Origin: Bacteroidota bacterium
Lineage (GTDB): Bacteria; Bacteroidota; Bacteroidia; 2-12-FULL-35-15
Assembly (NCBI GenBank): GCA_947469885.1
Contig: CANIQT010000001.1
Location: forward strand, 372,001 to 436,000
Length of the DNA: 64,000 nt
Direction: 5' to 3'
Both the position numbers and the translations under genes were made by a program. Below the pieces are notes generated by a model. That model was not told where the DNA came from. It was given only the letters and a program-made list of their open reading frames with translations, and made no database searches. This document shows, piece after piece, positions 1 through 64,000 of this stretch (its first letter is position 1; each line of letters opens with the position of its first letter).

Positions 1-524
1 ATTAAAACAATGGTAAACAATGCCACTGAAGTAGTAAGCAAACCGCCATTCACCAAAATTTCGCTGAGTTGCAAATGACTGAAAATAGAAAATAAAATAA
101 TATTGGCTATAAGCGAAACTACCACCACCAGTATAGAATAGATGGGTTTCCAAAGCACAAACATGCCTGCACCAATAAACAAAGCAATGTAAGCAAACGT
201 GTGTTTTTGTAATTCTTCCACCCCCATTACACTATACATATATGCATTTTGAACAGAGATGCCGATAAAAGGAATCAACGCCATTAGTTCAGGAAAACGA
301 ACAAATCGCTTTCGAGAAAGAACACAAATAAGAATGATAACAGAAACAACAACACGGAAAATAAAGAAATCTATGAGGTGGTGTGGGCTGTTAAAATAAT
401 CGCTGACTACCCATATAGGATTGAGAATGATAGCCACCCAAGCTACTATAGAATGGTACTTTAAAGCAAACGTTTTTAATTCCTGTTCCGCTTCATCAAC
501 ATGTTCTGTAGTGCTTTTATTCAT
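1..524 (-). CDS. Multi-pass membrane protein, N-terminal part (truncated by window edge)
   Basis: The frame is open from an ATG at 524 down to base 1 (174 codons, no stop), so only the N-terminus is visible. After a short acidic cytoplasmic stretch (residues 1-22) there are about six hydrophobic segments, near residues 25-40, 52-69, 78-95, 108-124, 128-148 and 159-174, separated by short loops such as SRKRFVRF. This layout is common in the sensor part of Bacteroidota membrane histidine kinases and adenylate cyclases, but no catalytic domain lies in the window, so that function is a guess. The gene is divergent from the methyltransferase that follows, and the roughly 70 bp between them must hold both promoters. 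Confidence 0.7.
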   Translation of the reverse strand, partial: MNKSTTEHVDEAEQELKTFALKYHSIVAWVAIILNPIWVVSDYFNSPHHLIDFFIFRVVVSVIILICVLSRKRFVRFPELMALIPFIGISVQNAYMYSVMGVEELQKHTFAYIALFIGAGMFVLWKPIYSILVVVVSLIANIILFSIFSHLQLSEILVNGGLLTTSVALFTIVL

Positions 525-576
525 ATCATTTGCCGATAGGGTTCACAAAAATAATCATTTCGCTTTTAATAATTTC

Positions 577-584
577 TACTTTTG
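577..584 (+). promoter_or_regulatory. Bacteroidota -7 promoter box for the methyltransferase gene
   Basis: TACTTTTG fits the Bacteroidota -7 consensus TAnnTTTG. It lies only about 10 bp before the ATG at 594, so the transcript would be nearly leaderless. No clear -33 TTG was found. Confidence 0.5.
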
Positions 585-593
585 TGGTATTAT

Positions 594-1340
594 ATGGAAA
601 ACACACACGATTCAAATTGGTTTAAAAATTGGTTCGATTCGCCTTATTATCATATTCTGTATTCGAACCGCAACATTAAAGAAGCAGAATTGTTTATTGA
701 TAATTTGGTTGACTACCTTAAACCAAAGGCTGACTCCCAATTTCTAGATTTAGCTTGTGGAAAAGGAAGACATTCCATTTATCTTAACTCAAAAAAATTT
801 AATGTCACCGGAATTGATTTATCACCGCATAGTATAGACCATGCCAAACAGTTTGAAAACGACTCCTTGCATTTTTATGTTCACGACATGAGAACTCCCT
901 GCAAAGAAAACCACTTTGATTATGTAGTGAATTTATTTACCAGTTTCGGCTATTTTGACGATGAAGCAGACAATTACGCAACCATCGACAGTGTTTGTAA
1001 GGTGCTTCAACCAAACGGATTTTTTGTGCTCGATTTTTTTAATATGGAAAAAATTATTCCATCTATTATTCCTCACGAAAAAAAAACGATTCAGGGAATT
1101 GAATTTACAATTGAAAAAAAAATAGAGGATGATTATATTGTAAAAAATATTTCTTTCAGCGATGAAGGAAAAAAGTATCATTTTCAGGAATGTGTAAAAA
1201 TAATTACACTACCCATGTTCGAAAAATACTTTTCTGTCAACAAACTTAAAATAGTAGATTTGCGTGGCAGTTACAACATGGATACTTTTAATCACGAAAC
1301 CTCGGACCGGTTAATATTGATAGCCCAAAAACAGGAATAA
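594..1340 (+). CDS. Class I SAM-dependent methyltransferase
   Basis: This is a 248-residue soluble methyltransferase. Motif I (LDLACGKGRH, residues 51-60) and the acidic ribose-binding residue in GIDLS (D75) form the SAM pocket, and a post-motif region (VVNLFTSFGYF) follows. The N-terminus with WFKNWFDSPYYH is typical of a widespread but uncharacterised Bacteroidota methyltransferase family of about 250 residues. The substrate cannot be deduced. The start at 594 is preferred over an in-frame ATG at 582, because family members begin close to WF-x-WF and the -7 box overlaps the upstream ATG. The next gene starts 3 bp after the stop, so the two are probably cotranscribed. Confidence 0.85.
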   Translation: MENTHDSNWFKNWFDSPYYHILYSNRNIKEAELFIDNLVDYLKPKADSQFLDLACGKGRHSIYLNSKKFNVTGIDLSPHSIDHAKQFENDSLHFYVHDMRTPCKENHFDYVVNLFTSFGYFDDEADNYATIDSVCKVLQPNGFFVLDFFNMEKIIPSIIPHEKKTIQGIEFTIEKKIEDDYIVKNISFSDEGKKYHFQECVKIITLPMFEKYFSVNKLKIVDLRGSYNMDTFNHETSDRLILIAQKQE

Positions 1341-1343
1341 CGT

Positions 1344-2060
1344 ATGACTATTTTTATGTACCTCTTACTTTTTCTTTCTGTCATCATCAGCGGGGCCTCT
1401 GTGCTAATCATTAATATTAGCGGCAAAAATTTGAAATTAATATTATCCTTTTCAGGTGCTTACTTATTTGCCATTTGTGCTCTGCACCTTATCCCCGAAA
1501 TTTATTTATCGCATACACCCAATGTGGGTATTTATATTTTAATTGGTTTTTTTGCACAGATACTTTTAGAATTTTTCAGCGAAGGGATTGAACACGGACA
1601 CATTCATATTCATAAACACGACCACAAACACAATGCCTTTCCGTATGCAATGATGATAGGACTTTCTATACATTCTTTTCTCGAAGGAATGCCGTTGGCA
1701 AACCGGGCAACCGATTCGCACAGTTATTTATTAACCGGAATAGTAATGCACAATATTCCAATTGCCATTGCATTGATGACCATGTTGCTTCAGTCGCATA
1801 TATCCAAAACAAATGCAATTATTTGGTTGATTATTTTTGCATCCATCACTCCGCTTGGAACATTTACCAGTTATGCAATTGGTGAAAATATGATTTTTAA
1901 TTTTTCTTCTTATTTCGATAGAATAATGGCAGTGGTTGTGGGAATATTTTTACACATCTCCACCACCATTCTTTTCGAATCGAGCGAAAACCACCGCTTC
2001 AACCTTATAAAGTTTATGGTAATTTTGCTGGGGGCAGGTTTTGCCATGTTAAGCTTATAA
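1344..2060 (+). CDS. ZIP-family divalent metal transporter
   Basis: This 238-residue inner-membrane protein probably imports zinc or a similar divalent metal. The hydrophobic segments alternate with a cytoplasmic histidine-rich loop (residues about 83-96, eight His), a hallmark of ZIP carriers. The two metal-site helices are visible as HSFLEG (H110) and HNIPIAIAL (H136), corresponding to the conserved TM4 and TM5 motifs. The length is normal for short bacterial ZIPs. It follows the methyltransferase gene closely and converges on the peroxiredoxin gene with an 8-bp gap. Confidence 0.85.
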   Translation: MTIFMYLLLFLSVIISGASVLIINISGKNLKLILSFSGAYLFAICALHLIPEIYLSHTPNVGIYILIGFFAQILLEFFSEGIEHGHIHIHKHDHKHNAFPYAMMIGLSIHSFLEGMPLANRATDSHSYLLTGIVMHNIPIAIALMTMLLQSHISKTNAIIWLIIFASITPLGTFTSYAIGENMIFNFSSYFDRIMAVVVGIFLHISTTILFESSENHRFNLIKFMVILLGAGFAMLSL

Positions 2061-2068
2061 CAAAAGCA

Positions 2069-2539
2069 CTACTTTAGTTTTCCTAAAACATCTTTTAAAG
2101 CTTCAAAATTGGGGTAATCACTTGCATTTTCAAGTACTTCCGCATATCTCAGAATACCTTGTTTGTCGATAACAAACGAAGCACGTTTACTTACTCCTTT
2201 CAATCCATGAATCCACAACTCATAAATAGCTTCATAAGCAATAGAAGCTTCTTTGTTGAAATCGGATAACAAAACAAAATTGTAATTGTTCATTTCTTTA
2301 AACTTAGCCAGGGTAAATGGCATGTCCACCGAAATACCAAAAACAGTAGCATCCAAATCGTTGTAAAACGAAAGTTCATCACGAGTTTGACAAAGTTCTT
2401 TGGTACAGGTACTAGTAAAAGCAGCGGGATAAAACAACAGTATTATATTCTTGCCCTTGTAATCAGCAAGGTTAATTAAATTTTTGTCCGAATCTCTCAA
2501 TGAAAATAAGGGGGCTAACTGACCAATTTGAATTGACAT
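2069..2539 (-). CDS. Peroxiredoxin, BCP/AhpE-like
   Basis: This 156-residue thiol peroxidase has a thioredoxin fold. The peroxidatic cysteine is Cys45 in PAAFTSTCTKELC, with a second Cys50 five residues later that could resolve the disulfide as in BCP-type enzymes. A conserved Arg (KRASFVIDK) lies near residue 120. It reduces H2O2 or organic peroxides in the cytoplasm. It is divergent from a second, 2-Cys peroxiredoxin gene, and the 150-bp region between them has a perfect 12-bp palindrome, which suggests joint redox control (inference). Confidence 0.88.
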   Translation of the reverse strand: MSIQIGQLAPLFSLRDSDKNLINLADYKGKNIILLFYPAAFTSTCTKELCQTRDELSFYNDLDATVFGISVDMPFTLAKFKEMNNYNFVLLSDFNKEASIAYEAIYELWIHGLKGVSKRASFVIDKQGILRYAEVLENASDYPNFEALKDVLGKLK

Positions 2540-2572
2540 ACCTATATAATTTAATGGTGTATAATTAATTTA

Positions 2573-2584
2573 CCCTTTAAAGGG
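2573..2584. promoter_or_regulatory. 12-bp palindrome between two peroxiredoxin genes
   Basis: CCCTTTAAAGGG is a perfect dyad in the divergent intergenic region. It lies about 33 bp upstream of the -33 box of the 2-Cys peroxiredoxin gene and about 34 bp from the start codon of the other. It is a plausible operator, but the regulator is unknown. Confidence 0.35.
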
Positions 2585-2616
2585 ATAAAAGTAACAAATA
2601 GTTTAAAGTAATGAAA

Positions 2617-2646
2617 TTGATAGTAAAGTTAATTTTTGTAATTTCG
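2617..2646 (+). promoter_or_regulatory. Promoter of the 2-Cys peroxiredoxin gene
   Basis: A TTG at 2617-2619 (-33) is followed after 19 bp by TAATTTCG (2639-2646), a common variant of the Bacteroidota -7 box. The predicted start site leaves a leader of about 35 nt before the ATG at 2689. Confidence 0.6.
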
Positions 2647-2688
2647 CGCCATCAAAAAATAAATCTAACCATAAATAAAACAATTACA

Positions 2689-3318
2689 ATGTCATTAGTA
2701 GGAAAAAAAGCGCCATCATTCAAGGCAAAAGCAGTAGTTAATGGAGGAGAAATAGTAAACGATTTTTCTCTTGATCAGTACATAGGCAAAAAACATGTAA
2801 TATTCTTTTTCTATCCAAAAGATTTTACGTTTGTTTGCCCAACAGAATTACACGCATTTCAAGAAAAAATAACAGAATTCGAATCGCGTAATGTGGCTGT
2901 TGTAGCATGTTCAACCGATACCGAACAATCTCATTGGGGATGGCTGCAAATGCCAAAAGCAAAAGGGGGTATCGAAGGAGTTAAATACCCGATTGTTGCA
3001 GATACTACAAAAATTATCTCCATGAATTTTGACGTTCTGTTTGGAGAATACCAAGTGGACGAAAATGAAAACCTTGTTGCAAATGGACCAATGATTGCTT
3101 TCAGAGGACTTTATCTTATCGACAAAAATGGTCTTGTTCGTCATCAGTTAATAAACGACCTTCCATTAGGCCGCAATGTAGATGAGGCATTGAGGATGGT
3201 GGATGCACTTCAGTTCTTTGAAGAGAATGGTGAAGTTTGCCCTGCCAATTGGCACAAAGGCGATGTGGCTATGAAAGAATCTCATGCAGGTGTAGCTGAT
3301 TACTTAGCAAAACATTAA
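2689..3318 (+). CDS. 2-Cys peroxiredoxin (AhpC/Prx1 type)
   Basis: This 209-residue typical 2-Cys peroxiredoxin has its peroxidatic Cys50 in FYPKDFTFVCPTEL and its resolving cysteine near residue 184 in the C-terminal motif GEVCPANW, so it probably works as a dimer or decamer. The start at 2689 (MSLVGKKAPSF) is chosen because it matches the normal N-terminus. The in-frame extension from 2611 would place start and promoter on top of each other. A strong promoter lies just upstream and a hairpin terminator just downstream, so it looks monocistronic. Confidence 0.93.
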   Translation: MSLVGKKAPSFKAKAVVNGGEIVNDFSLDQYIGKKHVIFFFYPKDFTFVCPTELHAFQEKITEFESRNVAVVACSTDTEQSHWGWLQMPKAKGGIEGVKYPIVADTTKIISMNFDVLFGEYQVDENENLVANGPMIAFRGLYLIDKNGLVRHQLINDLPLGRNVDEALRMVDALQFFEENGEVCPANWHKGDVAMKESHAGVADYLAKH

Positions 3319-3344
3319 TTGTTAATACTTTTTAATAAGTTGAA

Positions 3345-3374
3345 AATGCCCGTCAATTTTGCCGGGCATTTTTC
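3345..3374 (+). terminator. Rho-independent terminator after the 2-Cys peroxiredoxin gene
   Basis: The stem AATGCCCG / CGGGCATT (8 bp, 10-nt loop) is followed by a T run, 27 bp after the stop codon. Confidence 0.85.
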
Positions 3375-3377
3375 ATT

Positions 3378-3385
3378 TACATTTG
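3378..3385 (+). promoter_or_regulatory. -7 promoter box for the OmpH-like gene
   Basis: TACATTTG is a perfect TAnnTTTG box 26 bp before the start codon. A TTG at 3359-3361 lies 16 bp upstream, inside the loop and right arm of the preceding terminator hairpin. Confidence 0.55.
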
Positions 3386-3410
3386 TTCCTCAAATAAAAA
3401 CAAACTAATA

Positions 3411-4055
3411 ATGAATAAAAATCTTTCTGTTTTCTTAAATGTAGTTTTGCTGATTTCGGTCGCTATTTTGTATTACTTGCATTTTTCTTCCCTAAACAAA
3501 ACTGAAGATGCAGTTGCATCCGCTGTTGATTCAACGGCAGCAGAGAAACCAATAGTATTGTCGCCAAAAGAAATTAAAGCATCCAAAATTGTTTATGTAA
3601 ATCTCGATGTGTTAAGCGACAAATATGAATACCTGAAAGATGTAAGTAAATCTGTTCAGGCCGAACAACACCTTTACGAAAACCAGTACCAAACAAATGG
3701 GCAACAGTTGCAATCGGATTACGAAGCATTTCAGGAAAAAGCAAATAAAGGATTACTTTCAGAAAATCAGATAAACGCTGAACAAGAAAAATTTGCAAAG
3801 CGAAAAGAAGACTTAGACCAAATTCAACGCAAATCAGAAGCGTTAGGAGAAAAGGTACAAGCTATAACAGAAGAAGCACATAAAAATCTTTCGGACTACA
3901 TTAAAGAATATAATAAGTCTGGAAATTATAATTATGTGTTGGCTTATAGCGAAGGTCCATTAAGCCCGGTTTTATTGGTTAACGATAGTTTTGATATTAC
4001 CAGCGAAATTTTAGATGGCTTGAACGCACAATACAGAGCAAAGAAAAAGAAATAA
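3411..4055 (+). CDS. OmpH/Skp-family periplasmic chaperone-like protein
   Basis: This 214-residue protein has an N-terminal membrane anchor or uncleaved signal (residues 8-26), a short Ala/Ser-rich linker, then IVYVNLDVLSDKYEYLKD and a long charged helical hairpin (residues about 75-150) ending in YVLAYSEG. This is the arrangement of the OmpH/Skp family, which holds unfolded outer-membrane proteins in the periplasm. The hydrophobic N-terminus lacks an obvious cleavage site, so it may stay anchored in the inner membrane. It ends in a Lys-rich tail. It has its own promoter and is followed 72 bp later by the MazG-like gene. Confidence 0.75.
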   Translation: MNKNLSVFLNVVLLISVAILYYLHFSSLNKTEDAVASAVDSTAAEKPIVLSPKEIKASKIVYVNLDVLSDKYEYLKDVSKSVQAEQHLYENQYQTNGQQLQSDYEAFQEKANKGLLSENQINAEQEKFAKRKEDLDQIQRKSEALGEKVQAITEEAHKNLSDYIKEYNKSGNYNYVLAYSEGPLSPVLLVNDSFDITSEILDGLNAQYRAKKKK

Positions 4056-4127
4056 TCTTTCCCTCCGAATTCGCTTCAGGCGAAATTGGAGATTTAATGA
4101 AATTGGAAATTCTATTATCCCCAAAAC

Positions 4128-4514
4128 ATGATTCAAAAAATTAAATACGTAGAAAAATTTCATGATGTTTTCAAAATCGGAAACCGCTATACCCCAACAG
4201 CTGAAGTAGGAGAAAATGAGTACACCCTTCGATATAATTTAATTAAAGAAGAAAACGAAGAATACCTTGAAGCCTGCAAAAACGGAGATATTGTGGAGAT
4301 AGCTGATGCGTTGGGCGACCAGTTATATATTATTTTTGGAACCATTTTACGTCATGGTTTGCAACACAAAATTGAAGAAGTGTTTGACGAAATACAAAGA
4401 AGTAATATGAGTAAATTGGATGAAAACGGGCAGCCCATTTTTCGTGAAGACGGAAAAATTATGAAAAGTAATCTTTACTTCCGACCTAATATTAAAGCTA
4501 TTTTAGATAAATAG
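4128..4514 (+). CDS. MazG/PRA-PH-like nucleotide pyrophosphohydrolase
   Basis: This small (128-residue) all-alpha protein carries the metal-binding pattern of the MazG/HisE superfamily, an E-E-N-E-E cluster near residue 42 followed by EIADALGDQ near residue 60. Such enzymes hydrolyse NTPs, or phosphoribosyl-ATP in HisE, to monophosphates. It is a single-domain form, so house-cleaning of non-canonical nucleotides is likelier than histidine synthesis, and no his genes lie nearby. It converges on the ABCG-like transporter gene, whose stop is 10 bp away. Confidence 0.75.
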   Translation: MIQKIKYVEKFHDVFKIGNRYTPTAEVGENEYTLRYNLIKEENEEYLEACKNGDIVEIADALGDQLYIIFGTILRHGLQHKIEEVFDEIQRSNMSKLDENGQPIFREDGKIMKSNLYFRPNIKAILDK

Positions 4515-4523
4515 TTTTATTTT

Positions 4524-7500
4524 TTATCTACTTCCCTTTTTACCGAATCTGCTAAAAACATTCTCTAGCATCGTAATAAAATTCTTTAGTACTTCAAAAT
4601 ACAAGGTGATAAAGAGAATTATGGACATCAACCAAATCACTCCTAAATTAAAATAAAAAGTATCAATGTAACTTCCAAACACTTTTTTTCTTGGAGCAAA
4701 AAATTGTGCGCGACCTAAATCAGAATCTACTGGGTCAAGATAAACAGGATACAATTTCTGAACAAAAGACCCCTCCAAATCCAAGATTCTCATTTCGGTA
4801 TTTTTATTGGTTACCAAATCATCCAAACTTGTATTATCATACTCATTCTTAATTTTAGCGTAACCTTCTTTGCCCAATTTCACTTCGTAGTAATTGGTTA
4901 CACTGTCTTTTAAACCAATACATGTATTATTTTGATTGATGTAAATTCGTTTGATGGTGTTTTCAAAAAAATCATTTACCTGAGCAGCTACATCCAAATT
5001 GAATTTTTCAATAGTAAGACCTTCCAATCCGTTACATTTCAAATTTATTTTTTTGAAAGCAGGTAAATTTAACTCTTTTTCAATTTCGCTTTTTAGCATT
5101 TTCAACTCATCCTTTACATCCTGTTTTTTTTGAGGTATCGAATAATTTTCGCTACAATCGTTCAGTTTATTAACCATTGCTACCAACCAATAGTCCTTTT
5201 TATAGGTAGCCATGCCTATGGCTTTTTCATATTTATAACGGTCCTTATTATATTCATTATCCCTATATTGTTTTACTGCCATTGCTTCAAATGCCCAACG
5301 CGAAGCCATCATATCCCCTATCACCGGCACCACACTTTGTGAAGTAATTACAGGATTTAGTTTATCGAACTTTACCATTACTCCACTAAAAAGTAACTGG
5401 GGAATAATTAAGATAGGAATAAGAATGTAAATAGTTACTGCTGAATTAAAACTAGCTGAAATATTTAGTCCAAGCATGTTTGCAAAACAAAAAGTACTGA
5501 ACAACATCATCCAATACGACACATTCATATCTCTTATTTCCAATACATAGTTTCCCACCAATACAAACAATATTGCCTGAATAGATGAAAGCGAAAACAT
5601 GATTACCACCTTCGACCACAGATAACTGGCTTTGCTTAAATTTAAGAATGATTCGCGTTTCTGAATCTTTCTGTCTTTAATTATTTCTTCGGCACTTACT
5701 GTAAGACCGATAAACAATGCCACCACAACCGCCATAAACATATAAATCATTATGTTCTCGTTTTCGCGGTAGGTGTATCCTATTTTATTAGATAAATCTT
5801 TATTTACAAATTTAATAAAGTAAGCAAGGATGAATGCCAAGGCAGGTGCCTCAAGAAAATTAATTAAGAGGTATTGTTTGTTGGTTAGTTTTGATAACAC
5901 ATCACGTGTAATAAAAACTTTAAACTGTTTAAATTTAATTGGGACTTTAAAAGTACTTTCAGGTATTTCGGTAATTGCTTTTACATCTTCTATTTTGGTT
6001 TCAATCTTTTCTTTATACTGAACATTCCATTCGGCTGGAGATACTTTTCTGTTGAGTGTAATATTTCCATACTCGTCCAACACCTTCGATTCGATAATAT
6101 TAAATACCTGTTCAGGATTAACATTACCACATTCTATACATTCGCTTTCGTTGCTGTTGGCATGATTCACCACAGTTTTGAAATAAATAACAGAGTCAAC
6201 CGGATTGCCATAATAAATAGGATACCCTCCAACATCAAGTATCATCAACTTGTCGAACATTTTGAAAATGTCGGAAGAAGGCTGATGGATTACCACAAAA
6301 ACCAACTTACCTTTTAAGGCGAGTTCTTTTAGTAAGTCCATAATGTTTTCCGAATCTCTTGACGAAAGACCCGAAGTAGGCTCATCTACAAACAATACAG
6401 AAGGCTCACGAATTAACTCCAATGCAATATTCAATCGCTTGCGTTGACCACCCGAAATGGTTTTCTCTAGCGGACTACCAACTTTCAAATCTCGTGTTTC
6501 AATCAAACCAATGTTGGTGAGCACATCCACCACCATTTGAGAAATCACCTCATCATTTTTATTTCCAAAACAAAGTTTTGCATTATAAAATAGATTCTGA
6601 AAAACACTTAATTCTTCAATCAGCAAATCATCCTGCGAAACGTGCCCTATTACCCCTTCTATTTTTGTTTTTTCGGTATGAATGTTTATACCATTTATTT
6701 TTACAGAACCTCCACTAGGAATTTCATTTCCATTCAACACATTCAGCAATGTTGACTTTCCAGCTCCCGAACCTCCCATGATACCTATCAGCTTTCCGCT
6801 ATCTTCACTGAAATTAATATCTCTTAGTCCGAGTTTTCCTCCTTTAAATTTGTATTCCAGATTTTGAACAACGAATGATACTTTAGCCTTAGAAGTATCG
6901 CTCATAAAGGCACTCAGAATATCACTGTAATAAACGGGTTTTACTTTCGAGCTTCTTAATGAAGAACCTGGGGTTAGAATAAATACTTTGCCTTGCGTCA
7001 GAACTTGTCCGTTCAAATACAAATCGCTTTTGCCAAAATAAAGTAATGCATAAATGTTTACACTCGGAACCCACAATATTCTTGCCTGCCCCGAAACACC
7101 TTCTGCATAAATATGTTTGGCTTCTTTGTAATAGTAGGTAGTTTTATTATCAATAACAAGAACCTTTGCCGAATCGGGAACACTATCCACATTAGCACGA
7201 ACAAACTCCATGCTGCGGTTAAATTCTTCGTTATCTATATTAAATGTCTCCGCTACTGTTTTTACAAACTCGTTTTCCTGTTCTGTTATTTCGGTATTTG
7301 AATTAATAAATTCAATCAACCGAATAAGTACCACCACCTTTTGAACCTGAGTCAGCTCGCTGTTAATCTGGGTGCAGATTCGTAACACCTTTACTGAATG
7401 TAAAGAAGTTCTTTTGGCAGTGCCGTCTTTCTTTTTACTAGTTTGGTGATGTGCTTCTAAATATTCATCAAAAATGGCGAGGTATTGGTCCACCAATTCC

Positions 7501-7619
7501 TGATTCAATTGCTGTTTTAAAAACGATTGAACAATCAATCTGCCGTTATCATTAATACCGTCAACCCTTGCAATAATTGCAAACATTTGCATAAGGGCTT
7601 TTAATATCCGTTCACTCAT
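4524..7619 (-). CDS. ABCG-type ABC transporter, fused ATPase and permease with N-terminal helical domain
   Basis: This single polypeptide of 1031 residues holds, in order, a TerB-like helical N-terminal domain (about residues 1-145) and an FHA-like or beta-rich segment (about 155-230). The ABC ATPase follows, with Walker A GGSGAGKST (282-290), signature ISGGQRKR (388-395) and Walker B VLFVDEPTSG (408-417), and then an ABC2-type permease. The permease has hydrophobic helices from about residue 585 and one near the C-terminus after a large extracytoplasmic loop. The TSGL segment and the ATPase-before-permease order are typical of the ABCG/White half-transporter type. The substrate is unknown. 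It begins 83 bp from the end of the next upstream minus-strand gene, separated by a terminator. Confidence 0.85.
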   Translation of the reverse strand: MSERILKALMQMFAIIARVDGINDNGRLIVQSFLKQQLNQELVDQYLAIFDEYLEAHHQTSKKKDGTAKRTSLHSVKVLRICTQINSELTQVQKVVVLIRLIEFINSNTEITEQENEFVKTVAETFNIDNEEFNRSMEFVRANVDSVPDSAKVLVIDNKTTYYYKEAKHIYAEGVSGQARILWVPSVNIYALLYFGKSDLYLNGQVLTQGKVFILTPGSSLRSSKVKPVYYSDILSAFMSDTSKAKVSFVVQNLEYKFKGGKLGLRDINFSEDSGKLIGIMGGSGAGKSTLLNVLNGNEIPSGGSVKINGINIHTEKTKIEGVIGHVSQDDLLIEELSVFQNLFYNAKLCFGNKNDEVISQMVVDVLTNIGLIETRDLKVGSPLEKTISGGQRKRLNIALELIREPSVLFVDEPTSGLSSRDSENIMDLLKELALKGKLVFVVIHQPSSDIFKMFDKLMILDVGGYPIYYGNPVDSVIYFKTVVNHANSNESECIECGNVNPEQVFNIIESKVLDEYGNITLNRKVSPAEWNVQYKEKIETKIEDVKAITEIPESTFKVPIKFKQFKVFITRDVLSKLTNKQYLLINFLEAPALAFILAYFIKFVNKDLSNKIGYTYRENENIMIYMFMAVVVALFIGLTVSAEEIIKDRKIQKRESFLNLSKASYLWSKVVIMFSLSSIQAILFVLVGNYVLEIRDMNVSYWMMLFSTFCFANMLGLNISASFNSAVTIYILIPILIIPQLLFSGVMVKFDKLNPVITSQSVVPVIGDMMASRWAFEAMAVKQYRDNEYNKDRYKYEKAIGMATYKKDYWLVAMVNKLNDCSENYSIPQKKQDVKDELKMLKSEIEKELNLPAFKKINLKCNGLEGLTIEKFNLDVAAQVNDFFENTIKRIYINQNNTCIGLKDSVTNYYEVKLGKEGYAKIKNEYDNTSLDDLVTNKNTEMRILDLEGSFVQKLYPVYLDPVDSDLGRAQFFAPRKKVFGSYIDTFYFNLGVIWLMSIILFITLYFEVLKNFITMLENVFSRFGKKGSR

Positions 7620-7651
7620 TTCTTAAATAATAAATTAATTCAGAAAAAAAA

Positions 7652-7683
7652 AGACATTAATACCGCAGTAATTAATGCCTTTT
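7652..7683 (-). terminator. Terminator after the 145-residue secreted protein gene
   Basis: On the minus strand a stem of GGCATTAAT with ATTAATGTC and a loop of about 9 nt is followed by a T-rich run, 20 bp after the stop at 7703. Confidence 0.7.
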
Positions 7684-7702
7684 AAAATAATTTTTAGTAA
7701 AT

Positions 7703-8140
7703 TTATTTTTGTTGTTTAAATCCAATTAATATCACAGCTCTTCCCGAACTTTGTCCTCCTTCTCCATTCAACTTAGCTTCAATAATACAATCCAGGGTAT
7801 TATTAATTTTAAAATCCCAGAACGAAGCATTTTTATAATCCTTGTTAGTATAAAGCAAATGACGCTCTGAATCATAAACCGTAAAAACTAAATTACCATC
7901 GCTCAAACCACTACAGGCAGCTATCCGGTAAATAGAACCACCATATAAAGTGGTATGAAACTCTGCTGTTTCTTCAGTATTCATAAGCAACGCACGGTAT
8001 TGCTGGCCATCAGAAATAAACTGACGTTCCAAATGTTTTGCACATGCATTGGCTACTGTATCATTTACTTGTGCCGATGTGGTGTTTACCATTACAAAAC
8101 CACCAACTATTAAAACTAATTTTAAAATTCCTTTTTTCAT
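7703..8140 (-). CDS. Secreted protein of unknown function
   Basis: I do not recognise this 145-residue protein. It has a clear signal peptide ending near TTSAQ (residue 24), one cysteine pair region (NACAKH, AACSG) and a beta-rich body. It is the second gene of a likely two-gene unit, 43 bp after the lipoprotein gene and followed by a terminator. Its periplasmic or secreted location is well supported, its function is not. Confidence 0.7.
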   Translation of the reverse strand: MKKGILKLVLIVGGFVMVNTTSAQVNDTVANACAKHLERQFISDGQQYRALLMNTEETAEFHTTLYGGSIYRIAACSGLSDGNLVFTVYDSERHLLYTNKDYKNASFWDFKINNTLDCIIEAKLNGEGGQSSGRAVILIGFKQQK

Positions 8141-8183
8141 GTTCTATATATGTTTTTTACAGATAGATTTTTTACTTAACTGA

Positions 8184-9083
8184 TTAACCAACTATTTGAT
8201 CTCTGATTGCTTTTATTTTTTGTGTAATCGTTTCAATTTGTTCCGGTGTAATTTTCACCTCTGTTGTGCTGTTAATAATGGTCATCTTATTCACCGGGTC
8301 AATAGATGGTGCCTGATAAGTATATTTGAATTCTACTTTGTCGTACACTGTTTGTAAATCGTTCAGATTATCAACAAATTCAGTGTATTCCGGCTGACTG
8401 TAAAACTGAGTAAGCAATTTAATCAAACTTTGCAATGATGATTTTTGTTCTGCAATTCTTCTTTTAATATCTTCGTTTGGCGATTTTGCTTTGTAAACAT
8501 TACATGCAAAATATAAACTTTCTATCCACCCACCTGCAAGCACCAATCCACTAACATCATTGCGGTCGTTGTTTTTTAAATACGCATCCGATGAGCGATA
8601 AGCCACACCAACAAGTACGAGCATCGAATCTTGATTGCCTAAGTTTTTCTGAAAACGACCCACTGTTTGTGCGTCAAATGCTCCAGCAACACCCAAATCG
8701 TCTGCCAGTTTTTTTGCCGAATTCAAATATCCTAACGCATCCTGAGTTTGGTCATATATAGTCACGTAACCAAGGTCAGCACCATAAATACCAAGGTTAA
8801 CTCCTTTTGCAAAATTGGTAGAATAACCTGCTGCCTTGTTTGCCGGATTTAAAATGGTTTTACTATATGCTGCTCCGCTATTTTTCAACAACCAAGAAGT
8901 TTGAATTGGAGAAGGAATACTGAATATTTCACCATTTACATTCAAAATAGTACTCTGTGTACTATCTACCGGAGGAACGTCCTCTGTTTCTTTTTTACCA
9001 TCATTGCCACAACCCATCGCCAAAAGCGAGGTAACCGACAATAACATAACGTGGCTTTTAATTCTGTTCATTTTCAATTTCAT
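8184..9083 (-). CDS. Lipoprotein of unknown function
   Basis: This 299-residue lipoprotein has the lipobox LLAMGC (Cys25), followed by an acidic linker (KKETEDVPPVDST) and a largely alpha-helical domain. The start at 9083 (or the Met four codons later) places the ATG about 28 bp after a very good promoter. The helical domain resembles no family I can name with confidence. It probably forms an operon with the secreted-protein gene 43 bp downstream. Confidence 0.7.
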   Translation of the reverse strand: MKLKMNRIKSHVMLLSVTSLLAMGCGNDGKKETEDVPPVDSTQSTILNVNGEIFSIPSPIQTSWLLKNSGAAYSKTILNPANKAAGYSTNFAKGVNLGIYGADLGYVTIYDQTQDALGYLNSAKKLADDLGVAGAFDAQTVGRFQKNLGNQDSMLVLVGVAYRSSDAYLKNNDRNDVSGLVLAGGWIESLYFACNVYKAKSPNEDIKRRIAEQKSSLQSLIKLLTQFYSQPEYTEFVDNLNDLQTVYDKVEFKYTYQAPSIDPVNKMTIINSTTEVKITPEQIETITQKIKAIRDQIVG

Positions 9084-9110
9084 TTAATATTGTTTTTAAA
9101 AATTAGTTTT

Positions 9111-9142
9111 CAAATGTAATAAAAATATTTATGATTGGTCAA
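9111..9142 (-). promoter_or_regulatory. Promoter of the lipoprotein operon
   Basis: On the minus strand TTG (9142-9140) is followed after 21 bp by TACATTTG (9118-9111), both matching Bacteroidota consensus boxes. Confidence 0.65.
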
Positions 9143-9213
9143 AAATAATACTTTATAGCATACTCCTCACCTTTCTATACTTTTTTATTTTAGAATGTAT
9201 AATCGTTGCCGAT

Positions 9214-9609
9214 TTATGGTATGACATTAAATTCGATAGCGCTAATTACAACATTATAAGGGTATGCCGACCCAGCAGCGTTATTAGCCGAAATATTATA
9301 CGTGCCTGCTCCAAGCCATATAGGAGTATAAGCCACAGGTACTACTCCCGAAGTTGCCTGTGCCCACAAAATCTGTCCATCTACCATCAGGTTAAAATAA
9401 TAAAACGGTCTGTCGTTAGATGTTATCGACCCGGATTCTATTTTCCAGACTTTATTTGCAGGAACAGTAACAGATGATACCGTATTTGTTCCAACAGTTA
9501 AACTGCCTGAGTAGGTTAGTCTTTTTACCTGGTTAAATTGTAAGTTTCCTTGTGCAACGGCAACAACTGACATTGCGATGATGCTAATCATTAAAAGTGT
9601 TTTTTTCAT
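9214..9609 (-). CDS. Small secreted beta-rich protein
   Basis: This 131-residue protein has a signal peptide ending near VAVAQG (residue 20). The body is all beta-like, with VTVPANKVWKIES and NRPFYYF-like strands, and lacks cysteines. The pattern, a single small domain carrying a PANKVWKIE motif, is seen in Bacteroidota surface proteins, often beside collagen-like or S74 proteins, but I cannot assign a function. It lies 43 bp downstream of the collagen-like gene on the same strand and is probably cotranscribed with it. Confidence 0.65.
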   Translation of the reverse strand: MKKTLLMISIIAMSVVAVAQGNLQFNQVKRLTYSGSLTVGTNTVSSVTVPANKVWKIESGSITSNDRPFYYFNLMVDGQILWAQATSGVVPVAYTPIWLGAGTYNISANNAAGSAYPYNVVISAIEFNVIP

Positions 9610-9652
9610 TGTTATTTTTTTGTTTTAGTTATTTTAGGTTTGATGTTTAGCT

Positions 9653-10993
9653 TTAAAATCCGTCTGCTATATAAATTAATGATTGGCTGTCGGCACCTCC
9701 ACCTCCACCTCCGCTCGAAGGAGATAAATATTGCCAAGAACCGCTGTTATAATAATAAAATCCACTTGGGCTGTCGGTTTGAAAAACCAGCAAGCCGTTT
9801 GCCGGTGAGCTTATGGTGGTGCGCTGGGCACTGGTCATTCGTGGAATAAGCAAACCCGATGTGGTGGACGAAACATCCAGAGCAGCAGAAGCAACAGGAG
9901 GAGTACCCGCAGCACTTATGCTAACATTGGTTCCGCTATTATAGATGTTGCTGGTTGCTGCCCATCCTGACCCATCGTAATAAATCGTTTGTCCGGTAGT
10001 ACCTGCAAACCCAATACTTCCGGTTGCGCCAGTAGCACCAGTTGCACCATTTGTTCCATTAGTACCATTGTTCCCCGCAGGGCCTATTGGACCTGCGTTA
10101 CCTGTTGCACCCGTTGCGCCAATTGCACCATTTATACCATTGCTGCCGTTTGTTCCATTTGTGCCAGTTGCACCGGTTGCACCATTATTACCCGTAGCAC
10201 CCACAGGGCCAGTGATACCAGTAGCTCCATTAATTCCATTTGTTCCATTAGCACCAGTTGCTCCTGTTGCGCCATTTATCCCATTGGTTCCGTTAGTTCC
10301 ATTACTTCCATCGGTTCCGTTGTTACCTGTTGCGCCTGTAGCCCCATCTATTCCGTTAATTCCATTTATACCGTTTGTGCCGTTAGTTCCATTAGTACCG
10401 TTAGCACCTGTTGCACCTGTAGCACCGTCTATCCCATTAATTCCATTTATACCATTTGAACCATTCGTTCCGTTTGTACCATTAGCACCCGTTGCACCGG
10501 TTGCTCCATCTGTACCATTAATTCCGTTTGTGCCGTTGGTTCCGTTAGCACCAGCCGCTCCCGTTGCACCTGTAGCACCTGCACTTCCTGCACCGGCAGC
10601 AGCATACAACGCATAAGGCACACTCATCAGTTGTTGTGTTCCCATTAATACATAAGAGGTGCCTCCGGTTACATCCATACTTATTTCTATAAAATAAGGA
10701 CCACTACCCCAGTTAATCGTATTGAAAGTTCCTGTTGCCACTGTTCCCGTTCCAACTACTACATTTAATAACCCAATGTTATTGGAAGTAGCAGTAAAGG
10801 TTTCGGTATAAACGATAGTGCCTGAAGCACTGCCCTGCCTAAGACTAATTTGTAAACCTATCGACTGGTTAGTTATAGCCACACCAGATGACGTACGTGC
10901 CACTGCCTGATAATTGAACCCCTGTGGAGCTTGCGCTTTGATTGTTATGTTTACTACTAAACTTAACATTACTAATAAGATTGTTTTTTTCAT
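9653..10993 (-). CDS. Collagen-like surface protein with Gly-X-Y repeats
   Basis: This is a 446-residue exported protein. The signal peptide ends near IKAQA (residue 21). It is followed by a conserved Bacteroidota N-terminal domain starting PQGFNYQAVAR (to about residue 130). About 66 collagen Gly-X-Y triplets follow (residues about 136-334), dominated by GTN, GIN and GAT with very few prolines. The C-terminal beta domain (SGLLIPRMT...GLLVFQTDSPSGFYYY) is the kind also found in tail-fibre-like Bacteroidota surface proteins. It ends with a Gly-rich stretch and no T9SS sorting domain that I can see. The triplet DNA is repetitive and opens long frames on the opposite strand, which are artefacts. 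Confidence 0.85.
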   Translation of the reverse strand: MKKTILLVMLSLVVNITIKAQAPQGFNYQAVARTSSGVAITNQSIGLQISLRQGSASGTIVYTETFTATSNNIGLLNVVVGTGTVATGTFNTINWGSGPYFIEISMDVTGGTSYVLMGTQQLMSVPYALYAAAGAGSAGATGATGAAGANGTNGTNGINGTDGATGATGANGTNGTNGSNGINGINGIDGATGATGANGTNGTNGTNGINGINGIDGATGATGNNGTDGSNGTNGTNGINGATGATGANGTNGINGATGITGPVGATGNNGATGATGTNGTNGSNGINGAIGATGATGNAGPIGPAGNNGTNGTNGATGATGATGSIGFAGTTGQTIYYDGSGWAATSNIYNSGTNVSISAAGTPPVASAALDVSSTTSGLLIPRMTSAQRTTISSPANGLLVFQTDSPSGFYYYNSGSWQYLSPSSGGGGGGADSQSLIYIADGF

Positions 10994-11072
10994 TTGTGTA
11001 AAATTTTATGCTGTGTAAAGATGCAATTATTTATTTTATTGGAATTGTTTTTTGGGTTTTTCTTTATTAAAA

Positions 11073-11101
11073 AACTCCTTACTGTTTTTTAGTAAGGAGT
11101 T
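11073..11101 (-). terminator. Terminator, probably bidirectional, after the defence operon
   Basis: A perfect 11-bp stem AACTCCTTACT / AGTAAGGAGTT with a 7-nt loop is flanked by A and T runs on both sides. It lies 150 bp downstream of the DUF3037 stop and 80 bp upstream of the collagen-like gene start. Confidence 0.75.
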
Positions 11102-11253
11102 TTTTTGTTGATGTAAATAAAACTTACAACATTATTTAGCCACTAAGAACAACAGCACTAATAACCCGTCATCTTAGCGCCTACAATTTTACAACTTAGA
11201 GCCTACTGGGGCACTGCTCTTTGCCTGCCCTTCAGCTTAGCGCTTCGGGGAAA

Positions 11254-12102
11254 TTAATTTAATTCTAAAACATTAATTGTTTCTTGAGTATATTTTTGCC
11301 ATTGGTTTTCGGCAATTAATTGTTTGTTAATTTTAACGCTATCTATTAAATCCAGAGCATTCTCATAGTCTTTACGAAAATTATTGTTCGTAGGTTGAGC
11401 GATTAACAAGTCGAAACGTAAATTATTCTTTTTGGCATAGCTGGTTAATTCAATCAGGTGACTGTATATAATTGCAGCTTTGTTCTGAATGGAATTTTCC
11501 TCGGTTAAATCAAAACTAAGTGGTTTGATGTAATTATCAGTATCATTTTTCCATGCTAATTCAAATTTAATTTTGAAATGATCTGTAACTAAGATTTCGT
11601 TTTTTCTAAATTTATTTTCAATTGATTTATGCTTTGATTGAATGTAGCCAGTAAAAGTTTTAAGAATAAAATGTTCATTGTGCTTTACAATAGCGGGCTT
11701 TTCCAAAATAATCCCAGGTAATAATAGTTTAGAATATTCGTCAACTGTTTTTTTATTATCCGAAAATATATTTTTTATTTGAACAGGTTCTTTAAAAACC
11801 AATCCAGCCGCATCTTCAGCTAAAATATACTGATGTATGTATTTGGCAAAATCTAATTTGTCAGAATGTTGATTATAAAGGTCTACGTGTGTTTTTATTT
11901 TTTCAATAATTGATTTAAGATAACTGTTGAAAATTGAATTGTCAAAATCAGGATAAATTGATTTTGCTCTATATCCATCACCTTTTACAAATTCAAATTT
12001 GTTTTCGTTTTGAAAATAAAACAAAATACCAACATTCAACACTTCTCCCAGAACAAGGTTGTGTTTGTATTGTAAAATTGAATATGTAAAATAAGTGCTC
12101 AT
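11254..12102 (-). CDS. DUF3037 protein, partner of the HipA-like kinase
   Basis: This 282-residue protein begins YFTYSILQYKHNLVLGEVLNVGILFYF, the recognisable N-terminal signature of DUF3037 (YS-hh-QY...GE-hNhGhh). The rest is mostly charged and helical with no catalytic motif I can see. Its start codon overlaps the HipA-like gene's stop by 4 bp (ATGA), so the two are translationally coupled. DUF3037 genes next to HipA-like kinase genes occur in other bacteria (established association; joint function unclear to me). It is the last gene of the defence operon. A role as partner or regulator of the kinase is inference. Confidence 0.75.
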   Translation of the reverse strand: MSTYFTYSILQYKHNLVLGEVLNVGILFYFQNENKFEFVKGDGYRAKSIYPDFDNSIFNSYLKSIIEKIKTHVDLYNQHSDKLDFAKYIHQYILAEDAAGLVFKEPVQIKNIFSDNKKTVDEYSKLLLPGIILEKPAIVKHNEHFILKTFTGYIQSKHKSIENKFRKNEILVTDHFKIKFELAWKNDTDNYIKPLSFDLTEENSIQNKAAIIYSHLIELTSYAKKNNLRFDLLIAQPTNNNFRKDYENALDLIDSVKINKQLIAENQWQKYTQETINVLELN

Positions 12103-12899
12103 TGCAGTGAAGCTTTAAGAAGGTTAGCAAAGATAGTTGATTTTTCTTTAACATTTTCAATCCAATTGTTAATTTGTGTTTTATTGGTCGAATACCCCTG
12201 CTGACTAAGGGAATTATAACAAGGGTTAAGTTTGTTTAAATTAAGCAGATATAAATATTGCTCAAATTCATCAAAATAGTTTTGCTTCACAATTCCCCTG
12301 GCTTTTCTGAGATAAGGATAAAATAAATGATGATTGGTATATTTTGCTTCAATCCTGAAATCATTTAAGTTAATTCCGGTTATATTTTGTTTATTTAATG
12401 CCAATTCATGGTCAATTAAAAAAGCTGTTTTGAGAGCAACAAGTAAGTTAGTTTTTTGTTGTCCCTGGTCCGCATTCCTTATCATATTATCAAAAGCATA
12501 AAGAGTATCTAAAGCAATCCGCTTTTTAAAATCACGCTTTGATAAGCCTTTAATAGCTTGCTGTATGTTTGAGAGTTGAAAAGTGGCAAATTTTGGTCGT
12601 GGGTCGGCATTATTTAATTGAATTTGTTCCTGAGCGGATAGTTTTCCAAAGGCAAAGTCATCAGGAATATTAATAAAAGCACAATCTGGTACATCAAATT
12701 CAAATTCTTTTGCCAAAGAATTACAAATTAATTCACTTGTTACACAATTTAGATTCTCAATTTGTGCCGTAGTATATAATTTTACCACAAAGGGTTTCAA
12801 TCCTTCAGGGGTATTGGCAAGAACTACCCAAGGTTTAGTATGACCAACTTTTGAATTGACAACTGTTACAAAATCTATAGCTTCGTATATTGGTATCAT
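12099..12899 (-). CDS. HipA-like Ser/Thr kinase domain protein
   Basis: This 266-residue protein has a HipA-like kinase fold. PFVVKLY supplies the ATP-binding Lys40 and TSELICNSLA the conserved Glu helix. IRNADQGQQKTNLLV (residues about 141-154) fits the catalytic loop N-x-D-x(6)-N, and FLIDHELAL holds the metal-binding Asp163. All residues needed for phosphotransfer appear present. It is much shorter than canonical HipA (about 440) and no HipB-type HTH gene is next to it, so it belongs to the short HipA_2-like group. The start at 12899 begins 1 bp after the hsdS stop. An in-frame extension from 12929 would overlap hsdS and is not preferred. Confidence 0.78.
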   Translation of the reverse strand: MIPIYEAIDFVTVVNSKVGHTKPWVVLANTPEGLKPFVVKLYTTAQIENLNCVTSELICNSLAKEFEFDVPDCAFINIPDDFAFGKLSAQEQIQLNNADPRPKFATFQLSNIQQAIKGLSKRDFKKRIALDTLYAFDNMIRNADQGQQKTNLLVALKTAFLIDHELALNKQNITGINLNDFRIEAKYTNHHLFYPYLRKARGIVKQNYFDEFEQYLYLLNLNKLNPCYNSLSQQGYSTNKTQINNWIENVKEKSTIFANLLKASLQ

Positions 12900-12900
12900 T

Positions 12901-14532
12901 TTAATTAGTTTCCATTTCCTCCACCTCAAATGCCTGATGAAGCAATGCTTTTAGCAATTGCTCTGTAGCTTGTTGGTTAGCTATTATATGTTCTTTTAAT
13001 TGTTTGGTTTTGTTTAATTGTTTGTCTATTTCTGATACTATACGTTTTTGTTCGGCTAAAGGAGGCAGGGGGATAATTTGATTTTTTAAAATATCAGTAT
13101 TGATATTTTGCCAAGTTGCACCAGTTGCAATTTTCATCATACTTGCCTCAAAAACTTTGAATAAATAAAACAGAAACATTTTTGTAGTATCTTCTTTAAT
13201 ATTTTTTACGGACATCAAACCGTCATAAATATAACCATCTATTCCAAGAAGCGCAGATCTACCAGCACTACCGCTTGCGACAATTATAATGTCATTTGTT
13301 GTGACATACCTGCTGTGTTTTGTTCCCAGTTCAGTTAAAAATTCGCGTGTATCTGATAATGGTTTATCATTAGCAAATTCAGTCATATCAGATATTGTAA
13401 TCCAATTATATTTTGTTTTTGCTTTTGAAAAATATCTTGGGTCACCTTTTGGACGAGGTGAAGAACCTCTTTCAATTTGGAAAATTTCTCCCAACCTGCA
13501 CCACACCCAATTATCAGGAATATCAAAAGGAATTTCTTCGGGTTTTATGGGTGGCAATGGTTTTTCTTTTTTATTTAATTTTTCTTTTTCTGCTTTTAAT
13601 TGTTTTAATATTTCATTTGCTGATTCATCTTTTTTGTTTTGTGGAAGTAATTTGCCTTGCACAGCTTCCAGTAATATCGCTTGGTTTAGGTTTTCTATTT
13701 GAGTCAGCTGGAACTTAATTTCAGCTTTAATAGTTGCAGCCTTTATTTGTGATTTATGCAATCTGAATATTCTATTTTCAATATCAATATTAAAAAAAGA
13801 CCCAGTTGGAATAAAAGTATCATTTTCAAAAGCATTAAAAAAATCTAATATTTTGTGCTGTTCTGAAATAGGAGGAAGTGGAATTAATATATTATTTAAA
13901 GTGCCTTGAGTTAGTTGATTTATTCCAGTACTCTTTTTATCATCTATTTGGGACTTAAATAGAGCAGATGTCATAAAACGATGAATGTAAATATTGATAT
14001 TGCTTCTATAAAGACTCATAAATGCACCAAAAGACATCCCTTCCTTTTCAATTAATGCTGACTTGCCAATTAAATTATTACTTCCACTTCTCACACAAAT
14101 TAATATGTCTCCTGTTTTGGCAACTTGTTTATCTCTTACTTTTATATCTACACTAATTAATTCCGAATAATCTATTCTATTATCCTGAACATTGTTTGCC
14201 CGCAAAACAGGAATGCCAACTTTGCCCACTTGAGATGGTTTAAATATTAGCCCAATGGTGGATTCTCCAATTTCTCCCAATTTACACCATACCCAATTTT
14301 TGGGTATTTCAAATGGTATTTCCTCGTGGTTAATTAATGGCAATTGTTTTTTGTCAGAATTATTTTCATTTTTTAGTTGATTGTATAACTCTAAACCGCT
14401 ATCGTTTCCAACCTCATTTTGTTTACCTAATTCTTTAATAAGAATATTAAAATAAATGCCAGAATTTTTCCTATACAAGGATTCCCAATCTTGCCCAATT
14501 TCGTTACCTTTTGATTTTCTACCTCTACTCAT
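12901..14532 (-). CDS. hsdS: Type I restriction-modification specificity subunit HsdS
   Basis: This 543-residue subunit has two target-recognition domains that set the bipartite DNA site. The internal duplication is visible: EEIPFEIPKNWVWCKLGEI near residue 70 recurs as EEIPFDIPDNWVWCRLGEI near residue 340. Each TRD ends in a conserved region, IPLPPISEQHKIL near 217 and IPLPPLAEQKRIV near 490, leading into coiled-coil spacers. It overlaps hsdM by 4 bp (ATGA) and lies 1 bp before the HipA-like gene. Both TRDs look complete, with no frameshift, so the system is probably active. Confidence 0.95.
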   Translation of the reverse strand: MSRGRKSKGNEIGQDWESLYRKNSGIYFNILIKELGKQNEVGNDSGLELYNQLKNENNSDKKQLPLINHEEIPFEIPKNWVWCKLGEIGESTIGLIFKPSQVGKVGIPVLRANNVQDNRIDYSELISVDIKVRDKQVAKTGDILICVRSGSNNLIGKSALIEKEGMSFGAFMSLYRSNINIYIHRFMTSALFKSQIDDKKSTGINQLTQGTLNNILIPLPPISEQHKILDFFNAFENDTFIPTGSFFNIDIENRIFRLHKSQIKAATIKAEIKFQLTQIENLNQAILLEAVQGKLLPQNKKDESANEILKQLKAEKEKLNKKEKPLPPIKPEEIPFDIPDNWVWCRLGEIFQIERGSSPRPKGDPRYFSKAKTKYNWITISDMTEFANDKPLSDTREFLTELGTKHSRYVTTNDIIIVASGSAGRSALLGIDGYIYDGLMSVKNIKEDTTKMFLFYLFKVFEASMMKIATGATWQNINTDILKNQIIPLPPLAEQKRIVSEIDKQLNKTKQLKEHIIANQQATEQLLKALLHQAFEVEEMETN

Positions 14533-15950
14533 TTCTGCATTTTTAATTCACCCAATAATTCCAAAGATTCATTAAAAGATTTCTCTAAATTTTCAATAAT
14601 CGCTTTTCTATCATACACCACTTCTTCCACCACCTTATTCGGATTTTTAATATCCAAATCATATCCCCGCTGTATAATAGTATCCATAGAAACTTTCCAG
14701 CTTACTTCGCTTTCTGTTCTTTTTTTCCACCATTTTTTAATGGTGTCAAACTCTTCTATTCGTATGGGTTTTGTTTTGTTGTATGCTTTTGCTCCTTCGG
14801 GCAAAGTATGTTCGTAATACCAAATATCTTTTGTGGGTTTCCCTTTTTCAAAGAAAATTAAATTGGTATTTACAGTAGCATAGGGCGCAAATACGCTTTG
14901 TGGCAAACGTATAATGGTATGTACATTGCAGTCTTCCAATAGCTTTTGTCTTACCCTCGCTTTGACACCATCTCCAGATAAACTACCATCGGGTAATACT
15001 ATTCCGGCTCTTCCTCCTTCTTCTAATAATTGTATGAAGAGAATTAAAAATAAATCTGCACTGTCTTTGGTTCGGTAGTTTAACGGGAAGTTAGTTTCCA
15101 TACCATCGCCCACCACCCCGCCAAACGGAGGATTAGCAACTATTATCTTTACCCTGTCTTTTTGTTTTATGGAAGTTAACTCTCGGCTCAACGAATCTCC
15201 GTTTTCTATCTGTGGTATTTCTATGTCGTGTGTTATCAGGTTTATTACGCTCAACATATATGGCAATGGTTTTAGCTCTGTGCCTGTAATAGTTGCCTGT
15301 AGCGTTTTGCGGTCGTTCACATTTTTTACCTGCTTGCGCAAATGTTCAATGGCACATACCAAAAATCCTGCTGTGCCGCAGGCAGGGTCTATAATCTTTT
15401 CGCCTAACTGTGGGTCAACCATATCAATTATAAACTGTGTAACCGCACGGGGTGTATAAAATTCTCCTGTGTCTTTTTTGGTGGCAAGCCCTTGTAATAT
15501 GTCTTCGTAAATGGCATTAAATATATGATGCTCTTTACTGCTGTTAAAATCTATTTCATTCAGTTTATTAATAGCCTGCCGGAAAGTAGTTCCGCTTTTC
15601 ATATAGTTATTGGTACCATCAAATATATTTCGGATAATAAAACCTAATTTATCATCCGTGCCTATTTTCAGGTTTTTCAGTTCGGGAAACAAATGGTTGT
15701 TTACAAAATTAATTAACTCGTCTCCTGTCATTCCTTCATCATCACCTGCCCAGTTTCGCCACTGAAAAGAAGAAGGAATAGGGGATTTATATTTTGAATT
15801 CAGGATTTCTTTTTCCTGATCTTTGTCGTCAAACAATTTCAAAAAAATCATCCACCCAAGTTGCTCGATGCGTTGCGCATCGCCACTTAAACCTGGGTCT
15901 TTGCGGAAGATGTCACGAATTGATTTTATTACTCCACTAATGTTGCTCAT
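14529..15950 (-). CDS. hsdM: Type I restriction-modification DNA methyltransferase HsdM
   Basis: This 473-residue N6-adenine methyltransferase has an N-terminal helical HsdM domain (residues 1-150). The SAM-binding motif I is DPACGTAGFL (188-197) and the catalytic motif IV is NPPF (273-276). The GEFYTPRAV segment before motif I is typical of HsdM. It modifies adenines in the site chosen by HsdS and forms the M2S methylase with it. The gene is separated from hsdR by the Abi_2 gene, and the 81 bp upstream carry a GC-rich palindromic repeat. Length and motifs are normal. Confidence 0.95.
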   Translation of the reverse strand: MSNISGVIKSIRDIFRKDPGLSGDAQRIEQLGWMIFLKLFDDKDQEKEILNSKYKSPIPSSFQWRNWAGDDEGMTGDELINFVNNHLFPELKNLKIGTDDKLGFIIRNIFDGTNNYMKSGTTFRQAINKLNEIDFNSSKEHHIFNAIYEDILQGLATKKDTGEFYTPRAVTQFIIDMVDPQLGEKIIDPACGTAGFLVCAIEHLRKQVKNVNDRKTLQATITGTELKPLPYMLSVINLITHDIEIPQIENGDSLSRELTSIKQKDRVKIIVANPPFGGVVGDGMETNFPLNYRTKDSADLFLILFIQLLEEGGRAGIVLPDGSLSGDGVKARVRQKLLEDCNVHTIIRLPQSVFAPYATVNTNLIFFEKGKPTKDIWYYEHTLPEGAKAYNKTKPIRIEEFDTIKKWWKKRTESEVSWKVSMDTIIQRGYDLDIKNPNKVVEEVVYDRKAIIENLEKSFNESLELLGELKMQK

Positions 15951-15967
15951 AATGTTTTTTGTTGTTA

Positions 15968-16009
15968 GACCTCACCCCAGCCCCTTCCCTCGAAAAAAGG
16001 GTAGGGGTT
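15968..16009. repeat. GC-rich palindromic repeat (REP-like), copy upstream of hsdM
   Basis: A GACCTCACCCCAGCCCC-type element with inverted ends (CCCCTTCCCT ... AGGGTAGGGG around GAAAA) lies between the Abi_2 and hsdM genes. Related copies are at 53607-53652, 58557-58587, 58649-58694 and 58749-58786. In this GC-poor sequence they stand out strongly. Confidence 0.7.
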
Positions 16010-16031
16010 ATTGTGTGTGAAGTATGATGTT

Positions 16032-16940
16032 TTAATTAATTTTCCATAGCTCTTCCTTGTCCCAATTGTCAGTAAAACCCATATAATATTTTGGAAGAGA
16101 AGGATATTTATTTAGTAGGTCTTTAATTTTTTTTGAAAAGCTATTGCCCGGACTTATAGCAGATAATAAATAGGTAATCATTGAAATAGAAATATAAATT
16201 CTATTATGCCTGTCGATAGGTGGAACTTCTTTTAACCAGATTAATTTTGTGTTTCTTGGAATGATAGGTGTCCGAGGTAATTTTCTATTCCATAAGCGCA
16301 TGTGATGTGCACAAGTATTTCGCACATAAGAAAGAGAATCTAACCAAGACTCAAGAATTATTTCGTCTAAACCAAAATGCTTCGCAACATTTTTTCTTGC
16401 ATCACAATTCTTTAAATTCTTAAACAACATAGATAGCTGTCCGAAAGAAGCTAATTCAAGAGCCATCCAAGCAGGAGGATTAGCGGGTTTGGTATATTTT
16501 GTTCTGTAATGTTTTATGAAAACCTCGCTGGTTTTATTCATTTCTTCCATCAAAATTGTCTGGAGTTTGTAAAAATAAGTGTCTTTGCCCCTGAACAAAG
16601 ATTTATCTTCATACCAATTATTACCATACTGAAGACAATAATTGTGAATAATAGTAGTTCTTAGGGCGATTTCCATCCTTTCAATTTCATCGAAAATAAG
16701 CAGGCGGAGTTTTCGGTCAAATACATACGTGTCTAAAACAGTTTCAAAGGTAGTTCCTCTAATAAACAGATGGTCTTGTTTGGGGTTTTCAAGGAGGGTA
16801 TACCAATACGCACTTAATCTGTAATAACTGATATTGCATAAATACATTTTAGCTTTTGCTTCATCAGGAATAACCATTCCTCTTTCTTTCAAAAGGGCAA
16901 TTTGTTCATCAACCGTAAGAGGTCTTTTATCAAAATCCAT
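16032..16940 (-). CDS. Abi_2 / AbiF-like abortive infection HEPN protein
   Basis: This 302-residue protein of the Abi_2 (AbiD/AbiF) family starts with DKRPLTVDEQIALLKERG and NISYYRLSAYWY, both typical of the family. The HEPN RNase-like motif R-x4-H appears as RNTCAHHMRLWNR (R207, H212). Members are predicted RNases causing abortive infection against phage. The start at 16940 is chosen because family proteins begin just before the LTVDEQ segment. The in-frame extension to 17030 would translate a hairpin leader. It sits between hsdR and hsdM on the same strand, with a promoter-like box and a structured leader of its own. Confidence 0.88.
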   Translation of the reverse strand: MDFDKRPLTVDEQIALLKERGMVIPDEAKAKMYLCNISYYRLSAYWYTLLENPKQDHLFIRGTTFETVLDTYVFDRKLRLLIFDEIERMEIALRTTIIHNYCLQYGNNWYEDKSLFRGKDTYFYKLQTILMEEMNKTSEVFIKHYRTKYTKPANPPAWMALELASFGQLSMLFKNLKNCDARKNVAKHFGLDEIILESWLDSLSYVRNTCAHHMRLWNRKLPRTPIIPRNTKLIWLKEVPPIDRHNRIYISISMITYLLSAISPGNSFSKKIKDLLNKYPSLPKYYMGFTDNWDKEELWKIN

Positions 16941-16959
16941 AAGTGTATAAAATAAAAAG

Positions 16960-16999
16960 ACCCGTCCTGGTGCGCTGTTCTGCGGGAAGCGTGACGGGT
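16960..16999 (-). ncRNA. Hairpin leader or small RNA upstream of the Abi_2 gene (candidate)
   Basis: On the minus strand a 40-nt element is closed by the 7-bp stem ACCCGTC / GACGGGT and has an inner stem CGCT / AGCG. It is followed directly by CTTTTTATTTT, which looks like a U-tract. It begins about 11 nt after a TATGTTTG promoter box and ends 19 bp before the Abi_2 start codon. It could be a terminator-like attenuator or a short structured RNA made in excess over the mRNA. Only the fold and placement are seen; the function is inferred. Confidence 0.4.
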
Positions 17000-17009
17000 A
17001 CTGTTGGCG

Positions 17010-17017
17010 CAAACATA
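17010..17017 (-). promoter_or_regulatory. -7 promoter box for the Abi_2 transcript
   Basis: TATGTTTG on the minus strand fits TAnnTTTG exactly and lies in the 45-bp gap after hsdR plus the leader, so the Abi_2 gene can be transcribed separately from hsdR. No clear -33 TTG was seen at the usual distance. Confidence 0.5.
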
Positions 17018-17074
17018 CAATAAAAATCAATACGGTAAAAATATTTAACTAAAGTTTTTAACATCATAATGTTT

Positions 17075-19483
17075 CTATGCTATCTTATAAAGTTCATTTT
17101 CCAAATCCTTTACTGCCTCCATATATTTATCCTTACTTCCAAACTCCTTTATAATCTCCAATGGCGAACCTATCTCATCAAAAGGGTTTAATCTTAATAT
17201 ATCCATACTCTCAATGTTTTCAATCCCTTCATCGGCATATTTATCAAGCAATGCTTCCAAAACCTTTTTGCTTTGTTCGCCATATTTTGTAAAGTAGTTG
17301 CGTTTCTTTACATTGTTGGCTCTTTCTTTTCTGGTAAGTGGTGGTTGGTCATAAGTAACGTGGCAAATTAAATCAAACAAGTCTACTTTTTTATCCACTG
17401 CATCATATAAGGCTTCTACCAAAACGCCTTGTTGTTGCAGTTCTTCAATGATTGCTTCTTTGCGGTCGGTGGTTTTCCATTTCGTCAGGAAATCATTTAA
17501 AGAAGCGTAGTTGCCTTTTATTATTTCTTTGGTATGGTCTTTCAGGCTTACTGTTATTGGTCTGCCTTGCTGGTCGAAATACATTTCCCGACTAACTAAA
17601 ATAGAAACATCTACTCCATTAACATAAATCTTTTCTCTTTTTTTATTTCCATCATTTACCCAATTGCCTTTTAAATGCGAACCGTCAGGGTAACGTATTT
17701 TTGCTTTTTCAAAAACTATTATTTCTCCTGTTTCTTCATCGGCTACTGTTACGGTATCTTCCTCTTCTTCCAATACCACATAACCTAAATCTTCATCCTG
17801 TGTAACAGGTTTTATTCTTATTGGGTCACCATCAAAATCAGGTCGTGCAAACTGGTCAGTAGCATTACGGAAATCAAGGATGGTGAAATAGAGTTTGTTG
17901 TATTCTTCGTTAATACGAGTTCCTCTTCCTATTATCTGTTTGAATTTAGTAGTTGAATTGATGTTCGCATCAAGCACAATAACCTTGCACGTTTGGGCAT
18001 CTACACCAGTTGTCATTAATTCGGAGGTAGTAGCAATTACAGGGTATCTCTCTTCGGGATTAATAAAATTATCCAATTCACGTTTTCCCTCATCATTATC
18101 GCCTGTAATCTGCATAATGTATTTGTTGTTTTCATTAAACAAATCACCATTTAGTTTTATTAAAGCAGAGCGCATTCGTTCAGCGTGGTCAATATCTACA
18201 CAAAACACAATTGTTTTTGCAAAGCGGTCATATCCCTTTAAAAACTCTGTGAGTTTTTTTGCAACTAAATCAGTTCGCTCATCTACTACTATTGTCCTGT
18301 CAAAATCAGTGCGATTGTAAATCCTGTCTTCAACTGGTTTTCCTGCTTTATCTAAAAAACCTTTTGGTGGTCGCCATCCTTCCAAATCAATGTTTAAACC
18401 AACTCTTACTACTCTGTAGGGAGCAAGGAAACCATCGTCAATTCCCTGGCGCAATGAATATGTATAAATAGGGTCACCAAAATATTCAGAGTTACTTGTT
18501 TCTTCTGTTTCCTTTGGAGTAGCAGTTAAACCAATATGAGTAGCTTTTTTAAAGTAAGTTAAAATCTCTCTCCAACTGCTATCATCTTTCGCGCTTCCTC
18601 TGTGGCACTCGTCAATAATAATCAAATCAAAAAAATCTGGCGAAAATTCTTTATACACATTTGCATCTTCGTCAGTGCCCGATAATCCTTGGTAAAGCGC
18701 GAGGTATATTTCAAAACTTTTATCAATCTGACGGTGTTTTACTACAGTCATTTTATCTTTAAAATGTTTGAAATCATTTCTTCGTGTCTGGTCAATCAAT
18801 GCATTTCGGTCAGCTAAAAACAGAATTCTTTTTTTAGCACCCGCTTTCCATAAACGGTGAATAATTTGAAAAGCAGTATAGGTCTTTCCTGTTCCTGTAG
18901 CCATCACCAGCAATATACGGTTCACTCCTTTTGCAATTGCCTCCACTGTTCTGTTAATTGCTATCTGCTGATAGTATCTTGGTTTGCGGCCGGTACCATC
19001 AAAGAAATAATCCTGCTCAATTACCTTTTCAGAAGCAGGAGTAATAATACCCTTGTGCTTTTTATACTTCTCCCAAAGTAGCTCGGGAGATGGGAAATCA
19101 TCTAAAGATATTTCAGTTTCAATGTTTCCGTCAGCAGTTGTTTTATCGTGAAATAAAAAACCGTCACCATTACTACTAAATACAAAAGGAATGTCTAATG
19201 TTCTAGCATAATCTAGAGCCTGTTGTATTCCTGCCCTGATAGAATGATTGTTATCCTTCGCTTCTATAATAGCAATAGGAATATTTGGTTTGTAGTATAA
19301 TATATAATCGGCCCTTTTACGTGAACCTCTTGCTGTAAGTTTACCTTGCACATATATCTTTCCATCCGTAAAACTAACTTCTTCCAATACCTGCGTCAGT
19401 TTATCCCACTTCGCATTTTCCAATGCTGGTGTAATATACTTAGTACAAATATCTCGTTCGGATAAACTCTTTTTATCAATCAT
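17075..19483 (-). CDS. hsdR: Type I restriction-modification endonuclease/translocase HsdR (EcoEI-like)
   Basis: This 802-residue motor-nuclease subunit has an N-terminal PD-(D/E)xK nuclease with RADYILYY (D59) and IAIIEAKDN (E74, K76). The superfamily 2 helicase follows, with Walker A MATGTGKT (194-201), the DECH box in IIIDECHRG, motif III GLTATP and motif VI QIIGRGTR. A C-terminal helical region for binding the methylase follows. The length is that of the shorter EcoEI-type HsdR. It is the first gene of the defence operon. Its upstream region holds three inverted repeats and a -7 box. Confidence 0.95.
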   Translation of the reverse strand: MIDKKSLSERDICTKYITPALENAKWDKLTQVLEEVSFTDGKIYVQGKLTARGSRKRADYILYYKPNIPIAIIEAKDNNHSIRAGIQQALDYARTLDIPFVFSSNGDGFLFHDKTTADGNIETEISLDDFPSPELLWEKYKKHKGIITPASEKVIEQDYFFDGTGRKPRYYQQIAINRTVEAIAKGVNRILLVMATGTGKTYTAFQIIHRLWKAGAKKRILFLADRNALIDQTRRNDFKHFKDKMTVVKHRQIDKSFEIYLALYQGLSGTDEDANVYKEFSPDFFDLIIIDECHRGSAKDDSSWREILTYFKKATHIGLTATPKETEETSNSEYFGDPIYTYSLRQGIDDGFLAPYRVVRVGLNIDLEGWRPPKGFLDKAGKPVEDRIYNRTDFDRTIVVDERTDLVAKKLTEFLKGYDRFAKTIVFCVDIDHAERMRSALIKLNGDLFNENNKYIMQITGDNDEGKRELDNFINPEERYPVIATTSELMTTGVDAQTCKVIVLDANINSTTKFKQIIGRGTRINEEYNKLYFTILDFRNATDQFARPDFDGDPIRIKPVTQDEDLGYVVLEEEEDTVTVADEETGEIIVFEKAKIRYPDGSHLKGNWVNDGNKKREKIYVNGVDVSILVSREMYFDQQGRPITVSLKDHTKEIIKGNYASLNDFLTKWKTTDRKEAIIEELQQQGVLVEALYDAVDKKVDLFDLICHVTYDQPPLTRKERANNVKKRNYFTKYGEQSKKVLEALLDKYADEGIENIESMDILRLNPFDEIGSPLEIIKEFGSKDKYMEAVKDLENELYKIA

Positions 19484-19515
19484 ATAAAATGAAAGTTCAT
19501 TTTCTTATTAGTTTC

Positions 19516-19523
19516 CAAAAGTA
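19516..19523 (-). promoter_or_regulatory. -7 promoter box for hsdR
   Basis: TACTTTTG on the minus strand fits TAnnTTTG and lies 33 bp before the hsdR start codon. Confidence 0.5.
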
Positions 19524-19564
19524 ATATAAATTAGATTGAGGGGAAAAATAAATGTAAGTTTGAG

Positions 19565-19586
19565 TTGGTGGTGAAAACACCACCAA
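19565..19586. repeat. Inverted repeat upstream of hsdR (1)
   Basis: A perfect 9-bp stem TTGGTGGTG / CACCACCAA encloses a 4-nt AAAA loop, an unusually GC-rich hairpin for this region. There is no T-tract after it on either strand. Confidence 0.55.
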
Positions 19587-19599
19587 TGGCATTAAATTA

Positions 19600-19629
19600 T
19601 TTGAGAGTTGAAATTTTGCAACTCTCAAA
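19600..19629. repeat. Inverted repeat upstream of hsdR (2)
   Basis: A perfect 11-bp stem TTTGAGAGTTG / CAACTCTCAAA has an 8-nt loop. No U-tract follows on either strand, so it is more likely an operator or RNA structure than a terminator. Confidence 0.55.
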
Positions 19630-19704
19630 CACTTTAGGTTATTACCAAAACTCCTGAAAACACTCAATTGTTTTGAAAAAAACTACATTTATTATTTTTC
19701 ATTT

Positions 19705-19720
19705 TGACACTTAAGTGTCA
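19705..19720. repeat. 16-bp perfect palindrome upstream of hsdR (3)
   Basis: TGACACTTAAGTGTCA is perfectly palindromic with no loop, the form expected of a dimeric regulator site. The AAGTGTC half-site recurs at 19780. Confidence 0.5.
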
Positions 19721-19866
19721 CGCTTTTTTACTTTTATTTGTGTATATGGCCCAGATTATCGTTTTGAAGGTCATATATAAAGTGTCCCGCAAAAAATTTA
19801 ACATATTCCATTGGGAGTACGACTTAATTAAATACAGGCCTATATTCTGCCCCTCCTAAAAAAAAA

Positions 19867-19898
19867 GCCCCCCTTTGTGTAGGCAAAGGAGGGATTTT
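19867..19898 (-). terminator. Terminator after the helical/FN3-like protein gene
   Basis: The stem CCCCCCTTTG / CAAAGGAGGG with a 6-nt loop is flanked on the minus strand by a long T run (and by a short one on the plus strand). It lies 47 bp downstream of the stop at 19945. Confidence 0.8.
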
Positions 19899-19944
19899 TC
19901 AATTTCCAGTTTCGTTAAGTGCTTCGAAACCTAAGGCACACTAT

Positions 19945-20559
19945 CTACGGAATAACAATGTTGATTATTGTACTCCACGGATGAGTTCCGTTTTTATCGA
20001 CATACGTTACTCTAAAATAGTAACGTTTGCCACTTGTTAGTCCGGTAGGTTTAAAGCTGGCTTTGGTGCCAACATACAACGTTACCCAACTAAGGTCATC
20101 GGAAGGAGTAAGCGAAAACTGAAACTGGAAAGTTCCTCTTTTCACAGCTTTTGTTCTCAACATCGCTTCTCCCGGCACAGCACCATCAATTTTAACTCTA
20201 AAATCGTTTGGTGGTAAAACAGCCACACGCTTAACTCTCATTCCAGCACTTAAAATCGTTTCCGAAGCAGTGCTTACCTCCAAATTTGCGATGGTTTCTA
20301 CATACCCACCCAAACTAATGGTTGAAAGTTCCAAGATGTTGCGGAATACCCGAACCGTTGCTGTTTTCAACGGTCCGCCAGCAGTAGCTGCCATTGCATC
20401 CGACATATTCACAATGTCTGCAAGATAGCTCACCAAGCTTGGACTTGGTGTAATAAATCGTAAGTTACCAGTCATCGCACTATGTATGGCGCGGGCTAAC
20501 GCAATCAGTTGGGAGTTACTTAATTTTTTCAGTCCCAACACTACAATAAATCGTATCAT
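19945..20559 (-). CDS. Helical domain + fibronectin III-like protein, array-associated (1)
   Basis: This 204-residue protein has no signal peptide. The N-terminal half is helical (KLSNSQLIALARAIHSAMTGN, FITPSPSL, and a GGYVETIANLE segment near residue 86). The C-terminal half is a beta sandwich ending KRYYFRVTYVDKNGTHPWS, as in an FN3 domain. Proteins of this layout are frequent in Bacteroidota, but I know of no assigned role. The start at 20559 (MIRFIVV) is preferred over an extension to 20589. A 21-bp tandem array lies about 140 bp upstream. The protein at 38687-39415 has a similar layout and its own array. Confidence 0.7.
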   Translation of the reverse strand: MIRFIVVLGLKKLSNSQLIALARAIHSAMTGNLRFITPSPSLVSYLADIVNMSDAMAATAGGPLKTATVRVFRNILELSTISLGGYVETIANLEVSTASETILSAGMRVKRVAVLPPNDFRVKIDGAVPGEAMLRTKAVKRGTFQFQFSLTPSDDLSWVTLYVGTKASFKPTGLTSGKRYYFRVTYVDKNGTHPWSTIINIVIP

Positions 20560-20695
20560 AGTTTTTTGATTTATTTTGTCTCCTCCCATCTCCCTCCGGC
20601 TACGCGAAAATGAGATTCAACGTTATTTTTTTTATTTAATTGTATGCCGGACTATCTTTTACTGTCTTTTTACTGTTTTATGTACTTTATCTGTT

Positions 20696-21073
20696 GATTC
20701 TTCCACCTTTCCTGTCGTTTCTTCCACATTTCCTATCGTTTCTTCCACCTTTCCTATTGATTCTTCCACCTTTCTTATTGGTTCTTCCACCTTTCCTGTA
20801 GATTCTTCCACCTTTCCTATTGATTCATCCACCTTTCCTATCGTTTCTTCCACCTTTCCTATCGATTCTTCCACCTTTCCTATTAATTCTTCCACCTTTC
20901 CTATTGGTTCTTCCACCTTTCCTATTGGTTCTTCCACCTTTCCTATCGTTTCTTCCACCTTTCCTATTGGTTCATCCACCTTTCCTATTGATTCTTCCAC
21001 CTTATCAATGGTTTCTTCCACCTTTCCTATTGTATCGTCCACCTTTCCTATTGATTCGTCCACTTAATCTATT
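20696..21073. repeat. 21-bp tandem array 1 (18 units)
   Basis: There are eighteen head-to-tail units of exactly 21 bp. The core TTCTTCCACCTTTCCTAT is nearly invariant. Variation is concentrated at unit position 2 (A, T or G) and position 21 (T, C, A or G), with rare changes at positions 1, 3 and 6. The last unit degenerates. On the minus strand the array stays open for 134 codons (20659-21063) as a 7-residue repeat E-E-[S/T/P/L]-I-G-K-V with a coiled-coil-like I/V spacing. Two plus-strand frames are open as well, so openness alone does not prove a protein. The array sits upstream of the helical/FN3-like gene. Confidence 0.95.
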
Positions 21074-21409
21074 AATAAATTCACGATTTCCATTCATTTC
21101 CCACGAATGTCTGTAATGTTTATGATTTTTACGAAACATAATTTCGAGTAGTTCGTTAAAAAAACACGCTTGTTCCTTCACCCGCAAAGGTCTTGGTTCG
21201 TTTTGTAACTTTTGTTCTTTTTCGGTTTCACTTTCCAGAACAAAATTGTTTGATTTCAAAAAATCATACAATAGTTTTTCTGTTCTAAAGTATTCGGTAA
21301 TAAAAACTCCTAATGCTTCTTTGGGTTCAGTTAATTTTTTCCATTCCTGTTTCAAATAATCCACAAGGTCATCATCTTGTTGATTATTGATATAATTGAA
21401 ATTTTTCAC
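21005..21409 (-). CDS. Small protein of unknown function whose end runs into array 1
   Basis: This 134-residue frame starts at a GTG at 21409. The first 110 residues are non-repetitive, charged and helical (EYFRTEKLLYDFLKSNNFVLESE), which looks like real coding sequence. The last 20 residues (GRINRKGGRYNRKGGRNH) are array 1 read in a different frame from the E-E-S-I-G-K-V reading. The array may have replaced the original 3' end, or the short basic tail is native. No family is recognised. It lies between the LytTR gene and the array on the same strand. Confidence 0.45.
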   Translation of the reverse strand: MKNFNYINNQQDDDLVDYLKQEWKKLTEPKEALGVFITEYFRTEKLLYDFLKSNNFVLESETEKEQKLQNEPRPLRVKEQACFFNELLEIMFRKNHKHYRHSWEMNGNREFINRLSGRINRKGGRYNRKGGRNH

Positions 21410-21578
21410 GACTCTTTGTTTTTTAGTTCAACTTCAGAAATCATCTTAATGGATTTCCTGATACAAAGGTCGGGAGATAAAAAGCGCCCTTTGGAATTAT
21501 TGTTTAAACGCGGAAATTTTCGGATAACTGCGGAATTATGGGGGTCAGCTGCGGAAGAGTTTTAGTAAAAATGAGGTT

Positions 21579-22004
21579 CTACTTAAAAAATCTTCTTTTT
21601 ATTTTAAGAAAAAATTCAATAAATCTGACAGCTCTTTTTTCAGCAACTTTTAAAACTACACCATTTTCCATTTCTAAATGAAATTCCTTTTTAAAATACT
21701 CTTTGCATTGATTTCCATTAACAGCGCAATTATCGTGAATTCTGAAAAATGTTTGGGAAGGCAACATTTTCATTGTTTCACTCATTGATTTTATGATTAT
21801 AATTTTAGAATGGTCTAGCAAGTGAAATGTAGTGTAATCGCCTTCCACATCAAGGTAATTTATTTCTCCTGTTACTACAAATACAAAACTTTCTTTGGTT
21901 GGAAAAGGAATTTTTTCTAATTGATTGGTGCTGTATATTCTTGTAATATACTTTTTACCACCTGTTTGTTCTGCTTTATTAGCAGCACTTTCTGACGGGT
22001 CCAT
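21579..22004 (-). CDS. LytTR-domain DNA-binding regulator
   Basis: This 141-residue protein is almost entirely a LytTR domain: the start GEINYLDVEGDYTTFHLLDHS, then SMSETMKMLPSQTFFRIHDNCAVNGN, the conserved core containing F-x-R-I-H and V-N. No receiver domain is present, so it is an orphan LytTR regulator. The ATG at 22004 gives a compact protein; a TTG at 22079 would add 25 residues of doubtful sequence. LytTR proteins bind pairs of direct repeats spaced about two helical turns apart (established for AgrA, ComE and relatives). A 21-bp array begins about 500 bp downstream. Confidence 0.82.
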   Translation of the reverse strand: MDPSESAANKAEQTGGKKYITRIYSTNQLEKIPFPTKESFVFVVTGEINYLDVEGDYTTFHLLDHSKIIIIKSMSETMKMLPSQTFFRIHDNCAVNGNQCKEYFKKEFHLEMENGVVLKVAEKRAVRFIEFFLKIKRRFFK

Positions 22005-22199
22005 TGATAAAGGTTTTAAATTTCTAACGCAATTCACACGTTGTGATTTGCTGGTACTAATTACTAATTTGGCTAACAAAAAAAATTAAATCAGTAGTAG
22101 AAATTTATCAATGGCAATGGGGTTTTAGTTTATAATTTATGCTGTATGTGTTAATTCTATTACAAAATTAAGAGAATGATTTTAGAAAAACAAATAAAT

Positions 22200-22217
22200 G
22201 AGGAAAATATTTTCCTC
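22200..22217. repeat. 18-bp perfect palindrome upstream of the LytTR gene
   Basis: GAGGAAAATATTTTCCTC is perfectly palindromic. It lies about 200 bp upstream of the LytTR ATG and 186 bp upstream of the divergent methyltransferase gene, in a 400-bp gap without a gene. Confidence 0.45.
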
Positions 22218-22255
22218 CTAAGGGGCTCCTTTGCCCTTTTGGAAGTCCTTTTATT

Positions 22256-22285
22256 CCTTTGCGCTCTTTGCGTCTTTGCGAGAAA
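22256..22285. repeat. CTTTGCG direct repeat element
   Basis: Three direct copies of CTTTGCG spaced 8-9 bp apart end in AGAAA. Similar CTTTGCGTCTTTGCG strings occur as dispersed intergenic elements in many bacteria (recollection). Only one copy was noticed in this window. Confidence 0.5.
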
Positions 22286-22323
22286 TAATTCCATTTTCAA
22301 ATTTTCAAATCGCCCTCACCAAT

Positions 22324-22373
22324 CAACTAATGACTAATGACTAATGAACTAATGACTAATGTACCAATGAACT
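22324..22373. repeat. 7-bp-period degenerate repeat (CTAATGA family)
   Basis: About seven units of CTAATGA-like heptamers, with one-base slips, end 5 bp before the -7 box of the THUMP methyltransferase gene, so the repeat occupies the -33 region of that promoter. Confidence 0.8.
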
Positions 22374-22378
22374 ATTCT

Positions 22379-22386
22379 TATCTTTG
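22379..22386 (+). promoter_or_regulatory. -7 promoter box for the THUMP methyltransferase gene
   Basis: TATCTTTG fits TAnnTTTG and lies 16 bp before the GTG start at 22403. The usual -33 TTG is missing, because that position is taken by a heptamer repeat. Confidence 0.6.
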
Positions 22387-22402
22387 CACAAAATAAAACA
22401 AA

Positions 22403-23602
22403 GTGATAGAAGAAACCGAATTTAAAATGATTGCCAAAACCAGCTTTGGTTTGGAAGAAGTACTGATGCAGGAGTTGAATAAACTGGGAGCAAAGGATGT
22501 GGAAGAGCATAACCGTGCCGTTAGTTTTACAGGCGATAAAGGTTTTATGTACAAAGCAAATTTATGTTTGCGAACGGCATTACGAATATTGGTTCCTTTT
22601 CACACCTTTAAAGTGACGGATGAAAAATCGTTTTACAATTCGATGCAGGAAATCAATTGGGAAGAGTATATGGATGTGACCGATACACTTGCCATTGATA
22701 CAGTGTTGAATACCGATTTATTTACTCATTCTCAATACCTTTCTCAAAAAGCAAAAGATGCTATAGTGGACCAGTTCAGGGCAAAGCACGGAGAGCGACC
22801 ATCGGTGGATTTGGATAAACCAACCGTGAGAATTAACATACATATATATATAGATACCTGCACCCTTTCATTTGATAGTTCGGGCGAATCGCTGCACAAG
22901 CGGGGTTACAGGGATAAAACTAACTTGGCTCCCATTAATGAAGTGCTTGCTGCGGGTTTGGTATTGTTAACCGGTTGGGACAAACGCACTAATTTTATTG
23001 ACCCTATGTGTGGTTCGGGTACCATATTGATAGAAGCAGCTTTGATTGCAAATAATATTCCTCCCGGATATTACCGCGAAGATTATGGATTTGAGCGTTG
23101 GAAAAAAATGATGCCTTATGATGAAGAATTGTGGAACACTATATTTGATGGGGCTGTAAACAGAATCACCGACCACAAGCAGGTTATTTTGGGAGGAGAG
23201 ATTTCGCCCAACGTGGCTAAAAAAGCCAAAGAAAATATTAAACTTGCCAAGGTGGATGATGTGGTGTCGATAAAAGTATGCGACATGAAAGATTTTGAAG
23301 TGCCTGCCGGAAGAGGCGTGGTTATTATCAATCCGCCTTATGGCGAAAGGATGGATAAAGATAATATTGGAGAACTTTATAAAATGATGGGTGATACATT
23401 CAAGAAAAATTTTGGAGGATACGACTGCTGGATATTAAGTTCCAACATGGAAGCCTTTAAAAATGTAGGTTTGCGACCCTCACGCAAAATTGCTTTGTTT
23501 AACGGACCATTAGAATGTAGGTTTATGAAATACGAAATGTATCAGGGAACTAAGCGGGTACACAAACTGGAAGAAGGATATAAAAAAAAGATAAAAGAAT
23601 AA
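22403..23602 (+). CDS. THUMP-domain rRNA guanine-N2 methyltransferase (RlmL/YpsC-like)
   Basis: This 399-residue protein has an N-terminal ferredoxin-like/THUMP region (residues 1-160) and a Rossmann methyltransferase with the SAM motif DPMCGSGTILIEAA and the catalytic motif NPPYGER, typical of enzymes that methylate guanine N2 in 23S rRNA (RlmL or YpsC type). The single methyltransferase domain makes it the short form rather than the RlmL-RlmK fusion of enterobacteria. A GTG start at 22403 is used, since homologues carry a few residues before MIAKTSFGLE; an ATG 8 codons later is possible. Confidence 0.88.
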   Translation: MIEETEFKMIAKTSFGLEEVLMQELNKLGAKDVEEHNRAVSFTGDKGFMYKANLCLRTALRILVPFHTFKVTDEKSFYNSMQEINWEEYMDVTDTLAIDTVLNTDLFTHSQYLSQKAKDAIVDQFRAKHGERPSVDLDKPTVRINIHIYIDTCTLSFDSSGESLHKRGYRDKTNLAPINEVLAAGLVLLTGWDKRTNFIDPMCGSGTILIEAALIANNIPPGYYREDYGFERWKKMMPYDEELWNTIFDGAVNRITDHKQVILGGEISPNVAKKAKENIKLAKVDDVVSIKVCDMKDFEVPAGRGVVIINPPYGERMDKDNIGELYKMMGDTFKKNFGGYDCWILSSNMEAFKNVGLRPSRKIALFNGPLECRFMKYEMYQGTKRVHKLEEGYKKKIKE

Positions 23603-23625
23603 TGTGTTATCAACGAACTAATGAT

Positions 23626-23706
23626 GGTTACCAATAAACGAATAAAAACTAATTTACGAAATGAACATAGTTTAGTAAATTCGTTTTTATTCGTTTATTA
23701 GTAACC
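23626..23706. repeat. Large inverted repeat between the THUMP gene and pfkA
   Basis: Two 32-nt arms (23626-23657 and 23675-23706) are inverted copies with only two mismatches, around a 17-nt loop. The arms begin GGTTACCAATAAACG and end in its complement. The element is very AT-rich and fills most of the 124-bp gap. No T-tract follows. It may be a mobile palindromic element or a transcript hairpin. Confidence 0.75.
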
Positions 23707-23726
23707 GGTAACCGTAAAATATACGT

Positions 23727-24695
23727 ATGAAAAAGATAGCAGTATTTACATCAGGGGGCGATTCGCCCGGCATGAATGCCTGTTTGCGGGCGGTGGTGCG
23801 GACTGCCATTTATAACAAAATAGAAATTATCGGAATACGTCATGGATACGATGGTATGATAAACGATGATTTTGTGGATATGAATGCGGAATCGGTTTCC
23901 GGTATCATCCACCGTGGTGGAACGATATTAAAAACAGCCAGAAGTAAAGAGTTTTTGACTTTGGAAGGAAGACAAAAAGCACTTGCGAATTTACAGAAAC
24001 ATAACATTGATGGCATAGTAGCAATTGGCGGAGACGGAACATTTAAGGGAGCTTTGGAATTCAGCCAAATTTCGAACATTCCCATGGTGGGCTGTCCAGG
24101 CACAATTGACAATGATTTGGCAGGAACAGATTTTACAATAGGATATGATACTGCAATAAACACAGTGGTGGAGGCAGTAGATAAAATAAGAGATACAGCC
24201 GAAAGTCATGATAGATTATTTTTTGTTGAAGTAATGGGCAGAGATGCCGGACTTATTGCTTTGCGGGCTGGAATTGGAGCAGGGGCAGAGAGCATTATTA
24301 TTCCTGAAACAAAAACGGATGTAGAAGATTTAATTAAGAGATTAGAAGGTGGACGAAAAAATAAATCATCCAAAATAATAATTGTTGCCGAAGGCGATGA
24401 AGCAGGAGGTGCATTTACTATTGCCGAGCAAGTAAAAAAACGATTGCCTGATTATGATACTCGTGTTACCATTCTCGGACACATTCAACGGGGTGGCAAT
24501 CCATCAACCATGGATAGGGTAAACAGCAGTCGAATGGGTTTTGCGGCTGTGGAAGCACTTATCCAGAATAAAACAAATGTGATGATTGGAATTCTAAATG
24601 ATAAAATAAGTTATACTCCGTTTGAAAATGCGGTGAAAGAAAAAAAAGAATTAGACAAAGATTTAATGCGAATGCTTACTATTTTATCGTTATAA
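23727..24695 (+). CDS. pfkA: ATP-dependent 6-phosphofructokinase
   Basis: This 322-residue enzyme phosphorylates fructose 6-phosphate, the committed step of glycolysis. The sequence shows GGDSPGMNA at the N-terminus, the ATP-site motif GGDGTFKGA and the catalytic PGTIDNDLAGTDFTIG, then MGRDAGLIALRAG. Gly rather than Asp after the GGD and Gly rather than Lys before TIDND indicate use of ATP, not pyrophosphate. The length matches bacterial PfkA. The two lipoprotein genes follow at 15 and 18 bp and may share the transcript. Confidence 0.96.
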   Translation: MKKIAVFTSGGDSPGMNACLRAVVRTAIYNKIEIIGIRHGYDGMINDDFVDMNAESVSGIIHRGGTILKTARSKEFLTLEGRQKALANLQKHNIDGIVAIGGDGTFKGALEFSQISNIPMVGCPGTIDNDLAGTDFTIGYDTAINTVVEAVDKIRDTAESHDRLFFVEVMGRDAGLIALRAGIGAGAESIIIPETKTDVEDLIKRLEGGRKNKSSKIIIVAEGDEAGGAFTIAEQVKKRLPDYDTRVTILGHIQRGGNPSTMDRVNSSRMGFAAVEALIQNKTNVMIGILNDKISYTPFENAVKEKKELDKDLMRMLTILSL

Positions 24696-24710
24696 ACTAC
24701 ACAGCAATTT

Positions 24711-25367
24711 ATGAACGTCAATAAATTAAATAATCTTCTGCTAATTCTTACAGCAATAATAATAAGTGGTTGTGCTTTTATTCGCCCGCATCCGGAGAAA
24801 TTATTTGAACTGGCTTTGAAGAATCAACCTTATGATGTTATTATTGTACCCGGTGTTCCATACTATGAGGTTCCGAGAGATTCTATTATGAAAGGAAGAG
24901 TGATTTGGGCAAATTATCTAATTCAGAGAGGCATTGCAAAAAATGTAATTTTTTCAGGTGGAGCAGTTTATACTCAATATATAGAAGCGAAAATATTTTC
25001 TCTTTATGCGCAGGCAATTGGAATTCCGAAAGACAAAATATTTATTGAAGACAAAGCGCAGCATAGTACCGAAAATGTATATTACTCTTATTTAATTGCA
25101 AAAAAATTAGGCTTTAAAAAAATTGCTGTTGCTACTGATTTCTTTCAATCCCCCCAATTAATGGGTTTTACAAAAAGAAAGGTAAGCAGGGATATTGATT
25201 TTATTCCTTTTATTGGTGATACCTTAAAAAAAATCAATAACGTTAATCCCATTATTGACCCTGAATCAGCAAAGGTGGATGATTTTCATTCTATTACCGA
25301 AACACAAAGTAAATGGTATCGTTTCAAAGGAATGATAGGGAAAAATATAAAGTTTGAAAAAAAATAA
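24711..25367 (+). CDS. SanA/YdcF-like DUF218 lipoprotein (copy 1)
   Basis: This 218-residue protein has a lipobox ISGC (Cys21) and a DUF218 domain: VIIVPGVPYY, then RVIWANYLIQRGIAKNVIFSGG, the TENVYYSYLIAKK helix and IAVATDFFQS. The family (SanA, YdcF, ElyC) is tied to envelope integrity in other bacteria, with unclear chemistry. It is a tandem paralogue of the next gene; the two share length, lipoprotein signal and the C-terminal FHSI-TQSKWYRF motif. It lies 15 bp after pfkA. Confidence 0.82.
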   Translation: MNVNKLNNLLLILTAIIISGCAFIRPHPEKLFELALKNQPYDVIIVPGVPYYEVPRDSIMKGRVIWANYLIQRGIAKNVIFSGGAVYTQYIEAKIFSLYAQAIGIPKDKIFIEDKAQHSTENVYYSYLIAKKLGFKKIAVATDFFQSPQLMGFTKRKVSRDIDFIPFIGDTLKKINNVNPIIDPESAKVDDFHSITETQSKWYRFKGMIGKNIKFEKK

Positions 25368-25385
25368 AATTAATAAAGCCTAGTA

Positions 25386-26045
25386 ATGAATTCCTATAGC
25401 GTAAGGTATATTCTTTCTGCTTTCATTATTTCAGCCATGATGGGAAGCTGTTCCCTTTTCCGACCATCTCCTGAAAAGCTTTACAAGCGTGCATTAAAGA
25501 ATTCACCTTACGATGTTATTGTGGTGCCTGGTGTACCTTTCAATGGTAAAGAGTGGAGCCTTGCTATGAAAGGCAGGGTGATATGGGCTGTATATTTAAT
25601 TAAAAAGGGTATTGCAAAAAATGTAATCTTTTCAGGAGGTTCAGTGTATTCGCCATATGTGGAAGGGAAGATAATGGCATTGTATGCCGAAGAGTTAGGA
25701 ATTCCGAAAGAAAAAATAATTATTGAAGACAAAGCAGAGCACACAACTGAAAATATTTACAACTCGTATTGGATTGCAAAAAAAATGGGGTTTACAAAAA
25801 TTGCTGTTGCTTCAGACCAGTTTCAATCCAACCTTTTAATGGGCTTTACAAAAAGAAGATTTAAATTACCCATTGCACACATTCCGTATATTATAGACAC
25901 ACTTAAAACAATTGATAAAGTGTATCCCAAAATAAATCCTGAATCAGCACATGTAGATAATTTTCATTCTATTGTCGAAACACAAAGTAAATGGTACCGT
26001 TTCAGAGGTACTAGAGGAAAGAATATTAAATTTGAAAAAGAATGA
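25386..26045 (+). CDS. SanA/YdcF-like DUF218 lipoprotein (copy 2)
   Basis: This 219-residue tandem duplicate of the preceding gene has a lipobox MMGSC (Cys22), VIVVPGVPFNG, KNVIFSGGSVYSPYVEGK, TENIYNSYWIAKK and FHSIVETQSKWYRF. The copies differ across the whole length, so the duplication is not recent. The gap between them is 18 bp. A heptamer repeat starts 4 bp after its stop codon. Confidence 0.82.
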   Translation: MNSYSVRYILSAFIISAMMGSCSLFRPSPEKLYKRALKNSPYDVIVVPGVPFNGKEWSLAMKGRVIWAVYLIKKGIAKNVIFSGGSVYSPYVEGKIMALYAEELGIPKEKIIIEDKAEHTTENIYNSYWIAKKMGFTKIAVASDQFQSNLLMGFTKRRFKLPIAHIPYIIDTLKTIDKVYPKINPESAHVDNFHSIVETQSKWYRFRGTRGKNIKFEKE

Positions 26046-26048
26046 GAG

Positions 26049-26076
26049 GATTTCAGATTTTAGATTTCAGATTACA
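26049..26076. repeat. 7-bp-period repeat (GATTTCA family) upstream of priA
   Basis: Four heptamers, GATTTCA GATTTTA GATTTCA GATTACA, lie directly after the lipoprotein gene and 25 bp before the priA start. Confidence 0.8.
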
Positions 26077-26100
26077 AATTAAGGGTTAGAATTTATTTTC

Positions 26101-28620
26101 ATGAGCCGTACCACCCTTTTTGTTGATGTAATAGTTCCCTTATCAGTTCCTAACTTATACACCTATCGCGTTCCACACGAGTGGAATGAAGCAGTTGTGA
26201 TTGGTAAACGGGTGGTAGTGCAATTTGGCAATTCAAGATTATATACTGCCCTGATTCGAAATATACATGAGAACCCTCCTAAAGCTTATCAGGCAAAATA
26301 CATTGATTCTATTTTAGATGAGCATCCGATTGTAAATACAAAACAATTTGAATTGTGGGATTGGATGAGCGGTTATTACATTTGTCATATCGGAGAAGTG
26401 ATGGTGGCTGCATTGCCAGGTGGGTTGAGATTTTCGAGTGATACCAAAATAATTTTAAATCCTGAATATGATAATACAACTGATAAGAGCAATGTTTCTG
26501 ACAAAGAGTATTTAATAATTGATGCACTCGAATTAAGAAACGTTTTAACGTTAACCGAAATCTCTGAAATAGTAGAACAAAAGACAGCCTATCCGATTAT
26601 CAAATCATTAATTGAGAAAGGAATTGTTCTCATTCAGGAGGAACTAAAAGAAAAATTCAAGCCCAAAATCGCTACTTTTGTTCGTATTACTGAGTATGCA
26701 GATAACGAAGAAAATCTCAAAACTATTTTTGATACGTTAGAAAAAAAAGCGGCTAAACAACTGGAAGTTGTGATGGCATATATTAATTTATCCAAAAGAT
26801 ATTCAAGAGAAAGAGAAGAGGTAAAGAAATCGGATATAATTAAAATGGTTGCTGGTGCTGAAGGAGCATTGTCTTCGCTAATTAAAAAGGATATTTTTAC
26901 TTTGTATGAAAGAGAAGTTGGACGTTTTGCAGGTTTTGAAAACGAAAATAAAATTTCAGAGTTAAACGAAATTCAAAAAGGAGTTCTTCAATCAATCAAT
27001 AAACAATTTTATGGAGCTACTGATTCAACAGTCAACACTCAACACTCAACAATTCTATTGCATGGTGTTACATCATCCGGCAAAACGGAAATCTATGTGA
27101 AGTTAATTGAACAAACTCTTGCACAAGGCAAACAAGTTTTATATCTATTACCCGAAATAGCATTAACTACACAAATCATTAATCGGTTACGAAAATATTT
27201 CGGTGATGCCGTTGGAGTGTATCATAGTAAATTCAACGAAAACGAAAGAGTAGAGATTTGGAATAATGTATTAAATGATAAATCCAAAATCCAAAATCCA
27301 AAATCCAAAATCATTATTGGTGCCCGCTCCGCTTTATTCCTTCCTTTCATCAATTTGGGTTTAGTGATAGTGGACGAAGAGCACGATACTTCTTACAAAC
27401 AATACGACCCTGCTCCCCGCTACAATGCACGTGACGGAGCAATTTATCTTGCACACATTCACAAAGCAAAAACATTGTTAGGCTCCGCTACTCCCAGTAT
27501 AGAAAGCTATTACAACGCTATGGAAGGTAAATATGGTTTTGCAGAAATGACACAACGCTTTGGTGGTGTGCAAATGCCTGAGATATTAATTGCAGATGTG
27601 AAAGAAGCACAGAAGAAAAAACAAATGAAATCACATTTTTCACCTTTGTTGCTTGATACCATTTCATTGGCATTGGCAAAAAAAGAACAAGTGATTTTAT
27701 TTCAAAATCGGAGAGGGTTTGCTCCTCAACTGGAATGCAATATGTGTGCATGGGTTCCTCAATGTGTTAACTGTGATGTTAGTTTAACTTATCACAAAGC
27801 AACTAATCAGTTGCGATGTCATTATTGCGGATATGCCATTAAACCTCCCTCTAAATGCGCTGCTTGTGGAGATACGGATTTACGTATGAAAGGATTCGGC
27901 ACTGAAAAAATAGAAGAGGAATTGCAAATATTTTATCCTAAATCAAAAATCGCCCGGATGGATTTGGATACCACCCGAAGCAAATTTGCACATCAACATA
28001 TCATTCAAGATTTTGAAGAGCGCAATGTGGATATACTGGTGGGAACACAAATGGTAACCAAGGGGCTCGACTTCGATAATGTCTCTATGGTTGGAATTCT
28101 CAATGCGGACAGTATGCTCAACTTTCCCGATTTTCGTTCGTTCGAAAGAAGCTATCAATTAATGGCACAAGTTTCAGGCAGAGCAGGCAGAAAAAACAAA
28201 AGAGGCACTGTGATTATTCAGACTCATAATCCCGCTCACGGTATTATTCTAGAAGTGATGGAAAATGATTATTTAAGTATGTACACCAATCAGCTACTAG
28301 ACAGAAAAACATTTAATTACCCTCCATTTTACAGACTAATTGAAATTACGGTGATTCACAAAGAAATAAATTTGGTAAACGATGGAGCAAAACAACTTGC
28401 TGATACTTTGCGGAAGCATTTTGGTAAGCGTGTGCTAGGACCAGAATTTCCTATTGTTTCGCGAATGCGAAATTTATATCACAAAACAATTTTACTAAAA
28501 ATAGAGCGCGAAAGTTCGGTGATTCAGGCAAAAAAAATTTTGAATGATGAACTAAATAAATTTAAAATAATTCCAAGTTATAAATCGGTGAGGATAAGAA
28601 TTGATGTTGACCCGATGTAA
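26101..28620 (+). CDS. priA: Primosomal replication restart helicase PriA
   Basis: This 839-residue 3'-to-5' helicase restarts stalled forks. It has an N-terminal DNA-binding domain (LFVDVIVPLSVPNLYTYRVP), Walker A GVTSSGKTE (near residue 321) and a DEEHD box near 426. Zinc-binding cysteines lie at about 545-590 (C-x2-C, C-x2-C, C-x2-C, C-x2-C), and GRAGRKNKRGTV is helicase motif VI. Two short stretches are unlike other PriA proteins, DSTVNTQHST just before Walker A and KSKIQNPKSK before IIGARSALF. Both are exact translations of 7-bp repeats and are probably in-frame insertions at surface loops. Confidence 0.95.
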   Translation: MSRTTLFVDVIVPLSVPNLYTYRVPHEWNEAVVIGKRVVVQFGNSRLYTALIRNIHENPPKAYQAKYIDSILDEHPIVNTKQFELWDWMSGYYICHIGEVMVAALPGGLRFSSDTKIILNPEYDNTTDKSNVSDKEYLIIDALELRNVLTLTEISEIVEQKTAYPIIKSLIEKGIVLIQEELKEKFKPKIATFVRITEYADNEENLKTIFDTLEKKAAKQLEVVMAYINLSKRYSREREEVKKSDIIKMVAGAEGALSSLIKKDIFTLYEREVGRFAGFENENKISELNEIQKGVLQSINKQFYGATDSTVNTQHSTILLHGVTSSGKTEIYVKLIEQTLAQGKQVLYLLPEIALTTQIINRLRKYFGDAVGVYHSKFNENERVEIWNNVLNDKSKIQNPKSKIIIGARSALFLPFINLGLVIVDEEHDTSYKQYDPAPRYNARDGAIYLAHIHKAKTLLGSATPSIESYYNAMEGKYGFAEMTQRFGGVQMPEILIADVKEAQKKKQMKSHFSPLLLDTISLALAKKEQVILFQNRRGFAPQLECNMCAWVPQCVNCDVSLTYHKATNQLRCHYCGYAIKPPSKCAACGDTDLRMKGFGTEKIEEELQIFYPKSKIARMDLDTTRSKFAHQHIIQDFEERNVDILVGTQMVTKGLDFDNVSMVGILNADSMLNFPDFRSFERSYQLMAQVSGRAGRKNKRGTVIIQTHNPAHGIILEVMENDYLSMYTNQLLDRKTFNYPPFYRLIEITVIHKEINLVNDGAKQLADTLRKHFGKRVLGPEFPIVSRMRNLYHKTILLKIERESSVIQAKKILNDELNKFKIIPSYKSVRIRIDVDPM
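27025..27052. repeat. 7-bp repeat read in frame inside priA (1)
   Basis: The heptamers are TCAACAG TCAACAC TCAACAC TCAACAA. They encode residues about 309-317, five residues before the Walker A region. Confidence 0.85.
27281..27312. repeat. 7-bp repeat read in frame inside priA (2)
   Basis: Four perfect copies of AATCCAA plus a partial fifth encode residues about 394-404 between the SKFNENERVEIW segment and GARSALF. Confidence 0.9.
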
Positions 28621-28666
28621 ATAATTTTATATGCTTTTATGAAAGTGAATAACAATAACGCCAAAA

Positions 28667-30505
28667 TCAGATAATTCCAAACAACGATTTCCCTTTCTCT
28701 CCAAGAGCATCAACTCGTTTTTCAATTTCCGGATTTTTAATTAATGGAGGTGCGTGATGTGGTTTAATACGCGCATCTATAATTAATGAACCCCTGCAAC
28801 CCCAATGTTTGTTTTCGTTAAAACTATCTATTCCATGAATATCATGGGAAGGATTGCTTCGTGTAAATGTAACCCACAAAAAATTATTTAATGATTGAGA
28901 AATAAAATCGGAATCGTCACAGATAATTAATAAAGGGAAGGAAATAAGTTGTCGGTTGTCAGTTGTTAGTTGTTGGTTAAGTTCAAGTATTTGTTTTTCG
29001 GTTGTTGCAGCATTAATGTACTTGTTTGCCTGAATGGCAATAACGCCATGCATTACAACTTTTGGATTTCTAAAACCATCGGGTAATTTTAATTCAGAAA
29101 TAGAAGTTCCTAGTTCTCTTATTTTGTTTCCTGCTGCTGCTATTACTACTTTACTTCCACTGTTCAAATCTGATCCACTGTAATCAAGCGTATCAATTGT
29201 GGTGCAGGTGTGAAAGTGTAAATCTTTTGTCCAGTCCACTCTTTCCAATACGTGTTTAAAATAATCAGCAACATCATGGGTTGTTAGTTTGGGATTATCT
29301 TCCCCTGCAATAATGAATAAATATTTTGCTAAACTTAATTGTCCTTTTCCGAGAATGTGATTTGCAATGGTTAAAATTTCCTGTGGTTTTCGTTCATCAT
29401 TAAATGGAGTGTAACGCTCACTTCCAATAGCTAATAAAAGAGGATGAACACCAGAAGCATCCACTGCATGAACATCTATCAATCCGGGAATTTCTTTTGG
29501 AATTGCATTACCTGTAATTTCATGTATCAATGCTCCAAAGCTTGTATCTTCTTGGGGTGGTCGCCCAACAACGGTAAAGGGCCAAATAGCATTATTGCGA
29601 TGATATACTCTATGAACACGCATTAATGGAAAATCATGTTTCAAACTGTAGTACCCTAGGTGGTCACCAAAAGGACCTTCCGGCTTATTTTCATTTGGAA
29701 ACAATTCTCCTGTAATTACGAAATCAGCATCTGAAGCAATGCAAAAACCATCCTGATAAGTATAACGAATTCTACGGTTTCCAAGTGCTCCTGCAAAAGT
29801 CAATTCACTCATTCCTTCGGGCAAAGGCATTACTGCACCAAATGTAAGTGATGGTGGACCACCAACAAATATGCTAACGTTAAGAGGTTTGTTTTTTATA
29901 TTTGATTTTGTTTGATGTACTCCTATACCCCTATGCAACTGGTAATGCAACCCTACTTCCTTGTCTTTTACATATTCATTTCCGCTTAACTGTATGCGAT
30001 ACATTCCAAGATTAGAATTCATCACACCTGGCTTATCAATATCTTCGGTATATACAAGAGGAAGAGTAACGAATGCACCACCATCATTTTGCCAACATTT
30101 AATTTGTGGTAAAGCAGAAATGGTAGTTTGATTTTGTAATACAGGATTATTAAAATTTGATTTCTTTGGACGAGCCGAAAGTGCAGTAGTTAGTAAATCA
30201 GTATATTTAAAAGGATGTTTGAGTGCTTCAAGTGGATTATCTTTTAAATCAATAAGTCTTTTTATTTTATCAAGTGTATCTTTGAAAATAAATTTACTTC
30301 TGTTAACATCTCCATACAAGTTTGAAACAGCTTTGAATTTACAACCCTTAATATTTTCGAAAAGAATGGCGGGACCATTGTGTTCGAACACGCGAAGATG
30401 AATGGCTGCCATCTCCAGCTCAGGATTTACTTCTTCTTTAACACGAATTAGTTTTCCATGTTTTTCTAAATCATCAATACATTCCTGTGTGCTTTTATAT
30501 CCCAT
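28667..30505 (-). CDS. UbiD-family decarboxylase
   Basis: This 612-residue UbiD-type decarboxylase uses prenylated FMN. The catalytic-region motif appears as PEGPFGDHLGYY, and the FMN/Mn-binding region includes GVHQTKSN, FVGGPPSLTFGAVMPLPEG and HEITGNAIPKEIPGLIDVHA. In Bacteroidota such proteins act in menaquinone synthesis or aromatic acid metabolism; the exact substrate is open. Residues about 508-519 (QQLTTDNRQLIS) come from a heptamer repeat and interrupt an otherwise conserved C-terminal region. The neighbours do not point to a pathway. Confidence 0.9.
   Translation of the reverse strand: MGYKSTQECIDDLEKHGKLIRVKEEVNPELEMAAIHLRVFEHNGPAILFENIKGCKFKAVSNLYGDVNRSKFIFKDTLDKIKRLIDLKDNPLEALKHPFKYTDLLTTALSARPKKSNFNNPVLQNQTTISALPQIKCWQNDGGAFVTLPLVYTEDIDKPGVMNSNLGMYRIQLSGNEYVKDKEVGLHYQLHRGIGVHQTKSNIKNKPLNVSIFVGGPPSLTFGAVMPLPEGMSELTFAGALGNRRIRYTYQDGFCIASDADFVITGELFPNENKPEGPFGDHLGYYSLKHDFPLMRVHRVYHRNNAIWPFTVVGRPPQEDTSFGALIHEITGNAIPKEIPGLIDVHAVDASGVHPLLLAIGSERYTPFNDERKPQEILTIANHILGKGQLSLAKYLFIIAGEDNPKLTTHDVADYFKHVLERVDWTKDLHFHTCTTIDTLDYSGSDLNSGSKVVIAAAGNKIRELGTSISELKLPDGFRNPKVVMHGVIAIQANKYINAATTEKQILELNQQLTTDNRQLISFPLLIICDDSDFISQSLNNFLWVTFTRSNPSHDIHGIDSFNENKHWGCRGSLIIDARIKPHHAPPLIKNPEIEKRVDALGEKGKSLFGII
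28947..28981. repeat. 7-bp repeat read in frame inside the UbiD gene
   Basis: The plus-strand heptamers are AGTTGTC GGTTGTC AGTTGTT AGTTGTT GGTTAAG. They translate on the minus strand to about 12 low-complexity residues. Confidence 0.85.
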
Positions 30506-30528
30506 TTACTGTGCGGACAAAAAATATC

Positions 30529-30918
30529 TTAACTGTTTTTTTCTTCAAACATTTCTTGCATTGCACCAAGGTAATAAGTGTTCCAACCCTCAGTAATACT
30601 CTTCAAAGATTTTTCAGGAACATTTTCGTGAAGCAAATCAACTGTGGTTTTGTTTCCATTCGCTTTAATAATGAAAGTAACTTTAGTTAATATATCCCAT
30701 TGGTCGTACCCCCAATCCTGAACCAACTTTTTATTTTTCACCACTTCTGTATTTATTCCAAACATTTGCCCACCCCAAAGCGAAAACTTCCCACCTACCT
30801 GATCATTCATTTTTGCTTCATCGCCACTCCAGTCCTGAATAACTTCAGGATTTACCAACGCATCAAAAACCTCTTCAGGAGTAGCGTTCATTTCATATGT
30901 TTGTTGTATTGTTGGCAT
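30529..30918 (-). CDS. AHSA1/SRPBCC-domain protein
   Basis: This 129-residue protein has the Aha1-C-like START fold. The N-terminal motif is TYEMNATPEEVFDALVNPEVIQDWSG; a WGGQMFG turn and a C-terminal helix SITEGWNTYYLGAMQEMFEE follow. Members bind small hydrophobic ligands or act in stress responses; no specific ligand can be given. It lies 3 bp from the glycosyltransferase-like gene upstream and 23 bp from the UbiD gene downstream, all on the same strand. Confidence 0.85.
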   Translation of the reverse strand: MPTIQQTYEMNATPEEVFDALVNPEVIQDWSGDEAKMNDQVGGKFSLWGGQMFGINTEVVKNKKLVQDWGYDQWDILTKVTFIIKANGNKTTVDLLHENVPEKSLKSITEGWNTYYLGAMQEMFEEKNS

Positions 30919-30921
30919 TTT

Positions 30922-32334
30922 TTATAAATTAAAAGGTTTGGAAACACTATTGGTTATGGTCATTTTAAACATCTGATCGTTATAAATATTTTGTTCAGGC
31001 AAATAAACTATTTTGTAATTGTGTGCAAGGTATTCATTTATTTTTTTACTATCTATATAAGGTTCGAATACTACCAACTTATTTTTTTCAACAGGTATCA
31101 TGGTCACCATAATTTCGTTCCACCACCAACCGGAAATTATTACCGTATTCTCTTTAATACTAATTGATTTTTCAATAATGCTTTCCGTATATTTTATTTT
31201 TTGCCTACGTTTCGAATAGTCTGAAAAAATCGGACCCGATAAAGGGTCAAAAAACACTTCCTGTCCAGATACATTGAACAGTATAGCAAGTTTGGAGTAT
31301 TCTGCTCCCCTAAATTTGTCAGTTAAATTAATACTGCAAATAAAAGGAGAAACAATAAATGCAACACACAACATCATAAATTGTTTACTGTTCAAGTAAT
31401 AGGCAAAGAGAATGATTATAAAAGGAATAACAGGAATCATGTATCCTGATTTTTGAGGCAGTCTGAAATATGAAATAATAAATAAAGCCACAATAACTAA
31501 GCTTGCTGCTATCATTCTATTATTTAATTTGAAATTAAACAATTCTCCTTTGATTAATTTTTTTCTGTTTCGATAAATTAAAATCATACTAGTTGCAATT
31601 GCAACAAAACCAATGGTTCCATACACTCCAATTGTCATTTTATAAAACACTTTTGCAATTGGTGGATAATCAAACTGGTCGTAATAAATTAAAAAAGAAG
31701 TTCCAAAATGTAATATCAACGGAAGGAAAACAACAAATGCAACAACTAACATTGGCAAAAATAATTTAAAGAAACTGAGGAAATTGTTTTTAAAATTATT
31801 TTGTTGCCAGATAATAATTAAAAAAGGAAAAAGCATAGCACCACTTGTAATGCGGCATCCAATAGCCAATCCAAGAAATATACCCGAAACAATAAATTTA
31901 TTTTTTAATAAATAATAAAAACTGACTAACACAAACGCTTCAGTCCAAACAAAGTCAATGGTATAGGTACTACTAATAAAATAAACTGGAACAAAAGCAA
32001 AAGCTAATGCTGCTAAAAAGTAATGTCTGAATTGAAAATGTTTTAATATCAATGAAAAGAATAGTACTCCTATTGCACTAAACAAAACACACAACCCATT
32101 AAACACCCTCGGACCTGCACCCCACAATGTTGAATAAATAAGTTCCTGGACAGGGTGTCCCGGAAATCGCGAAGGTTCGTATATTCCTGAAATTTTGGTA
32201 TGAAAAGCTGCTATGGCAATTCCCCACGAATCTTCTTCAATGCCATATCCTGCATTGAGAAAAGGAAGTCGAGAAATAAAAACTATTAAAAAAAGTGAAA
32301 TAAAAGGAAGGTATTTATTCCCAAAGAAATTCAT
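30922..32334 (-). CDS. GT39-like polyprenol-dependent glycosyltransferase (membrane)
   Basis: This 470-residue integral membrane protein has about ten helices. Near the N-terminus, the first loop after helix 1 carries an acidic pair (GYGIEEDSWG), the usual place for the catalytic Asp/Glu of GT-C enzymes such as GT39/GT83. A C-terminal soluble part follows the last helix (residues about 350-470). Donor and acceptor are unknown. The start at 32334 (ATG, 1 bp after rlmB stops) is preferred over an overlapping TTG at 32343. Confidence 0.7.
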   Translation of the reverse strand: MNFFGNKYLPFISLFLIVFISRLPFLNAGYGIEEDSWGIAIAAFHTKISGIYEPSRFPGHPVQELIYSTLWGAGPRVFNGLCVLFSAIGVLFFSLILKHFQFRHYFLAALAFAFVPVYFISSTYTIDFVWTEAFVLVSFYYLLKNKFIVSGIFLGLAIGCRITSGAMLFPFLIIIWQQNNFKNNFLSFFKLFLPMLVVAFVVFLPLILHFGTSFLIYYDQFDYPPIAKVFYKMTIGVYGTIGFVAIATSMILIYRNRKKLIKGELFNFKLNNRMIAASLVIVALFIISYFRLPQKSGYMIPVIPFIIILFAYYLNSKQFMMLCVAFIVSPFICSINLTDKFRGAEYSKLAILFNVSGQEVFFDPLSGPIFSDYSKRRQKIKYTESIIEKSISIKENTVIISGWWWNEIMVTMIPVEKNKLVVFEPYIDSKKINEYLAHNYKIVYLPEQNIYNDQMFKMTITNSVSKPFNL

Positions 32335-32335
32335 G

Positions 32336-33103
32336 TTAATCAACTAATCGTTGGCGAACCGCTTCGTACAATATTACTCCAGCTGCAACAGAAACATTAA
32401 GAGATCCAATTTTTCCAAACAATGGAATCTTTGCATGAGCATCAGAAAGGTTTAATAATTCATTAGATACGCCATCTTCTTCAGAGCCCATAATAATAGC
32501 AGCAGGCAGAGAATAATCATGAGTATAATACATGTCAGGTGTTTTTTCGGTACAAGCTATTACTTGTAAACCACTTTCTCGAAGAAATGTAATCACTTCT
32601 TTCAGATTATTTTCTCTGCAAACAGGTACCTTGTTTAATGCTCCAGCTGATGTTTTCATTGAATCCGCATTTATCTGGGCTCCTCCTTTCGCAGGAATAA
32701 TGATTGCATCTACTCCGGAACATTCGGCAGTACGAACAATAGCACCAAAATTTCTAACATCCGTAATTCTATCTAAAATTAAAATAAGAGGAGTTTTACC
32801 TGCTTCAAAAATTGAAGGCAATATATCATGTATCTTTTGATACGTAATAGTAGAAGTATAACCTGCAACGCCTTGATGGTTTTTTAATGTTAATCGGTTT
32901 AATTTTTCGATCGGTACATATTGAAACACCACATTATGTTGTTTCAGTAACCCCATCAATTGACTTACCAATTCACCTTTCAAGCCACTTTGAATTAGTA
33001 ATTTATCTATTTCTTTTCCTGAGCGCAATGCTTCCATAACAGGACGCAAACCAAATATTAAATTATCTTTTTCGCCTTCTCTTTGTTGTTCTTTTGTTTG
33101 CAT
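32336..33103 (-). CDS. rlmB: 23S rRNA (guanosine-2'-O)-methyltransferase RlmB-like (TrmH/SpoU family)
   Basis: This 255-residue SpoU-class enzyme has an N-terminal RNA-binding domain (NLIFGLRPVMEALRSG) and the three SpoU motifs: NFGAIVRTAECSGVD, IIMGSEEDGVS and GSLNVSVAAGVILYE. These form the trefoil-knot SAM site. RlmB methylates G2251 in E. coli 23S rRNA; assignment within TrmH homologues rests on the N-terminal FG-x-x-PV-x-EAL motif. It lies between the GWxTD lipoprotein gene and the GT39-like gene, tightly spaced on both sides. Confidence 0.88.
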   Translation of the reverse strand: MQTKEQQREGEKDNLIFGLRPVMEALRSGKEIDKLLIQSGLKGELVSQLMGLLKQHNVVFQYVPIEKLNRLTLKNHQGVAGYTSTITYQKIHDILPSIFEAGKTPLILILDRITDVRNFGAIVRTAECSGVDAIIIPAKGGAQINADSMKTSAGALNKVPVCRENNLKEVITFLRESGLQVIACTEKTPDMYYTHDYSLPAAIIMGSEEDGVSNELLNLSDAHAKIPLFGKIGSLNVSVAAGVILYEAVRQRLVD

Positions 33104-33124
33104 AAAATGTAGTTAAATAGAATC

Positions 33125-34405
33125 TTAATCTTGTAAATATGTTTTTCCTTGTCGCCAAATATCAACAGCAACATACCATGATTGTTTATAGATACCTGAA
33201 CGTTCCAATGTAAAATCATTATCAGTAAAAGGATTATCTACTTTTGTAAAAGAATATTGAAGAGAATTCACATTGTTTTCTTCACCATACGTCCAAGTTT
33301 CAGAGGTTGCTGAACGATAGATGGTATTGGGCGCGCCATAAATCAGATATATCATACCCCTGTCCGTTTTCCAACCTTCGAGATAAGAAGTGAAATATAA
33401 ATTTGCATCCTGCATTCTGTTATAATACTTTCTGATTACTTCTCTTGCCTTGTCCTGATTGCCTGCACAGTTAGTCCAAAATTTTTCAACAGATACTTTT
33501 TTATTTAAACTATTGCTTAACTCTTCAAACTCTTGTTTGGTGGTAATAAACCGTAAAGGAGGAACCATATCTTCCGCCTTTTTTATTTCAGGAAAAAGGT
33601 CAGAGAAATTAAATAATGTTATACCCTGATGATTACTTGTATCTAATTGAAAATGATAAAACCCTACTTTTGTTGCCGTAAAATTTGTAGTTCCATCTTG
33701 CGAAAGTTGCATGGTAAACGTGCTATCTGCTTTATATTTGAAAGGCTCAGGGTCAGTCATAGAAAAAGGCGGAGAAGCTAAAGGAAAATCTCTTTTGTAA
33801 TATCGCACATAAAGATTTACAGCAATTTTTGCCTTGTATTTAATAATTAATTCTTCACCGGTTTTAGTATAATTACAAAATAAAGGAAGGTCTTTTGATT
33901 TTGATTTGATAATAAAATTTTGTCGGTTCAAATCATTTTCCTTTTCAATATTTAAAACATTTGATACTGTTACATTTTTATTTAAATCAGAAACGGTTAC
34001 TTTCAAACAATACGTATGTTTTGATTTTGCTTTCACCTTCATTACTCCGATTAAATATTTGTCTAAAGAATTGCCATTATCAATAACGCGAACTGATGCG
34101 CTGTCAATTATTTCTCTAGAATCAAAGTTAGGCAGTAAGCGATAAGATATAATTACATTGGAAGAAAAATTTATTCCATCAGGTCGAGTGTACAGTAGTT
34201 CTTTACTTGCTATTTTAAAATGAAGTTCCGTAATTGTATCACTACTATTAAATAATGCAAACTGAGGATGGATGGTATTTGCATCGTGCTTATAAGAACT
34301 AGGCTCTGTTTTGTTGGCAACTCTTCGGGAAGGACCACATGAAATAATACTTAAAATAACTACCGTGCAAAATAATATTTGTTTCATTTTATTGTTTGTT
34401 TTCAA
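33125..34405 (-). CDS. GWxTD-domain lipoprotein
   Basis: This 426-residue lipoprotein has the lipobox ILSIISC near residue 22. Its C-terminal domain carries the defining motif EGWKTDRGMIYLIYGAP and ends with WYVAVDIWRQGK. GWxTD proteins are widespread in Bacteroidota, with an unknown envelope role. The start may be the ATG at 34405 or the Met six codons later (MKQILFC). It lies 21 bp upstream of rlmB and 78 bp downstream of the Omp85 gene on the same strand. Confidence 0.85.
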   Translation of the reverse strand: MKTNNKMKQILFCTVVILSIISCGPSRRVANKTEPSSYKHDANTIHPQFALFNSSDTITELHFKIASKELLYTRPDGINFSSNVIISYRLLPNFDSREIIDSASVRVIDNGNSLDKYLIGVMKVKAKSKHTYCLKVTVSDLNKNVTVSNVLNIEKENDLNRQNFIIKSKSKDLPLFCNYTKTGEELIIKYKAKIAVNLYVRYYKRDFPLASPPFSMTDPEPFKYKADSTFTMQLSQDGTTNFTATKVGFYHFQLDTSNHQGITLFNFSDLFPEIKKAEDMVPPLRFITTKQEFEELSNSLNKKVSVEKFWTNCAGNQDKAREVIRKYYNRMQDANLYFTSYLEGWKTDRGMIYLIYGAPNTIYRSATSETWTYGEENNVNSLQYSFTKVDNPFTDNDFTLERSGIYKQSWYVAVDIWRQGKTYLQD

Positions 34406-34483
34406 AAAGATATTGGTTGAAAACGGCTGCTAAATTAAGAATTTATTTGCTTGGAGAATTTTGTATTTTCAGGTAAATGAATT

Positions 34484-36397
34484 CTAAAAATAATTTACAA
34501 TACCAAAATGAATTTTTCCACTCTTTAACTGAATGCCATTATGGAACTGTTCGCCTAAAGCATAACTGATTGAAAATATTCCAGCCTTGGTTTCAAAACT
34601 AATACCTGCGCCAAAACCATAAGGTGTATCGTGCACTAGCAAAGGCTGAGTAACTGTATTCACATTGGCTTCGTAATATGCCTGATCACCGAAAACATAT
34701 AAGTAAGAATTCTGCTCCAATATAAAACGATACTCCAGCGTAAAGATGGAATATGCAGAAGCAAAAATAGATTCTTCGTCAAAACCTCTTAATGTTTTTA
34801 ATCCACCTATGCGAAATAATTCATTTTGAAATGTATTTTCACCATACAAATATGCTGCCTGTGCCCCTACTTTCATAGTTGCTCTACTAAATAATGGAAT
34901 AAATAAACTTCCTTCAAAATCGCCATTAGCAACCGTTGAATTGAGATGAGCAATACTCTCGTACGCCTTCGGATTAATCTTTGCATTCCTTTTAATATTC
35001 TTTGTACCCACACTTGCATTCATAATAATTGAAAACCCTTTGCGGGGATTTAAACGATAATCTAACCTTTCCCATTTCCAACCTAATCCGTACATATTAA
35101 TACTAACATCAGCATAAACTGGCAGTGTGGTTATATTCTCCAACCCGTTTACGCTGAGTAATGATGATGTTTTATTAGTATAAAATATTTTTAAATAATT
35201 TCCTCCAATTAATAAATACTGCAGCCCTAAATTGTGATTTACTTCCAGATAGGTGGTATCTTTTTTATACAATTTAAAAGTATAATCTATACCAAAAGGT
35301 GTACGAAGAATGAATGGATATACCACTCTCAGTTTCAAATCTTGCGTTAGTGTTTGTAGTCTTCTCCAATTCAAATCTATTAACTCTCCTCTGCCCAATC
35401 CATTTTGTAATTTCAAACGAACATCTCCGGTAAATACTATTTTACCTGTTTTATTATCGGGCAAAATTCCAAGAATTCCATCGAACTGAGAGGAGCGTTT
35501 CTTTTCCAAATTTAGAATCAGTTTGTTGAATTTATCAGTAAAAATAACAGTTGCAGGTTTGGTGGAACGCACAAACGAAAGCTCTGCAAGGCGGGTGTTT
35601 ACTTTTTTCAATTGGGCTTCATTATACCTGCTGCCAGGCTTTATCCCCAAATAATTATACATAAATACAGGAACAATTTTTGCATTTCCTTTTATCACCA
35701 CACTGTCAATTTTTTCTTCTGTATTTTTGGTAAGGTTAAGTTGTGCAGAAATCTTACCATCTGTAATATCAATGCTATCGATCTTTACAGAGGCAAACGG
35801 GAAACCATTGTTTTCGTAATACGTAATTAATTTTTCCTGAATTCGTTTTACATTCTTAAAATAAATAGGTTTGTTGCTATATATTTTTTCTCTAAATCCG
35901 ATTTCACTCAACACACCTTCGTCCACATTTCCTTTTTTTAGATGCGCCCATTTGTACTGCAAACCAAAGTTTAAATAGACTTTTAGATTTGTCGAATCAG
36001 TAATCAGTGAATCATAAGAGGAAGTTAAATAAGCATTATCGAAGCAGGTAAATAATACATTTTGAAGTTCTGTATTTCGTTCGTGCAACGAGTTGAATTC
36101 TTTTTTGTAGGTTATTTTTTTTAGCAAAGATTCATCTTTGATGGAATGAATAATTAAAGTACAATGTCGTCTTGCAAATTCATTATTTGGTTTTTTTGTT
36201 GTATCCACCACTACTGTTGCCTCTTTTTTGGTAGTATCATTCAAAAGGTTAACGGTTGTTTGTGCACTATCGAGCACATAAGTAGTCTGTTTCTTTGTAG
36301 TATCAGCCGCTTGAGCATCAACTGTTGATGGAAATAAGACTCCTGAAATAACAATTGAAATTAAAAAACAATAATATCTGTTTACTCTAAATAGCAT
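34484..36397 (-). CDS. Omp85/BamA-TamA-like outer-membrane protein
   Basis: This 637-residue outer-membrane protein has a signal peptide ending near TVDAQ (residue 29). A Thr/Val/Lys-rich linker and POTRA-like domains follow (YYENNGFPFASVKIDSIDI; VVIKGNAKIVPVFMYNYLGIKPG). The C-terminal beta barrel holds the conserved loop-6 RGF motif in RIGGLKTLRGFDEES and ends in an aromatic residue (IVNYF), as required for BAM-dependent insertion. BamA proper usually has five POTRA domains; with fewer here, a TamA-like or Bacteroidota-specific paralogue is likelier. Confidence 0.85.
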   Translation of the reverse strand: MLFRVNRYYCFLISIVISGVLFPSTVDAQAADTTKKQTTYVLDSAQTTVNLLNDTTKKEATVVVDTTKKPNNEFARRHCTLIIHSIKDESLLKKITYKKEFNSLHERNTELQNVLFTCFDNAYLTSSYDSLITDSTNLKVYLNFGLQYKWAHLKKGNVDEGVLSEIGFREKIYSNKPIYFKNVKRIQEKLITYYENNGFPFASVKIDSIDITDGKISAQLNLTKNTEEKIDSVVIKGNAKIVPVFMYNYLGIKPGSRYNEAQLKKVNTRLAELSFVRSTKPATVIFTDKFNKLILNLEKKRSSQFDGILGILPDNKTGKIVFTGDVRLKLQNGLGRGELIDLNWRRLQTLTQDLKLRVVYPFILRTPFGIDYTFKLYKKDTTYLEVNHNLGLQYLLIGGNYLKIFYTNKTSSLLSVNGLENITTLPVYADVSINMYGLGWKWERLDYRLNPRKGFSIIMNASVGTKNIKRNAKINPKAYESIAHLNSTVANGDFEGSLFIPLFSRATMKVGAQAAYLYGENTFQNELFRIGGLKTLRGFDEESIFASAYSIFTLEYRFILEQNSYLYVFGDQAYYEANVNTVTQPLLVHDTPYGFGAGISFETKAGIFSISYALGEQFHNGIQLKSGKIHFGIVNYF

Positions 36398-36482
36398 CCG
36401 ATAAAGTTAATCATTTACTGTAAACGAAAATAAATCATTTTTATTGTGTTCTTATAAAACTTTCTTTTTTCGATAATTGTTG

Positions 36483-36490
36483 TACATTTG
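36483..36490 (+). promoter_or_regulatory. -7 promoter box for the CotH-domain gene
   Basis: TACATTTG fits TAnnTTTG, 19 bp before the ATG at 36509. No convincing -33 TTG is visible at the usual spacing. Confidence 0.5.
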
Positions 36491-36508
36491 TAAAAATATA
36501 TTTATTGC

Positions 36509-38608
36509 ATGAACAAAATTCTATTTTCAATCTGTTTTTACCTTTGTGCCTTATTATCAACTGCGCAAACATTTACCAATACAATTGGCGGAACTATTAC
36601 GGATAATAATGCCTACAATTATTATCCTATTCCTGTTTCGGGTTTACCTTTAGCCATTAATACTAATTCGTTCGGATTAGAGTACATTACCATTGACATT
36701 GTTCATCCTTCGGATGGACAGTTGAGGATAAAATTGCAAGCACCCAATGGTAGTATTTACTTTCTTTCTTCGTTTAATGGAGGCACAGGTGCAAATTACG
36801 ACAGCACCATATTTCATGATACATCTACCGTTCCTATTGGATTAGGTACGGCCCCTTTTGCAGGTATTTATCATTCGGAAGATGCACTTTCTAGCTTTAA
36901 TAATGGTATGAATCCGAACGGAACATGGAACCTGATGGTGCGCGACCAAACTGTTGGAAGCATTGGTAATGTTGCTTCATACAGCATCACGTTTAGTAAT
37001 CATCCTGCTGGTTATATTGCTTTCGATTCCACCAATCTTCCAATCGTTATCATTAATACTGCGGGTGCAAACATACCAGATGAGCCCAAGATTGATGCCA
37101 CCATGGGCATCATCTATAATGGTCCGGGTATGATGAATCACATTACAGACTCCGCTAATAATTACAATGGTAAAATTGGAATTGAACTTCGTGGTGCTTC
37201 TTCGGCAGGCTATCCTCAACAACCTTATGGTTTTGAAACACTCGATACCAATAACATTCAAACCAATGATTCTATTTTAGGAATGCCAATGGAACACGAT
37301 TGGAATTTGGTTTCGAACTGGAACGACAAGGTTTTTATGCGAAACACACTTGCGTATCGTTTGTCGCGCAAAATGGGACATTATGCACCACGCACCCGAT
37401 TGGTTGAAGTTACTCTTAACGGAACATACCAGGGAATATATGTGTTGTGCGAAAAAATAAAACGTGATAGCAACCGTGTATCTATTGCTGTGCTTGATAG
37501 TACCGAGAACACAGGTTTAAATGTTACAGGTGGTTATATACTTCAAAATAATCTTTGGGGAGGAGGTACGGACGGTTGGCAGTTGCAGTATCATCCGATT
37601 GACCATCCTACTTTTAATACTCACTTGTTGTACGAATACCCCAAAACATTGAACATAACTGATACTCAAAAAACATACATTCAAACTTTTATCAACGACT
37701 TTGAAACAGCACTCTACAGCGCCAATTACCAAGACACTTTAGTTGGATACAAAAAATATATTGGTGTAAATTCTTTTGTTGATTATTTAATTGTTAACGA
37801 ACTTTCGCGCAATGGTGACGGTTTTAAGAAGAGCCAGTTTTATCACAAAGACAAAGACACTGCCGGTTATGTCTCTCCTCTCAAAGCAGGTCCTGTATGG
37901 GATTTTGATTGGGCATGGAAAGATATTAATGAATGTGCAAGTTTTGCTGCTACTGATGGTTCGGGATGGTCATATCTTGTCAACGATTGCGGACCTGATA
38001 ACAATTCGAATGGATGGATGGTACGAATGATGCAGGATACCAGCTTTCAAAATACATTCCGATGCAGATGGGATAATTTTAGAGAAAACATTTTAAGCGA
38101 TTCAGCATTGTATGGATACATAGATTCTGTTGCATTATATCTCAATGCTGCACAGGCACGCCATTTTCAGAGATGGGGAACATTGGGAATAAACAATGGC
38201 ACACCAGAAATTGAACCAGACCCAGGCACATTTGCAGGTGAAATTACGAACTTCAAAAGCTGGATTGCCAGACGACTTGCATGGTTGGACATTAATATTC
38301 CGGGTAATCCTAATTGTCCTCCTCCCCCTCCTCCTGTTACTGTTGGTGTAAAAAAACAGGAAACAAATTTAATTTCCGTTTATCCAAATCCAACCAATCA
38401 ATTATTAAACATACAGTTTAAGCATGGATACAAACTGCCTGAACTTATACAATTATGTGATGTTACAGGAAATAAATTGATGGAAATAAAAACTATTTCT
38501 GCTAACTTAGCTATTGACATTTCTGCTTTAGCAAATGGAATTTATTTCTGCAAATTTTTAATTGGAAAAGAAATTATTAAGATGGAGAAAGTGGTGGTGA
38601 TGAAGTAA
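36509..38608 (+). CDS. Secreted CotH-domain protein with P-domain and T9SS type A sorting domain
   Basis: This is a 699-residue T9SS cargo. A signal peptide (to about residue 19) is followed by a proprotein-convertase P-domain (residues about 20-165, ITIDIVHPSDGQLRIKLQAPNG and NPNGTWNLMVRD). A CotH kinase-like domain follows, with ELRGASSAGYPQQPYG, NWNDKVFMRNTLAYRLSR and the metal-binding DxD in GPVWDFDWAW (near residue 465). A proline run (PPPPPP) precedes the sorting domain SVYPNPTNQLLNI. CotH proteins can phosphorylate secreted proteins; activity here is not shown. A strong terminator follows. Confidence 0.9.
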   Translation: MNKILFSICFYLCALLSTAQTFTNTIGGTITDNNAYNYYPIPVSGLPLAINTNSFGLEYITIDIVHPSDGQLRIKLQAPNGSIYFLSSFNGGTGANYDSTIFHDTSTVPIGLGTAPFAGIYHSEDALSSFNNGMNPNGTWNLMVRDQTVGSIGNVASYSITFSNHPAGYIAFDSTNLPIVIINTAGANIPDEPKIDATMGIIYNGPGMMNHITDSANNYNGKIGIELRGASSAGYPQQPYGFETLDTNNIQTNDSILGMPMEHDWNLVSNWNDKVFMRNTLAYRLSRKMGHYAPRTRLVEVTLNGTYQGIYVLCEKIKRDSNRVSIAVLDSTENTGLNVTGGYILQNNLWGGGTDGWQLQYHPIDHPTFNTHLLYEYPKTLNITDTQKTYIQTFINDFETALYSANYQDTLVGYKKYIGVNSFVDYLIVNELSRNGDGFKKSQFYHKDKDTAGYVSPLKAGPVWDFDWAWKDINECASFAATDGSGWSYLVNDCGPDNNSNGWMVRMMQDTSFQNTFRCRWDNFRENILSDSALYGYIDSVALYLNAAQARHFQRWGTLGINNGTPEIEPDPGTFAGEITNFKSWIARRLAWLDINIPGNPNCPPPPPPVTVGVKKQETNLISVYPNPTNQLLNIQFKHGYKLPELIQLCDVTGNKLMEIKTISANLAIDISALANGIYFCKFLIGKEIIKMEKVVVMK

Positions 38609-38636
38609 AGCGATTTTAGAATTTATTTTTAAATAA

Positions 38637-38664
38637 AAAAAGCCATGCATTTCTGCATGGCTTT
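38637..38664. terminator. Bidirectional terminator between convergent genes
   Basis: A perfect stem AAAAGCCATGCA / TGCATGGCTTTT with a short TTTC loop and A/T flanks serves the plus-strand CotH gene and the minus-strand helical/FN3-like gene. Confidence 0.85.
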
Positions 38665-38686
38665 TTGTTTTACTTAATACAATTAT

Positions 38687-39415
38687 TTATCCTTTCACAA
38701 CTATCGGTTCCGACAAATCACTGATTTGCAATTTTCCGTTTTGAGCATACGCATATATTTCATATCTCACATTTTTCAATCCTTTGAAATGAGTATATTT
38801 TCCTTTTTTAGTAGCCGTTTTCACTACTATTTCTCCCGTTCCACTCATTTCAATTTTAAGTTGTCCGTCATCATCAATATTAATAGTTGCCCTTGCATCC
38901 ACTTCCACCACTATTAAAGTAGTTTGGGTAGGGTTGTAATCTGCACCATTAATTACTTTTACATCAATTTTTCCTGTTCCCACATTTTCGCCAGACAGTA
39001 CTGGTGTTTCCGGAACTCCTTTTGCAGTACTAACCAATTTTTGAGGAGTAAGAAACGAAAGTGCAATATTGGTAGCTGCTTCCTGACGGGTGGTGCGGTT
39101 GGCATCTAAATTAGCAATCGGTTCCACCCTGTCAGCATAACCATCCAACCATGCTTTGCCCAACACCACTTTATCATCAATGATATCTAAATTTCCTTTA
39201 GTAGGTGCTTGTTTCCAATCGTTTATTGCTGTTTGAATAGCAGTGGCAGCACCGGTTCCTAAGTTGTAATAGGCAGTAGGAATATCGGGGTTGGAGTATA
39301 AATCGGCAACAGAGCCCATTCCAACACAATCAATAATGTATTGTTTTACGTTTGATGAATTTTTTTGGTTCGTGTAAACTGTACGTTTAACTTTTACTTT
39401 TTTTAAGGTAGCCAT
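38687..39415 (-). CDS. Helical domain + beta-sandwich protein, array-associated (2)
   Basis: This 242-residue protein has no signal peptide and a very basic start (MATLKKVKVKRTVY). The helical N-terminal part contains AWLDGYADRVEPIANLDANRTTRQEA, which by eye resembles the GGYVETIANLEVSTASE segment of the protein at 19945-20559. The C-terminal half is FN3-like (PETPVLSGENVGTGKIDV, FKGLKNVRYEIYAYAQNG). Like that protein, it is followed by a terminator and preceded (about 100 bp) by a 21-bp array. The function is unknown. Confidence 0.7.
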   Translation of the reverse strand: MATLKKVKVKRTVYTNQKNSSNVKQYIIDCVGMGSVADLYSNPDIPTAYYNLGTGAATAIQTAINDWKQAPTKGNLDIIDDKVVLGKAWLDGYADRVEPIANLDANRTTRQEAATNIALSFLTPQKLVSTAKGVPETPVLSGENVGTGKIDVKVINGADYNPTQTTLIVVEVDARATINIDDDGQLKIEMSGTGEIVVKTATKKGKYTHFKGLKNVRYEIYAYAQNGKLQISDLSEPIVVKG

Positions 39416-39518
39416 TTTTGTTTTTTTTAGTGATTATTAATTTCCGATTGATTTCTATTTATTTACTTCATATTCTATTTTTTAATTTCTGATAGTATTG
39501 ATAGCACTTCCTTTCATG

Positions 39519-39686
39519 TTTCGGATACTATCTGTGACGTTTCGGATACTATCCTTGACGTTTCGGATACTATCTGTGACGTTTCGGATACTATCTGTGA
39601 CGTTTCGGATACTATCCTTGACGTTTCGGATACTATCCTTGACCTTTCGGATACTATCTGTGACGTTTCAGATACTATCTGCCAAT
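39519..39686. repeat. 21-bp tandem array 2 (8 units)
   Basis: Eight units of exactly 21 bp start at 39519. The core is TTTCGGATACTATC, a 2-nt variable site, then TGACG. The variable dinucleotide (positions 15-16) is only ever TG or CT, in the order TG CT TG TG CT CT TG TG. The last unit is degenerate. On the minus strand it reads as the 7-residue repeat I-V-S-E-T-S-[Q/R] in a 66-codon frame (39514-39714). It lies about 100 bp upstream of the helical/FN3-like gene. Confidence 0.95.
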
Positions 39687-39879
39687 TTTCCGTCTTCCTA
39701 TCTTTCGCTTTCAATAATTATGTAAAGAACTTCGGTGCAAAGAAAACTAATATTTTAATAAGTCAAAAAACCTCCAGAGGTATTTTGAAAAAACAACACC
39801 TGCATTTTCCTATTTCCATATTCAGTTTTTGAGATAAAAAATTATTTTTATGAATTATTAATTTATAAATCTAATTATT
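39687..39879. other. Intergenic region between array 2 and the HTH gene
   Basis: No gene is supported. A small dyad ACCTCCAGAGGT lies near 39770, flanked by A and T runs; it could be a weak terminator. The rest is AT-rich leader for the HTH gene. Confidence 0.35.
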
Positions 39880-40134
39880 ATGAATCAAAAATTTACTACT
39901 ATTCAAATGAGGCAACGATGCCTCGACCTGGTGCGCGAAATTGCGCTTGGTAAAAGCAACGCTCAAATTGAACAATCGCTGGGCTGGAAAAAAAATGATG
40001 TAACAAATACACGTAAACGCCTTTATAAGCTTACCGGTTTGCAAGACAGCAGAGAAGTTACCATTTATGCTTTGGCACTTGGTATTGTTACTCAGCAAGA
40101 ATTAGAGAAAACAATACTAATCATTCCATTTTAA
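39880..40134 (+). CDS. Orphan LuxR-type helix-turn-helix protein
   Basis: This 84-residue protein consists of little more than a GerE/LuxR-like HTH: IALGKSNAQIEQSLGWKKNDVTNTRKRLYKLTGLQDSREVTIYALALGIV. The pattern SN-x-QI-x-x-x-LG-x-x-x-x-T-V-x-x-x-x-x-x-I-x-x-KL is recognisable, although the second helix is divergent. No receiver or sensor domain is present. It starts about 190 bp from array 2, divergent to the helical/FN3-like gene. A role at the array is conjecture. Confidence 0.65.
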   Translation: MNQKFTTIQMRQRCLDLVREIALGKSNAQIEQSLGWKKNDVTNTRKRLYKLTGLQDSREVTIYALALGIVTQQELEKTILIIPF

Positions 40135-40270
40135 ATTAATTTTTTTAGAAAATTAATTGCGTTCATTTTTTGAAAATAAAAGAGGGCAGGGAAAAGTATT
40201 GCCATAACTTTTTAAAACCATGCAACCAATTTGCAATTATTTGCATCTATTAAATAAAAGAACAATTACT

Positions 40271-40936
40271 ATGAAAAAAATTTACACCCTCATCATTGCA
40301 TTATTAATTTGCAAATCAATAACAAGTGTTGCACAATGTGCATCTTCTGTTTCGAGTTACGATTTAACAGTAAGCACCAACATGGTGTTGCACCCCACTG
40401 GTTCATCGTATTTTATGATTGCCATTTGTCCGGGCGCAGTTTTGCTCGATAGTATGATGTGTTGCACTCGATTTATACACATACCCGGAGGTGCAGTTTA
40501 CCAAGCAGGACCAATGGCTTACGGTATTGTTTATATTCAAAGTGGTGGAACATTTGATGCTCAGAATTTCGGGGGATCTTTTAGTGTGTATTACGAAGCA
40601 GGTGCTAACATCCTTAATTTTACAGGGCCAGCCATACTATGCAGTAGTGTTTCTTTTCCACCCATGCTTTGCGTGGCAACGAGCACAAACGAAATAAACA
40701 TGGAAGAAACTATGGCCATTTATCCAAATCCAACAACCAATCAGTTAACAGTGAATAGTGAACAGTTGATAGTAAAAGAAATAAAACTGTTTAATGTTTT
40801 GGGAAAAGAAGTTTTTCAATCCGAAATTCAAACTCCGAAATCGGAAATTAATTTAAAAGGAATTGACAAAGGAATTTATTTTGTGGAAATAAAAACAGAC
40901 GTAAAAATAGTAAAGAAGAAAATAGTAATTAATTGA
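40271..40936 (+). CDS. Small secreted protein with T9SS type A sorting domain
   Basis: This 221-residue protein has a signal peptide ending near SVAQC (residue 21), a cysteine-containing beta-rich domain of unknown type (CPGAVLLDSMMCCTRFIHIPG), and a T9SS type A sorting domain starting MAIYPNPTTNQLTV. In the sorting domain two stretches, QLTVNSEQLIVKE and SEIQTPKSEIN, are translations of 7-bp repeats. The ATG at 40271 gives the signal peptide; an extension to 40220 is not used. Confidence 0.8.
   Translation: MKKIYTLIIALLICKSITSVAQCASSVSSYDLTVSTNMVLHPTGSSYFMIAICPGAVLLDSMMCCTRFIHIPGGAVYQAGPMAYGIVYIQSGGTFDAQNFGGSFSVYYEAGANILNFTGPAILCSSVSFPPMLCVATSTNEINMEETMAIYPNPTTNQLTVNSEQLIVKEIKLFNVLGKEVFQSEIQTPKSEINLKGIDKGIYFVEIKTDVKIVKKKIVIN
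40742..40776. repeat. 7-bp repeat read in frame in a T9SS sorting domain (1)
   Basis: The heptamers are CAGTTAA CAGTGAA TAGTGAA CAGTTGA TAGTAAA. Three heptamers make 21 bp, so the protein gains a 7-residue repeat (QLTVNSE then QLIVKE). Confidence 0.85.
40819..40853. repeat. 7-bp repeat read in frame in a T9SS sorting domain (2)
   Basis: The heptamers are ATCCGAA ATTCAAA CTCCGAA ATCGGAA ATTAATT, 42 bp after the first. Confidence 0.7.
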
Positions 40937-41008
40937 TAATGGATAATTGATAATTGATAATGCCAGTTAGTTAATTATTCATTGTCAATTATTAATTATC
41001 AATTACAC
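40935..41008. repeat. Paired 7-bp repeats forming an imperfect inverted repeat
   Basis: GATAATG GATAATT GATAATT GATAATG (40935-40962) is followed by ATTGTCA ATTATTA ATTATCA ATTACAC (40981-41008). The second block is roughly the reverse complement of the first. It starts at the stop codon of the upstream gene. Confidence 0.8.
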
Positions 41009-41116
41009 ATTCCACCCCCTCAAACCCCCATTTCATCTAAAAACAACCTACTATATGATTTTTATATCTAATTTCAACTCCAAATAAAAAAATATTTACT
41101 TAAACTTATTTAGAAA

Positions 41117-42814
41117 ATGAAATACAAAATACTAATTGCAATTACATTAGTTGCTATCACTTCTATCGTTGTAGATTTTAAAAAAGAAGCTCACGGAAAC
41201 ACAAATGGTGCTGTAGCTGGCGTTACAGGCTCTCCTTCGGATGGGGCTACATGTGCGCAAACCAATTGTCACAACACCACAGCAACAGCACAAGCAGGGT
41301 GGATAACTTCAAACATTCCCGGAACAGGCTATGTTCCCGGAACTGTTTACACTATTACAGCAACCGCTACACAAGCAGCTTTGTTGAGATATGGATTTGA
41401 AATATCTCCTCAAAATGCAGGAGGATTTTTGGTAGGAACAATGATTGCAGGAACAGGAACTCAACTGATAGCCGGAGGAAAATACATTACCCACACCAAC
41501 GCTGGAAGTACCGGCACCACTGGTTCTCATACCTGGACTTTTACTTGGATAGCACCACCATCAGGCACCGGAGCACTTACATTTTATGGTGCATTTAATT
41601 GTTCGAACAACGATACACATGATACTGGCGATATTATTTATACTTCTACATTGCCTGTTACCGAGGCTGTTCCTCCTGGTGTTGATTGCGGAATATTTTC
41701 TATCATAACGCCCGTTACTAACGATTGTTCAGGAAACATAACACCAGTTGTAAAGCTTGGAAACTATGGTACCGACACACTTACATCGACTACCATTAAT
41801 TATCAAATAGATGCTAATCCAGCATCTACTTATTCATGGTCGGGTAGTTTGGTAACTGGTACGTTTACAACGGTTACACTTCCTGCACTTACATCAACAG
41901 CAGGAGCACACACGTTTACTGCTTATACATCAGTACCAAACGGAGGTGCCGATGTGGTATTATCTAACGACAGCAAAACCAGCAACTATACAACTACTAT
42001 TACAGGTGCAACAATACCTTTGTTAGAAGGATTTGAAGCAACTACTTTTCCGCCAACCGGCTGGACAAGAATAAACAATGATAACGCTACTACTTGGACA
42101 CGAAACACCAGCGCACACAAAACAGGTGTTGCCAGCGCATACATTGATAATTGGAATTACTCTTCACTTGGTCAAAGAGACGAGCTTGCTACAATGCCGG
42201 TTAATCTTACTTCAATGGCTTCTCCTTATCTAAATTTTCAGGTAGCTTACAAAATGTATAGTACCACTTTTGCAGATACACTTACTGTTTTAATTTCTAC
42301 CGATTGTGGAGCTACATGGAGTCAGCTTTATAAAAAATGGGGAAGTACACTTGCAAGCATTACTGCAAGCGGAGGCACCACAGCATTTGTTCCAACTGGT
42401 ACCCAATGGAGACAAGAAACCATTAGCCTTGCAGCTTATTCAAGCTGTTCCACTGCATTGTTCCGATTTATTAATGGAACACGAAATGGAAATAATCTTT
42501 ACCTTGATGATATAAACATTGGAGGAGGGGCTGGTGTTAACGAACTTAGTAACAAACCATCAATACATTTATTTCCAAACCCTGCTAACGATTTACTAAC
42601 AGTGGAATATACACTTGCTCAATCATCGTCTGTTTCTGTAAAAATAATGGATATACAAGGTAGAGAAATTGCTGAACTTATTTCTGAAAAAGAAAAAAGT
42701 GCAGGAAAATATTCTTCAACCTTTGATATAAAATCATTTAAACAAGGAATGTATTTTCTAACTATCACAGCAGGTAACAGTGTTACTACCGAGAAAGTGA
42801 TGGTAGCACGATAA
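41117..42814 (+). CDS. Secreted choice-of-anchor V-like/MAM-like protein with T9SS type A sorting domain
   Basis: This is a 565-residue T9SS cargo with four parts. After a signal or anchor (residues 1-21), the N-terminal domain GSPSDGATCAQTNCHNT...YTITATATQA resembles the reelin-like choice-of-anchor V domain with its C-x4-CH pair. An adhesion-type linker domain is followed by a jelly-roll domain (PLLEGFEATTFPPTGWTRINND ... LFRFINGTRNGNNLYLDDINI) of MAM-like type. The sorting domain starts IHLFPNPANDLLTVEY. It probably acts as a surface adhesin or matrix protein. Confidence 0.82.
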   Translation: MKYKILIAITLVAITSIVVDFKKEAHGNTNGAVAGVTGSPSDGATCAQTNCHNTTATAQAGWITSNIPGTGYVPGTVYTITATATQAALLRYGFEISPQNAGGFLVGTMIAGTGTQLIAGGKYITHTNAGSTGTTGSHTWTFTWIAPPSGTGALTFYGAFNCSNNDTHDTGDIIYTSTLPVTEAVPPGVDCGIFSIITPVTNDCSGNITPVVKLGNYGTDTLTSTTINYQIDANPASTYSWSGSLVTGTFTTVTLPALTSTAGAHTFTAYTSVPNGGADVVLSNDSKTSNYTTTITGATIPLLEGFEATTFPPTGWTRINNDNATTWTRNTSAHKTGVASAYIDNWNYSSLGQRDELATMPVNLTSMASPYLNFQVAYKMYSTTFADTLTVLISTDCGATWSQLYKKWGSTLASITASGGTTAFVPTGTQWRQETISLAAYSSCSTALFRFINGTRNGNNLYLDDINIGGGAGVNELSNKPSIHLFPNPANDLLTVEYTLAQSSSVSVKIMDIQGREIAELISEKEKSAGKYSSTFDIKSFKQGMYFLTITAGNSVTTEKVMVAR

Positions 42815-42830
42815 TAGTTAATTGCTAAAC

Positions 42831-42872
42831 AAAAAGGCTTGAGTCAAATATTTAATTGGCTCAAGCCTTTTT
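42831..42872 (+). terminator. Terminator after the choice-of-anchor protein gene
   Basis: The 13-bp perfect stem AAAAAGGCTTGAG / CTCAAGCCTTTTT has a 16-nt loop and is followed by a T-rich run, 16 bp after the stop. Confidence 0.85.
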
Positions 42873-42886
42873 GTTTTTAAAATAAT

Positions 42887-42894
42887 TACCTTTG
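42887..42894 (+). promoter_or_regulatory. -7 promoter box for the TPR protein gene
   Basis: TACCTTTG fits TAnnTTTG and lies 19 bp before the ATG. A TTG at 42871-42873 is closer than usual (13 bp). Confidence 0.5.
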
Positions 42895-42913
42895 GTAATA
42901 TTTTCGTACAACT

Positions 42914-44026
42914 ATGAAACAACAACTTATTTTTATTTGCTCTTTACTTTTTATTTTTACTTCGGCAACTCTATTTGCTCAAGAAGAAGATAAAGCAAAA
43001 GTGGATACACTGGATGCAAACACAATTATTATAAGAGCAGGAAATGCAAAGTGTGACTCTGCTGCTGCACACGAAAAAAAGAAAGACCTGAAAGGAGCAA
43101 ATAGGTATTATGCCGATGCAATGAAGGAGTACAGAAAGTTGATGAAAAAAGATAAAGAAATGTTTGCACCTTATTATTACATCGCCAAAGTGCAAATGAA
43201 AACAAAAGACTACAAAGAAGCTATTGAAAATTATACCAAAGCAATTATTTTAGATTCTACACATGATGATGCTTTTCGTGATAGAGGAATTGCAGAAGTA
43301 GAAATGCAAAAGTTTGCGGAAGCAAAAAAAGATTTTAATTATGCCCTCAGTTTAAATGCCAACGACCCACTTACCTATTACCAACGAGGAAAAATTAATG
43401 AAAGAGATAAAAACAAGCAACCATGTTTTGAAGATTACGAAAGTGCATTGGATTTAAAACCAAATTATCCTGAAGTTCTTTTTAGACGAGGAATGTTATA
43501 TGTTAACAACAAACAAGATTATATACTTGCCGTTGGAGACTTTAATAAAGTAACACTACTGGATTCCACTTTTTATATTGCTTATTTTTGGAAAGGCAAA
43601 GCCTATTATCTTGGTGCAGATTATCGCTCGGCAAACAATGAACTCACACGGTTTCTTCAAATAGACTCAAACAGTATAGAAGCAATGGTGTTGCGCGGTG
43701 CGTCACGATTAAATTACAATGATTTCTCTAATGCTATTCGCGATTTTGACGACATCATAAAGTTGGAACCAAAGAATTTTATTGCACTCACCAATCGAGG
43801 ATTGGCAAAAGGACAGCTAAAAAATTTTAAAGGAGGGTTGGAAGATTTAGATTTAGCAATAAAAATTAAGAACGATTATTCGCCTGCCTACATCAATAGG
43901 GCATTGGTAAAATACATGGATAAAGATAAAAAAGGTGCATGCAAAGATTTGCATTTGGCAGATGGGTTGAACAATGCCAAGGCTTACGAATTGTTAGAGA
44001 AGTACTGCAAATCAGAAGTAAAATAA
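42914..44026 (+). CDS. Exported TPR-repeat protein
   Basis: This 370-residue protein has a signal peptide ending near TLFAQ (residue 23), then a series of about eight TPR units, visible as A-x-x-x-Y-x-x-A-I-x-L-x-P/S patterns (YKEAIENYTKAIILDST, FAEAKKDFNYALSLNAND and so on). TPRs serve protein-protein contacts, here in the periplasm or at the outer membrane. There is no enzymatic domain. Its stop codon directly abuts the stop of the convergent phosphoesterase gene (no base between). Confidence 0.85.
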   Translation: MKQQLIFICSLLFIFTSATLFAQEEDKAKVDTLDANTIIIRAGNAKCDSAAAHEKKKDLKGANRYYADAMKEYRKLMKKDKEMFAPYYYIAKVQMKTKDYKEAIENYTKAIILDSTHDDAFRDRGIAEVEMQKFAEAKKDFNYALSLNANDPLTYYQRGKINERDKNKQPCFEDYESALDLKPNYPEVLFRRGMLYVNNKQDYILAVGDFNKVTLLDSTFYIAYFWKGKAYYLGADYRSANNELTRFLQIDSNSIEAMVLRGASRLNYNDFSNAIRDFDDIIKLEPKNFIALTNRGLAKGQLKNFKGGLEDLDLAIKIKNDYSPAYINRALVKYMDKDKKGACKDLHLADGLNNAKAYELLEKYCKSEVK

Positions 44027-45079
44027 TTAAAATCCATTTATCACTTTAGGCTCCTCTCCTACTCTATACACAATGGTGGTATGAGTTCCATCTCTTTTGT
44101 AAATAATTTTAACAAATCCTGTTTGCTTATCATCCTCGAAAACGGAATCAAATCTTTTCCTTTTATTTAGCGGAGATAATTTGCTTCCAGAACCACTAAC
44201 AATATACCTGTTCTCGTTTCCTTTTATACATTGTAAATTATGGTCATGCCCTGATGCATAAATAATGTTGTCGTATTTATTGAAAATGGTCAACATTCTT
44301 TCCCTCATTTTTTTATACTTTGGTTGAGAGATGTCTTGGAAGTAGAGACGATACATACCTGCAAAACCAAGAATAAAAAATGGAGTTTTATTAATTAAAA
44401 ATCGGAAAGGTTGCCTGCTTCTTGAATGCTGACCGTTAGTAAATATAGGATGATGAGCAGCAATAATTACTTGTTGATTATTACGTTTTGCAACATTCAG
44501 CAAACTATCCAAGTGGCTATAAAATAATTTTTCGGTGTTTTTCTTTGAACCAATCTTACCTTTTTTATTTCGATGCAAAAACCATTGTGTATCTATCATT
44601 ATTATCATTAGGTCATTATTTAACATCACTGAAGCAGGTCCTGGCAAGCCATTTACAGGCAAAAAGGTGGATTCATTTTTATTGGCTACAGTTGATTTCA
44701 TTTTCAAATATTCATTTACATATTCCTTTTGAATTTGAATTCTATTTAGTCCCAATCTTGTTTGTGCAGCCCAATCATGATTACCCGGAATAAAATAAGC
44801 TTGTCCTTTATATTCTTTTAAAATTGATAATTGCGATTCCAAATGAGAAGCAGATTTTCTGTCATTGGCCTTCAATCCTGCAGGATAAACATTATCTCCT
44901 AAAAAAATAATCGCACTATTTGAATTGTTAAGCAGTTCTTCTTTCAGCATCAATAGAGCTTTACCCGAGACGGTGTCTTCTCCTGCATCACCAATCAAAT
45001 AAACTGAATAATCAGTTTTACTTTGAGCAAAAACAGAAAGCGAAAAGAAAATAAAAGAAAAAAAGAGTAAATATTTCAT
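44027..45079 (-). CDS. Exported calcineurin-like metallophosphoesterase
   Basis: This 350-residue protein has a signal peptide ending near SVFAQ (residue 19) and the metal-site motifs of purple-acid/calcineurin phosphatases in order: IGDAGED, FLGDNVYPAG, PGNHDW, AAHHPIF and SGHDHNLQ. All metal ligands appear present. The substrate is unknown, probably phosphate esters in the periplasm. It overlaps nnr by 4 bp (ATGA), so it belongs to the DUF2752-nnr-phosphoesterase operon. Confidence 0.88.
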   Translation of the reverse strand: MKYLLFFSFIFFSLSVFAQSKTDYSVYLIGDAGEDTVSGKALLMLKEELLNNSNSAIIFLGDNVYPAGLKANDRKSASHLESQLSILKEYKGQAYFIPGNHDWAAQTRLGLNRIQIQKEYVNEYLKMKSTVANKNESTFLPVNGLPGPASVMLNNDLMIIMIDTQWFLHRNKKGKIGSKKNTEKLFYSHLDSLLNVAKRNNQQVIIAAHHPIFTNGQHSRSRQPFRFLINKTPFFILGFAGMYRLYFQDISQPKYKKMRERMLTIFNKYDNIIYASGHDHNLQCIKGNENRYIVSGSGSKLSPLNKRKRFDSVFEDDKQTGFVKIIYKRDGTHTTIVYRVGEEPKVINGF

Positions 45080-46623
45080 TCTGGTTCCAATTCATCTCTG
45101 ATAAAATTGTAGGCATCGCTAAGATGTTCAATGATGTCAGAGGCAATCATGGTTTCTTCTGTTTTTTTATTTGCAGCAAAATCACCTGCTAATCCGTGCA
45201 AATATACACCCAATATACAAGCCTGAGTTGGAGAATAGCGTTGAGCTAACAGAGAAGTAATGATTCCGGTAAGAACATCGCCACTACCCGCAGTAGCCAT
45301 TCCCGGATTACCAGTAGAGTTAAAATAAACTGCTCCATTCGGAGTAGATATAGAAGTGTGAGCACCTTTTAACACAACAAATACATTATATTTTATAGAG
45401 AAGTCAATTTGTTGTTTCAGTCGTTGCTCCGTATTAGAAACCTTGCCCACCAAACGCTCAAACTCTTTGATATGTGGGGTTAATATACAATTGGATGGAA
45501 GAAACGAAAGCCATGTTTTGTATTCAGAAAGAATATTTATTGCATCTGCATCAAACACAATAGGCACCAAACTATTTTGGATTAACAATTTCAAAACATT
45601 TTGTGTTTGTTTTTCCAAACCTATTCCCGGACCAATAGCAATCGCATTGCATTTTTCAAGATTTATGTTGTCTGAAATAAAATCATTTTCAGAATCCACG
45701 TCAGCCATTACTTCGGGAATAGCAGTTTGAATAATATCATAACCACAAGTTGGAACATGAACTGTTACCAACCCAGCACCATTCTTTATACATGCTTTAG
45801 ATGAAAGCACAGCAGCACCCACCTTACCTTTACTTCCCGCAACTATTAGCGCATGCCCAAAATCACCTTTGTGTGTATTTCTATTTCTTGTTTTTAAAAT
45901 TGTTTTGACAATTTCCTTTGTAATAATATAATTTAGGGTTGTTGTTTTGGAAATATATTCTTTGCTCAATCCAATATCCAGAACACTAAACTCACCTATA
46001 TACTGATCATTTTCAGGAAACATAAAAGAGAGTTTAGGAAATTGAAAAGTAAGAGTATGGTTGGCTTTTACTATCACATCATCCAATCCGTTTGATTTAT
46101 CACAAAATAAACCAGAAGGAACATCTATTGAAATTATTTTAAATTTTTGCTTATTAATAAAATTAATTGTGTCTGCCAATAATCCTTCAATCGGTTTGTT
46201 TATACCCGTCCCAAAGAGGGCATCTATGATAATCGGAGCTCCCCTCATTTCAAATTCAAGAGATGGAATTTCATCAATTGATTTTATTTCATTTATTTCT
46301 ATTTCCTTTGTTTCTATTTCTGTCTCTGTTTTTAAATGTTTATAATTAATTTTAAAATCGTTGCTTTGACTACCTGAATGGCTAACAATAACAACCTTCA
46401 CAAGATGACCGAAACGCTGCAATTCCCTTGCAACTCCTAAACCATCTCCACCGTTATTACCAACGCCACAAAAAATAACGAAATTGGATATTTGATTTCT
46501 GTTTCTAATCCAAGTACTAATAGCCCAAGCTGCTCTCTCCATTAAATCAATAGAAGAAATCGGCTCGTGTTTAATGGTAAACTTATCGGCTTCGCGAATT
46601 TGTTCAACAGAAAATATTTTCAT
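45076..46623 (-). CDS. nnr: Bifunctional NAD(P)H-hydrate epimerase/dehydratase
   Basis: This 515-residue metabolite-repair enzyme has an N-terminal NnrE epimerase domain (CGVGNNGGDGLGVAREL, IIDALFGTG, SIDVPSG) and a C-terminal NnrD ADP-dependent dehydratase (AIAIGPGIG, LTPHIKEFERL, ATAGSGDVLTG). Together they restore damaged NAD(P)H hydrates. A Glu/Thr/Ile run (KTETEIETKEIEINEIK) between strands of the first domain is a low-complexity, roughly 6-bp-period insertion not expected in the family. It overlaps both neighbours by 4 bp. Confidence 0.93.
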   Translation of the reverse strand: MKIFSVEQIREADKFTIKHEPISSIDLMERAAWAISTWIRNRNQISNFVIFCGVGNNGGDGLGVARELQRFGHLVKVVIVSHSGSQSNDFKINYKHLKTETEIETKEIEINEIKSIDEIPSLEFEMRGAPIIIDALFGTGINKPIEGLLADTINFINKQKFKIISIDVPSGLFCDKSNGLDDVIVKANHTLTFQFPKLSFMFPENDQYIGEFSVLDIGLSKEYISKTTTLNYIITKEIVKTILKTRNRNTHKGDFGHALIVAGSKGKVGAAVLSSKACIKNGAGLVTVHVPTCGYDIIQTAIPEVMADVDSENDFISDNINLEKCNAIAIGPGIGLEKQTQNVLKLLIQNSLVPIVFDADAINILSEYKTWLSFLPSNCILTPHIKEFERLVGKVSNTEQRLKQQIDFSIKYNVFVVLKGAHTSISTPNGAVYFNSTGNPGMATAGSGDVLTGIITSLLAQRYSPTQACILGVYLHGLAGDFAANKKTEETMIASDIIEHLSDAYNFIRDELEPE

Positions 46624-46916
46624 CCTATAAATTTAATGATGTAATTAATTACTATAATAACGGAAGAAAAAATAAATAAATATTTAATTATTGCTGCTCC
46701 GTTTTTAAATCTGAAGAACAAATGTAAGAAAGTAAATGTTAATGTAATTAGGATTGGAATTAATGCAGGGTATAAGCGAAAGCATTCCGTCAAATTCCCT
46801 TTTAGTAATTCTATAAATGCTCTTTGCATTCCGCAACCGGGGCAGTCAATTCCAACAATTGCTTTATATGGGCAAGCCAGCAGATGGTTTTCTAACCAAT
46901 GAATGAAAAGAAACAT
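46620..46916 (-). CDS. DUF2752 membrane protein
   Basis: This 98-residue protein has the DUF2752 signature CPGCGMQRA (residues about 25-33) after a short N-terminus, and two hydrophobic helices (residues about 49-70 and 78-97). The family is a set of small membrane proteins with no known activity. It is the first gene of the DUF2752-nnr-phosphoesterase operon, with a 4-bp overlap into nnr. Confidence 0.85.
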   Translation of the reverse strand: MFLFIHWLENHLLACPYKAIVGIDCPGCGMQRAFIELLKGNLTECFRLYPALIPILITLTFTFLHLFFRFKNGAAIIKYLFIFSSVIIVINYIIKFIG

Positions 46917-46930
46917 TTGTATAAAAATAA

Positions 46931-46959
46931 AAAGAGTTCTGTCAATGACAGAACTCTTT
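46931..46959 (-). terminator. Terminator after the CCC-motif membrane protein gene
   Basis: A 13-bp perfect stem AAAGAGTTCTGTC / GACAGAACTCTTT with a 3-nt loop has A and T flanks on both strands, 20 bp downstream of the stop at 46980. Confidence 0.85.
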
Positions 46960-46979
46960 AAAACGAGATTAATCTATGA

Positions 46980-47369
46980 TTAGTGTCTGCTAAATAAATC
47001 AAGAAGCCCGCCCGAAATAGCTGCTCCAATTATCAAAATATAAATAATCAGAAACACAAGATAAGCAGCCGAGAGACAAGTTCCAATTATTGCACATACT
47101 TTACCGGCTTTCAGATTTTTGAAAGAAGCTTCTGTATAAATTCCTGGATTTTCGTTATACATTTTGTTTGCCTTACCTGACAATACTAAGGCAATAATAC
47201 CTAGTATAATTCCGATAATTCCATAACAAAAACAACCGACAATAGAAATAATTCCAAGCACCAAAACGGCAGTAGAATTAGGTATTTGCTGTTGTCCGAA
47301 TGGTTGAGAAAATTGTTGTTGAAATTGTTGATTAATGTTTCCCTGATTTGGTGTTCCTTGATTTTCCAT
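46980..47369 (-). CDS. CCC-motif/DUF4190-like small membrane protein
   Basis: This 129-residue protein has a Gln/Asn-rich hydrophilic N-terminus (residues 1-30), two membrane helices around a loop with KANKMYNENPGIYT, and the GIISIVGCFCYGIIGIILG core seen in Bacteroidota CCC-motif membrane proteins. No enzymatic residues are visible. It sits between the coaE cluster and a terminator. Confidence 0.75.
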   Translation of the reverse strand: MENQGTPNQGNINQQFQQQFSQPFGQQQIPNSTAVLVLGIISIVGCFCYGIIGIILGIIALVLSGKANKMYNENPGIYTEASFKNLKAGKVCAIIGTCLSAAYLVFLIIYILIIGAAISGGLLDLFSRH

Positions 47370-47424
47370 ATTAAGTTGTTTTAATTTTGATTCGAAAATA
47401 GTAAGAATATTTTAATTAGCAATA

Positions 47425-48018
47425 TTATTTGCCTTCAAGAAGTAGATTGTGGATTTTCATAACCTGAGGAATCAACAATTGTTCATCATCGTTCTGAATA
47501 GTAAATTGAGAAAGTTTAATTTTTTCTTCTTCATTCATTTGGTTTTTCATTCGTTCCAAAACTTGTTCTCTCGTAATTTCATCCCTTTGCATTGCCCTCT
47601 GAATTCTCAATCCAACAGGTGCAATAACCGTAATCACAGTATCCACCTGTTTGTTGGCTCCACTTTCAAATAATATGGCGGCTTCTTTTAAAATGTATTT
47701 ACTTTCATGATGTTCCTTCACCCATTCTTCGAAACGGAGTGCCACAGCAGGATGCAGAATAGCATTCAGTTGTTCTAGTTTTTCTTTGTTACTAAACACA
47801 ACAATGGCTAATTTTCCTTTGTCAATCGTTCCCTGATTACCAATAACAGCAGTTCCAAACTGTTTAGAAATCCTTCTGTTTATATCTGCATCATAAAATA
47901 ACAATTTCTTCGATTCTTCATCCGAATAAAATACAGGAATACCAAGCAATTTGAAAACCTTGCATACCATTGTCTTTCCACTCCCTATTCCTCCGGTTAT
48001 TCCTACCTTTATTACCAT
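47425..48018 (-). CDS. coaE: Dephospho-CoA kinase
   Basis: This 197-residue enzyme catalyses the last step of coenzyme A synthesis, phosphorylating dephospho-CoA with ATP. The P-loop GITGGIGSGKT is at residues 6-16, DEESKKLL at 37 onward, and a lid region with ILKEAAILFESGANK follows. Length and motifs are normal. It begins immediately after the ybbR-like gene stop (no gap), so the two are coupled. Confidence 0.95.
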   Translation of the reverse strand: MVIKVGITGGIGSGKTMVCKVFKLLGIPVFYSDEESKKLLFYDADINRRISKQFGTAVIGNQGTIDKGKLAIVVFSNKEKLEQLNAILHPAVALRFEEWVKEHHESKYILKEAAILFESGANKQVDTVITVIAPVGLRIQRAMQRDEITREQVLERMKNQMNEEEKIKLSQFTIQNDDEQLLIPQVMKIHNLLLEGK

Positions 48019-48996
48019 CTATTTTTTGATAATATATTCTACCTTTTCTGGGTTCATTTTTACAGCTGTTATTTCGGATGGAAATTTCACCAACTGAATT
48101 TTTAATTTATTATTCCCATTTTCTATTTTTTTATAGTCAACAATAGCCCTAAACTGTGTCACATTTATTTTTTCGTAATTATCAAATGCCACATTGAATT
48201 TAACAGAAACTTTATCAGGAAAGGCTTTTAATCCATAACCTAAAGGAAGATTTTCCACCTCCAAAGGCAACTCGATGATTGCCTCCGTAAATTTAGTAAC
48301 ATTGAGGGTTGCCTGAACATTTGGCTGAGACAGTTCGACAAATTTCATTAAGCGTGATTTATTAATATTCAATTTAACCGAAACAGAATTGGTAATGTTT
48401 TTCAACACAATTGGAATTGTTTCCACAAAATTTATTTTATCAACCACATCAGATGCACCCGAAATATCAATGAATGATGGAGTAAGTATCATGCTATCTC
48501 TTTGTTGATATTGGTTTTGAAAAGTAATCGTAACATTTGGTTTTACAGGAACACGTTTAGTTATTTTTTTATTGAAATTAAGAAAAATCGTATCGGGATA
48601 TACTTTCACAATTTTAATATTATTACTGAATTGCGCTTTTATTTTATCAACTCTCGAATTACTTAATAAATAATAATGATTTTTTATTGCCAAAGGATTA
48701 ACGTCATTTATGTCAACAAAAATAGTTTCATTTTTATGTTTTAATTTATACCAAAACAAATTAAAACCTTTTGATTCTATTTGAATGTCTATAGTTTCGG
48801 GCAGGTGATTCGCAATCACTTTGTCGATTGGGAAATTAATATATTGAACCGGGAAATTTACTGATATGATATACTGCTTCGAAAGTGTCATCAAGAGCCA
48901 GAAAAAAACAGAGATTAACAAACAAAATAAAAAAGTAATTACCCGTTTGTTTAAACGAATTCCTTCATCACCAGATGTATTTTTAATTTTGCTCAA
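48019..48996 (-). CDS. YbbR-like domain protein (CdaR-like), membrane-anchored
   Basis: This 325-residue protein has one N-terminal membrane helix (ITFLFCLLISVFFWLLMTLS, residues 19-38) followed by repeated YbbR beta domains, as in VKPNVTITFQNQ and VSVKLNINKSRLM. In Firmicutes CdaR controls a diadenylate cyclase; in Bacteroidota a member occurs between yajC and coaE, as here. The role of this protein is unproven. Confidence 0.82.
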   Translation of the reverse strand: MSKIKNTSGDEGIRLNKRVITFLFCLLISVFFWLLMTLSKQYIISVNFPVQYINFPIDKVIANHLPETIDIQIESKGFNLFWYKLKHKNETIFVDINDVNPLAIKNHYYLLSNSRVDKIKAQFSNNIKIVKVYPDTIFLNFNKKITKRVPVKPNVTITFQNQYQQRDSMILTPSFIDISGASDVVDKINFVETIPIVLKNITNSVSVKLNINKSRLMKFVELSQPNVQATLNVTKFTEAIIELPLEVENLPLGYGLKAFPDKVSVKFNVAFDNYEKINVTQFRAIVDYKKIENGNNKLKIQLVKFPSEITAVKMNPEKVEYIIKK

Positions 48997-49052
48997 TGTA
49001 ATTTAGGATGATTATTTTGCACAAATTTAATAAACTGTTTAACAAAAAAATA

Positions 49053-49079
49053 GCGTTGAGCAATTTCTTTACTCAACGC
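49053..49079 (-). terminator. Terminator after yajC
   Basis: The stem GCGTTGAG / CTCAACGC (8 bp, 11-nt loop) is followed on the minus strand by TATTTTTTTG, 23 bp after the yajC stop. Confidence 0.8.
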
Positions 49080-49101
49080 CATTTTATATAAATTTCATTT
49101 C

Positions 49102-49422
49102 TTACTTAGGTTCAGCACCAATCAACGTTGATGAATCCATTGACACAGCACTTTTTTCAATTTTTAATTTGTGTCCACCTTCCACTTCAATGATAAAGGT
49201 TTTTTCTTGTACTTCAACAATTTTAGCATGGATACCTCCAATGGTAACAATCTTATCGCCTTTGGCAATATTCTCACGAAACTTCTTCTGGTCTTTCGAT
49301 TTTTTCAGTTGAGGGCGAATCATAAAAAAGTAAAATACTACGATGATTAAAATCAAAGGTATAAAAGAACCAATTGAATTTGCACCTCCTTGTGCACCTG
49401 TCATTAATAATGTTTTTATCAT
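49102..49422 (-). CDS. yajC: Sec translocon accessory protein YajC
   Basis: This 106-residue protein has one membrane helix (residues about 22-38, ILIIVVFYFFMIRPQLKK) followed by the conserved KKFRENIAKGDKIVTIGGIHAKI cytoplasmic domain. It associates with SecDF in the inner membrane. The gene order nusB-DUF1573-yajC is conserved in Bacteroidota. Confidence 0.93.
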   Translation of the reverse strand: MIKTLLMTGAQGGANSIGSFIPLILIIVVFYFFMIRPQLKKSKDQKKFRENIAKGDKIVTIGGIHAKIVEVQEKTFIIEVEGGHKLKIEKSAVSMDSSTLIGAEPK

Positions 49423-49471
49423 TTTCTTGTTTTTGTTTATTTATTATTTATTAATTTTTTATTATTCGTTT

Positions 49472-49939
49472 TTAATCTTCAGGAACATTGATGGTAGAAG
49501 CAATGGATAAAACACGGGTGCTTGGATTACAGTTGGTAACCAATGTTACCGTTTTTTCCACAATACCTGATTTCCCTTCGCTATTAAATACCACATCTAT
49601 TTTCGATTCCTGTCCAGCTTTCACTGGTCCTTTCGGATAGGTGGGAACTGTGCAACCACAACTTCCTTGGGCAGAAGAAACTACCAAATCAGAACCACCC
49701 ATATTTTTAAATATGAATGAATACGATACTTTTTCGCCCTGTGTTATTCTTCCAAAATCATGTTTTTCTTCGTTGAAAACCATGACAGGCGCAGAGCCCG
49801 GTGCTGCCTGTTTGCCTGACGCAGTGGAAGGCACATTAATTACATCTGTAGAAATGGTTGATGAATTATCCGTTTTAGGGGAGCACGAAACGGAAGACAA
49901 AATGATTGAACCAATTATTATTATTAAACTTAACTTCAT
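49472..49939 (-). CDS. DUF1573 lipoprotein
   Basis: This 155-residue protein has a lipobox LSSVSC (Cys19) and a DUF1573 beta domain with HDFGRITQGEKVSYSFIFKNMG and SCGCTVPTYPKGPVKAG. It is a common Bacteroidota periplasmic protein of unknown role, regularly between nusB and yajC as here. Confidence 0.88.
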   Translation of the reverse strand: MKLSLIIIIGSIILSSVSCSPKTDNSSTISTDVINVPSTASGKQAAPGSAPVMVFNEEKHDFGRITQGEKVSYSFIFKNMGGSDLVVSSAQGSCGCTVPTYPKGPVKAGQESKIDVVFNSEGKSGIVEKTVTLVTNCNPSTRVLSIASTINVPED

Positions 49940-49971
49940 TTTTTTATTTCTATAGTTTTATTTGTAAAACT

Positions 49972-50919
49972 TTACTCCATTAATCCTCTCCCAACTTTAT
50001 TCAATTTGTTTTCTCTTCTCAAATCCGCAACCAATTTATCCAAAATACCATTGATAAATATTTTGCTTTTGGGTGTGCTATATATTTTTGATATTTCAAT
50101 GTATTCGTTTAAACTTACTTTAACCGGAATGCCAGAAAAATGTGTTACTTCTGCAATTGCCATCTTCATCAACAACACATCCATCATCGCTATTCTGTCC
50201 ACCTCCCAGTTTTTGGTTTTGTCCCCAATTAATTTTTCTATTTCTTCGTTTTTAAAAATAGTTTGCTCAAATAATTCTTTTACAAATTGCTCATCATCCT
50301 CTTTATCCTTATACATTTGAACTAAATTGAATTCCGCAGTACTGTCTTCTTTAAACGATTCGATGGTTTTTACAATCATGGGATTTACGATGTAAATATC
50401 ATCTCCCCAATTCAAATCTTTTTCCTCATAATAATGATTCATTAATTCAAAGTCAGCAATGTTTTCCGTAAAAATATCCAGTATCAACTTCTGATGTGTT
50501 TTATAAGAATCATCCGCTACAAACATATATTTCCAATAATGGTCGGATGCTTTTACATTTTTAAATATTTTTTTTACCAGTTCGAAATCATTGTTCCAGT
50601 TAATTTTCCGGTTATTGATTTCGCGTTTTAAATGAATGTTTTCGCTTAACTGTTGAATAAATTTATTTTCAAGGAACTTTAAATTCGGATTTAGATTTTC
50701 TTTTGTTGCCAGATGTTTCGATTTTGCATCTTCTGTAATTACTGAGCCCACATGGCGCAATTCGATAAGCAGTGCCAACTGATAAATGTATAAATCATAA
50801 ATCTTATCAATGGCTTTGAATAAATCGCGCTCCCCTTTTGCCAAATCTTTTGTATCAGATTGAAAAAATCCGTACAACGCTCGCATCACTATTATTCTAA
50901 TATATCTTCTGTTTAACAT
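49972..50919 (-). CDS. nusB: Transcription antitermination factor NusB (long Bacteroidota form)
   Basis: This 315-residue protein has its NusB domain in the C-terminal half (WEVDRIAMMDVLLMKMAIAEV, VSLNEYIEISKIYSTPKSKIFINGILDK). The N-terminal half is a helical extension seen in Bacteroidota NusB. It binds BoxA RNA with NusE to prevent early termination of rRNA transcripts. It is followed by the DUF1573 lipoprotein gene at 32 bp; a heptamer repeat lies just upstream of its start. Confidence 0.9.
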   Translation of the reverse strand: MLNRRYIRIIVMRALYGFFQSDTKDLAKGERDLFKAIDKIYDLYIYQLALLIELRHVGSVITEDAKSKHLATKENLNPNLKFLENKFIQQLSENIHLKREINNRKINWNNDFELVKKIFKNVKASDHYWKYMFVADDSYKTHQKLILDIFTENIADFELMNHYYEEKDLNWGDDIYIVNPMIVKTIESFKEDSTAEFNLVQMYKDKEDDEQFVKELFEQTIFKNEEIEKLIGDKTKNWEVDRIAMMDVLLMKMAIAEVTHFSGIPVKVSLNEYIEISKIYSTPKSKIFINGILDKLVADLRRENKLNKVGRGLME

Positions 50920-50924
50920 AGTGA

Positions 50925-50945
50925 ATTACAAATTACAAATTACAT
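50925..50945. repeat. 7-bp-period repeat (ATTACAA family) upstream of nusB
   Basis: Three heptamers, ATTACAA ATTACAA ATTACAT, lie 5 bp before the nusB start codon, in the 70-bp gap after the leucine dehydrogenase gene. Confidence 0.75.
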
Positions 50946-50989
50946 ATTTACATTCCACGACAAACTCAGGGCACTATTACAAAGAACTT

Positions 50990-52099
50990 TTAAAAACTTA
51001 ACTTCACTTTACCAATATCTGCAATACGTTTTTCTGCAAGACGATTGGCAGCCATGTATGTTGGTATGTTTTGCTCTTTTGCTGTTTTAAAAATATTCAA
51101 TGTAGTTTGATATATTTTTTCAGCATGAGCCATTGCTCGGTCTCTGTTATATCCTTGCAATTCGTAAAAAACATTAATGATACCACCTGCATTAACTACA
51201 AAATCAGGGGCATACAATATTCCTTTTTCAATCACCATTTTGCCATGAACATTTTCGTCTGCTAACTGATTGTTTGCTGCTCCACAAATGATAGAACATT
51301 TTAAACGGTTCAAAGAATCGGTATTTACTGTAGCACCCAATGCACATGGCGCATAAATATCCATATCCAAATCAAACAATGAATTTTCATCTAAAATAAT
51401 TTCGGCTCCTGTATGTTTAGCAACTGATTTCAATCTATCCTCATGAATATCGTAAATAGATACTCTTGCGTTTTCCTTCATCAAATGCCTCACTAAATTA
51501 TCTCCCACGTTACCAATGCCCTGCACTACAATTTTCTTTCCTTCTAAACTGTCGTTTCCCCACTTTTCTTTTGCTGATGCTTTCATTGATAAATAAACAC
51601 CATAGGCTGTAACAGGAGAAGGGTCGCCACTACCACCCATGTTAACAGGCAAACCACTCACAAAATTTGTTTCCATTTTAATGTACTCCATGTCTCTTGT
51701 GTTCACTCCCACGTCTTCGGCTGTAATGTATTTTCCGGAAAGGCTGTTTACAAATTTTCCGAATCTGCGCATCAAGGTTTCATTCTTCTGTGTCTTTGCA
51801 TCGCCTATAATTACTGCTTTTCCTCCACCCAAATTTAAACCTGCAACAGATGATTTATAAGTCATCCCTCTCGAAAGGCGCAACACATCAGTTAATGCTT
51901 CCATTTCATTATTATAGGCCCACATGCGAGTACCACCCAAACTGGGACCAAGTATAGTATTATGAATTGCAATAATTGCTTTTAATCCTGTTTCATTGTC
52001 GTTGCAAAACACCACTTGTTCGTGATTGTTTAATGCCATTTGTGCAATCACAGGGTTTTCAGCTAATGAAGATTTTTTAATATCCTGAACTTCTATCAT
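50990..52099 (-). CDS. ldh: Leucine dehydrogenase (Glu/Leu/Phe/Val dehydrogenase family)
   Basis: This 369-residue NAD-dependent amino-acid dehydrogenase deaminates leucine or valine. It has GPSLGGTRMW, RGMTYKSSVAGLNLGGGK with the substrate and catalytic lysines (K82, K94), the AEDVG segment, GSGDPSPVTAYG and the dinucleotide fold VVQGIGNVGDNL. Spacing matches Bacillus leucine dehydrogenase. It has a strong promoter and precedes nusB on the same strand with a 70-bp gap. Confidence 0.93.
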   Translation of the reverse strand: MIEVQDIKKSSLAENPVIAQMALNNHEQVVFCNDNETGLKAIIAIHNTILGPSLGGTRMWAYNNEMEALTDVLRLSRGMTYKSSVAGLNLGGGKAVIIGDAKTQKNETLMRRFGKFVNSLSGKYITAEDVGVNTRDMEYIKMETNFVSGLPVNMGGSGDPSPVTAYGVYLSMKASAKEKWGNDSLEGKKIVVQGIGNVGDNLVRHLMKENARVSIYDIHEDRLKSVAKHTGAEIILDENSLFDLDMDIYAPCALGATVNTDSLNRLKCSIICGAANNQLADENVHGKMVIEKGILYAPDFVVNAGGIINVFYELQGYNRDRAMAHAEKIYQTTLNIFKTAKEQNIPTYMAANRLAEKRIADIGKVKLSF

Positions 52100-52188
52100 T
52101 GTTTTAAGTTTTAGAATTTATAGTTGCAGTCTTTATTTTATAAGTAATTTCGAAGCCTTAAAAACAAAGGTTATTTTTTATTTGCGTG

Positions 52189-52220
52189 CAAAATTATAGT
52201 TAATTTTTAAAAGCCGACAA
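52189..52220 (-). promoter_or_regulatory. Promoter of the leucine dehydrogenase gene
   Basis: On the minus strand TTG (52220-52218) is followed after 21 bp by TAATTTTG (52196-52189), an exact TAnnTTTG box. The 5' leader would be about 80 nt. Confidence 0.65.
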
Positions 52221-52271
52221 AAGTAATTTAAAATAGCAGACAAAATAGGTTTATTTAACGAAAAAATAATT

Positions 52272-54098
52272 TTGAAATCACTCAAACACATTAATAAGTA
52301 TTTTCTGAAATATAAATGGCGACTGATATTAGGAGTGCTGTTTACCGCTGTATCCAACCTCTTTGCTGTAGTTTCTGCAACCTACGTGGGAACTGCTTTC
52401 GATTATTTAAAACAAATTCATCCTGCCAATACCAATACCATCAGCCCTTACACACAATTATGGTTGTATGCCGGAATGATTGTGGGGCTTGCCATTGTGA
52501 GTGGTTTCTTTCTGTTCCTGATGCGTCAAACCATCATTGTTATGTCGCGATTGATTGAAAAAGATTTAAAAAATGAGATATTTGACCACTACCAGAAATT
52601 GGACATTGGCTTTTATAAACGGAACAATACAGGCGATTTGATGAACCGCATTAGCGAAGACGTGAGCCGTGTGCGAATGTACATAGGTCCTGCCATCATG
52701 TATATTGTAAATACCATTATTACTTTCATTCTAACCATAGTGGTAATGGTGGATGTGGATTTAAAACTTACTTTATATGTCTTGCTTCCTTTGCCAGTGC
52801 TGGCCATTTCCATTTATTATGTTAGCGAAATTATTAATAAAAAAAGTACCGAAGTGCAAGAACAACTTTCAGACATTACCACTCAAGCACAAGAAGCATT
52901 TTCAGGAATCCGGGTGCTCAAGGCCTACGGGCGCGAACAACATTCGATTGATGAATTTACCAAACAAAGCATAGAATACCGGAAACGCACAATGGGACTA
53001 GTAAAGATAGAATCGTTGTTTCAACCATTTATGATTTTACTCATTGGTTTGAGTACTATCTTTACAATTTATATTGGGGGAATGCAAGCAATAGCAGGTA
53101 AAATAACGTATGGAAGTATAGCGGTATTTGTTGTTTTTGTAAACCGCTTAACATGGCCTATTGCTTCATTGGGTTGGGTTACATCACTTATTCAAAGGGC
53201 TGCAGCTTCGCAAACAAGGATTAATGAATTTTTGCACACTAAGCCCGAAATAGTGAATAAAACTAAAGAAGAAACTAAATTAAAAGGTAATATCGAGTTT
53301 AAAAATGTGTCGTTTACTTATGCAGATTCGGGTATAAAGGCATTGAACAATGTGTCGTTTAGTATCAAACATAATTCTTCGTTAGCGATTATTGGGCGCA
53401 CGGCTTCCGGTAAATCAACAATTGCTAATTTGCTTTGCCGATTATATGATGTGAGTGAGGGGGAGATTTTGATTGATGGTAAAAATATACGTGAGCATGA
53501 TTTGTATTCGCTGAGAAATGAAATTGGATATGCACCTCAAGAAGTGTTTTTGTTTTCGGATACAGTTGGCAATAATATTGGATTTAGCACTGAAACCAGT
53601 TCCCCGAAGACCTCACCCCCGACCCATCTCCTTGAAAAAAGGAGAGGGGAGCCAGTTCCTGACGATGATAGTAAAAAGGCGGCTATTATTCAAGCGGCAA
53701 AAGATGCAGCCATTTATGCTAATATTATGGAGTTTCCCGAAAAGTTTGAAACTGTTGTGGGAGAAAGAGGTATTACCCTTTCGGGAGGACAAAAACAGCG
53801 TATTTCTATTGCCCGAGCTTTGATAAAACAACCTCAACTATTGATTTTTGATGATTGTTTGTCGGCTGTGGATACGGAAACGGAAGAGGAAATACTTATT
53901 AACCTTAAGCGATTAATGAAAAACAAAACTTCGATTATTATCAGTCACCGGGTTTCGAGTGTTAAAAATGCGGATAACATCATGGTGCTGGATCAGGGAA
54001 AAATAGTGGAAGAAGGAAAACATTCTGATTTAATGGAGAAAGAAGGAGTTTATTTTGATTTGTATAAAATGCAGCTTTTGGAGGAGGAGGTTCATTAG
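52272..54098 (+). CDS. ABC exporter, MsbA-like (fused permease and ATPase)
   Basis: This 608-residue half-transporter has six membrane helices (residues about 17-300) followed by an ATPase with Walker A IIGRTASGKST (near 375-384), signature LSGGQKQRISI (near 502-512), Walker B LLIFDDCLSAVD and the H-loop IISHRVSS. It is probably a lipid or drug exporter. The start codon is TTG; no ATG fits the expected N-terminus. Residues about 446-461 (TSPPTHLLEKRRGE) are a GC-rich palindromic repeat read in frame between Walker A and the signature, an insertion not found in typical homologues. Confidence 0.9.
   Translation: MKSLKHINKYFLKYKWRLILGVLFTAVSNLFAVVSATYVGTAFDYLKQIHPANTNTISPYTQLWLYAGMIVGLAIVSGFFLFLMRQTIIVMSRLIEKDLKNEIFDHYQKLDIGFYKRNNTGDLMNRISEDVSRVRMYIGPAIMYIVNTIITFILTIVVMVDVDLKLTLYVLLPLPVLAISIYYVSEIINKKSTEVQEQLSDITTQAQEAFSGIRVLKAYGREQHSIDEFTKQSIEYRKRTMGLVKIESLFQPFMILLIGLSTIFTIYIGGMQAIAGKITYGSIAVFVVFVNRLTWPIASLGWVTSLIQRAAASQTRINEFLHTKPEIVNKTKEETKLKGNIEFKNVSFTYADSGIKALNNVSFSIKHNSSLAIIGRTASGKSTIANLLCRLYDVSEGEILIDGKNIREHDLYSLRNEIGYAPQEVFLFSDTVGNNIGFSTETSSPKTSPPTHLLEKRRGEPVPDDDSKKAAIIQAAKDAAIYANIMEFPEKFETVVGERGITLSGGQKQRISIARALIKQPQLLIFDDCLSAVDTETEEEILINLKRLMKNKTSIIISHRVSSVKNADNIMVLDQGKIVEEGKHSDLMEKEGVYFDLYKMQLLEEEVH
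53607..53652. repeat. GC-rich palindromic repeat read in frame inside the ABC exporter gene
   Basis: This 46-nt copy differs by a single base from the intergenic copy at 58649-58694. The stem region CTCCTT...AAGGAG surrounds GAAAA. It is inserted in frame, with no stop, in the helical part of the ATPase. Confidence 0.9.
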
Positions 54099-54469
54099 TT
54101 GAAATGTATTGTATGGCGATGCCCAAGAATAATTATCGTGATTGGTACACACGAAACTCAATGTGACTAAATAATCGGTAAACTGAGGATGAGATGCAAA
54201 ATCCAAGTGTAGGGCTTCAAAATCCGGGAGTCGGACATCAAAATCCGGGATATAGATGTCAATCCTCAATTTTTAGAGTAACAAATAAATGTCTTCGATT
54301 TTTAAATTAGGATACAGGTTTACTTAAACCCCTGCACAGTAGCTCGACTCAAGAAATAATTTTATGATTTATTAACAAAGTTTTTATTAACAAATGTTGT
54401 GTATCCTGAATTTTTTGTAAACATTTGTCGACCGTTTAAATAAGGACGATAAATAATACTAAAATAACG
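54099..54469. other. Intergenic region between the exporter gene and DUF3276 gene
   Basis: There is no convincing gene. It holds the degenerate 21-bp array 4 and an AT-rich leader with short repeated TATTAACAAA words upstream of DUF3276. Confidence 0.4.
54196..54258. repeat. Degenerate 21-bp tandem array 4 (3 units)
   Basis: Three units of exactly 21 bp start with GCAAAATCC or TCAAAATCC; the last two share TCAAAATCCGGGA. On the minus strand they read as a 7-residue repeat around LPDFE / IPDFD. Unlike the other arrays, no minus-strand gene follows; on the plus strand it precedes the DUF3276 gene. Confidence 0.75.
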
Positions 54470-54883
54470 ATGGAAGAAGGAACAGACAAAAGTGGTTTTG
54501 AAAGAGATGAGATTTTTTCAAAAGCGGTGAGAGCAGGTAAAAGAACTTATTTTTTTGATGTAAAAAGCACCAAACAGGATGAGCTTTATTTGACAGTAAC
54601 AGAGAGTAAAAAACGAATGAATGATGACGGAAAATTTGTGTACGACAAGCACAAAATATTTTTGTACAAAGAAGATTTCGAAAAGTTTTTGGAAGGGTTG
54701 AACGAAACAGTTGGTTATATAAAAGCCAATTCACCGGAGATTGAACCTCGCAAATATGAAGAGCGGACAGATTGGAATAATAAACCTACTGAAATAAAAA
54801 CCGAAGTAAAAACAGAAACCGAAACTCCACCTGCAAGTAATAAAAGTTTTACGGATGTAAATTTTGAAGACCTGGATAAGTAA
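54470..54883 (+). CDS. DUF3276 / PUR-alpha-like nucleic-acid-binding protein
   Basis: This 137-residue protein carries the Bacteroidota/Spirochaete PUR domain: RTYFFDVKSTKQDELYLTVTESKKR and HKIFLYKEDFEKFLEGLNE. An acidic, Thr/Glu-rich tail (EIKTEVKTETETPPASN) follows. Related Borrelia proteins bind DNA and RNA (established); the target here is unknown. A heptamer repeat begins at its stop codon and a terminator follows. Confidence 0.88.
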   Translation: MEEGTDKSGFERDEIFSKAVRAGKRTYFFDVKSTKQDELYLTVTESKKRMNDDGKFVYDKHKIFLYKEDFEKFLEGLNETVGYIKANSPEIEPRKYEERTDWNNKPTEIKTEVKTETETPPASNKSFTDVNFEDLDK

Positions 54884-54910
54884 TTTCAGATTCCAGATTT
54901 CAGATTATAA
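54883..54910. repeat. 7-bp-period repeat (ATTTCAG family) after the DUF3276 gene
   Basis: The heptamers ATTTCAG ATTCCAG ATTTCAG ATTATAA start on the last base of the stop codon. Confidence 0.75.
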
Positions 54911-54946
54911 AAAAACCGCTTTGCAAATGCAAAGCGGTTTTTTTTA
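54911..54946. terminator. Bidirectional terminator between the DUF3276 and PorE-like genes
   Basis: A perfect 12-bp stem AAACCGCTTTGC / GCAAAGCGGTTT with a 4-nt loop is flanked by A and T runs. The genes on both sides converge on it. Confidence 0.88.
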
Positions 54947-54970
54947 TGTCTGACCTCTCATCACTCAATA

Positions 54971-57649
54971 CTATTTATTAATTTTCACTTCTGTCCGTCT
55001 GTTTACAGAATGTTGTTCGTCAGTGCAGTCGCCTTTATCGCCACACTTGTTGAGCAGATTGGTTTCGCCATAACCTTGGGCGGTAATTCTTTTAGCATCA
55101 ATTCCTTCGACAATTAAAAAATCTTTTGCCGCAACTGCTCTTTTGTTAGATAGTTTAAGATTGTAATCGGCAGAGCCCCGCTCGTCAGTGTATGATGCAA
55201 AGGTGATGTTGAGTTCAAGATTGCTTTGCATTAATTCCGATATTTTGTACAATGTTTTTATACAAGTTGGCAACACCAAAAACTCATTAAAATCGTAATA
55301 CAAATTTTCGATTCGATAGTTTGTTTCTTTGGCAATAGGCTTAGGTAGATTAACAGACAGTTGTGTGTCGTCAGCATATATTTTATCCAACTTAGCAACA
55401 TCGGTTGGCAACACAAAAAATTCGAACTTGCCTTTTTTGTTTCTTCTAAAGACTTTTATGAGGTTACCTTTTTCATCCGTAAGATACAGAACATCTCCAA
55501 AATCAATCTGGCTATCGGTTTCGTCAATGGTAAATAATAAATTTTTATCTGAAGGAAGATTCATGAACATAAAATATCCGTTTTCGTTGGTAACTACAGT
55601 GCCTAAAATATTACCGTCTTCATCCACCAAATTAATGGTAGTGTTTCTTAAAGGTGTTTTATTTTCTTTTGATAATTTTCCTCTGAAATTAAATTTGAGT
55701 TGTGCATCTTCTTCGGGTACCTGCGTAAGTGTGTTTTTGTCGGGAGGAAGAAGAGAAAATTTGAAATCGCCACGGTTGCCTGCTTTGGCCGATTGAATTT
55801 CTTTTCCGTTTTTATCGGTAAGCGACAAGAGAGTTTTATCATCAAGATTAGCATCCGTTTCGTCCACCTTCACCAAAAAATTTCTATCAGCTGGCAAATG
55901 ATGAAACACAAAAGCACCTCTACCATCGGTGGTGGTGGTACCCACAATGTCGCCATTATCGTTTACGAGATTTACGGTTTTGTTTGCCATTGGTCGGTTA
56001 GGGTCGTTGCCATAAAGCAAACTTCCTGCAAAAGTATCGTCATCGTTAACCATCATTAATTCCAGCTCATTGGGGTCGAGCGGGAGTCGATGAAAAACAA
56101 ATTTATCGCCTTTGTCGTTAATCACAATTACTCTCACAATCTTGTCGTTATTGTTTGCCATATACACTTTATCTCTGTCAATAAGCTGAGGGTCTGTTTC
56201 GTCAATTTTTACAAGGTATTGTTTGTCAGAAGGCAGGTGTTCGAAATTGAAATACCCTGTAGTGTCTGTATAAGTGGTAGAAACAAGGGTTCCTTCTTCA
56301 GTAAAAAGTTTTACAAATAAATGTTTTGCAGGGTTGTTGATGTTTTGACTGAGCAATATTTTTCCATCAATGGTGATGAATTTATGCAAGGCAATAAAAG
56401 TATAAATATCGTCAGAGCCTTTGCCCGAATTTCTATCTGACGAAAAATAACCTCTGTCAATATCATCAGTAAAAACAATTCCAAAATCATCTGTTGGCGA
56501 ATTGAGCGGAGAGCCAAGGTTTGACACATCGGTGAATTTATCTTTTTCTTTGGTGGCAGAAAAAATATCTAATCCTCCAAAACCTAAATGGCGGGATGAA
56601 GAAAAAAACAAGGTACCATCTTTACGGATAAACGGAAACACCTCATCGTAAACGGTGTTGACTTTATCTCCCAAATTCTGGGACTCTCCCCATCCTGTTT
56701 CTTCTTTGTGACATCTGTAAATATCCAAACCGCCCATGCCTCCGGGCATGTCGGATGAAAAATAAAGCCACTGCCCATCATTGGAAACAGAAGGATGTGC
56801 CACCGAATATTTTTCATCGTTGTATTTGAAAGGTTTTGCATCTTGCCATTTGGTCCCAATTATTTCAGCCGAATACAACTGAGGGCGGTTTACAAAGTTG
56901 GGGTCTTTTTTGCGTGCTTCGTACCCCACACGGGTAATGTACATGGTATTTGTTTTTTCATCGAAACACATGGGACCATCGTGAAAGTCGGTGTTGATGG
57001 GCCAAGGCAACAGTTTAGGGTTTTTAGAAAAGGTAAGATTGCTGTCTTTTTTTCCGGTAATGTCAACATAATATTCGTTCAAAAAAGGTTGTTTGTTCCA
57101 TGAATCGCTGCTGTTGTTCACCAAATCGGGTGCACGGTCGGAAGTAAAAATTAATTTGTCTTTATATAAAGAAGGAGAGAATTCGGAATGAGAAGTGTTG
57201 AGATTTTCGAGGGGAGCTACATCAAACTGTTGCGTTCGTTTTACCCATACTTTTATTTCATCGCACGATTTAAGAGCATCTTCCACCTGCGTGTCGCCCG
57301 GAACCATTTGCAAATAGCGCACATACTGAAATTTGGCAGCATCGGCTTTGTTATTATTTTTTAATACTTCGCCAAAATAAAAATAATTAATTGGTTTTAT
57401 TTCGGGCAATGTAACCAAGCGAGCATAGTATTCTTCGGCTTCCTGATAATTGCGGAGCAAACGATACGAGTTGGCAATTTTTTCCAACACTTCCATGTCC
57501 TCCTGATTTTTGAGGATGCGTTTGTAAATAGGAACTGCTTTGGCGTAATCGTAGCGGTCGTAATATTTGTTTGCTCGTTTTAATTGAGCATTTACAGAAG
57601 TTGTAATAATTAAAAGAAAAAGTAATGTAACTGTTTTTATTTTTTTCAT
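54971..57649 (-). CDS. PorE-like OmpA-family lipoprotein/outer-membrane component (TPR + WD40-like + OmpA)
   Basis: This 892-residue exported protein has a signal peptide ending near SVNAQ. TPR repeats (residues about 20-130) and WD40-like PD40 repeats (WLYFSSDMPGGMGGLDIYRC, TLFFSSSRHLGFGGLDIF) follow. Then come four SdrD/transthyretin-like repeats of the type KTVNLVNDNGDIVGTTTTD...FHHLPADR. A C-terminal OmpA domain (NITFASYTDERGSADYN, LSNKRAVAAKDFL) follows. This is the architecture of PorE-type T9SS proteins that bind peptidoglycan. The gene follows a porP-like gene, as is usual. Confidence 0.85.
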   Translation of the reverse strand: MKKIKTVTLLFLLIITTSVNAQLKRANKYYDRYDYAKAVPIYKRILKNQEDMEVLEKIANSYRLLRNYQEAEEYYARLVTLPEIKPINYFYFGEVLKNNNKADAAKFQYVRYLQMVPGDTQVEDALKSCDEIKVWVKRTQQFDVAPLENLNTSHSEFSPSLYKDKLIFTSDRAPDLVNNSSDSWNKQPFLNEYYVDITGKKDSNLTFSKNPKLLPWPINTDFHDGPMCFDEKTNTMYITRVGYEARKKDPNFVNRPQLYSAEIIGTKWQDAKPFKYNDEKYSVAHPSVSNDGQWLYFSSDMPGGMGGLDIYRCHKEETGWGESQNLGDKVNTVYDEVFPFIRKDGTLFFSSSRHLGFGGLDIFSATKEKDKFTDVSNLGSPLNSPTDDFGIVFTDDIDRGYFSSDRNSGKGSDDIYTFIALHKFITIDGKILLSQNINNPAKHLFVKLFTEEGTLVSTTYTDTTGYFNFEHLPSDKQYLVKIDETDPQLIDRDKVYMANNNDKIVRVIVINDKGDKFVFHRLPLDPNELELMMVNDDDTFAGSLLYGNDPNRPMANKTVNLVNDNGDIVGTTTTDGRGAFVFHHLPADRNFLVKVDETDANLDDKTLLSLTDKNGKEIQSAKAGNRGDFKFSLLPPDKNTLTQVPEEDAQLKFNFRGKLSKENKTPLRNTTINLVDEDGNILGTVVTNENGYFMFMNLPSDKNLLFTIDETDSQIDFGDVLYLTDEKGNLIKVFRRNKKGKFEFFVLPTDVAKLDKIYADDTQLSVNLPKPIAKETNYRIENLYYDFNEFLVLPTCIKTLYKISELMQSNLELNITFASYTDERGSADYNLKLSNKRAVAAKDFLIVEGIDAKRITAQGYGETNLLNKCGDKGDCTDEQHSVNRRTEVKINK

Positions 57650-57680
57650 ACCAATTGTTGGCAACTTGTGTTTTTTGATA

Positions 57681-58625
57681 TTAAAAATATAAATGTCGTG
57701 GTGAAAGCATTTTTGATTTAAAGATATTGAAATCGTAACTCAACATAATTTCGTGAGTGCCGTAACCAAGCTTGGCAAGCGAACTCAACCCCCAATCGAA
57801 AGCATATCCGAGTTTTAATTTTTCGGTAATGTTCACCTGCATGTACGCCACCATGTCTTTGTTGCTTCTGCCCGAAATGCCTACCCATAATTTTTTCATC
57901 AAGAAAAAACTCAAATTAACATCGGCAGTATATGGTAAACCTTTGGAGCCTTTTACACAAATGGAAGGATTGAAAACCAAGTTTTCGCCAAGAGACCATG
58001 CTTTTCCGGCAGTTAAAAAATAGTGAATAGCAAAACGAGCATCGTCACCGCTTTGGGTGGAAACAGAAGTTAACCGCCCGTTGTAAAGGTGGGTGGCACT
58101 TATTCCCAAATATTCGGTACGGGTGTAATAATAAATTCCGGCATCTGCCGTAGGCACCACTTTGGCAGTTTGGTTATGGGTGTTGTAAACATCCGCTGCA
58201 TCTTTGTAATTGATGGCATCCCAGTTATAAATGTATTCGTAAATGCCGGCACGTAAACCAAACGAGAGTTTTCCGTTTTTTATTTTTATACGGTACGCAT
58301 ACGAACCCATTGCCCCGATGCTTTTGGTAGGACCTACAATGTCGGTGATGATAGCTGCACCAAGCCCTACTTTCTTTTTTGCAAATGGTCCATGAATGGT
58401 GACAGATTGGGTGCGGGGCGCGCCTTCTATTCCGCTCCATTGGGTACGCAAAAAGGCGGCAGCAGTTACTGATTCTTTGCTTCCTGCGTAGGCGGGATTG
58501 ATAGCCATTTGGTTGAACATGTATTGGCTGTACTGTGGGTCTTGCTGGGCAAATGAAGCCCCACCCCAGCCCTCCCCAAAGGGGAGGAAGATGATGACGG
58601 TTAAAATAAGTATAAGTTTTTTCAT
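57681..58625 (-). CDS. PorP/SprF-family type IX secretion membrane protein
   Basis: This 314-residue outer-membrane protein starts, after its signal peptide, with the family signature QDPQYSQYMFNQMAINPAYAGS and has the barrel strands of PorP/SprF proteins to the C-terminus. These anchor or assist partner surface proteins of the T9SS. The signal peptide is odd: residues about 13-23 (FLPFGEGWGGA) are encoded by a GC-rich palindromic repeat. The neighbours, a T9SS type B protein upstream and a PorE-like protein downstream, form the usual SprF-type trio. Confidence 0.9.
   Translation of the reverse strand: MKKLILILTVIIFLPFGEGWGGASFAQQDPQYSQYMFNQMAINPAYAGSKESVTAAAFLRTQWSGIEGAPRTQSVTIHGPFAKKKVGLGAAIITDIVGPTKSIGAMGSYAYRIKIKNGKLSFGLRAGIYEYIYNWDAINYKDAADVYNTHNQTAKVVPTADAGIYYYTRTEYLGISATHLYNGRLTSVSTQSGDDARFAIHYFLTAGKAWSLGENLVFNPSICVKGSKGLPYTADVNLSFFLMKKLWVGISGRSNKDMVAYMQVNITEKLKLGYAFDWGLSSLAKLGYGTHEIMLSYDFNIFKSKMLSPRHLYF
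58557..58587. repeat. GC-rich palindromic repeat read in frame in the PorP signal peptide
   Basis: The plus-strand core CCCCACCCCAGCCCTCCCC with its inverted half AAAGGGGAGG encodes on the minus strand the h/c-region of the signal peptide, a few residues before SFAQ. Confidence 0.8.
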
Positions 58626-58648
58626 ATAGTATAATTTTAATTCCTGTT

Positions 58649-58694
58649 AAGACCTCACCCCCGACCCCTCTCCTTGAAAAAAGGAGAGGGGAGC
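58649..58694. repeat. GC-rich palindromic repeat, intergenic copy
   Basis: This copy matches 45 of 46 positions of the copy inside the ABC exporter gene (53607-53652). It lies upstream of the porP-like gene. Confidence 0.9.
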
Positions 58695-58748
58695 GGTTAC
58701 CTGAAGTATTTTGTATTTATTATTATTATTTCATTCCTTTTTTGTACT

Positions 58749-58786
58749 CCAACCCTCCTCCCTTTAAGGGAGGTCGGGAGGGGCTT
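58749..58786. repeat. GC-rich palindromic repeat, divergent copy
   Basis: The inverted halves CCTCCC / GGGAGG and an outer CCCTCC / GGGAGGG touch the stop codon of the type B protein gene. It may act as a transcript hairpin at the 3' end, but there is no T-tract. Confidence 0.65.
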
Positions 58787-59539
58787 TTAATGCGTTAATT
58801 CCACCCAGCCTTTCAATTCTTTCCCAGTTATTTCCACTACATAAAAATAAGTGGCATCGGGCAGGGCAACTCCGTTGCTGTTGCTTCCGTCCCATCGGAT
58901 GTCTAAATTGTTATACCCTGATTTTTTCCAAACTAAATTTCCCCAACGGTTGAAAATAGAAACGGTGTTTTCGGGATAATCTTCGATGTGTGTAATGTAC
59001 CACCAATCGTTATTGCCATCTCCGTTAGGAGTAATACCATTATAAAACTCCAATGGAGAAATACAATTTACCTGATCTTCGGTGATGATTACCGAGTCGT
59101 TAATAGTAAATGTTCCATCGGTGGCGGTGTAATGATATGTTCCGGGAGCAAGATTGCTAACAAAATTGGCAGTGCTAACAAGTGGCGGTGCCCAAGTGTA
59201 AGAAACAGGACCTGTACTGCTCAAAACACCTAACGAAGCCGACCCATTGTGGGCACCTATGCAGGTGGAGTTTACATAAATAAGATTGATGCTAAAAGCA
59301 TTGTTCATGGGTTGCTGAAAGCCCTGAGTTAGGGTTTTTATGGTAAATGGACTGCCGGGAGTATAGGTTTCTACCATTGGTTCGCCCACGGTATAGTCCA
59401 GCGTCATGGTGGCGGAAGTGTGACTTCTGCCTGTGCTCCCCAACACCTGCCTCATGGGCGGGTTGTTTTGTATCTGGGCATAAATGCCTGATGCAAAAGC
59501 TATTGTAAGGATGAGTACGATGTATTTTTTATGAATCAT
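58787..59539 (-). CDS. Secreted protein with gliding-motility/T9SS type B C-terminal domain
   Basis: This 250-residue protein has a signal peptide MIHKKYIVLILTIAFASGIYAQ. A region with NPPMRQVLGSTGRSH (a T9SS N-terminal surface module) and an SprB-like beta repeat (INLIYVNSTCIGAHNGSASL) follow. The type B sorting domain is YNGITPNGDGNNDWWYI...SIFNRWGNLVWK. The start at 59539 is chosen for the signal peptide; the frame continues upstream through array 3 (MILTVGK repeats), which is unlikely to be translated as part of it. It is first in the trio with porP and porE-like genes. Confidence 0.88.
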   Translation of the reverse strand: MIHKKYIVLILTIAFASGIYAQIQNNPPMRQVLGSTGRSHTSATMTLDYTVGEPMVETYTPGSPFTIKTLTQGFQQPMNNAFSINLIYVNSTCIGAHNGSASLGVLSSTGPVSYTWAPPLVSTANFVSNLAPGTYHYTATDGTFTINDSVIITEDQVNCISPLEFYNGITPNGDGNNDWWYITHIEDYPENTVSIFNRWGNLVWKKSGYNNLDIRWDGSNSNGVALPDATYFYVVEITGKELKGWVELTH

Positions 59540-59564
59540 GTGCTTTTTTTTGTCAATTTTTACC

Positions 59565-59732
59565 ATTTTACCAACTGTTAGAATCATTTTACCAACTGTT
59601 CGAACCATTTTACCAACTGTTGGAACCATTTTACCAACTGTTAGAACCATTTTACCAACTGTTGGAACCATTTTACCAACTGTTAGAATCATTTTACCAA
59701 CTGTTGGAATCATTTTACCAACTGTTAGAATC
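59565..59732. repeat. 21-bp tandem array 3 (8 units)
   Basis: There are eight units of exactly 21 bp. The core ATTTTACCAACTGTT is followed by a variable base (A, C or G; position 16), GAA, a T/C site (position 20) and C. A degenerate ninth unit follows. On the minus strand it reads as M-[I/V]-[L/P/R]-T-V-G-K. It fills the 222-bp gap between the fibre gene and the T9SS type B gene and ends 26 bp from the start codon of the latter. Confidence 0.95.
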
Positions 59733-59761
59733 ATTCTGACAATTGATAAAATTCCTTGTTT

Positions 59762-62700
59762 TTACTTTTTATTCATCATTTCAATTAGTTTCTTTTGTTC
59801 TTCTAATTGTTTTTTAAGCTCGTCAATTTGTGCCTGTTGTTTTTTATAGCCGTTAATTAACATGTATGTAAAATTAGACGGGTCCACTTCCAGCACTTCC
59901 TGATTTCCGATAACATTTCCTTTTTCATCTTTTTTGTCCACCATTATTGTTTTTACCATATCAGGAGCAATTTCTTTTAATTCCTGAGCTATTACACCTG
60001 TATAAACCGAATTTTGTACCTGCTCATTTTTTCCAAATAGTTCAAAATAATTGGCATTGTATTGATAATTTACCAAATGTACTTTGTCTAAAATATCAGT
60101 TCCTCCATTAAAATCCATGATGTTTCTTTTTAATCTTCTATCACTGAACGATGCCCAGGAACCTCCACCCGCCTTGTCGGCAGTACCGTTTACCGATAAA
60201 GTTGCTGAGGTTGTTGTTGTAGCAATACCCACATTTCCCTGCACTAATAAACCATTTGCAGGTGCAGCATTAGTTCCGGAATAAGTAGCACCTATAACGG
60301 CACCACCTTCCACATCCAGTTTATTAACCGGAGCTAAAACCCCTATTCCAACTCTTGAAGTTCCAAGGTCAACGGTTAGTACAGAAGTACCTGCACTCAA
60401 AAAGTTGAACCTATCCGAAGCATCCTGATATTGCAAACCATAAGTGGTAAACGAAGGGCTATGAGCAATCACCATTCTGTCCTGGTTTGCTGAACCGGAA
60501 GCAAACATCTGAATCATAGGGGCAGCAGTACCAGCCACAACAGGGAATGTAATTGAAGCATTTACATCAAGGAAATTAATATCTCCGGCAGTACCATCAA
60601 TCTGTAATTTTTCGGTAGTTCCATTTCCTACTGCAAGAGTGGTGGTTGGGAAAGCTACACCCACACCTACTCTGCCCAAAGAGTCAATAATCATACGGTC
60701 GGTATTTGCAGTTTTAAATTTAACAGAACGGCTATTAATAGTTCCAATGAAATTGGTGCCTCCAGAAATAGTATTTCCTGTTAAACCCCAAGCGGAAACA
60801 GTACCCCAATTCATGTTTCCTGTACCATCAGAGGTTAAAACACTACCGTTACTACCCACCCAATTTGGTAAATTTAAAGTGACATTTACACCTGTAGTTC
60901 CTGTTCCGGTTAAAGTAGTGGTGGAAGAAGCATTGGCACTATAGAACACCAATTTACCATCGGTAGCAGCAGCACCGCCTAATCCACCTGAAGGTATACC
61001 TGTGGAGATAATACCTGCCGAGTGAAGTGTGGAAGCAGGAGCAGTCATTCCAATGCCTACATTTCCGGCAGATTGAACTCTGATTCGGGAAGTGTTGTTC
61101 GTTCTTAAATCAAGATTTTGAGCATCTGTTGTACCAATAAAATTGGCAGAAGTTGTACTTGCATTACCCGATAATCCCCATCCTGCACTTGCTGCATTCG
61201 ACCAATACATAGGAGCACCAACACCGGCAGAAGTTAATACCTGCCCGGAAGTACCTTCAGAGCCCGGTAAATAAAGGGAAATATCAGTAATACAACAAGT
61301 CTGTGTTTGTCCTGATAAAAGCGTTGTTTTATTTGTATTGTTTTGGTTATAAAACACCAATGCACCATTTGAAGCAACTGCACCACCTAGTCCACCTTGC
61401 GGGATACCTGTAGTAATGTTACCTGCGGTATGTAATGCTGATGCAGGAGCGGTGGTTCCGACACCAATATTACCTGTAGAAGTTATTCTCATTCTTTCGG
61501 TATTGTTAGTTGCAAAATACATTGGGTTGGCAGATGAAACATCCATTAATAAACCACCACCTGAACTAACACCTGTAAATAGGTAAGAAAGGTTTGCCAA
61601 CGGAACACCAGCCACACTGCCACTTGTTGCAGAGCCACCTTTGCTAATTCTTAAATCATTGTTGGTAACACCATCCGTTTGAAGTACAATTCTTGCATTA
61701 TCAGTAGTACCAGGAGCTTCAATTTTTAAAATTTCATTTGTTCCTGCTGTTCCCACCATATTTAGTGAGGTAGAAGGAATTGCTGTTCCAATACCTACAT
61801 TGGTACCATTATCAAATATAAGGGAGTTTCCAATAGTAGTACCTGTAGCATTGTTCCATTTAGGCACATAGTTTTGAGTACCTGTGCCCGTAACACCGGA
61901 AGAGGCAGGAGTTGCCCAGTAAAGATAACCACCTGCACCACCTGAGGTTAATACCTCACCCGTATTTCCTTCTGAATTTGGTAAACGCAACGTAATGTTA
62001 CTGCTCGAATTGGATTGCGCCATTAAGGTGGTGGTACGAGTATGACTTGCATTGTAGAACACCAATACCCCATCGGCTGCTGCTGCTCCGCCTAATCCAC
62101 CAATAGGAATACCTGTAGAAATGGTACCTGCTGCATGAAACATGGAAGCAGGAGCTGTGGTTCCAACACCAAGATTACCTGCAGAGGTTAATCTCATTCT
62201 TTCGGTATTGCTTGTTGCAAAATACATTGGGTTGGCACTTGATACATCCATTAATAAACCGCCACCAGAACTCACTCCTGAAAATATATAAGATAGATTA
62301 GCCAATGGAATACCAGCAACACTGCCACTTGTAGCAGATGCACCTTTACTTATTTCTAAACTATTATTAGCAGTTCCGTTTGTTTGAAGTAGAATACCAG
62401 AAGCACCACTTGTGCCCGGAGATTCAATTTTTAAATATTCGGCTGAACTTCCAACACCAAGTATATTAAGGTGTGATGAAGGGTTATTGGTACCAATACC
62501 CACCCATGCACCATTGTCGAATATCTGAGAGTTTCCTATTGCAGTACCAGCAGCGTTGTTCCATTTTGTCATGTAGTTTTGAGTACCTGAGCCGGTAACA
62601 CCACCACTTGCGGTAGTACTTAAATTACCCAATGCATCAGCAACTACCGTTCCTGCACCGCCCAAACCTGTAATTCTTGCGGTTCCTGCAACATGTAAAG

Positions 62701-64000
62701 TTGCACTTGGAGCAGCCACACCAATACCTACACTAACAGCATTTGCACCTGTGCCACCCAATACCATTGCATTGCTGGCACTAACCAACGCATTGTTACC
62801 AATTGCAGTAGCGTTTGTTAATTGAGTAGCTGTTCCCGGACCGGAATTGATACCTATAAAGGTATTATTAGTTCCTGAAACGTTAGCATTTGCCGGAGCA
62901 GCGGTATAACCAGCACGATAACCTATTGCCACATTGCCTGCACCTGTGGTATTTGAATATAAAGCTTTTAAACCAGTAGCTGTATTATTGCCTCCTGAAC
63001 TATTAGAACTCATTGCTTCACGACCAATAGCAGTATTTCCTAATCCAGTATTATTTGCAGTTGTTGAAGAGCCAACTAAAGAATTATATCCTACGGATGT
63101 ATTTGTATTATCCCAAGCTGTAGTGGTATTATTTGCCCTATATTGAGAGCCATAACCAATCGCAACTCCGTAATAACCTGCAATGCTGGAACCAAGTGCC
63201 CCGTCTCCAAAGGCAGAATTTTGATCCCCAATTGAATTATATAATAATGCATTATAACCAAAGGCACAATTATCACTTCCAGTTGTATTTGAACTTAGCG
63301 CATCTCCACCAACAGCAGAATTAAAACCCCCAGTATTGTTTACATTCATTGCATCTTGACCAAATGCACTGTTCCAGTATCCACTTGTATTTTGCAGAAG
63401 CGCAAGATCACCCACTGCAGTATTTTTACTCCCTGTAATATTTTGCTGCAGCGCGTAATGCCCAATTGCAACATTTTCGGTTCCGGTTGTGGTGTTAGAA
63501 AGTCCCTCGTATCCTACCACAGTATTATTGAAACCAGTAGTAATTGCATTTAATGTATAATACCCAAAACCGGTATTTGCAATTGAAGCATCATGATCAA
63601 TATACCCTGATTTAATTGAGTTTACTTTAAACATTAGCGGTTGAGCATCCGTTGTACCAATAAAATTGGTTCCAGCTGTAGTTCCGGTATTTCCGGTTAA
63701 ATTCCACGCGCTTGATGCCGAAGGCGTTGTCCAAGATAAAACACCCGGAGCACCACTAGTGGTTAATACCTGATTTACCAAACCGGCATCCTGCGGCAGA
63801 GTAATTGTATAGCTACTTGCAGTAGATACAGCACTTGATTTTACAGTAACGGTAGCCCCATTGCCAGCATTGTTAAATAATAAACTACCAGTTGTTGTAC
63901 CAACCGTTCCAAGTCGGGCAGCACCATTTACGTTTAATAAAGAAGCCGGAGTAGTGGTACCAATACCAACATTGCCTGCTGCATCCTCATATATATCTGA
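59762..64000 (-). CDS. Very large surface fibre protein with C-terminal S74 intramolecular chaperone (truncated by window edge)
   Basis: The minus-strand frame is open from the right edge (64000) to the stop at 59762, at least 1412 residues, with the N-terminus missing. The first part has YadA-head-like repeats (N-T-A-V-G / N-V-A-I-G patterns). It is followed by two tandem copies of a roughly 235-residue module beginning TG-GTQNY-KWNN. The C-terminus has the peptidase S74 self-cleaving chaperone (SDRRLKRNI...VIAQELKEIAPDMV) and a coiled coil (KKQQAQIDELKKQLEEQKK). S74 domains trimerise fibres in phage tails, but similar proteins are common on Bacteroidota cells. There is no phage gene nearby. 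Confidence 0.88.
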   Translation of the reverse strand, partial: SDIYEDAAGNVGIGTTTPASLLNVNGAARLGTVGTTTGSLLFNNAGNGATVTVKSSAVSTASSYTITLPQDAGLVNQVLTTSGAPGVLSWTTPSASSAWNLTGNTGTTAGTNFIGTTDAQPLMFKVNSIKSGYIDHDASIANTGFGYYTLNAITTGFNNTVVGYEGLSNTTTGTENVAIGHYALQQNITGSKNTAVGDLALLQNTSGYWNSAFGQDAMNVNNTGGFNSAVGGDALSSNTTGSDNCAFGYNALLYNSIGDQNSAFGDGALGSSIAGYYGVAIGYGSQYRANNTTTAWDNTNTSVGYNSLVGSSTTANNTGLGNTAIGREAMSSNSSGGNNTATGLKALYSNTTGAGNVAIGYRAGYTAAPANANVSGTNNTFIGINSGPGTATQLTNATAIGNNALVSASNAMVLGGTGANAVSVGIGVAAPSATLHVAGTARITGLGGAGTVVADALGNLSTTASGGVTGSGTQNYMTKWNNAAGTAIGNSQIFDNGAWVGIGTNNPSSHLNILGVGSSAEYLKIESPGTSGASGILLQTNGTANNSLEISKGASATSGSVAGIPLANLSYIFSGVSSGGGLLMDVSSANPMYFATSNTERMRLTSAGNLGVGTTAPASMFHAAGTISTGIPIGGLGGAAAADGVLVFYNASHTRTTTLMAQSNSSSNITLRLPNSEGNTGEVLTSGGAGGYLYWATPASSGVTGTGTQNYVPKWNNATGTTIGNSLIFDNGTNVGIGTAIPSTSLNMVGTAGTNEILKIEAPGTTDNARIVLQTDGVTNNDLRISKGGSATSGSVAGVPLANLSYLFTGVSSGGGLLMDVSSANPMYFATNNTERMRITSTGNIGVGTTAPASALHTAGNITTGIPQGGLGGAVASNGALVFYNQNNTNKTTLLSGQTQTCCITDISLYLPGSEGTSGQVLTSAGVGAPMYWSNAASAGWGLSGNASTTSANFIGTTDAQNLDLRTNNTSRIRVQSAGNVGIGMTAPASTLHSAGIISTGIPSGGLGGAAATDGKLVFYSANASSTTTLTGTGTTGVNVTLNLPNWVGSNGSVLTSDGTGNMNWGTVSAWGLTGNTISGGTNFIGTINSRSVKFKTANTDRMIIDSLGRVGVGVAFPTTTLAVGNGTTEKLQIDGTAGDINFLDVNASITFPVVAGTAAPMIQMFASGSANQDRMVIAHSPSFTTYGLQYQDASDRFNFLSAGTSVLTVDLGTSRVGIGVLAPVNKLDVEGGAVIGATYSGTNAAPANGLLVQGNVGIATTTTSATLSVNGTADKAGGGSWASFSDRRLKRNIMDFNGGTDILDKVHLVNYQYNANYFELFGKNEQVQNSVYTGVIAQELKEIAPDMVKTIMVDKKDEKGNVIGNQEVLEVDPSNFTYMLINGYKKQQAQIDELKKQLEEQKKLIEMMNKK

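Follow-up and report, generated by a model that had tools for sequence, protein, structure and literature searches.

Arrays of 21-bp repeats before genes of a helical-FN3 protein family in a Bacteroidota bacterium: a candidate cassette of regulator, operator array and effector

A long tandem array of 21-bp units stands just before a gene for a small helical and FN3-like protein, and a gene for a small DNA-binding protein lies near it. What could such an array do? The window analysed here is a stretch of 64,000 nucleotides from the genome of a Bacteroidota bacterium. A tandem-repeat scan of the whole 64-kb window found three exact 21-bp arrays with at least seven copies each (Table 1). The sequence-only reading had placed an array within about 150 bp before each of two genes and a terminator after each gene, and both placements were confirmed. 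It had also counted the arrangement as found twice. Both loci are real, but the arrangement is far commoner, and the third array of the window had gone unmentioned. The explanation preferred here, which we judge to have about an even chance of being right, is that of a cassette in which the array would switch the downstream gene through the cassette's own regulator.

Table 1. Features of the window, with positions counted from its first letter.
Feature	Position	Strand	Remarks
Terminator-like hairpin 3' of gene 1	19868..19893	-	
Gene 1 (P0001, 214 aa)	19945..20589	-	Predicted N-terminal strand and four-helix domain, C-terminal FN3 domain
Spacer, array 1 to start codon	20590..20693	-	104 bp
Array 1	20694..21063	-	Period 21, 17.6 copies, 87% matches; candidate operator array
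Small ORF, 131 aa	21008..21400	-	3' end overlaps array 1
Small LytTR DNA-binding protein, 141 aa	21579..22004	-	E 1.7e-10
Terminator-like hairpin 3' of gene 2	38637..38666	-	
Gene 2 (P0002, 242 aa), family-like	38687..39415	-	Remote or analogous relative of gene 1
Spacer, array 2 to start codon	39416..39517	-	102 bp
Array 2	39518..39681	-	Period 21, 7.8 copies, 92% matches
Small LuxR/GerE-like HTH, 84 aa	39880..40134	+, divergent	13.2 bits, below cut-off 23.5
CHU_C/SprB-type secreted-protein gene	58787..59539	-	Starts 22 bp past array 3; no family member
Array 3	59562..59735	-	8.3 units of 21 bp; no family gene adjoining

The GYVE-x-IAN-like segment described earlier was present as GYVETIAN in P0001 and GYADRVEPIAN in P0002. 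BLASTP between the two proteins gave no meaningful similarity (best E 6.7). A common origin is plausible at the level of sequence profiles because these align co-linearly over 174 columns (probability 28%, E 6e-4). The FN3-like character claimed for the C-terminal half of P0001 was borne out by the predicted structure, in which an FN3 beta-sandwich was seen, but not by its Pfam fn3 (PF00041) score of 17.1, which is below the cut-off of 25. The relatives L200 (44.5), L205 (32.8) and L207 (33.0) passed this cut-off. The family therefore resembles fibronectin type III in its C-terminal half, by predicted structure in P0001 and by Pfam in relatives. Unlike fibronectin type III it has an N-terminal helical domain, for which the structure search gave no clear match. 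The FN3 half resembles the FN3 domains of phage tail proteins and of many other proteins and is little informative. No signal peptide was seen by eye on the helical-FN3 product.

The family of gene 1 is multi-copy, with 34 profile matches in this genome (G000). NCBIfam and PHROGs gave weak matches, mainly to the FN3 part. A phage origin was rejected after tblastn in phages returned three partial matches (E 0.8) and one scan of viral_contigs returned none. A plasmid origin was likewise rejected, with no tblastn match in plasmids, as was membership of a defence family, with no PADLOC match for eight proteins. The spacer of gene 1 presumably harbours the promoter and 5' leader; no promoter motif was shown in it. 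By eye this spacer was partly conserved in L198 and L199, which together with L202 come from one MAG. The 131-aa ORF had 41% identity to the protein at the equivalent place in L198.

The arrangement of array and gene was counted in four sets. In G000 an array was called at a best lag of 21, 42 or 63 and a score of at least 28. Such an array was found upstream of 14 of the 24 family copies with at least 400 bp of upstream sequence, several of the 24 being second genes or pieces. These 24 were drawn from the 29 of 34 profile matches that were scanned (L014 and four matches without a locus were left out); L029, L033, L035, L040 and L041 had less than 400 bp upstream. In 12 of these copies the distance from the array end to the ATG was 61-179 bp; in the other two it was 283 and 463 bp. 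Other genomes of the class and a set of named loci were scored with a threshold of 26. In the class set an array was upstream of 12 of 17 genes, which come from 11 genomes and are therefore not all independent. Ten of these arrays had lags that were multiples of 21 and two had lags of 41 or 103. The remaining five genes comprised two with weak arrays and three without an array, and on the downstream side 0/17 had arrays at such lags. The set of 17 excludes L051 and L071 (short upstream), L075 (a fragment, no array) and L061-L064, which are other FN3-bearing proteins of 377-645 aa (arrays 0/4); L065, L066, L076 and L077 were outside the analysis. L067 is probably the same gene as L198.

A follow-up set of six genes from other genomes of the class was picked from the match list before the DNA was seen. 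Five of them had an upstream array, with lags of 42, 63, 84, 84 and 105, one of the positives scoring 24.0. Among the named loci, from Bacteroidota and Verrucomicrobiota, 7 of 13 had an upstream array, one with a period of 22. Two of these seven were Verrucomicrobia or Akkermansia records. The claim that the arrangement recurs with unrelated array sequences was strongly supported by these sets. The same anatomy returned with unrelated units, a near-constant period and a usual distance to the ATG. The units of arrays 1 and 2 themselves have nothing in common.

Arrays were also abundant away from the family. Across 1.245 Mb of G000 there were 77 tandem arrays, 55 of them with periods that are multiples of 21, and across 0.40 Mb of G004 there were 22, of which 16 were of this kind. 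Multiple-of-21 arrays were 0/11 in 0.40 Mb of G009, G010 and G011, which are of the same genus and have no family matches. In 400 kb of five genomes with one to nine family matches (G008, G033, G039, G027 and G015) they were 1/7, with one more at lag 103. In 80 kb of four genomes without family matches (G023, G034, G038 and G028) they were 1/1. A general rule that arrays occur in genomes with the family and are absent elsewhere was rejected on these last two counts. The number of arrays tracks the number of family members between genomes clearly at the extremes only.

The sequence-only reading had named, as an outcome that would speak against it, arrays occurring equally often before unrelated genes. 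This outcome was borne out in part: arrays lay within 500 bp upstream of 46 of 974 other genes in G000, compared to 4 of 8 family genes (p 3.6e-4). Arrays are therefore enriched at the family yet not confined to it. G004 gave 3 of 6 family genes against 15 of 295 others (p 3.2e-3). On the downstream side, again within 500 bp, an array was present at 1/8 family genes in G000 and 2/6 in G004. Some arrays stand solo with no family gene adjoining. On contig C8 a family cassette has an array to which array 3 is about 70% similar. Fifteen other array-side proteins were selected by choice, and 11 of them had no Pfam family at E 0.01. By eye, several of the 15 had a helical N-terminal half and a beta C-terminal half.

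Regulator genes had been reported near both window cassettes. The LytTR domain (PF04397) of the first scored 41.4 bits, above the cut-off of 22.6, and was the sole Pfam domain found in the 141-aa protein, with no receiver domain. The LuxR/GerE-like HTH of the second is present but below its cut-off. G000 has 17 LytTR domains. Four have at least one of the 34 family profile matches no more than 1.5 kb away (p 1.3e-3), or six (p 8e-6) if two weak phmmer matches are counted, namely C19:79642 (E 0.01) and C9:137786 (E 0.02). No array lay between gene and LytTR in the C19 and C9 pairs. All six family-adjoining domains are among the eight with frames of 100-192 aa and none is among the nine of 232-289 aa. 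Additional LytTR genes adjoin arrays at C3:45155 (small) and C3:246869 (larger); the surroundings of the last small one, on C12, were outside the count.

HTH_3 genes adjoin arrays at C3:136414, C3:80508 and C3:228384. LytTR and HTH_3 genes cluster at arrays. Of 10 such domains on four contigs, six were no more than 600 bp from an array. The p value was 1.4e-5 when computed from coverage and 1.2e-3 in a Fisher test, in which the comparison was with ORF calls of 80-260 aa, 71 of 472 being near an array. The order regulator, array, gene on one strand was found in seven places, which are C21, the first window cassette and the five C3 sites just named. In four of the seven the gene is small and unmatched by the family profile (C3:43828, 245650, 79447 and 227244). 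The regulator is divergent at C7:153609 and in the second window cassette. A small regulator gene just upstream is thus a feature of some cassette copies.

In 400 kb of G004 the sole LytTR found sits 178 bp before a family gene, and the array is behind the gene. No LytTR was found in the other-genome flanks (1.5 kb; up to 10 kb at named loci). Pfam was run on 20 chosen array-side genes. For seven the match, above or close to the cut-off, was to a DNA-binding, sigma-factor or HNH-repeat family, and two of these seven were already known as LytTR. The other 13 had no such match. Nine upstream genes at named loci gave weak HTH matches below cut-off in three cases and none in six.

Do the arrays act as coding sequence, as DNA or as RNA? 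That they encode heptad repeats forming coiled coils is a most improbable reading. Array 1 has the open frame VEESIGK and its relatives keep one (by eye), and related 324-aa genes, one of them matching winged-HTH families, contain two of the arrays. The arrays as a whole carried no coding signal. Codon-position bias at p<0.05 was found in 3 of 70 arrays, which is the chance level, and two of the three were inside genes. An open frame was absent from 12 of the 70. Periods other than 21 exist, being 22 in L207 and 41 and 103 (equal to 20.5-20.6) in L057 and L068. Because periods of 20.5 and 22 occur and codon-position bias is at the chance level, the constraint is on about two turns of DNA and not on seven codons, and coding heptads were disfavoured on these grounds.

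Of 71 arrays, 17 showed clustering of conserved columns within the unit at p<0.05, with a combined Fisher p of 1e-9. The mean column autocorrelation was 0.10 in these 71 arrays compared to -0.045 in 15 arrays of other periods. When compared to shuffled columns, 28 of 100 arrays were dyad-symmetric at p<0.05; this sample mixes family, other and in-gene arrays. Examples of dyad units are ATGATATCAT (L236), TTTTGTACAA (L205) and AAATAGTACTATTT (G000 C1:57860). The dyad GGATAGTATCC was present in some units of array 2, for which the dyad test was not significant (p 0.11). Column clustering and dyad symmetry are signs of protein recognition sites. A Bacteroidota promoter motif showed no excess in nine spacers (3 compared to 5.4 expected).

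Of the known systems compared, those of LytTR regulators were close in several respects. LytTR sites are described as 9-bp repeats 12 bp apart in PMC2766830. Repeats that are mostly 12 bp apart, low in sequence conservation and conserved in spacing, upstream of the regulator's own operon, are described in PMC6193735, and sites without a common consensus in PMC4847170. The LytTR Regulatory Systems HdrRM and BrsRM (PMC6193735) share with the cassettes a small LytTR regulator near direct repeats. Their 9-bp sites are separated by 11-13 bp, equal to a period of 20-22 bp, a range into which the 21-bp period here falls, and in both the spacing is better conserved than the sequence. They differ in having two repeats where the arrays here have 8-18, and a membrane inhibitor as partner; by eye neither neighbour of the window LytTR resembles one. 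Their repeats lie before the regulator operon, whereas those here lie between the regulator and the helical-FN3 gene. No array was found before the window LytTR gene itself, array 1 with its period of 21 preceding the FN3 gene. Some of the cassettes have HTH_3 in place of LytTR, and others no known regulator. The period of 21 in LytTR cassettes would follow from the published sites, since 9-bp repeats 12 bp apart give that spacing. A split into 9 and 12 conserved positions in the LytTR arrays was modest, and it was maximised over windows without a null. LytTR sites do not explain the 21-bp period of arrays beside HTH_3 genes. BldC-type regulators (PMC5859096) are alike in head-to-tail binding to direct repeats of variable number and unlike in their 9-bp repeats, MerR-like protein and lack of a cassette. 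The literature searches made for this combination returned no description of it.

The chief rival of the operator reading is a dispersing, MITE-like minisatellite cassette, in which expansion of repeats gave rise to the arrays, the gene is carried along as a passenger and no array acts as an operator. This is possible, if rather unlikely. The earlier suggestion that arrays and genes form one mobile unit was supported by sharp common edges, in one subfamily. In the C15 and C7 copies the shared DNA starts 71 bp ahead of the array and continues through the gene, with identities of 98.6% in the leader, 96.2% in the gene part and 81.5% in the spacer. The consensus units of the two arrays match at about 14.5 of the 21 positions. 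The C34 and C40 copies share the gene end and diverge about 20 bp after the stop, just before different hairpins. At C7:133687 the 71-bp leader is found again, here followed by a different array behind which that strand has no 60-codon frame. A 27-bp piece of the leader with five C15-type units precedes a gene on C5 that we take to be ftsX-like. The cassette edges of one subfamily, read by eye, showed no terminal inverted repeats. The nearest precedent found for the dispersal of arrays is the BrickBuilt MITE of Porphyromonas gingivalis (PMC4596501). It is likewise a tandem array, of 23-nt units with leader and tail, with many intergenic copies in a Bacteroidota genome, and it differs in having a single repeat sequence and no gene. 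The cassettes here combine a 21-bp period with unrelated units and carry a gene. All BrickBuilt copies carry the same repeat, and arrays 1 and 2 had no second full copy in the genome. BLAST against the 91%-complete genome found array 2 at its own place only and array 1 at its own place and in one 34-bp match (E 0.001). The idea of each array as a private address held to that extent for arrays 1 and 2 but not for array 3, which has relatives. Nor did it hold for three cassette arrays with look-alikes elsewhere that have no family gene beside them. Three pairs of a cassette array and an array elsewhere are among the 21 of 2211 array pairs in G000 that exceeded the 99.9% null likeness (2.2 expected). 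Six of these 21 pairs are trivial, as they involve a 7-mer repeat or arrays within a single gene, and eight fall within the C15-type group. Arrays disperse, and dispersal and operator function are compatible. Drift alone leaves unexplained the period of about 21 in unrelated arrays across two phyla, as well as the core-and-spacer columns, the dyads, the distance to the ATG and the clustering of regulators.

An RNA role, in which the array would be transcribed and work within the mRNA leader or otherwise as RNA, is improbable. The 71-bp leader is the most conserved non-coding part in its subfamily and could hold a promoter (by eye), and in the gene 1 spacer TCCGGC...GCCGGA is kept in L198 and L199 (by eye). 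Dyads and a period of about two turns are better suited to double-stranded DNA. Self-regulation by the helical-FN3 protein, bound to its own array, is more improbable still. Two proteins with 80% and 71% identity to P0001 have related-looking units (by eye). No known DNA-binding fold was matched, with no clear match of any kind for the N-terminal domain, and gene pieces at the start and end of C7 are 97% identical over 368 bp but have different arrays and spacer.

Under the preferred reading of regulator, operator array and effector, the 21-bp array, two DNA turns per unit, would be a multi-site landing strip for a small regulator. Two helix turns are a general way of placing proteins on one face of DNA. 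The units of a cassette would be bound by the regulator that belongs to it (LytTR in the first), which would switch the helical-FN3 gene. Many sites in helical register could give cooperative or all-or-none control. Regulator and array may have co-diverged in each cassette so as to prevent cross-talk, and solo arrays might place host genes under the same regulator. In favour of this reading are the position and period of the arrays, the helical instead of codon constraint, the column clustering and dyads, the regulators gathered at arrays and the published LytTR spacing. Points against it are the arrays that precede unrelated genes, stand solo or follow the gene, the many array-side genes that match no known regulator, the other-genome flanks lacking LytTR, and the C19 and C9 pairs with no array. 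Others are the four ordered sites whose gene the profile misses, the near-identical C7 gene pieces with different arrays, the missing excess of the promoter motif, the modest 9 and 12 split, the loose link between array and family numbers, and the 21-bp period beside HTH_3 genes. An extension of this reading, which is tentative and on the doubtful side, is that these bacteria possess a library of mutually orthogonal switches. There would be dozens of cassettes, all with a regulator and a 21-bp operator array of their own and kept apart by rapid co-divergence, and solo arrays would wire host genes into private circuits.

If the operator reading is right, a widespread bacterial operator would be conserved in its spacing and not in its sequence, and sequence searches would therefore miss it. 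One genome would hold many natural regulator-operator pairs, maybe without cross-talk. The divergence of DNA-binding specificity that follows duplication could be studied directly in such a genome, and orthogonal parts could be drawn from it. An uncharacterised multi-copy protein family would gain its first functional handle as well.

Features in the window and two array-bearing genes at other loci
Feature	Position	Remark
9-bp-based repeats	window 10023-10581	inside ORF 9653-10993; differ from the 21-bp arrays
Type I restriction R-subunit-like gene	window 17075-19483	adjoins cassette 1
7-bp repeats	window 22326-22370	short, intergenic
7-bp repeats	window 40930-41005	short, intergenic
Third 21-bp array	window 59562-59735	followed after 22 bp by a gene for a CHU_C/SprB secreted protein
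324-aa gene	L121:8791-9765	array inside coding region
324-aa gene	L141:7565-8539	array inside coding region

The two 324-aa genes are related, and in both the array period is divisible by 21. One of the two matched winged-helix HTH families.

At loci L027 and L028 the start of the family gene was seemingly overlapped (ATGA) by the end of short upstream reading frames. Because of this apparent overlap the sequence suggests that these frames may be translationally coupled with the family gene. In Sphingobacterium (loci L205, L206, L208, and L209) small proteins were encoded 5' of the family gene and a DUF5675-type gene was located 3' of it, the Pfam assignment of the latter coming from L205 only. 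Some of the small upstream proteins had weak HTH matches below the cut-off.

Three contig starts (L085, L088, and L090) were near-identical, each containing a family gene and a second family piece with a stop. Two of these contigs begin within a 40-bp repeat.

At locus L242 five units of the array type from the family cassette on contig C15 were located immediately 5' of a gene which we take to be ftsX-like. A cell-division gene may have been recruited here.
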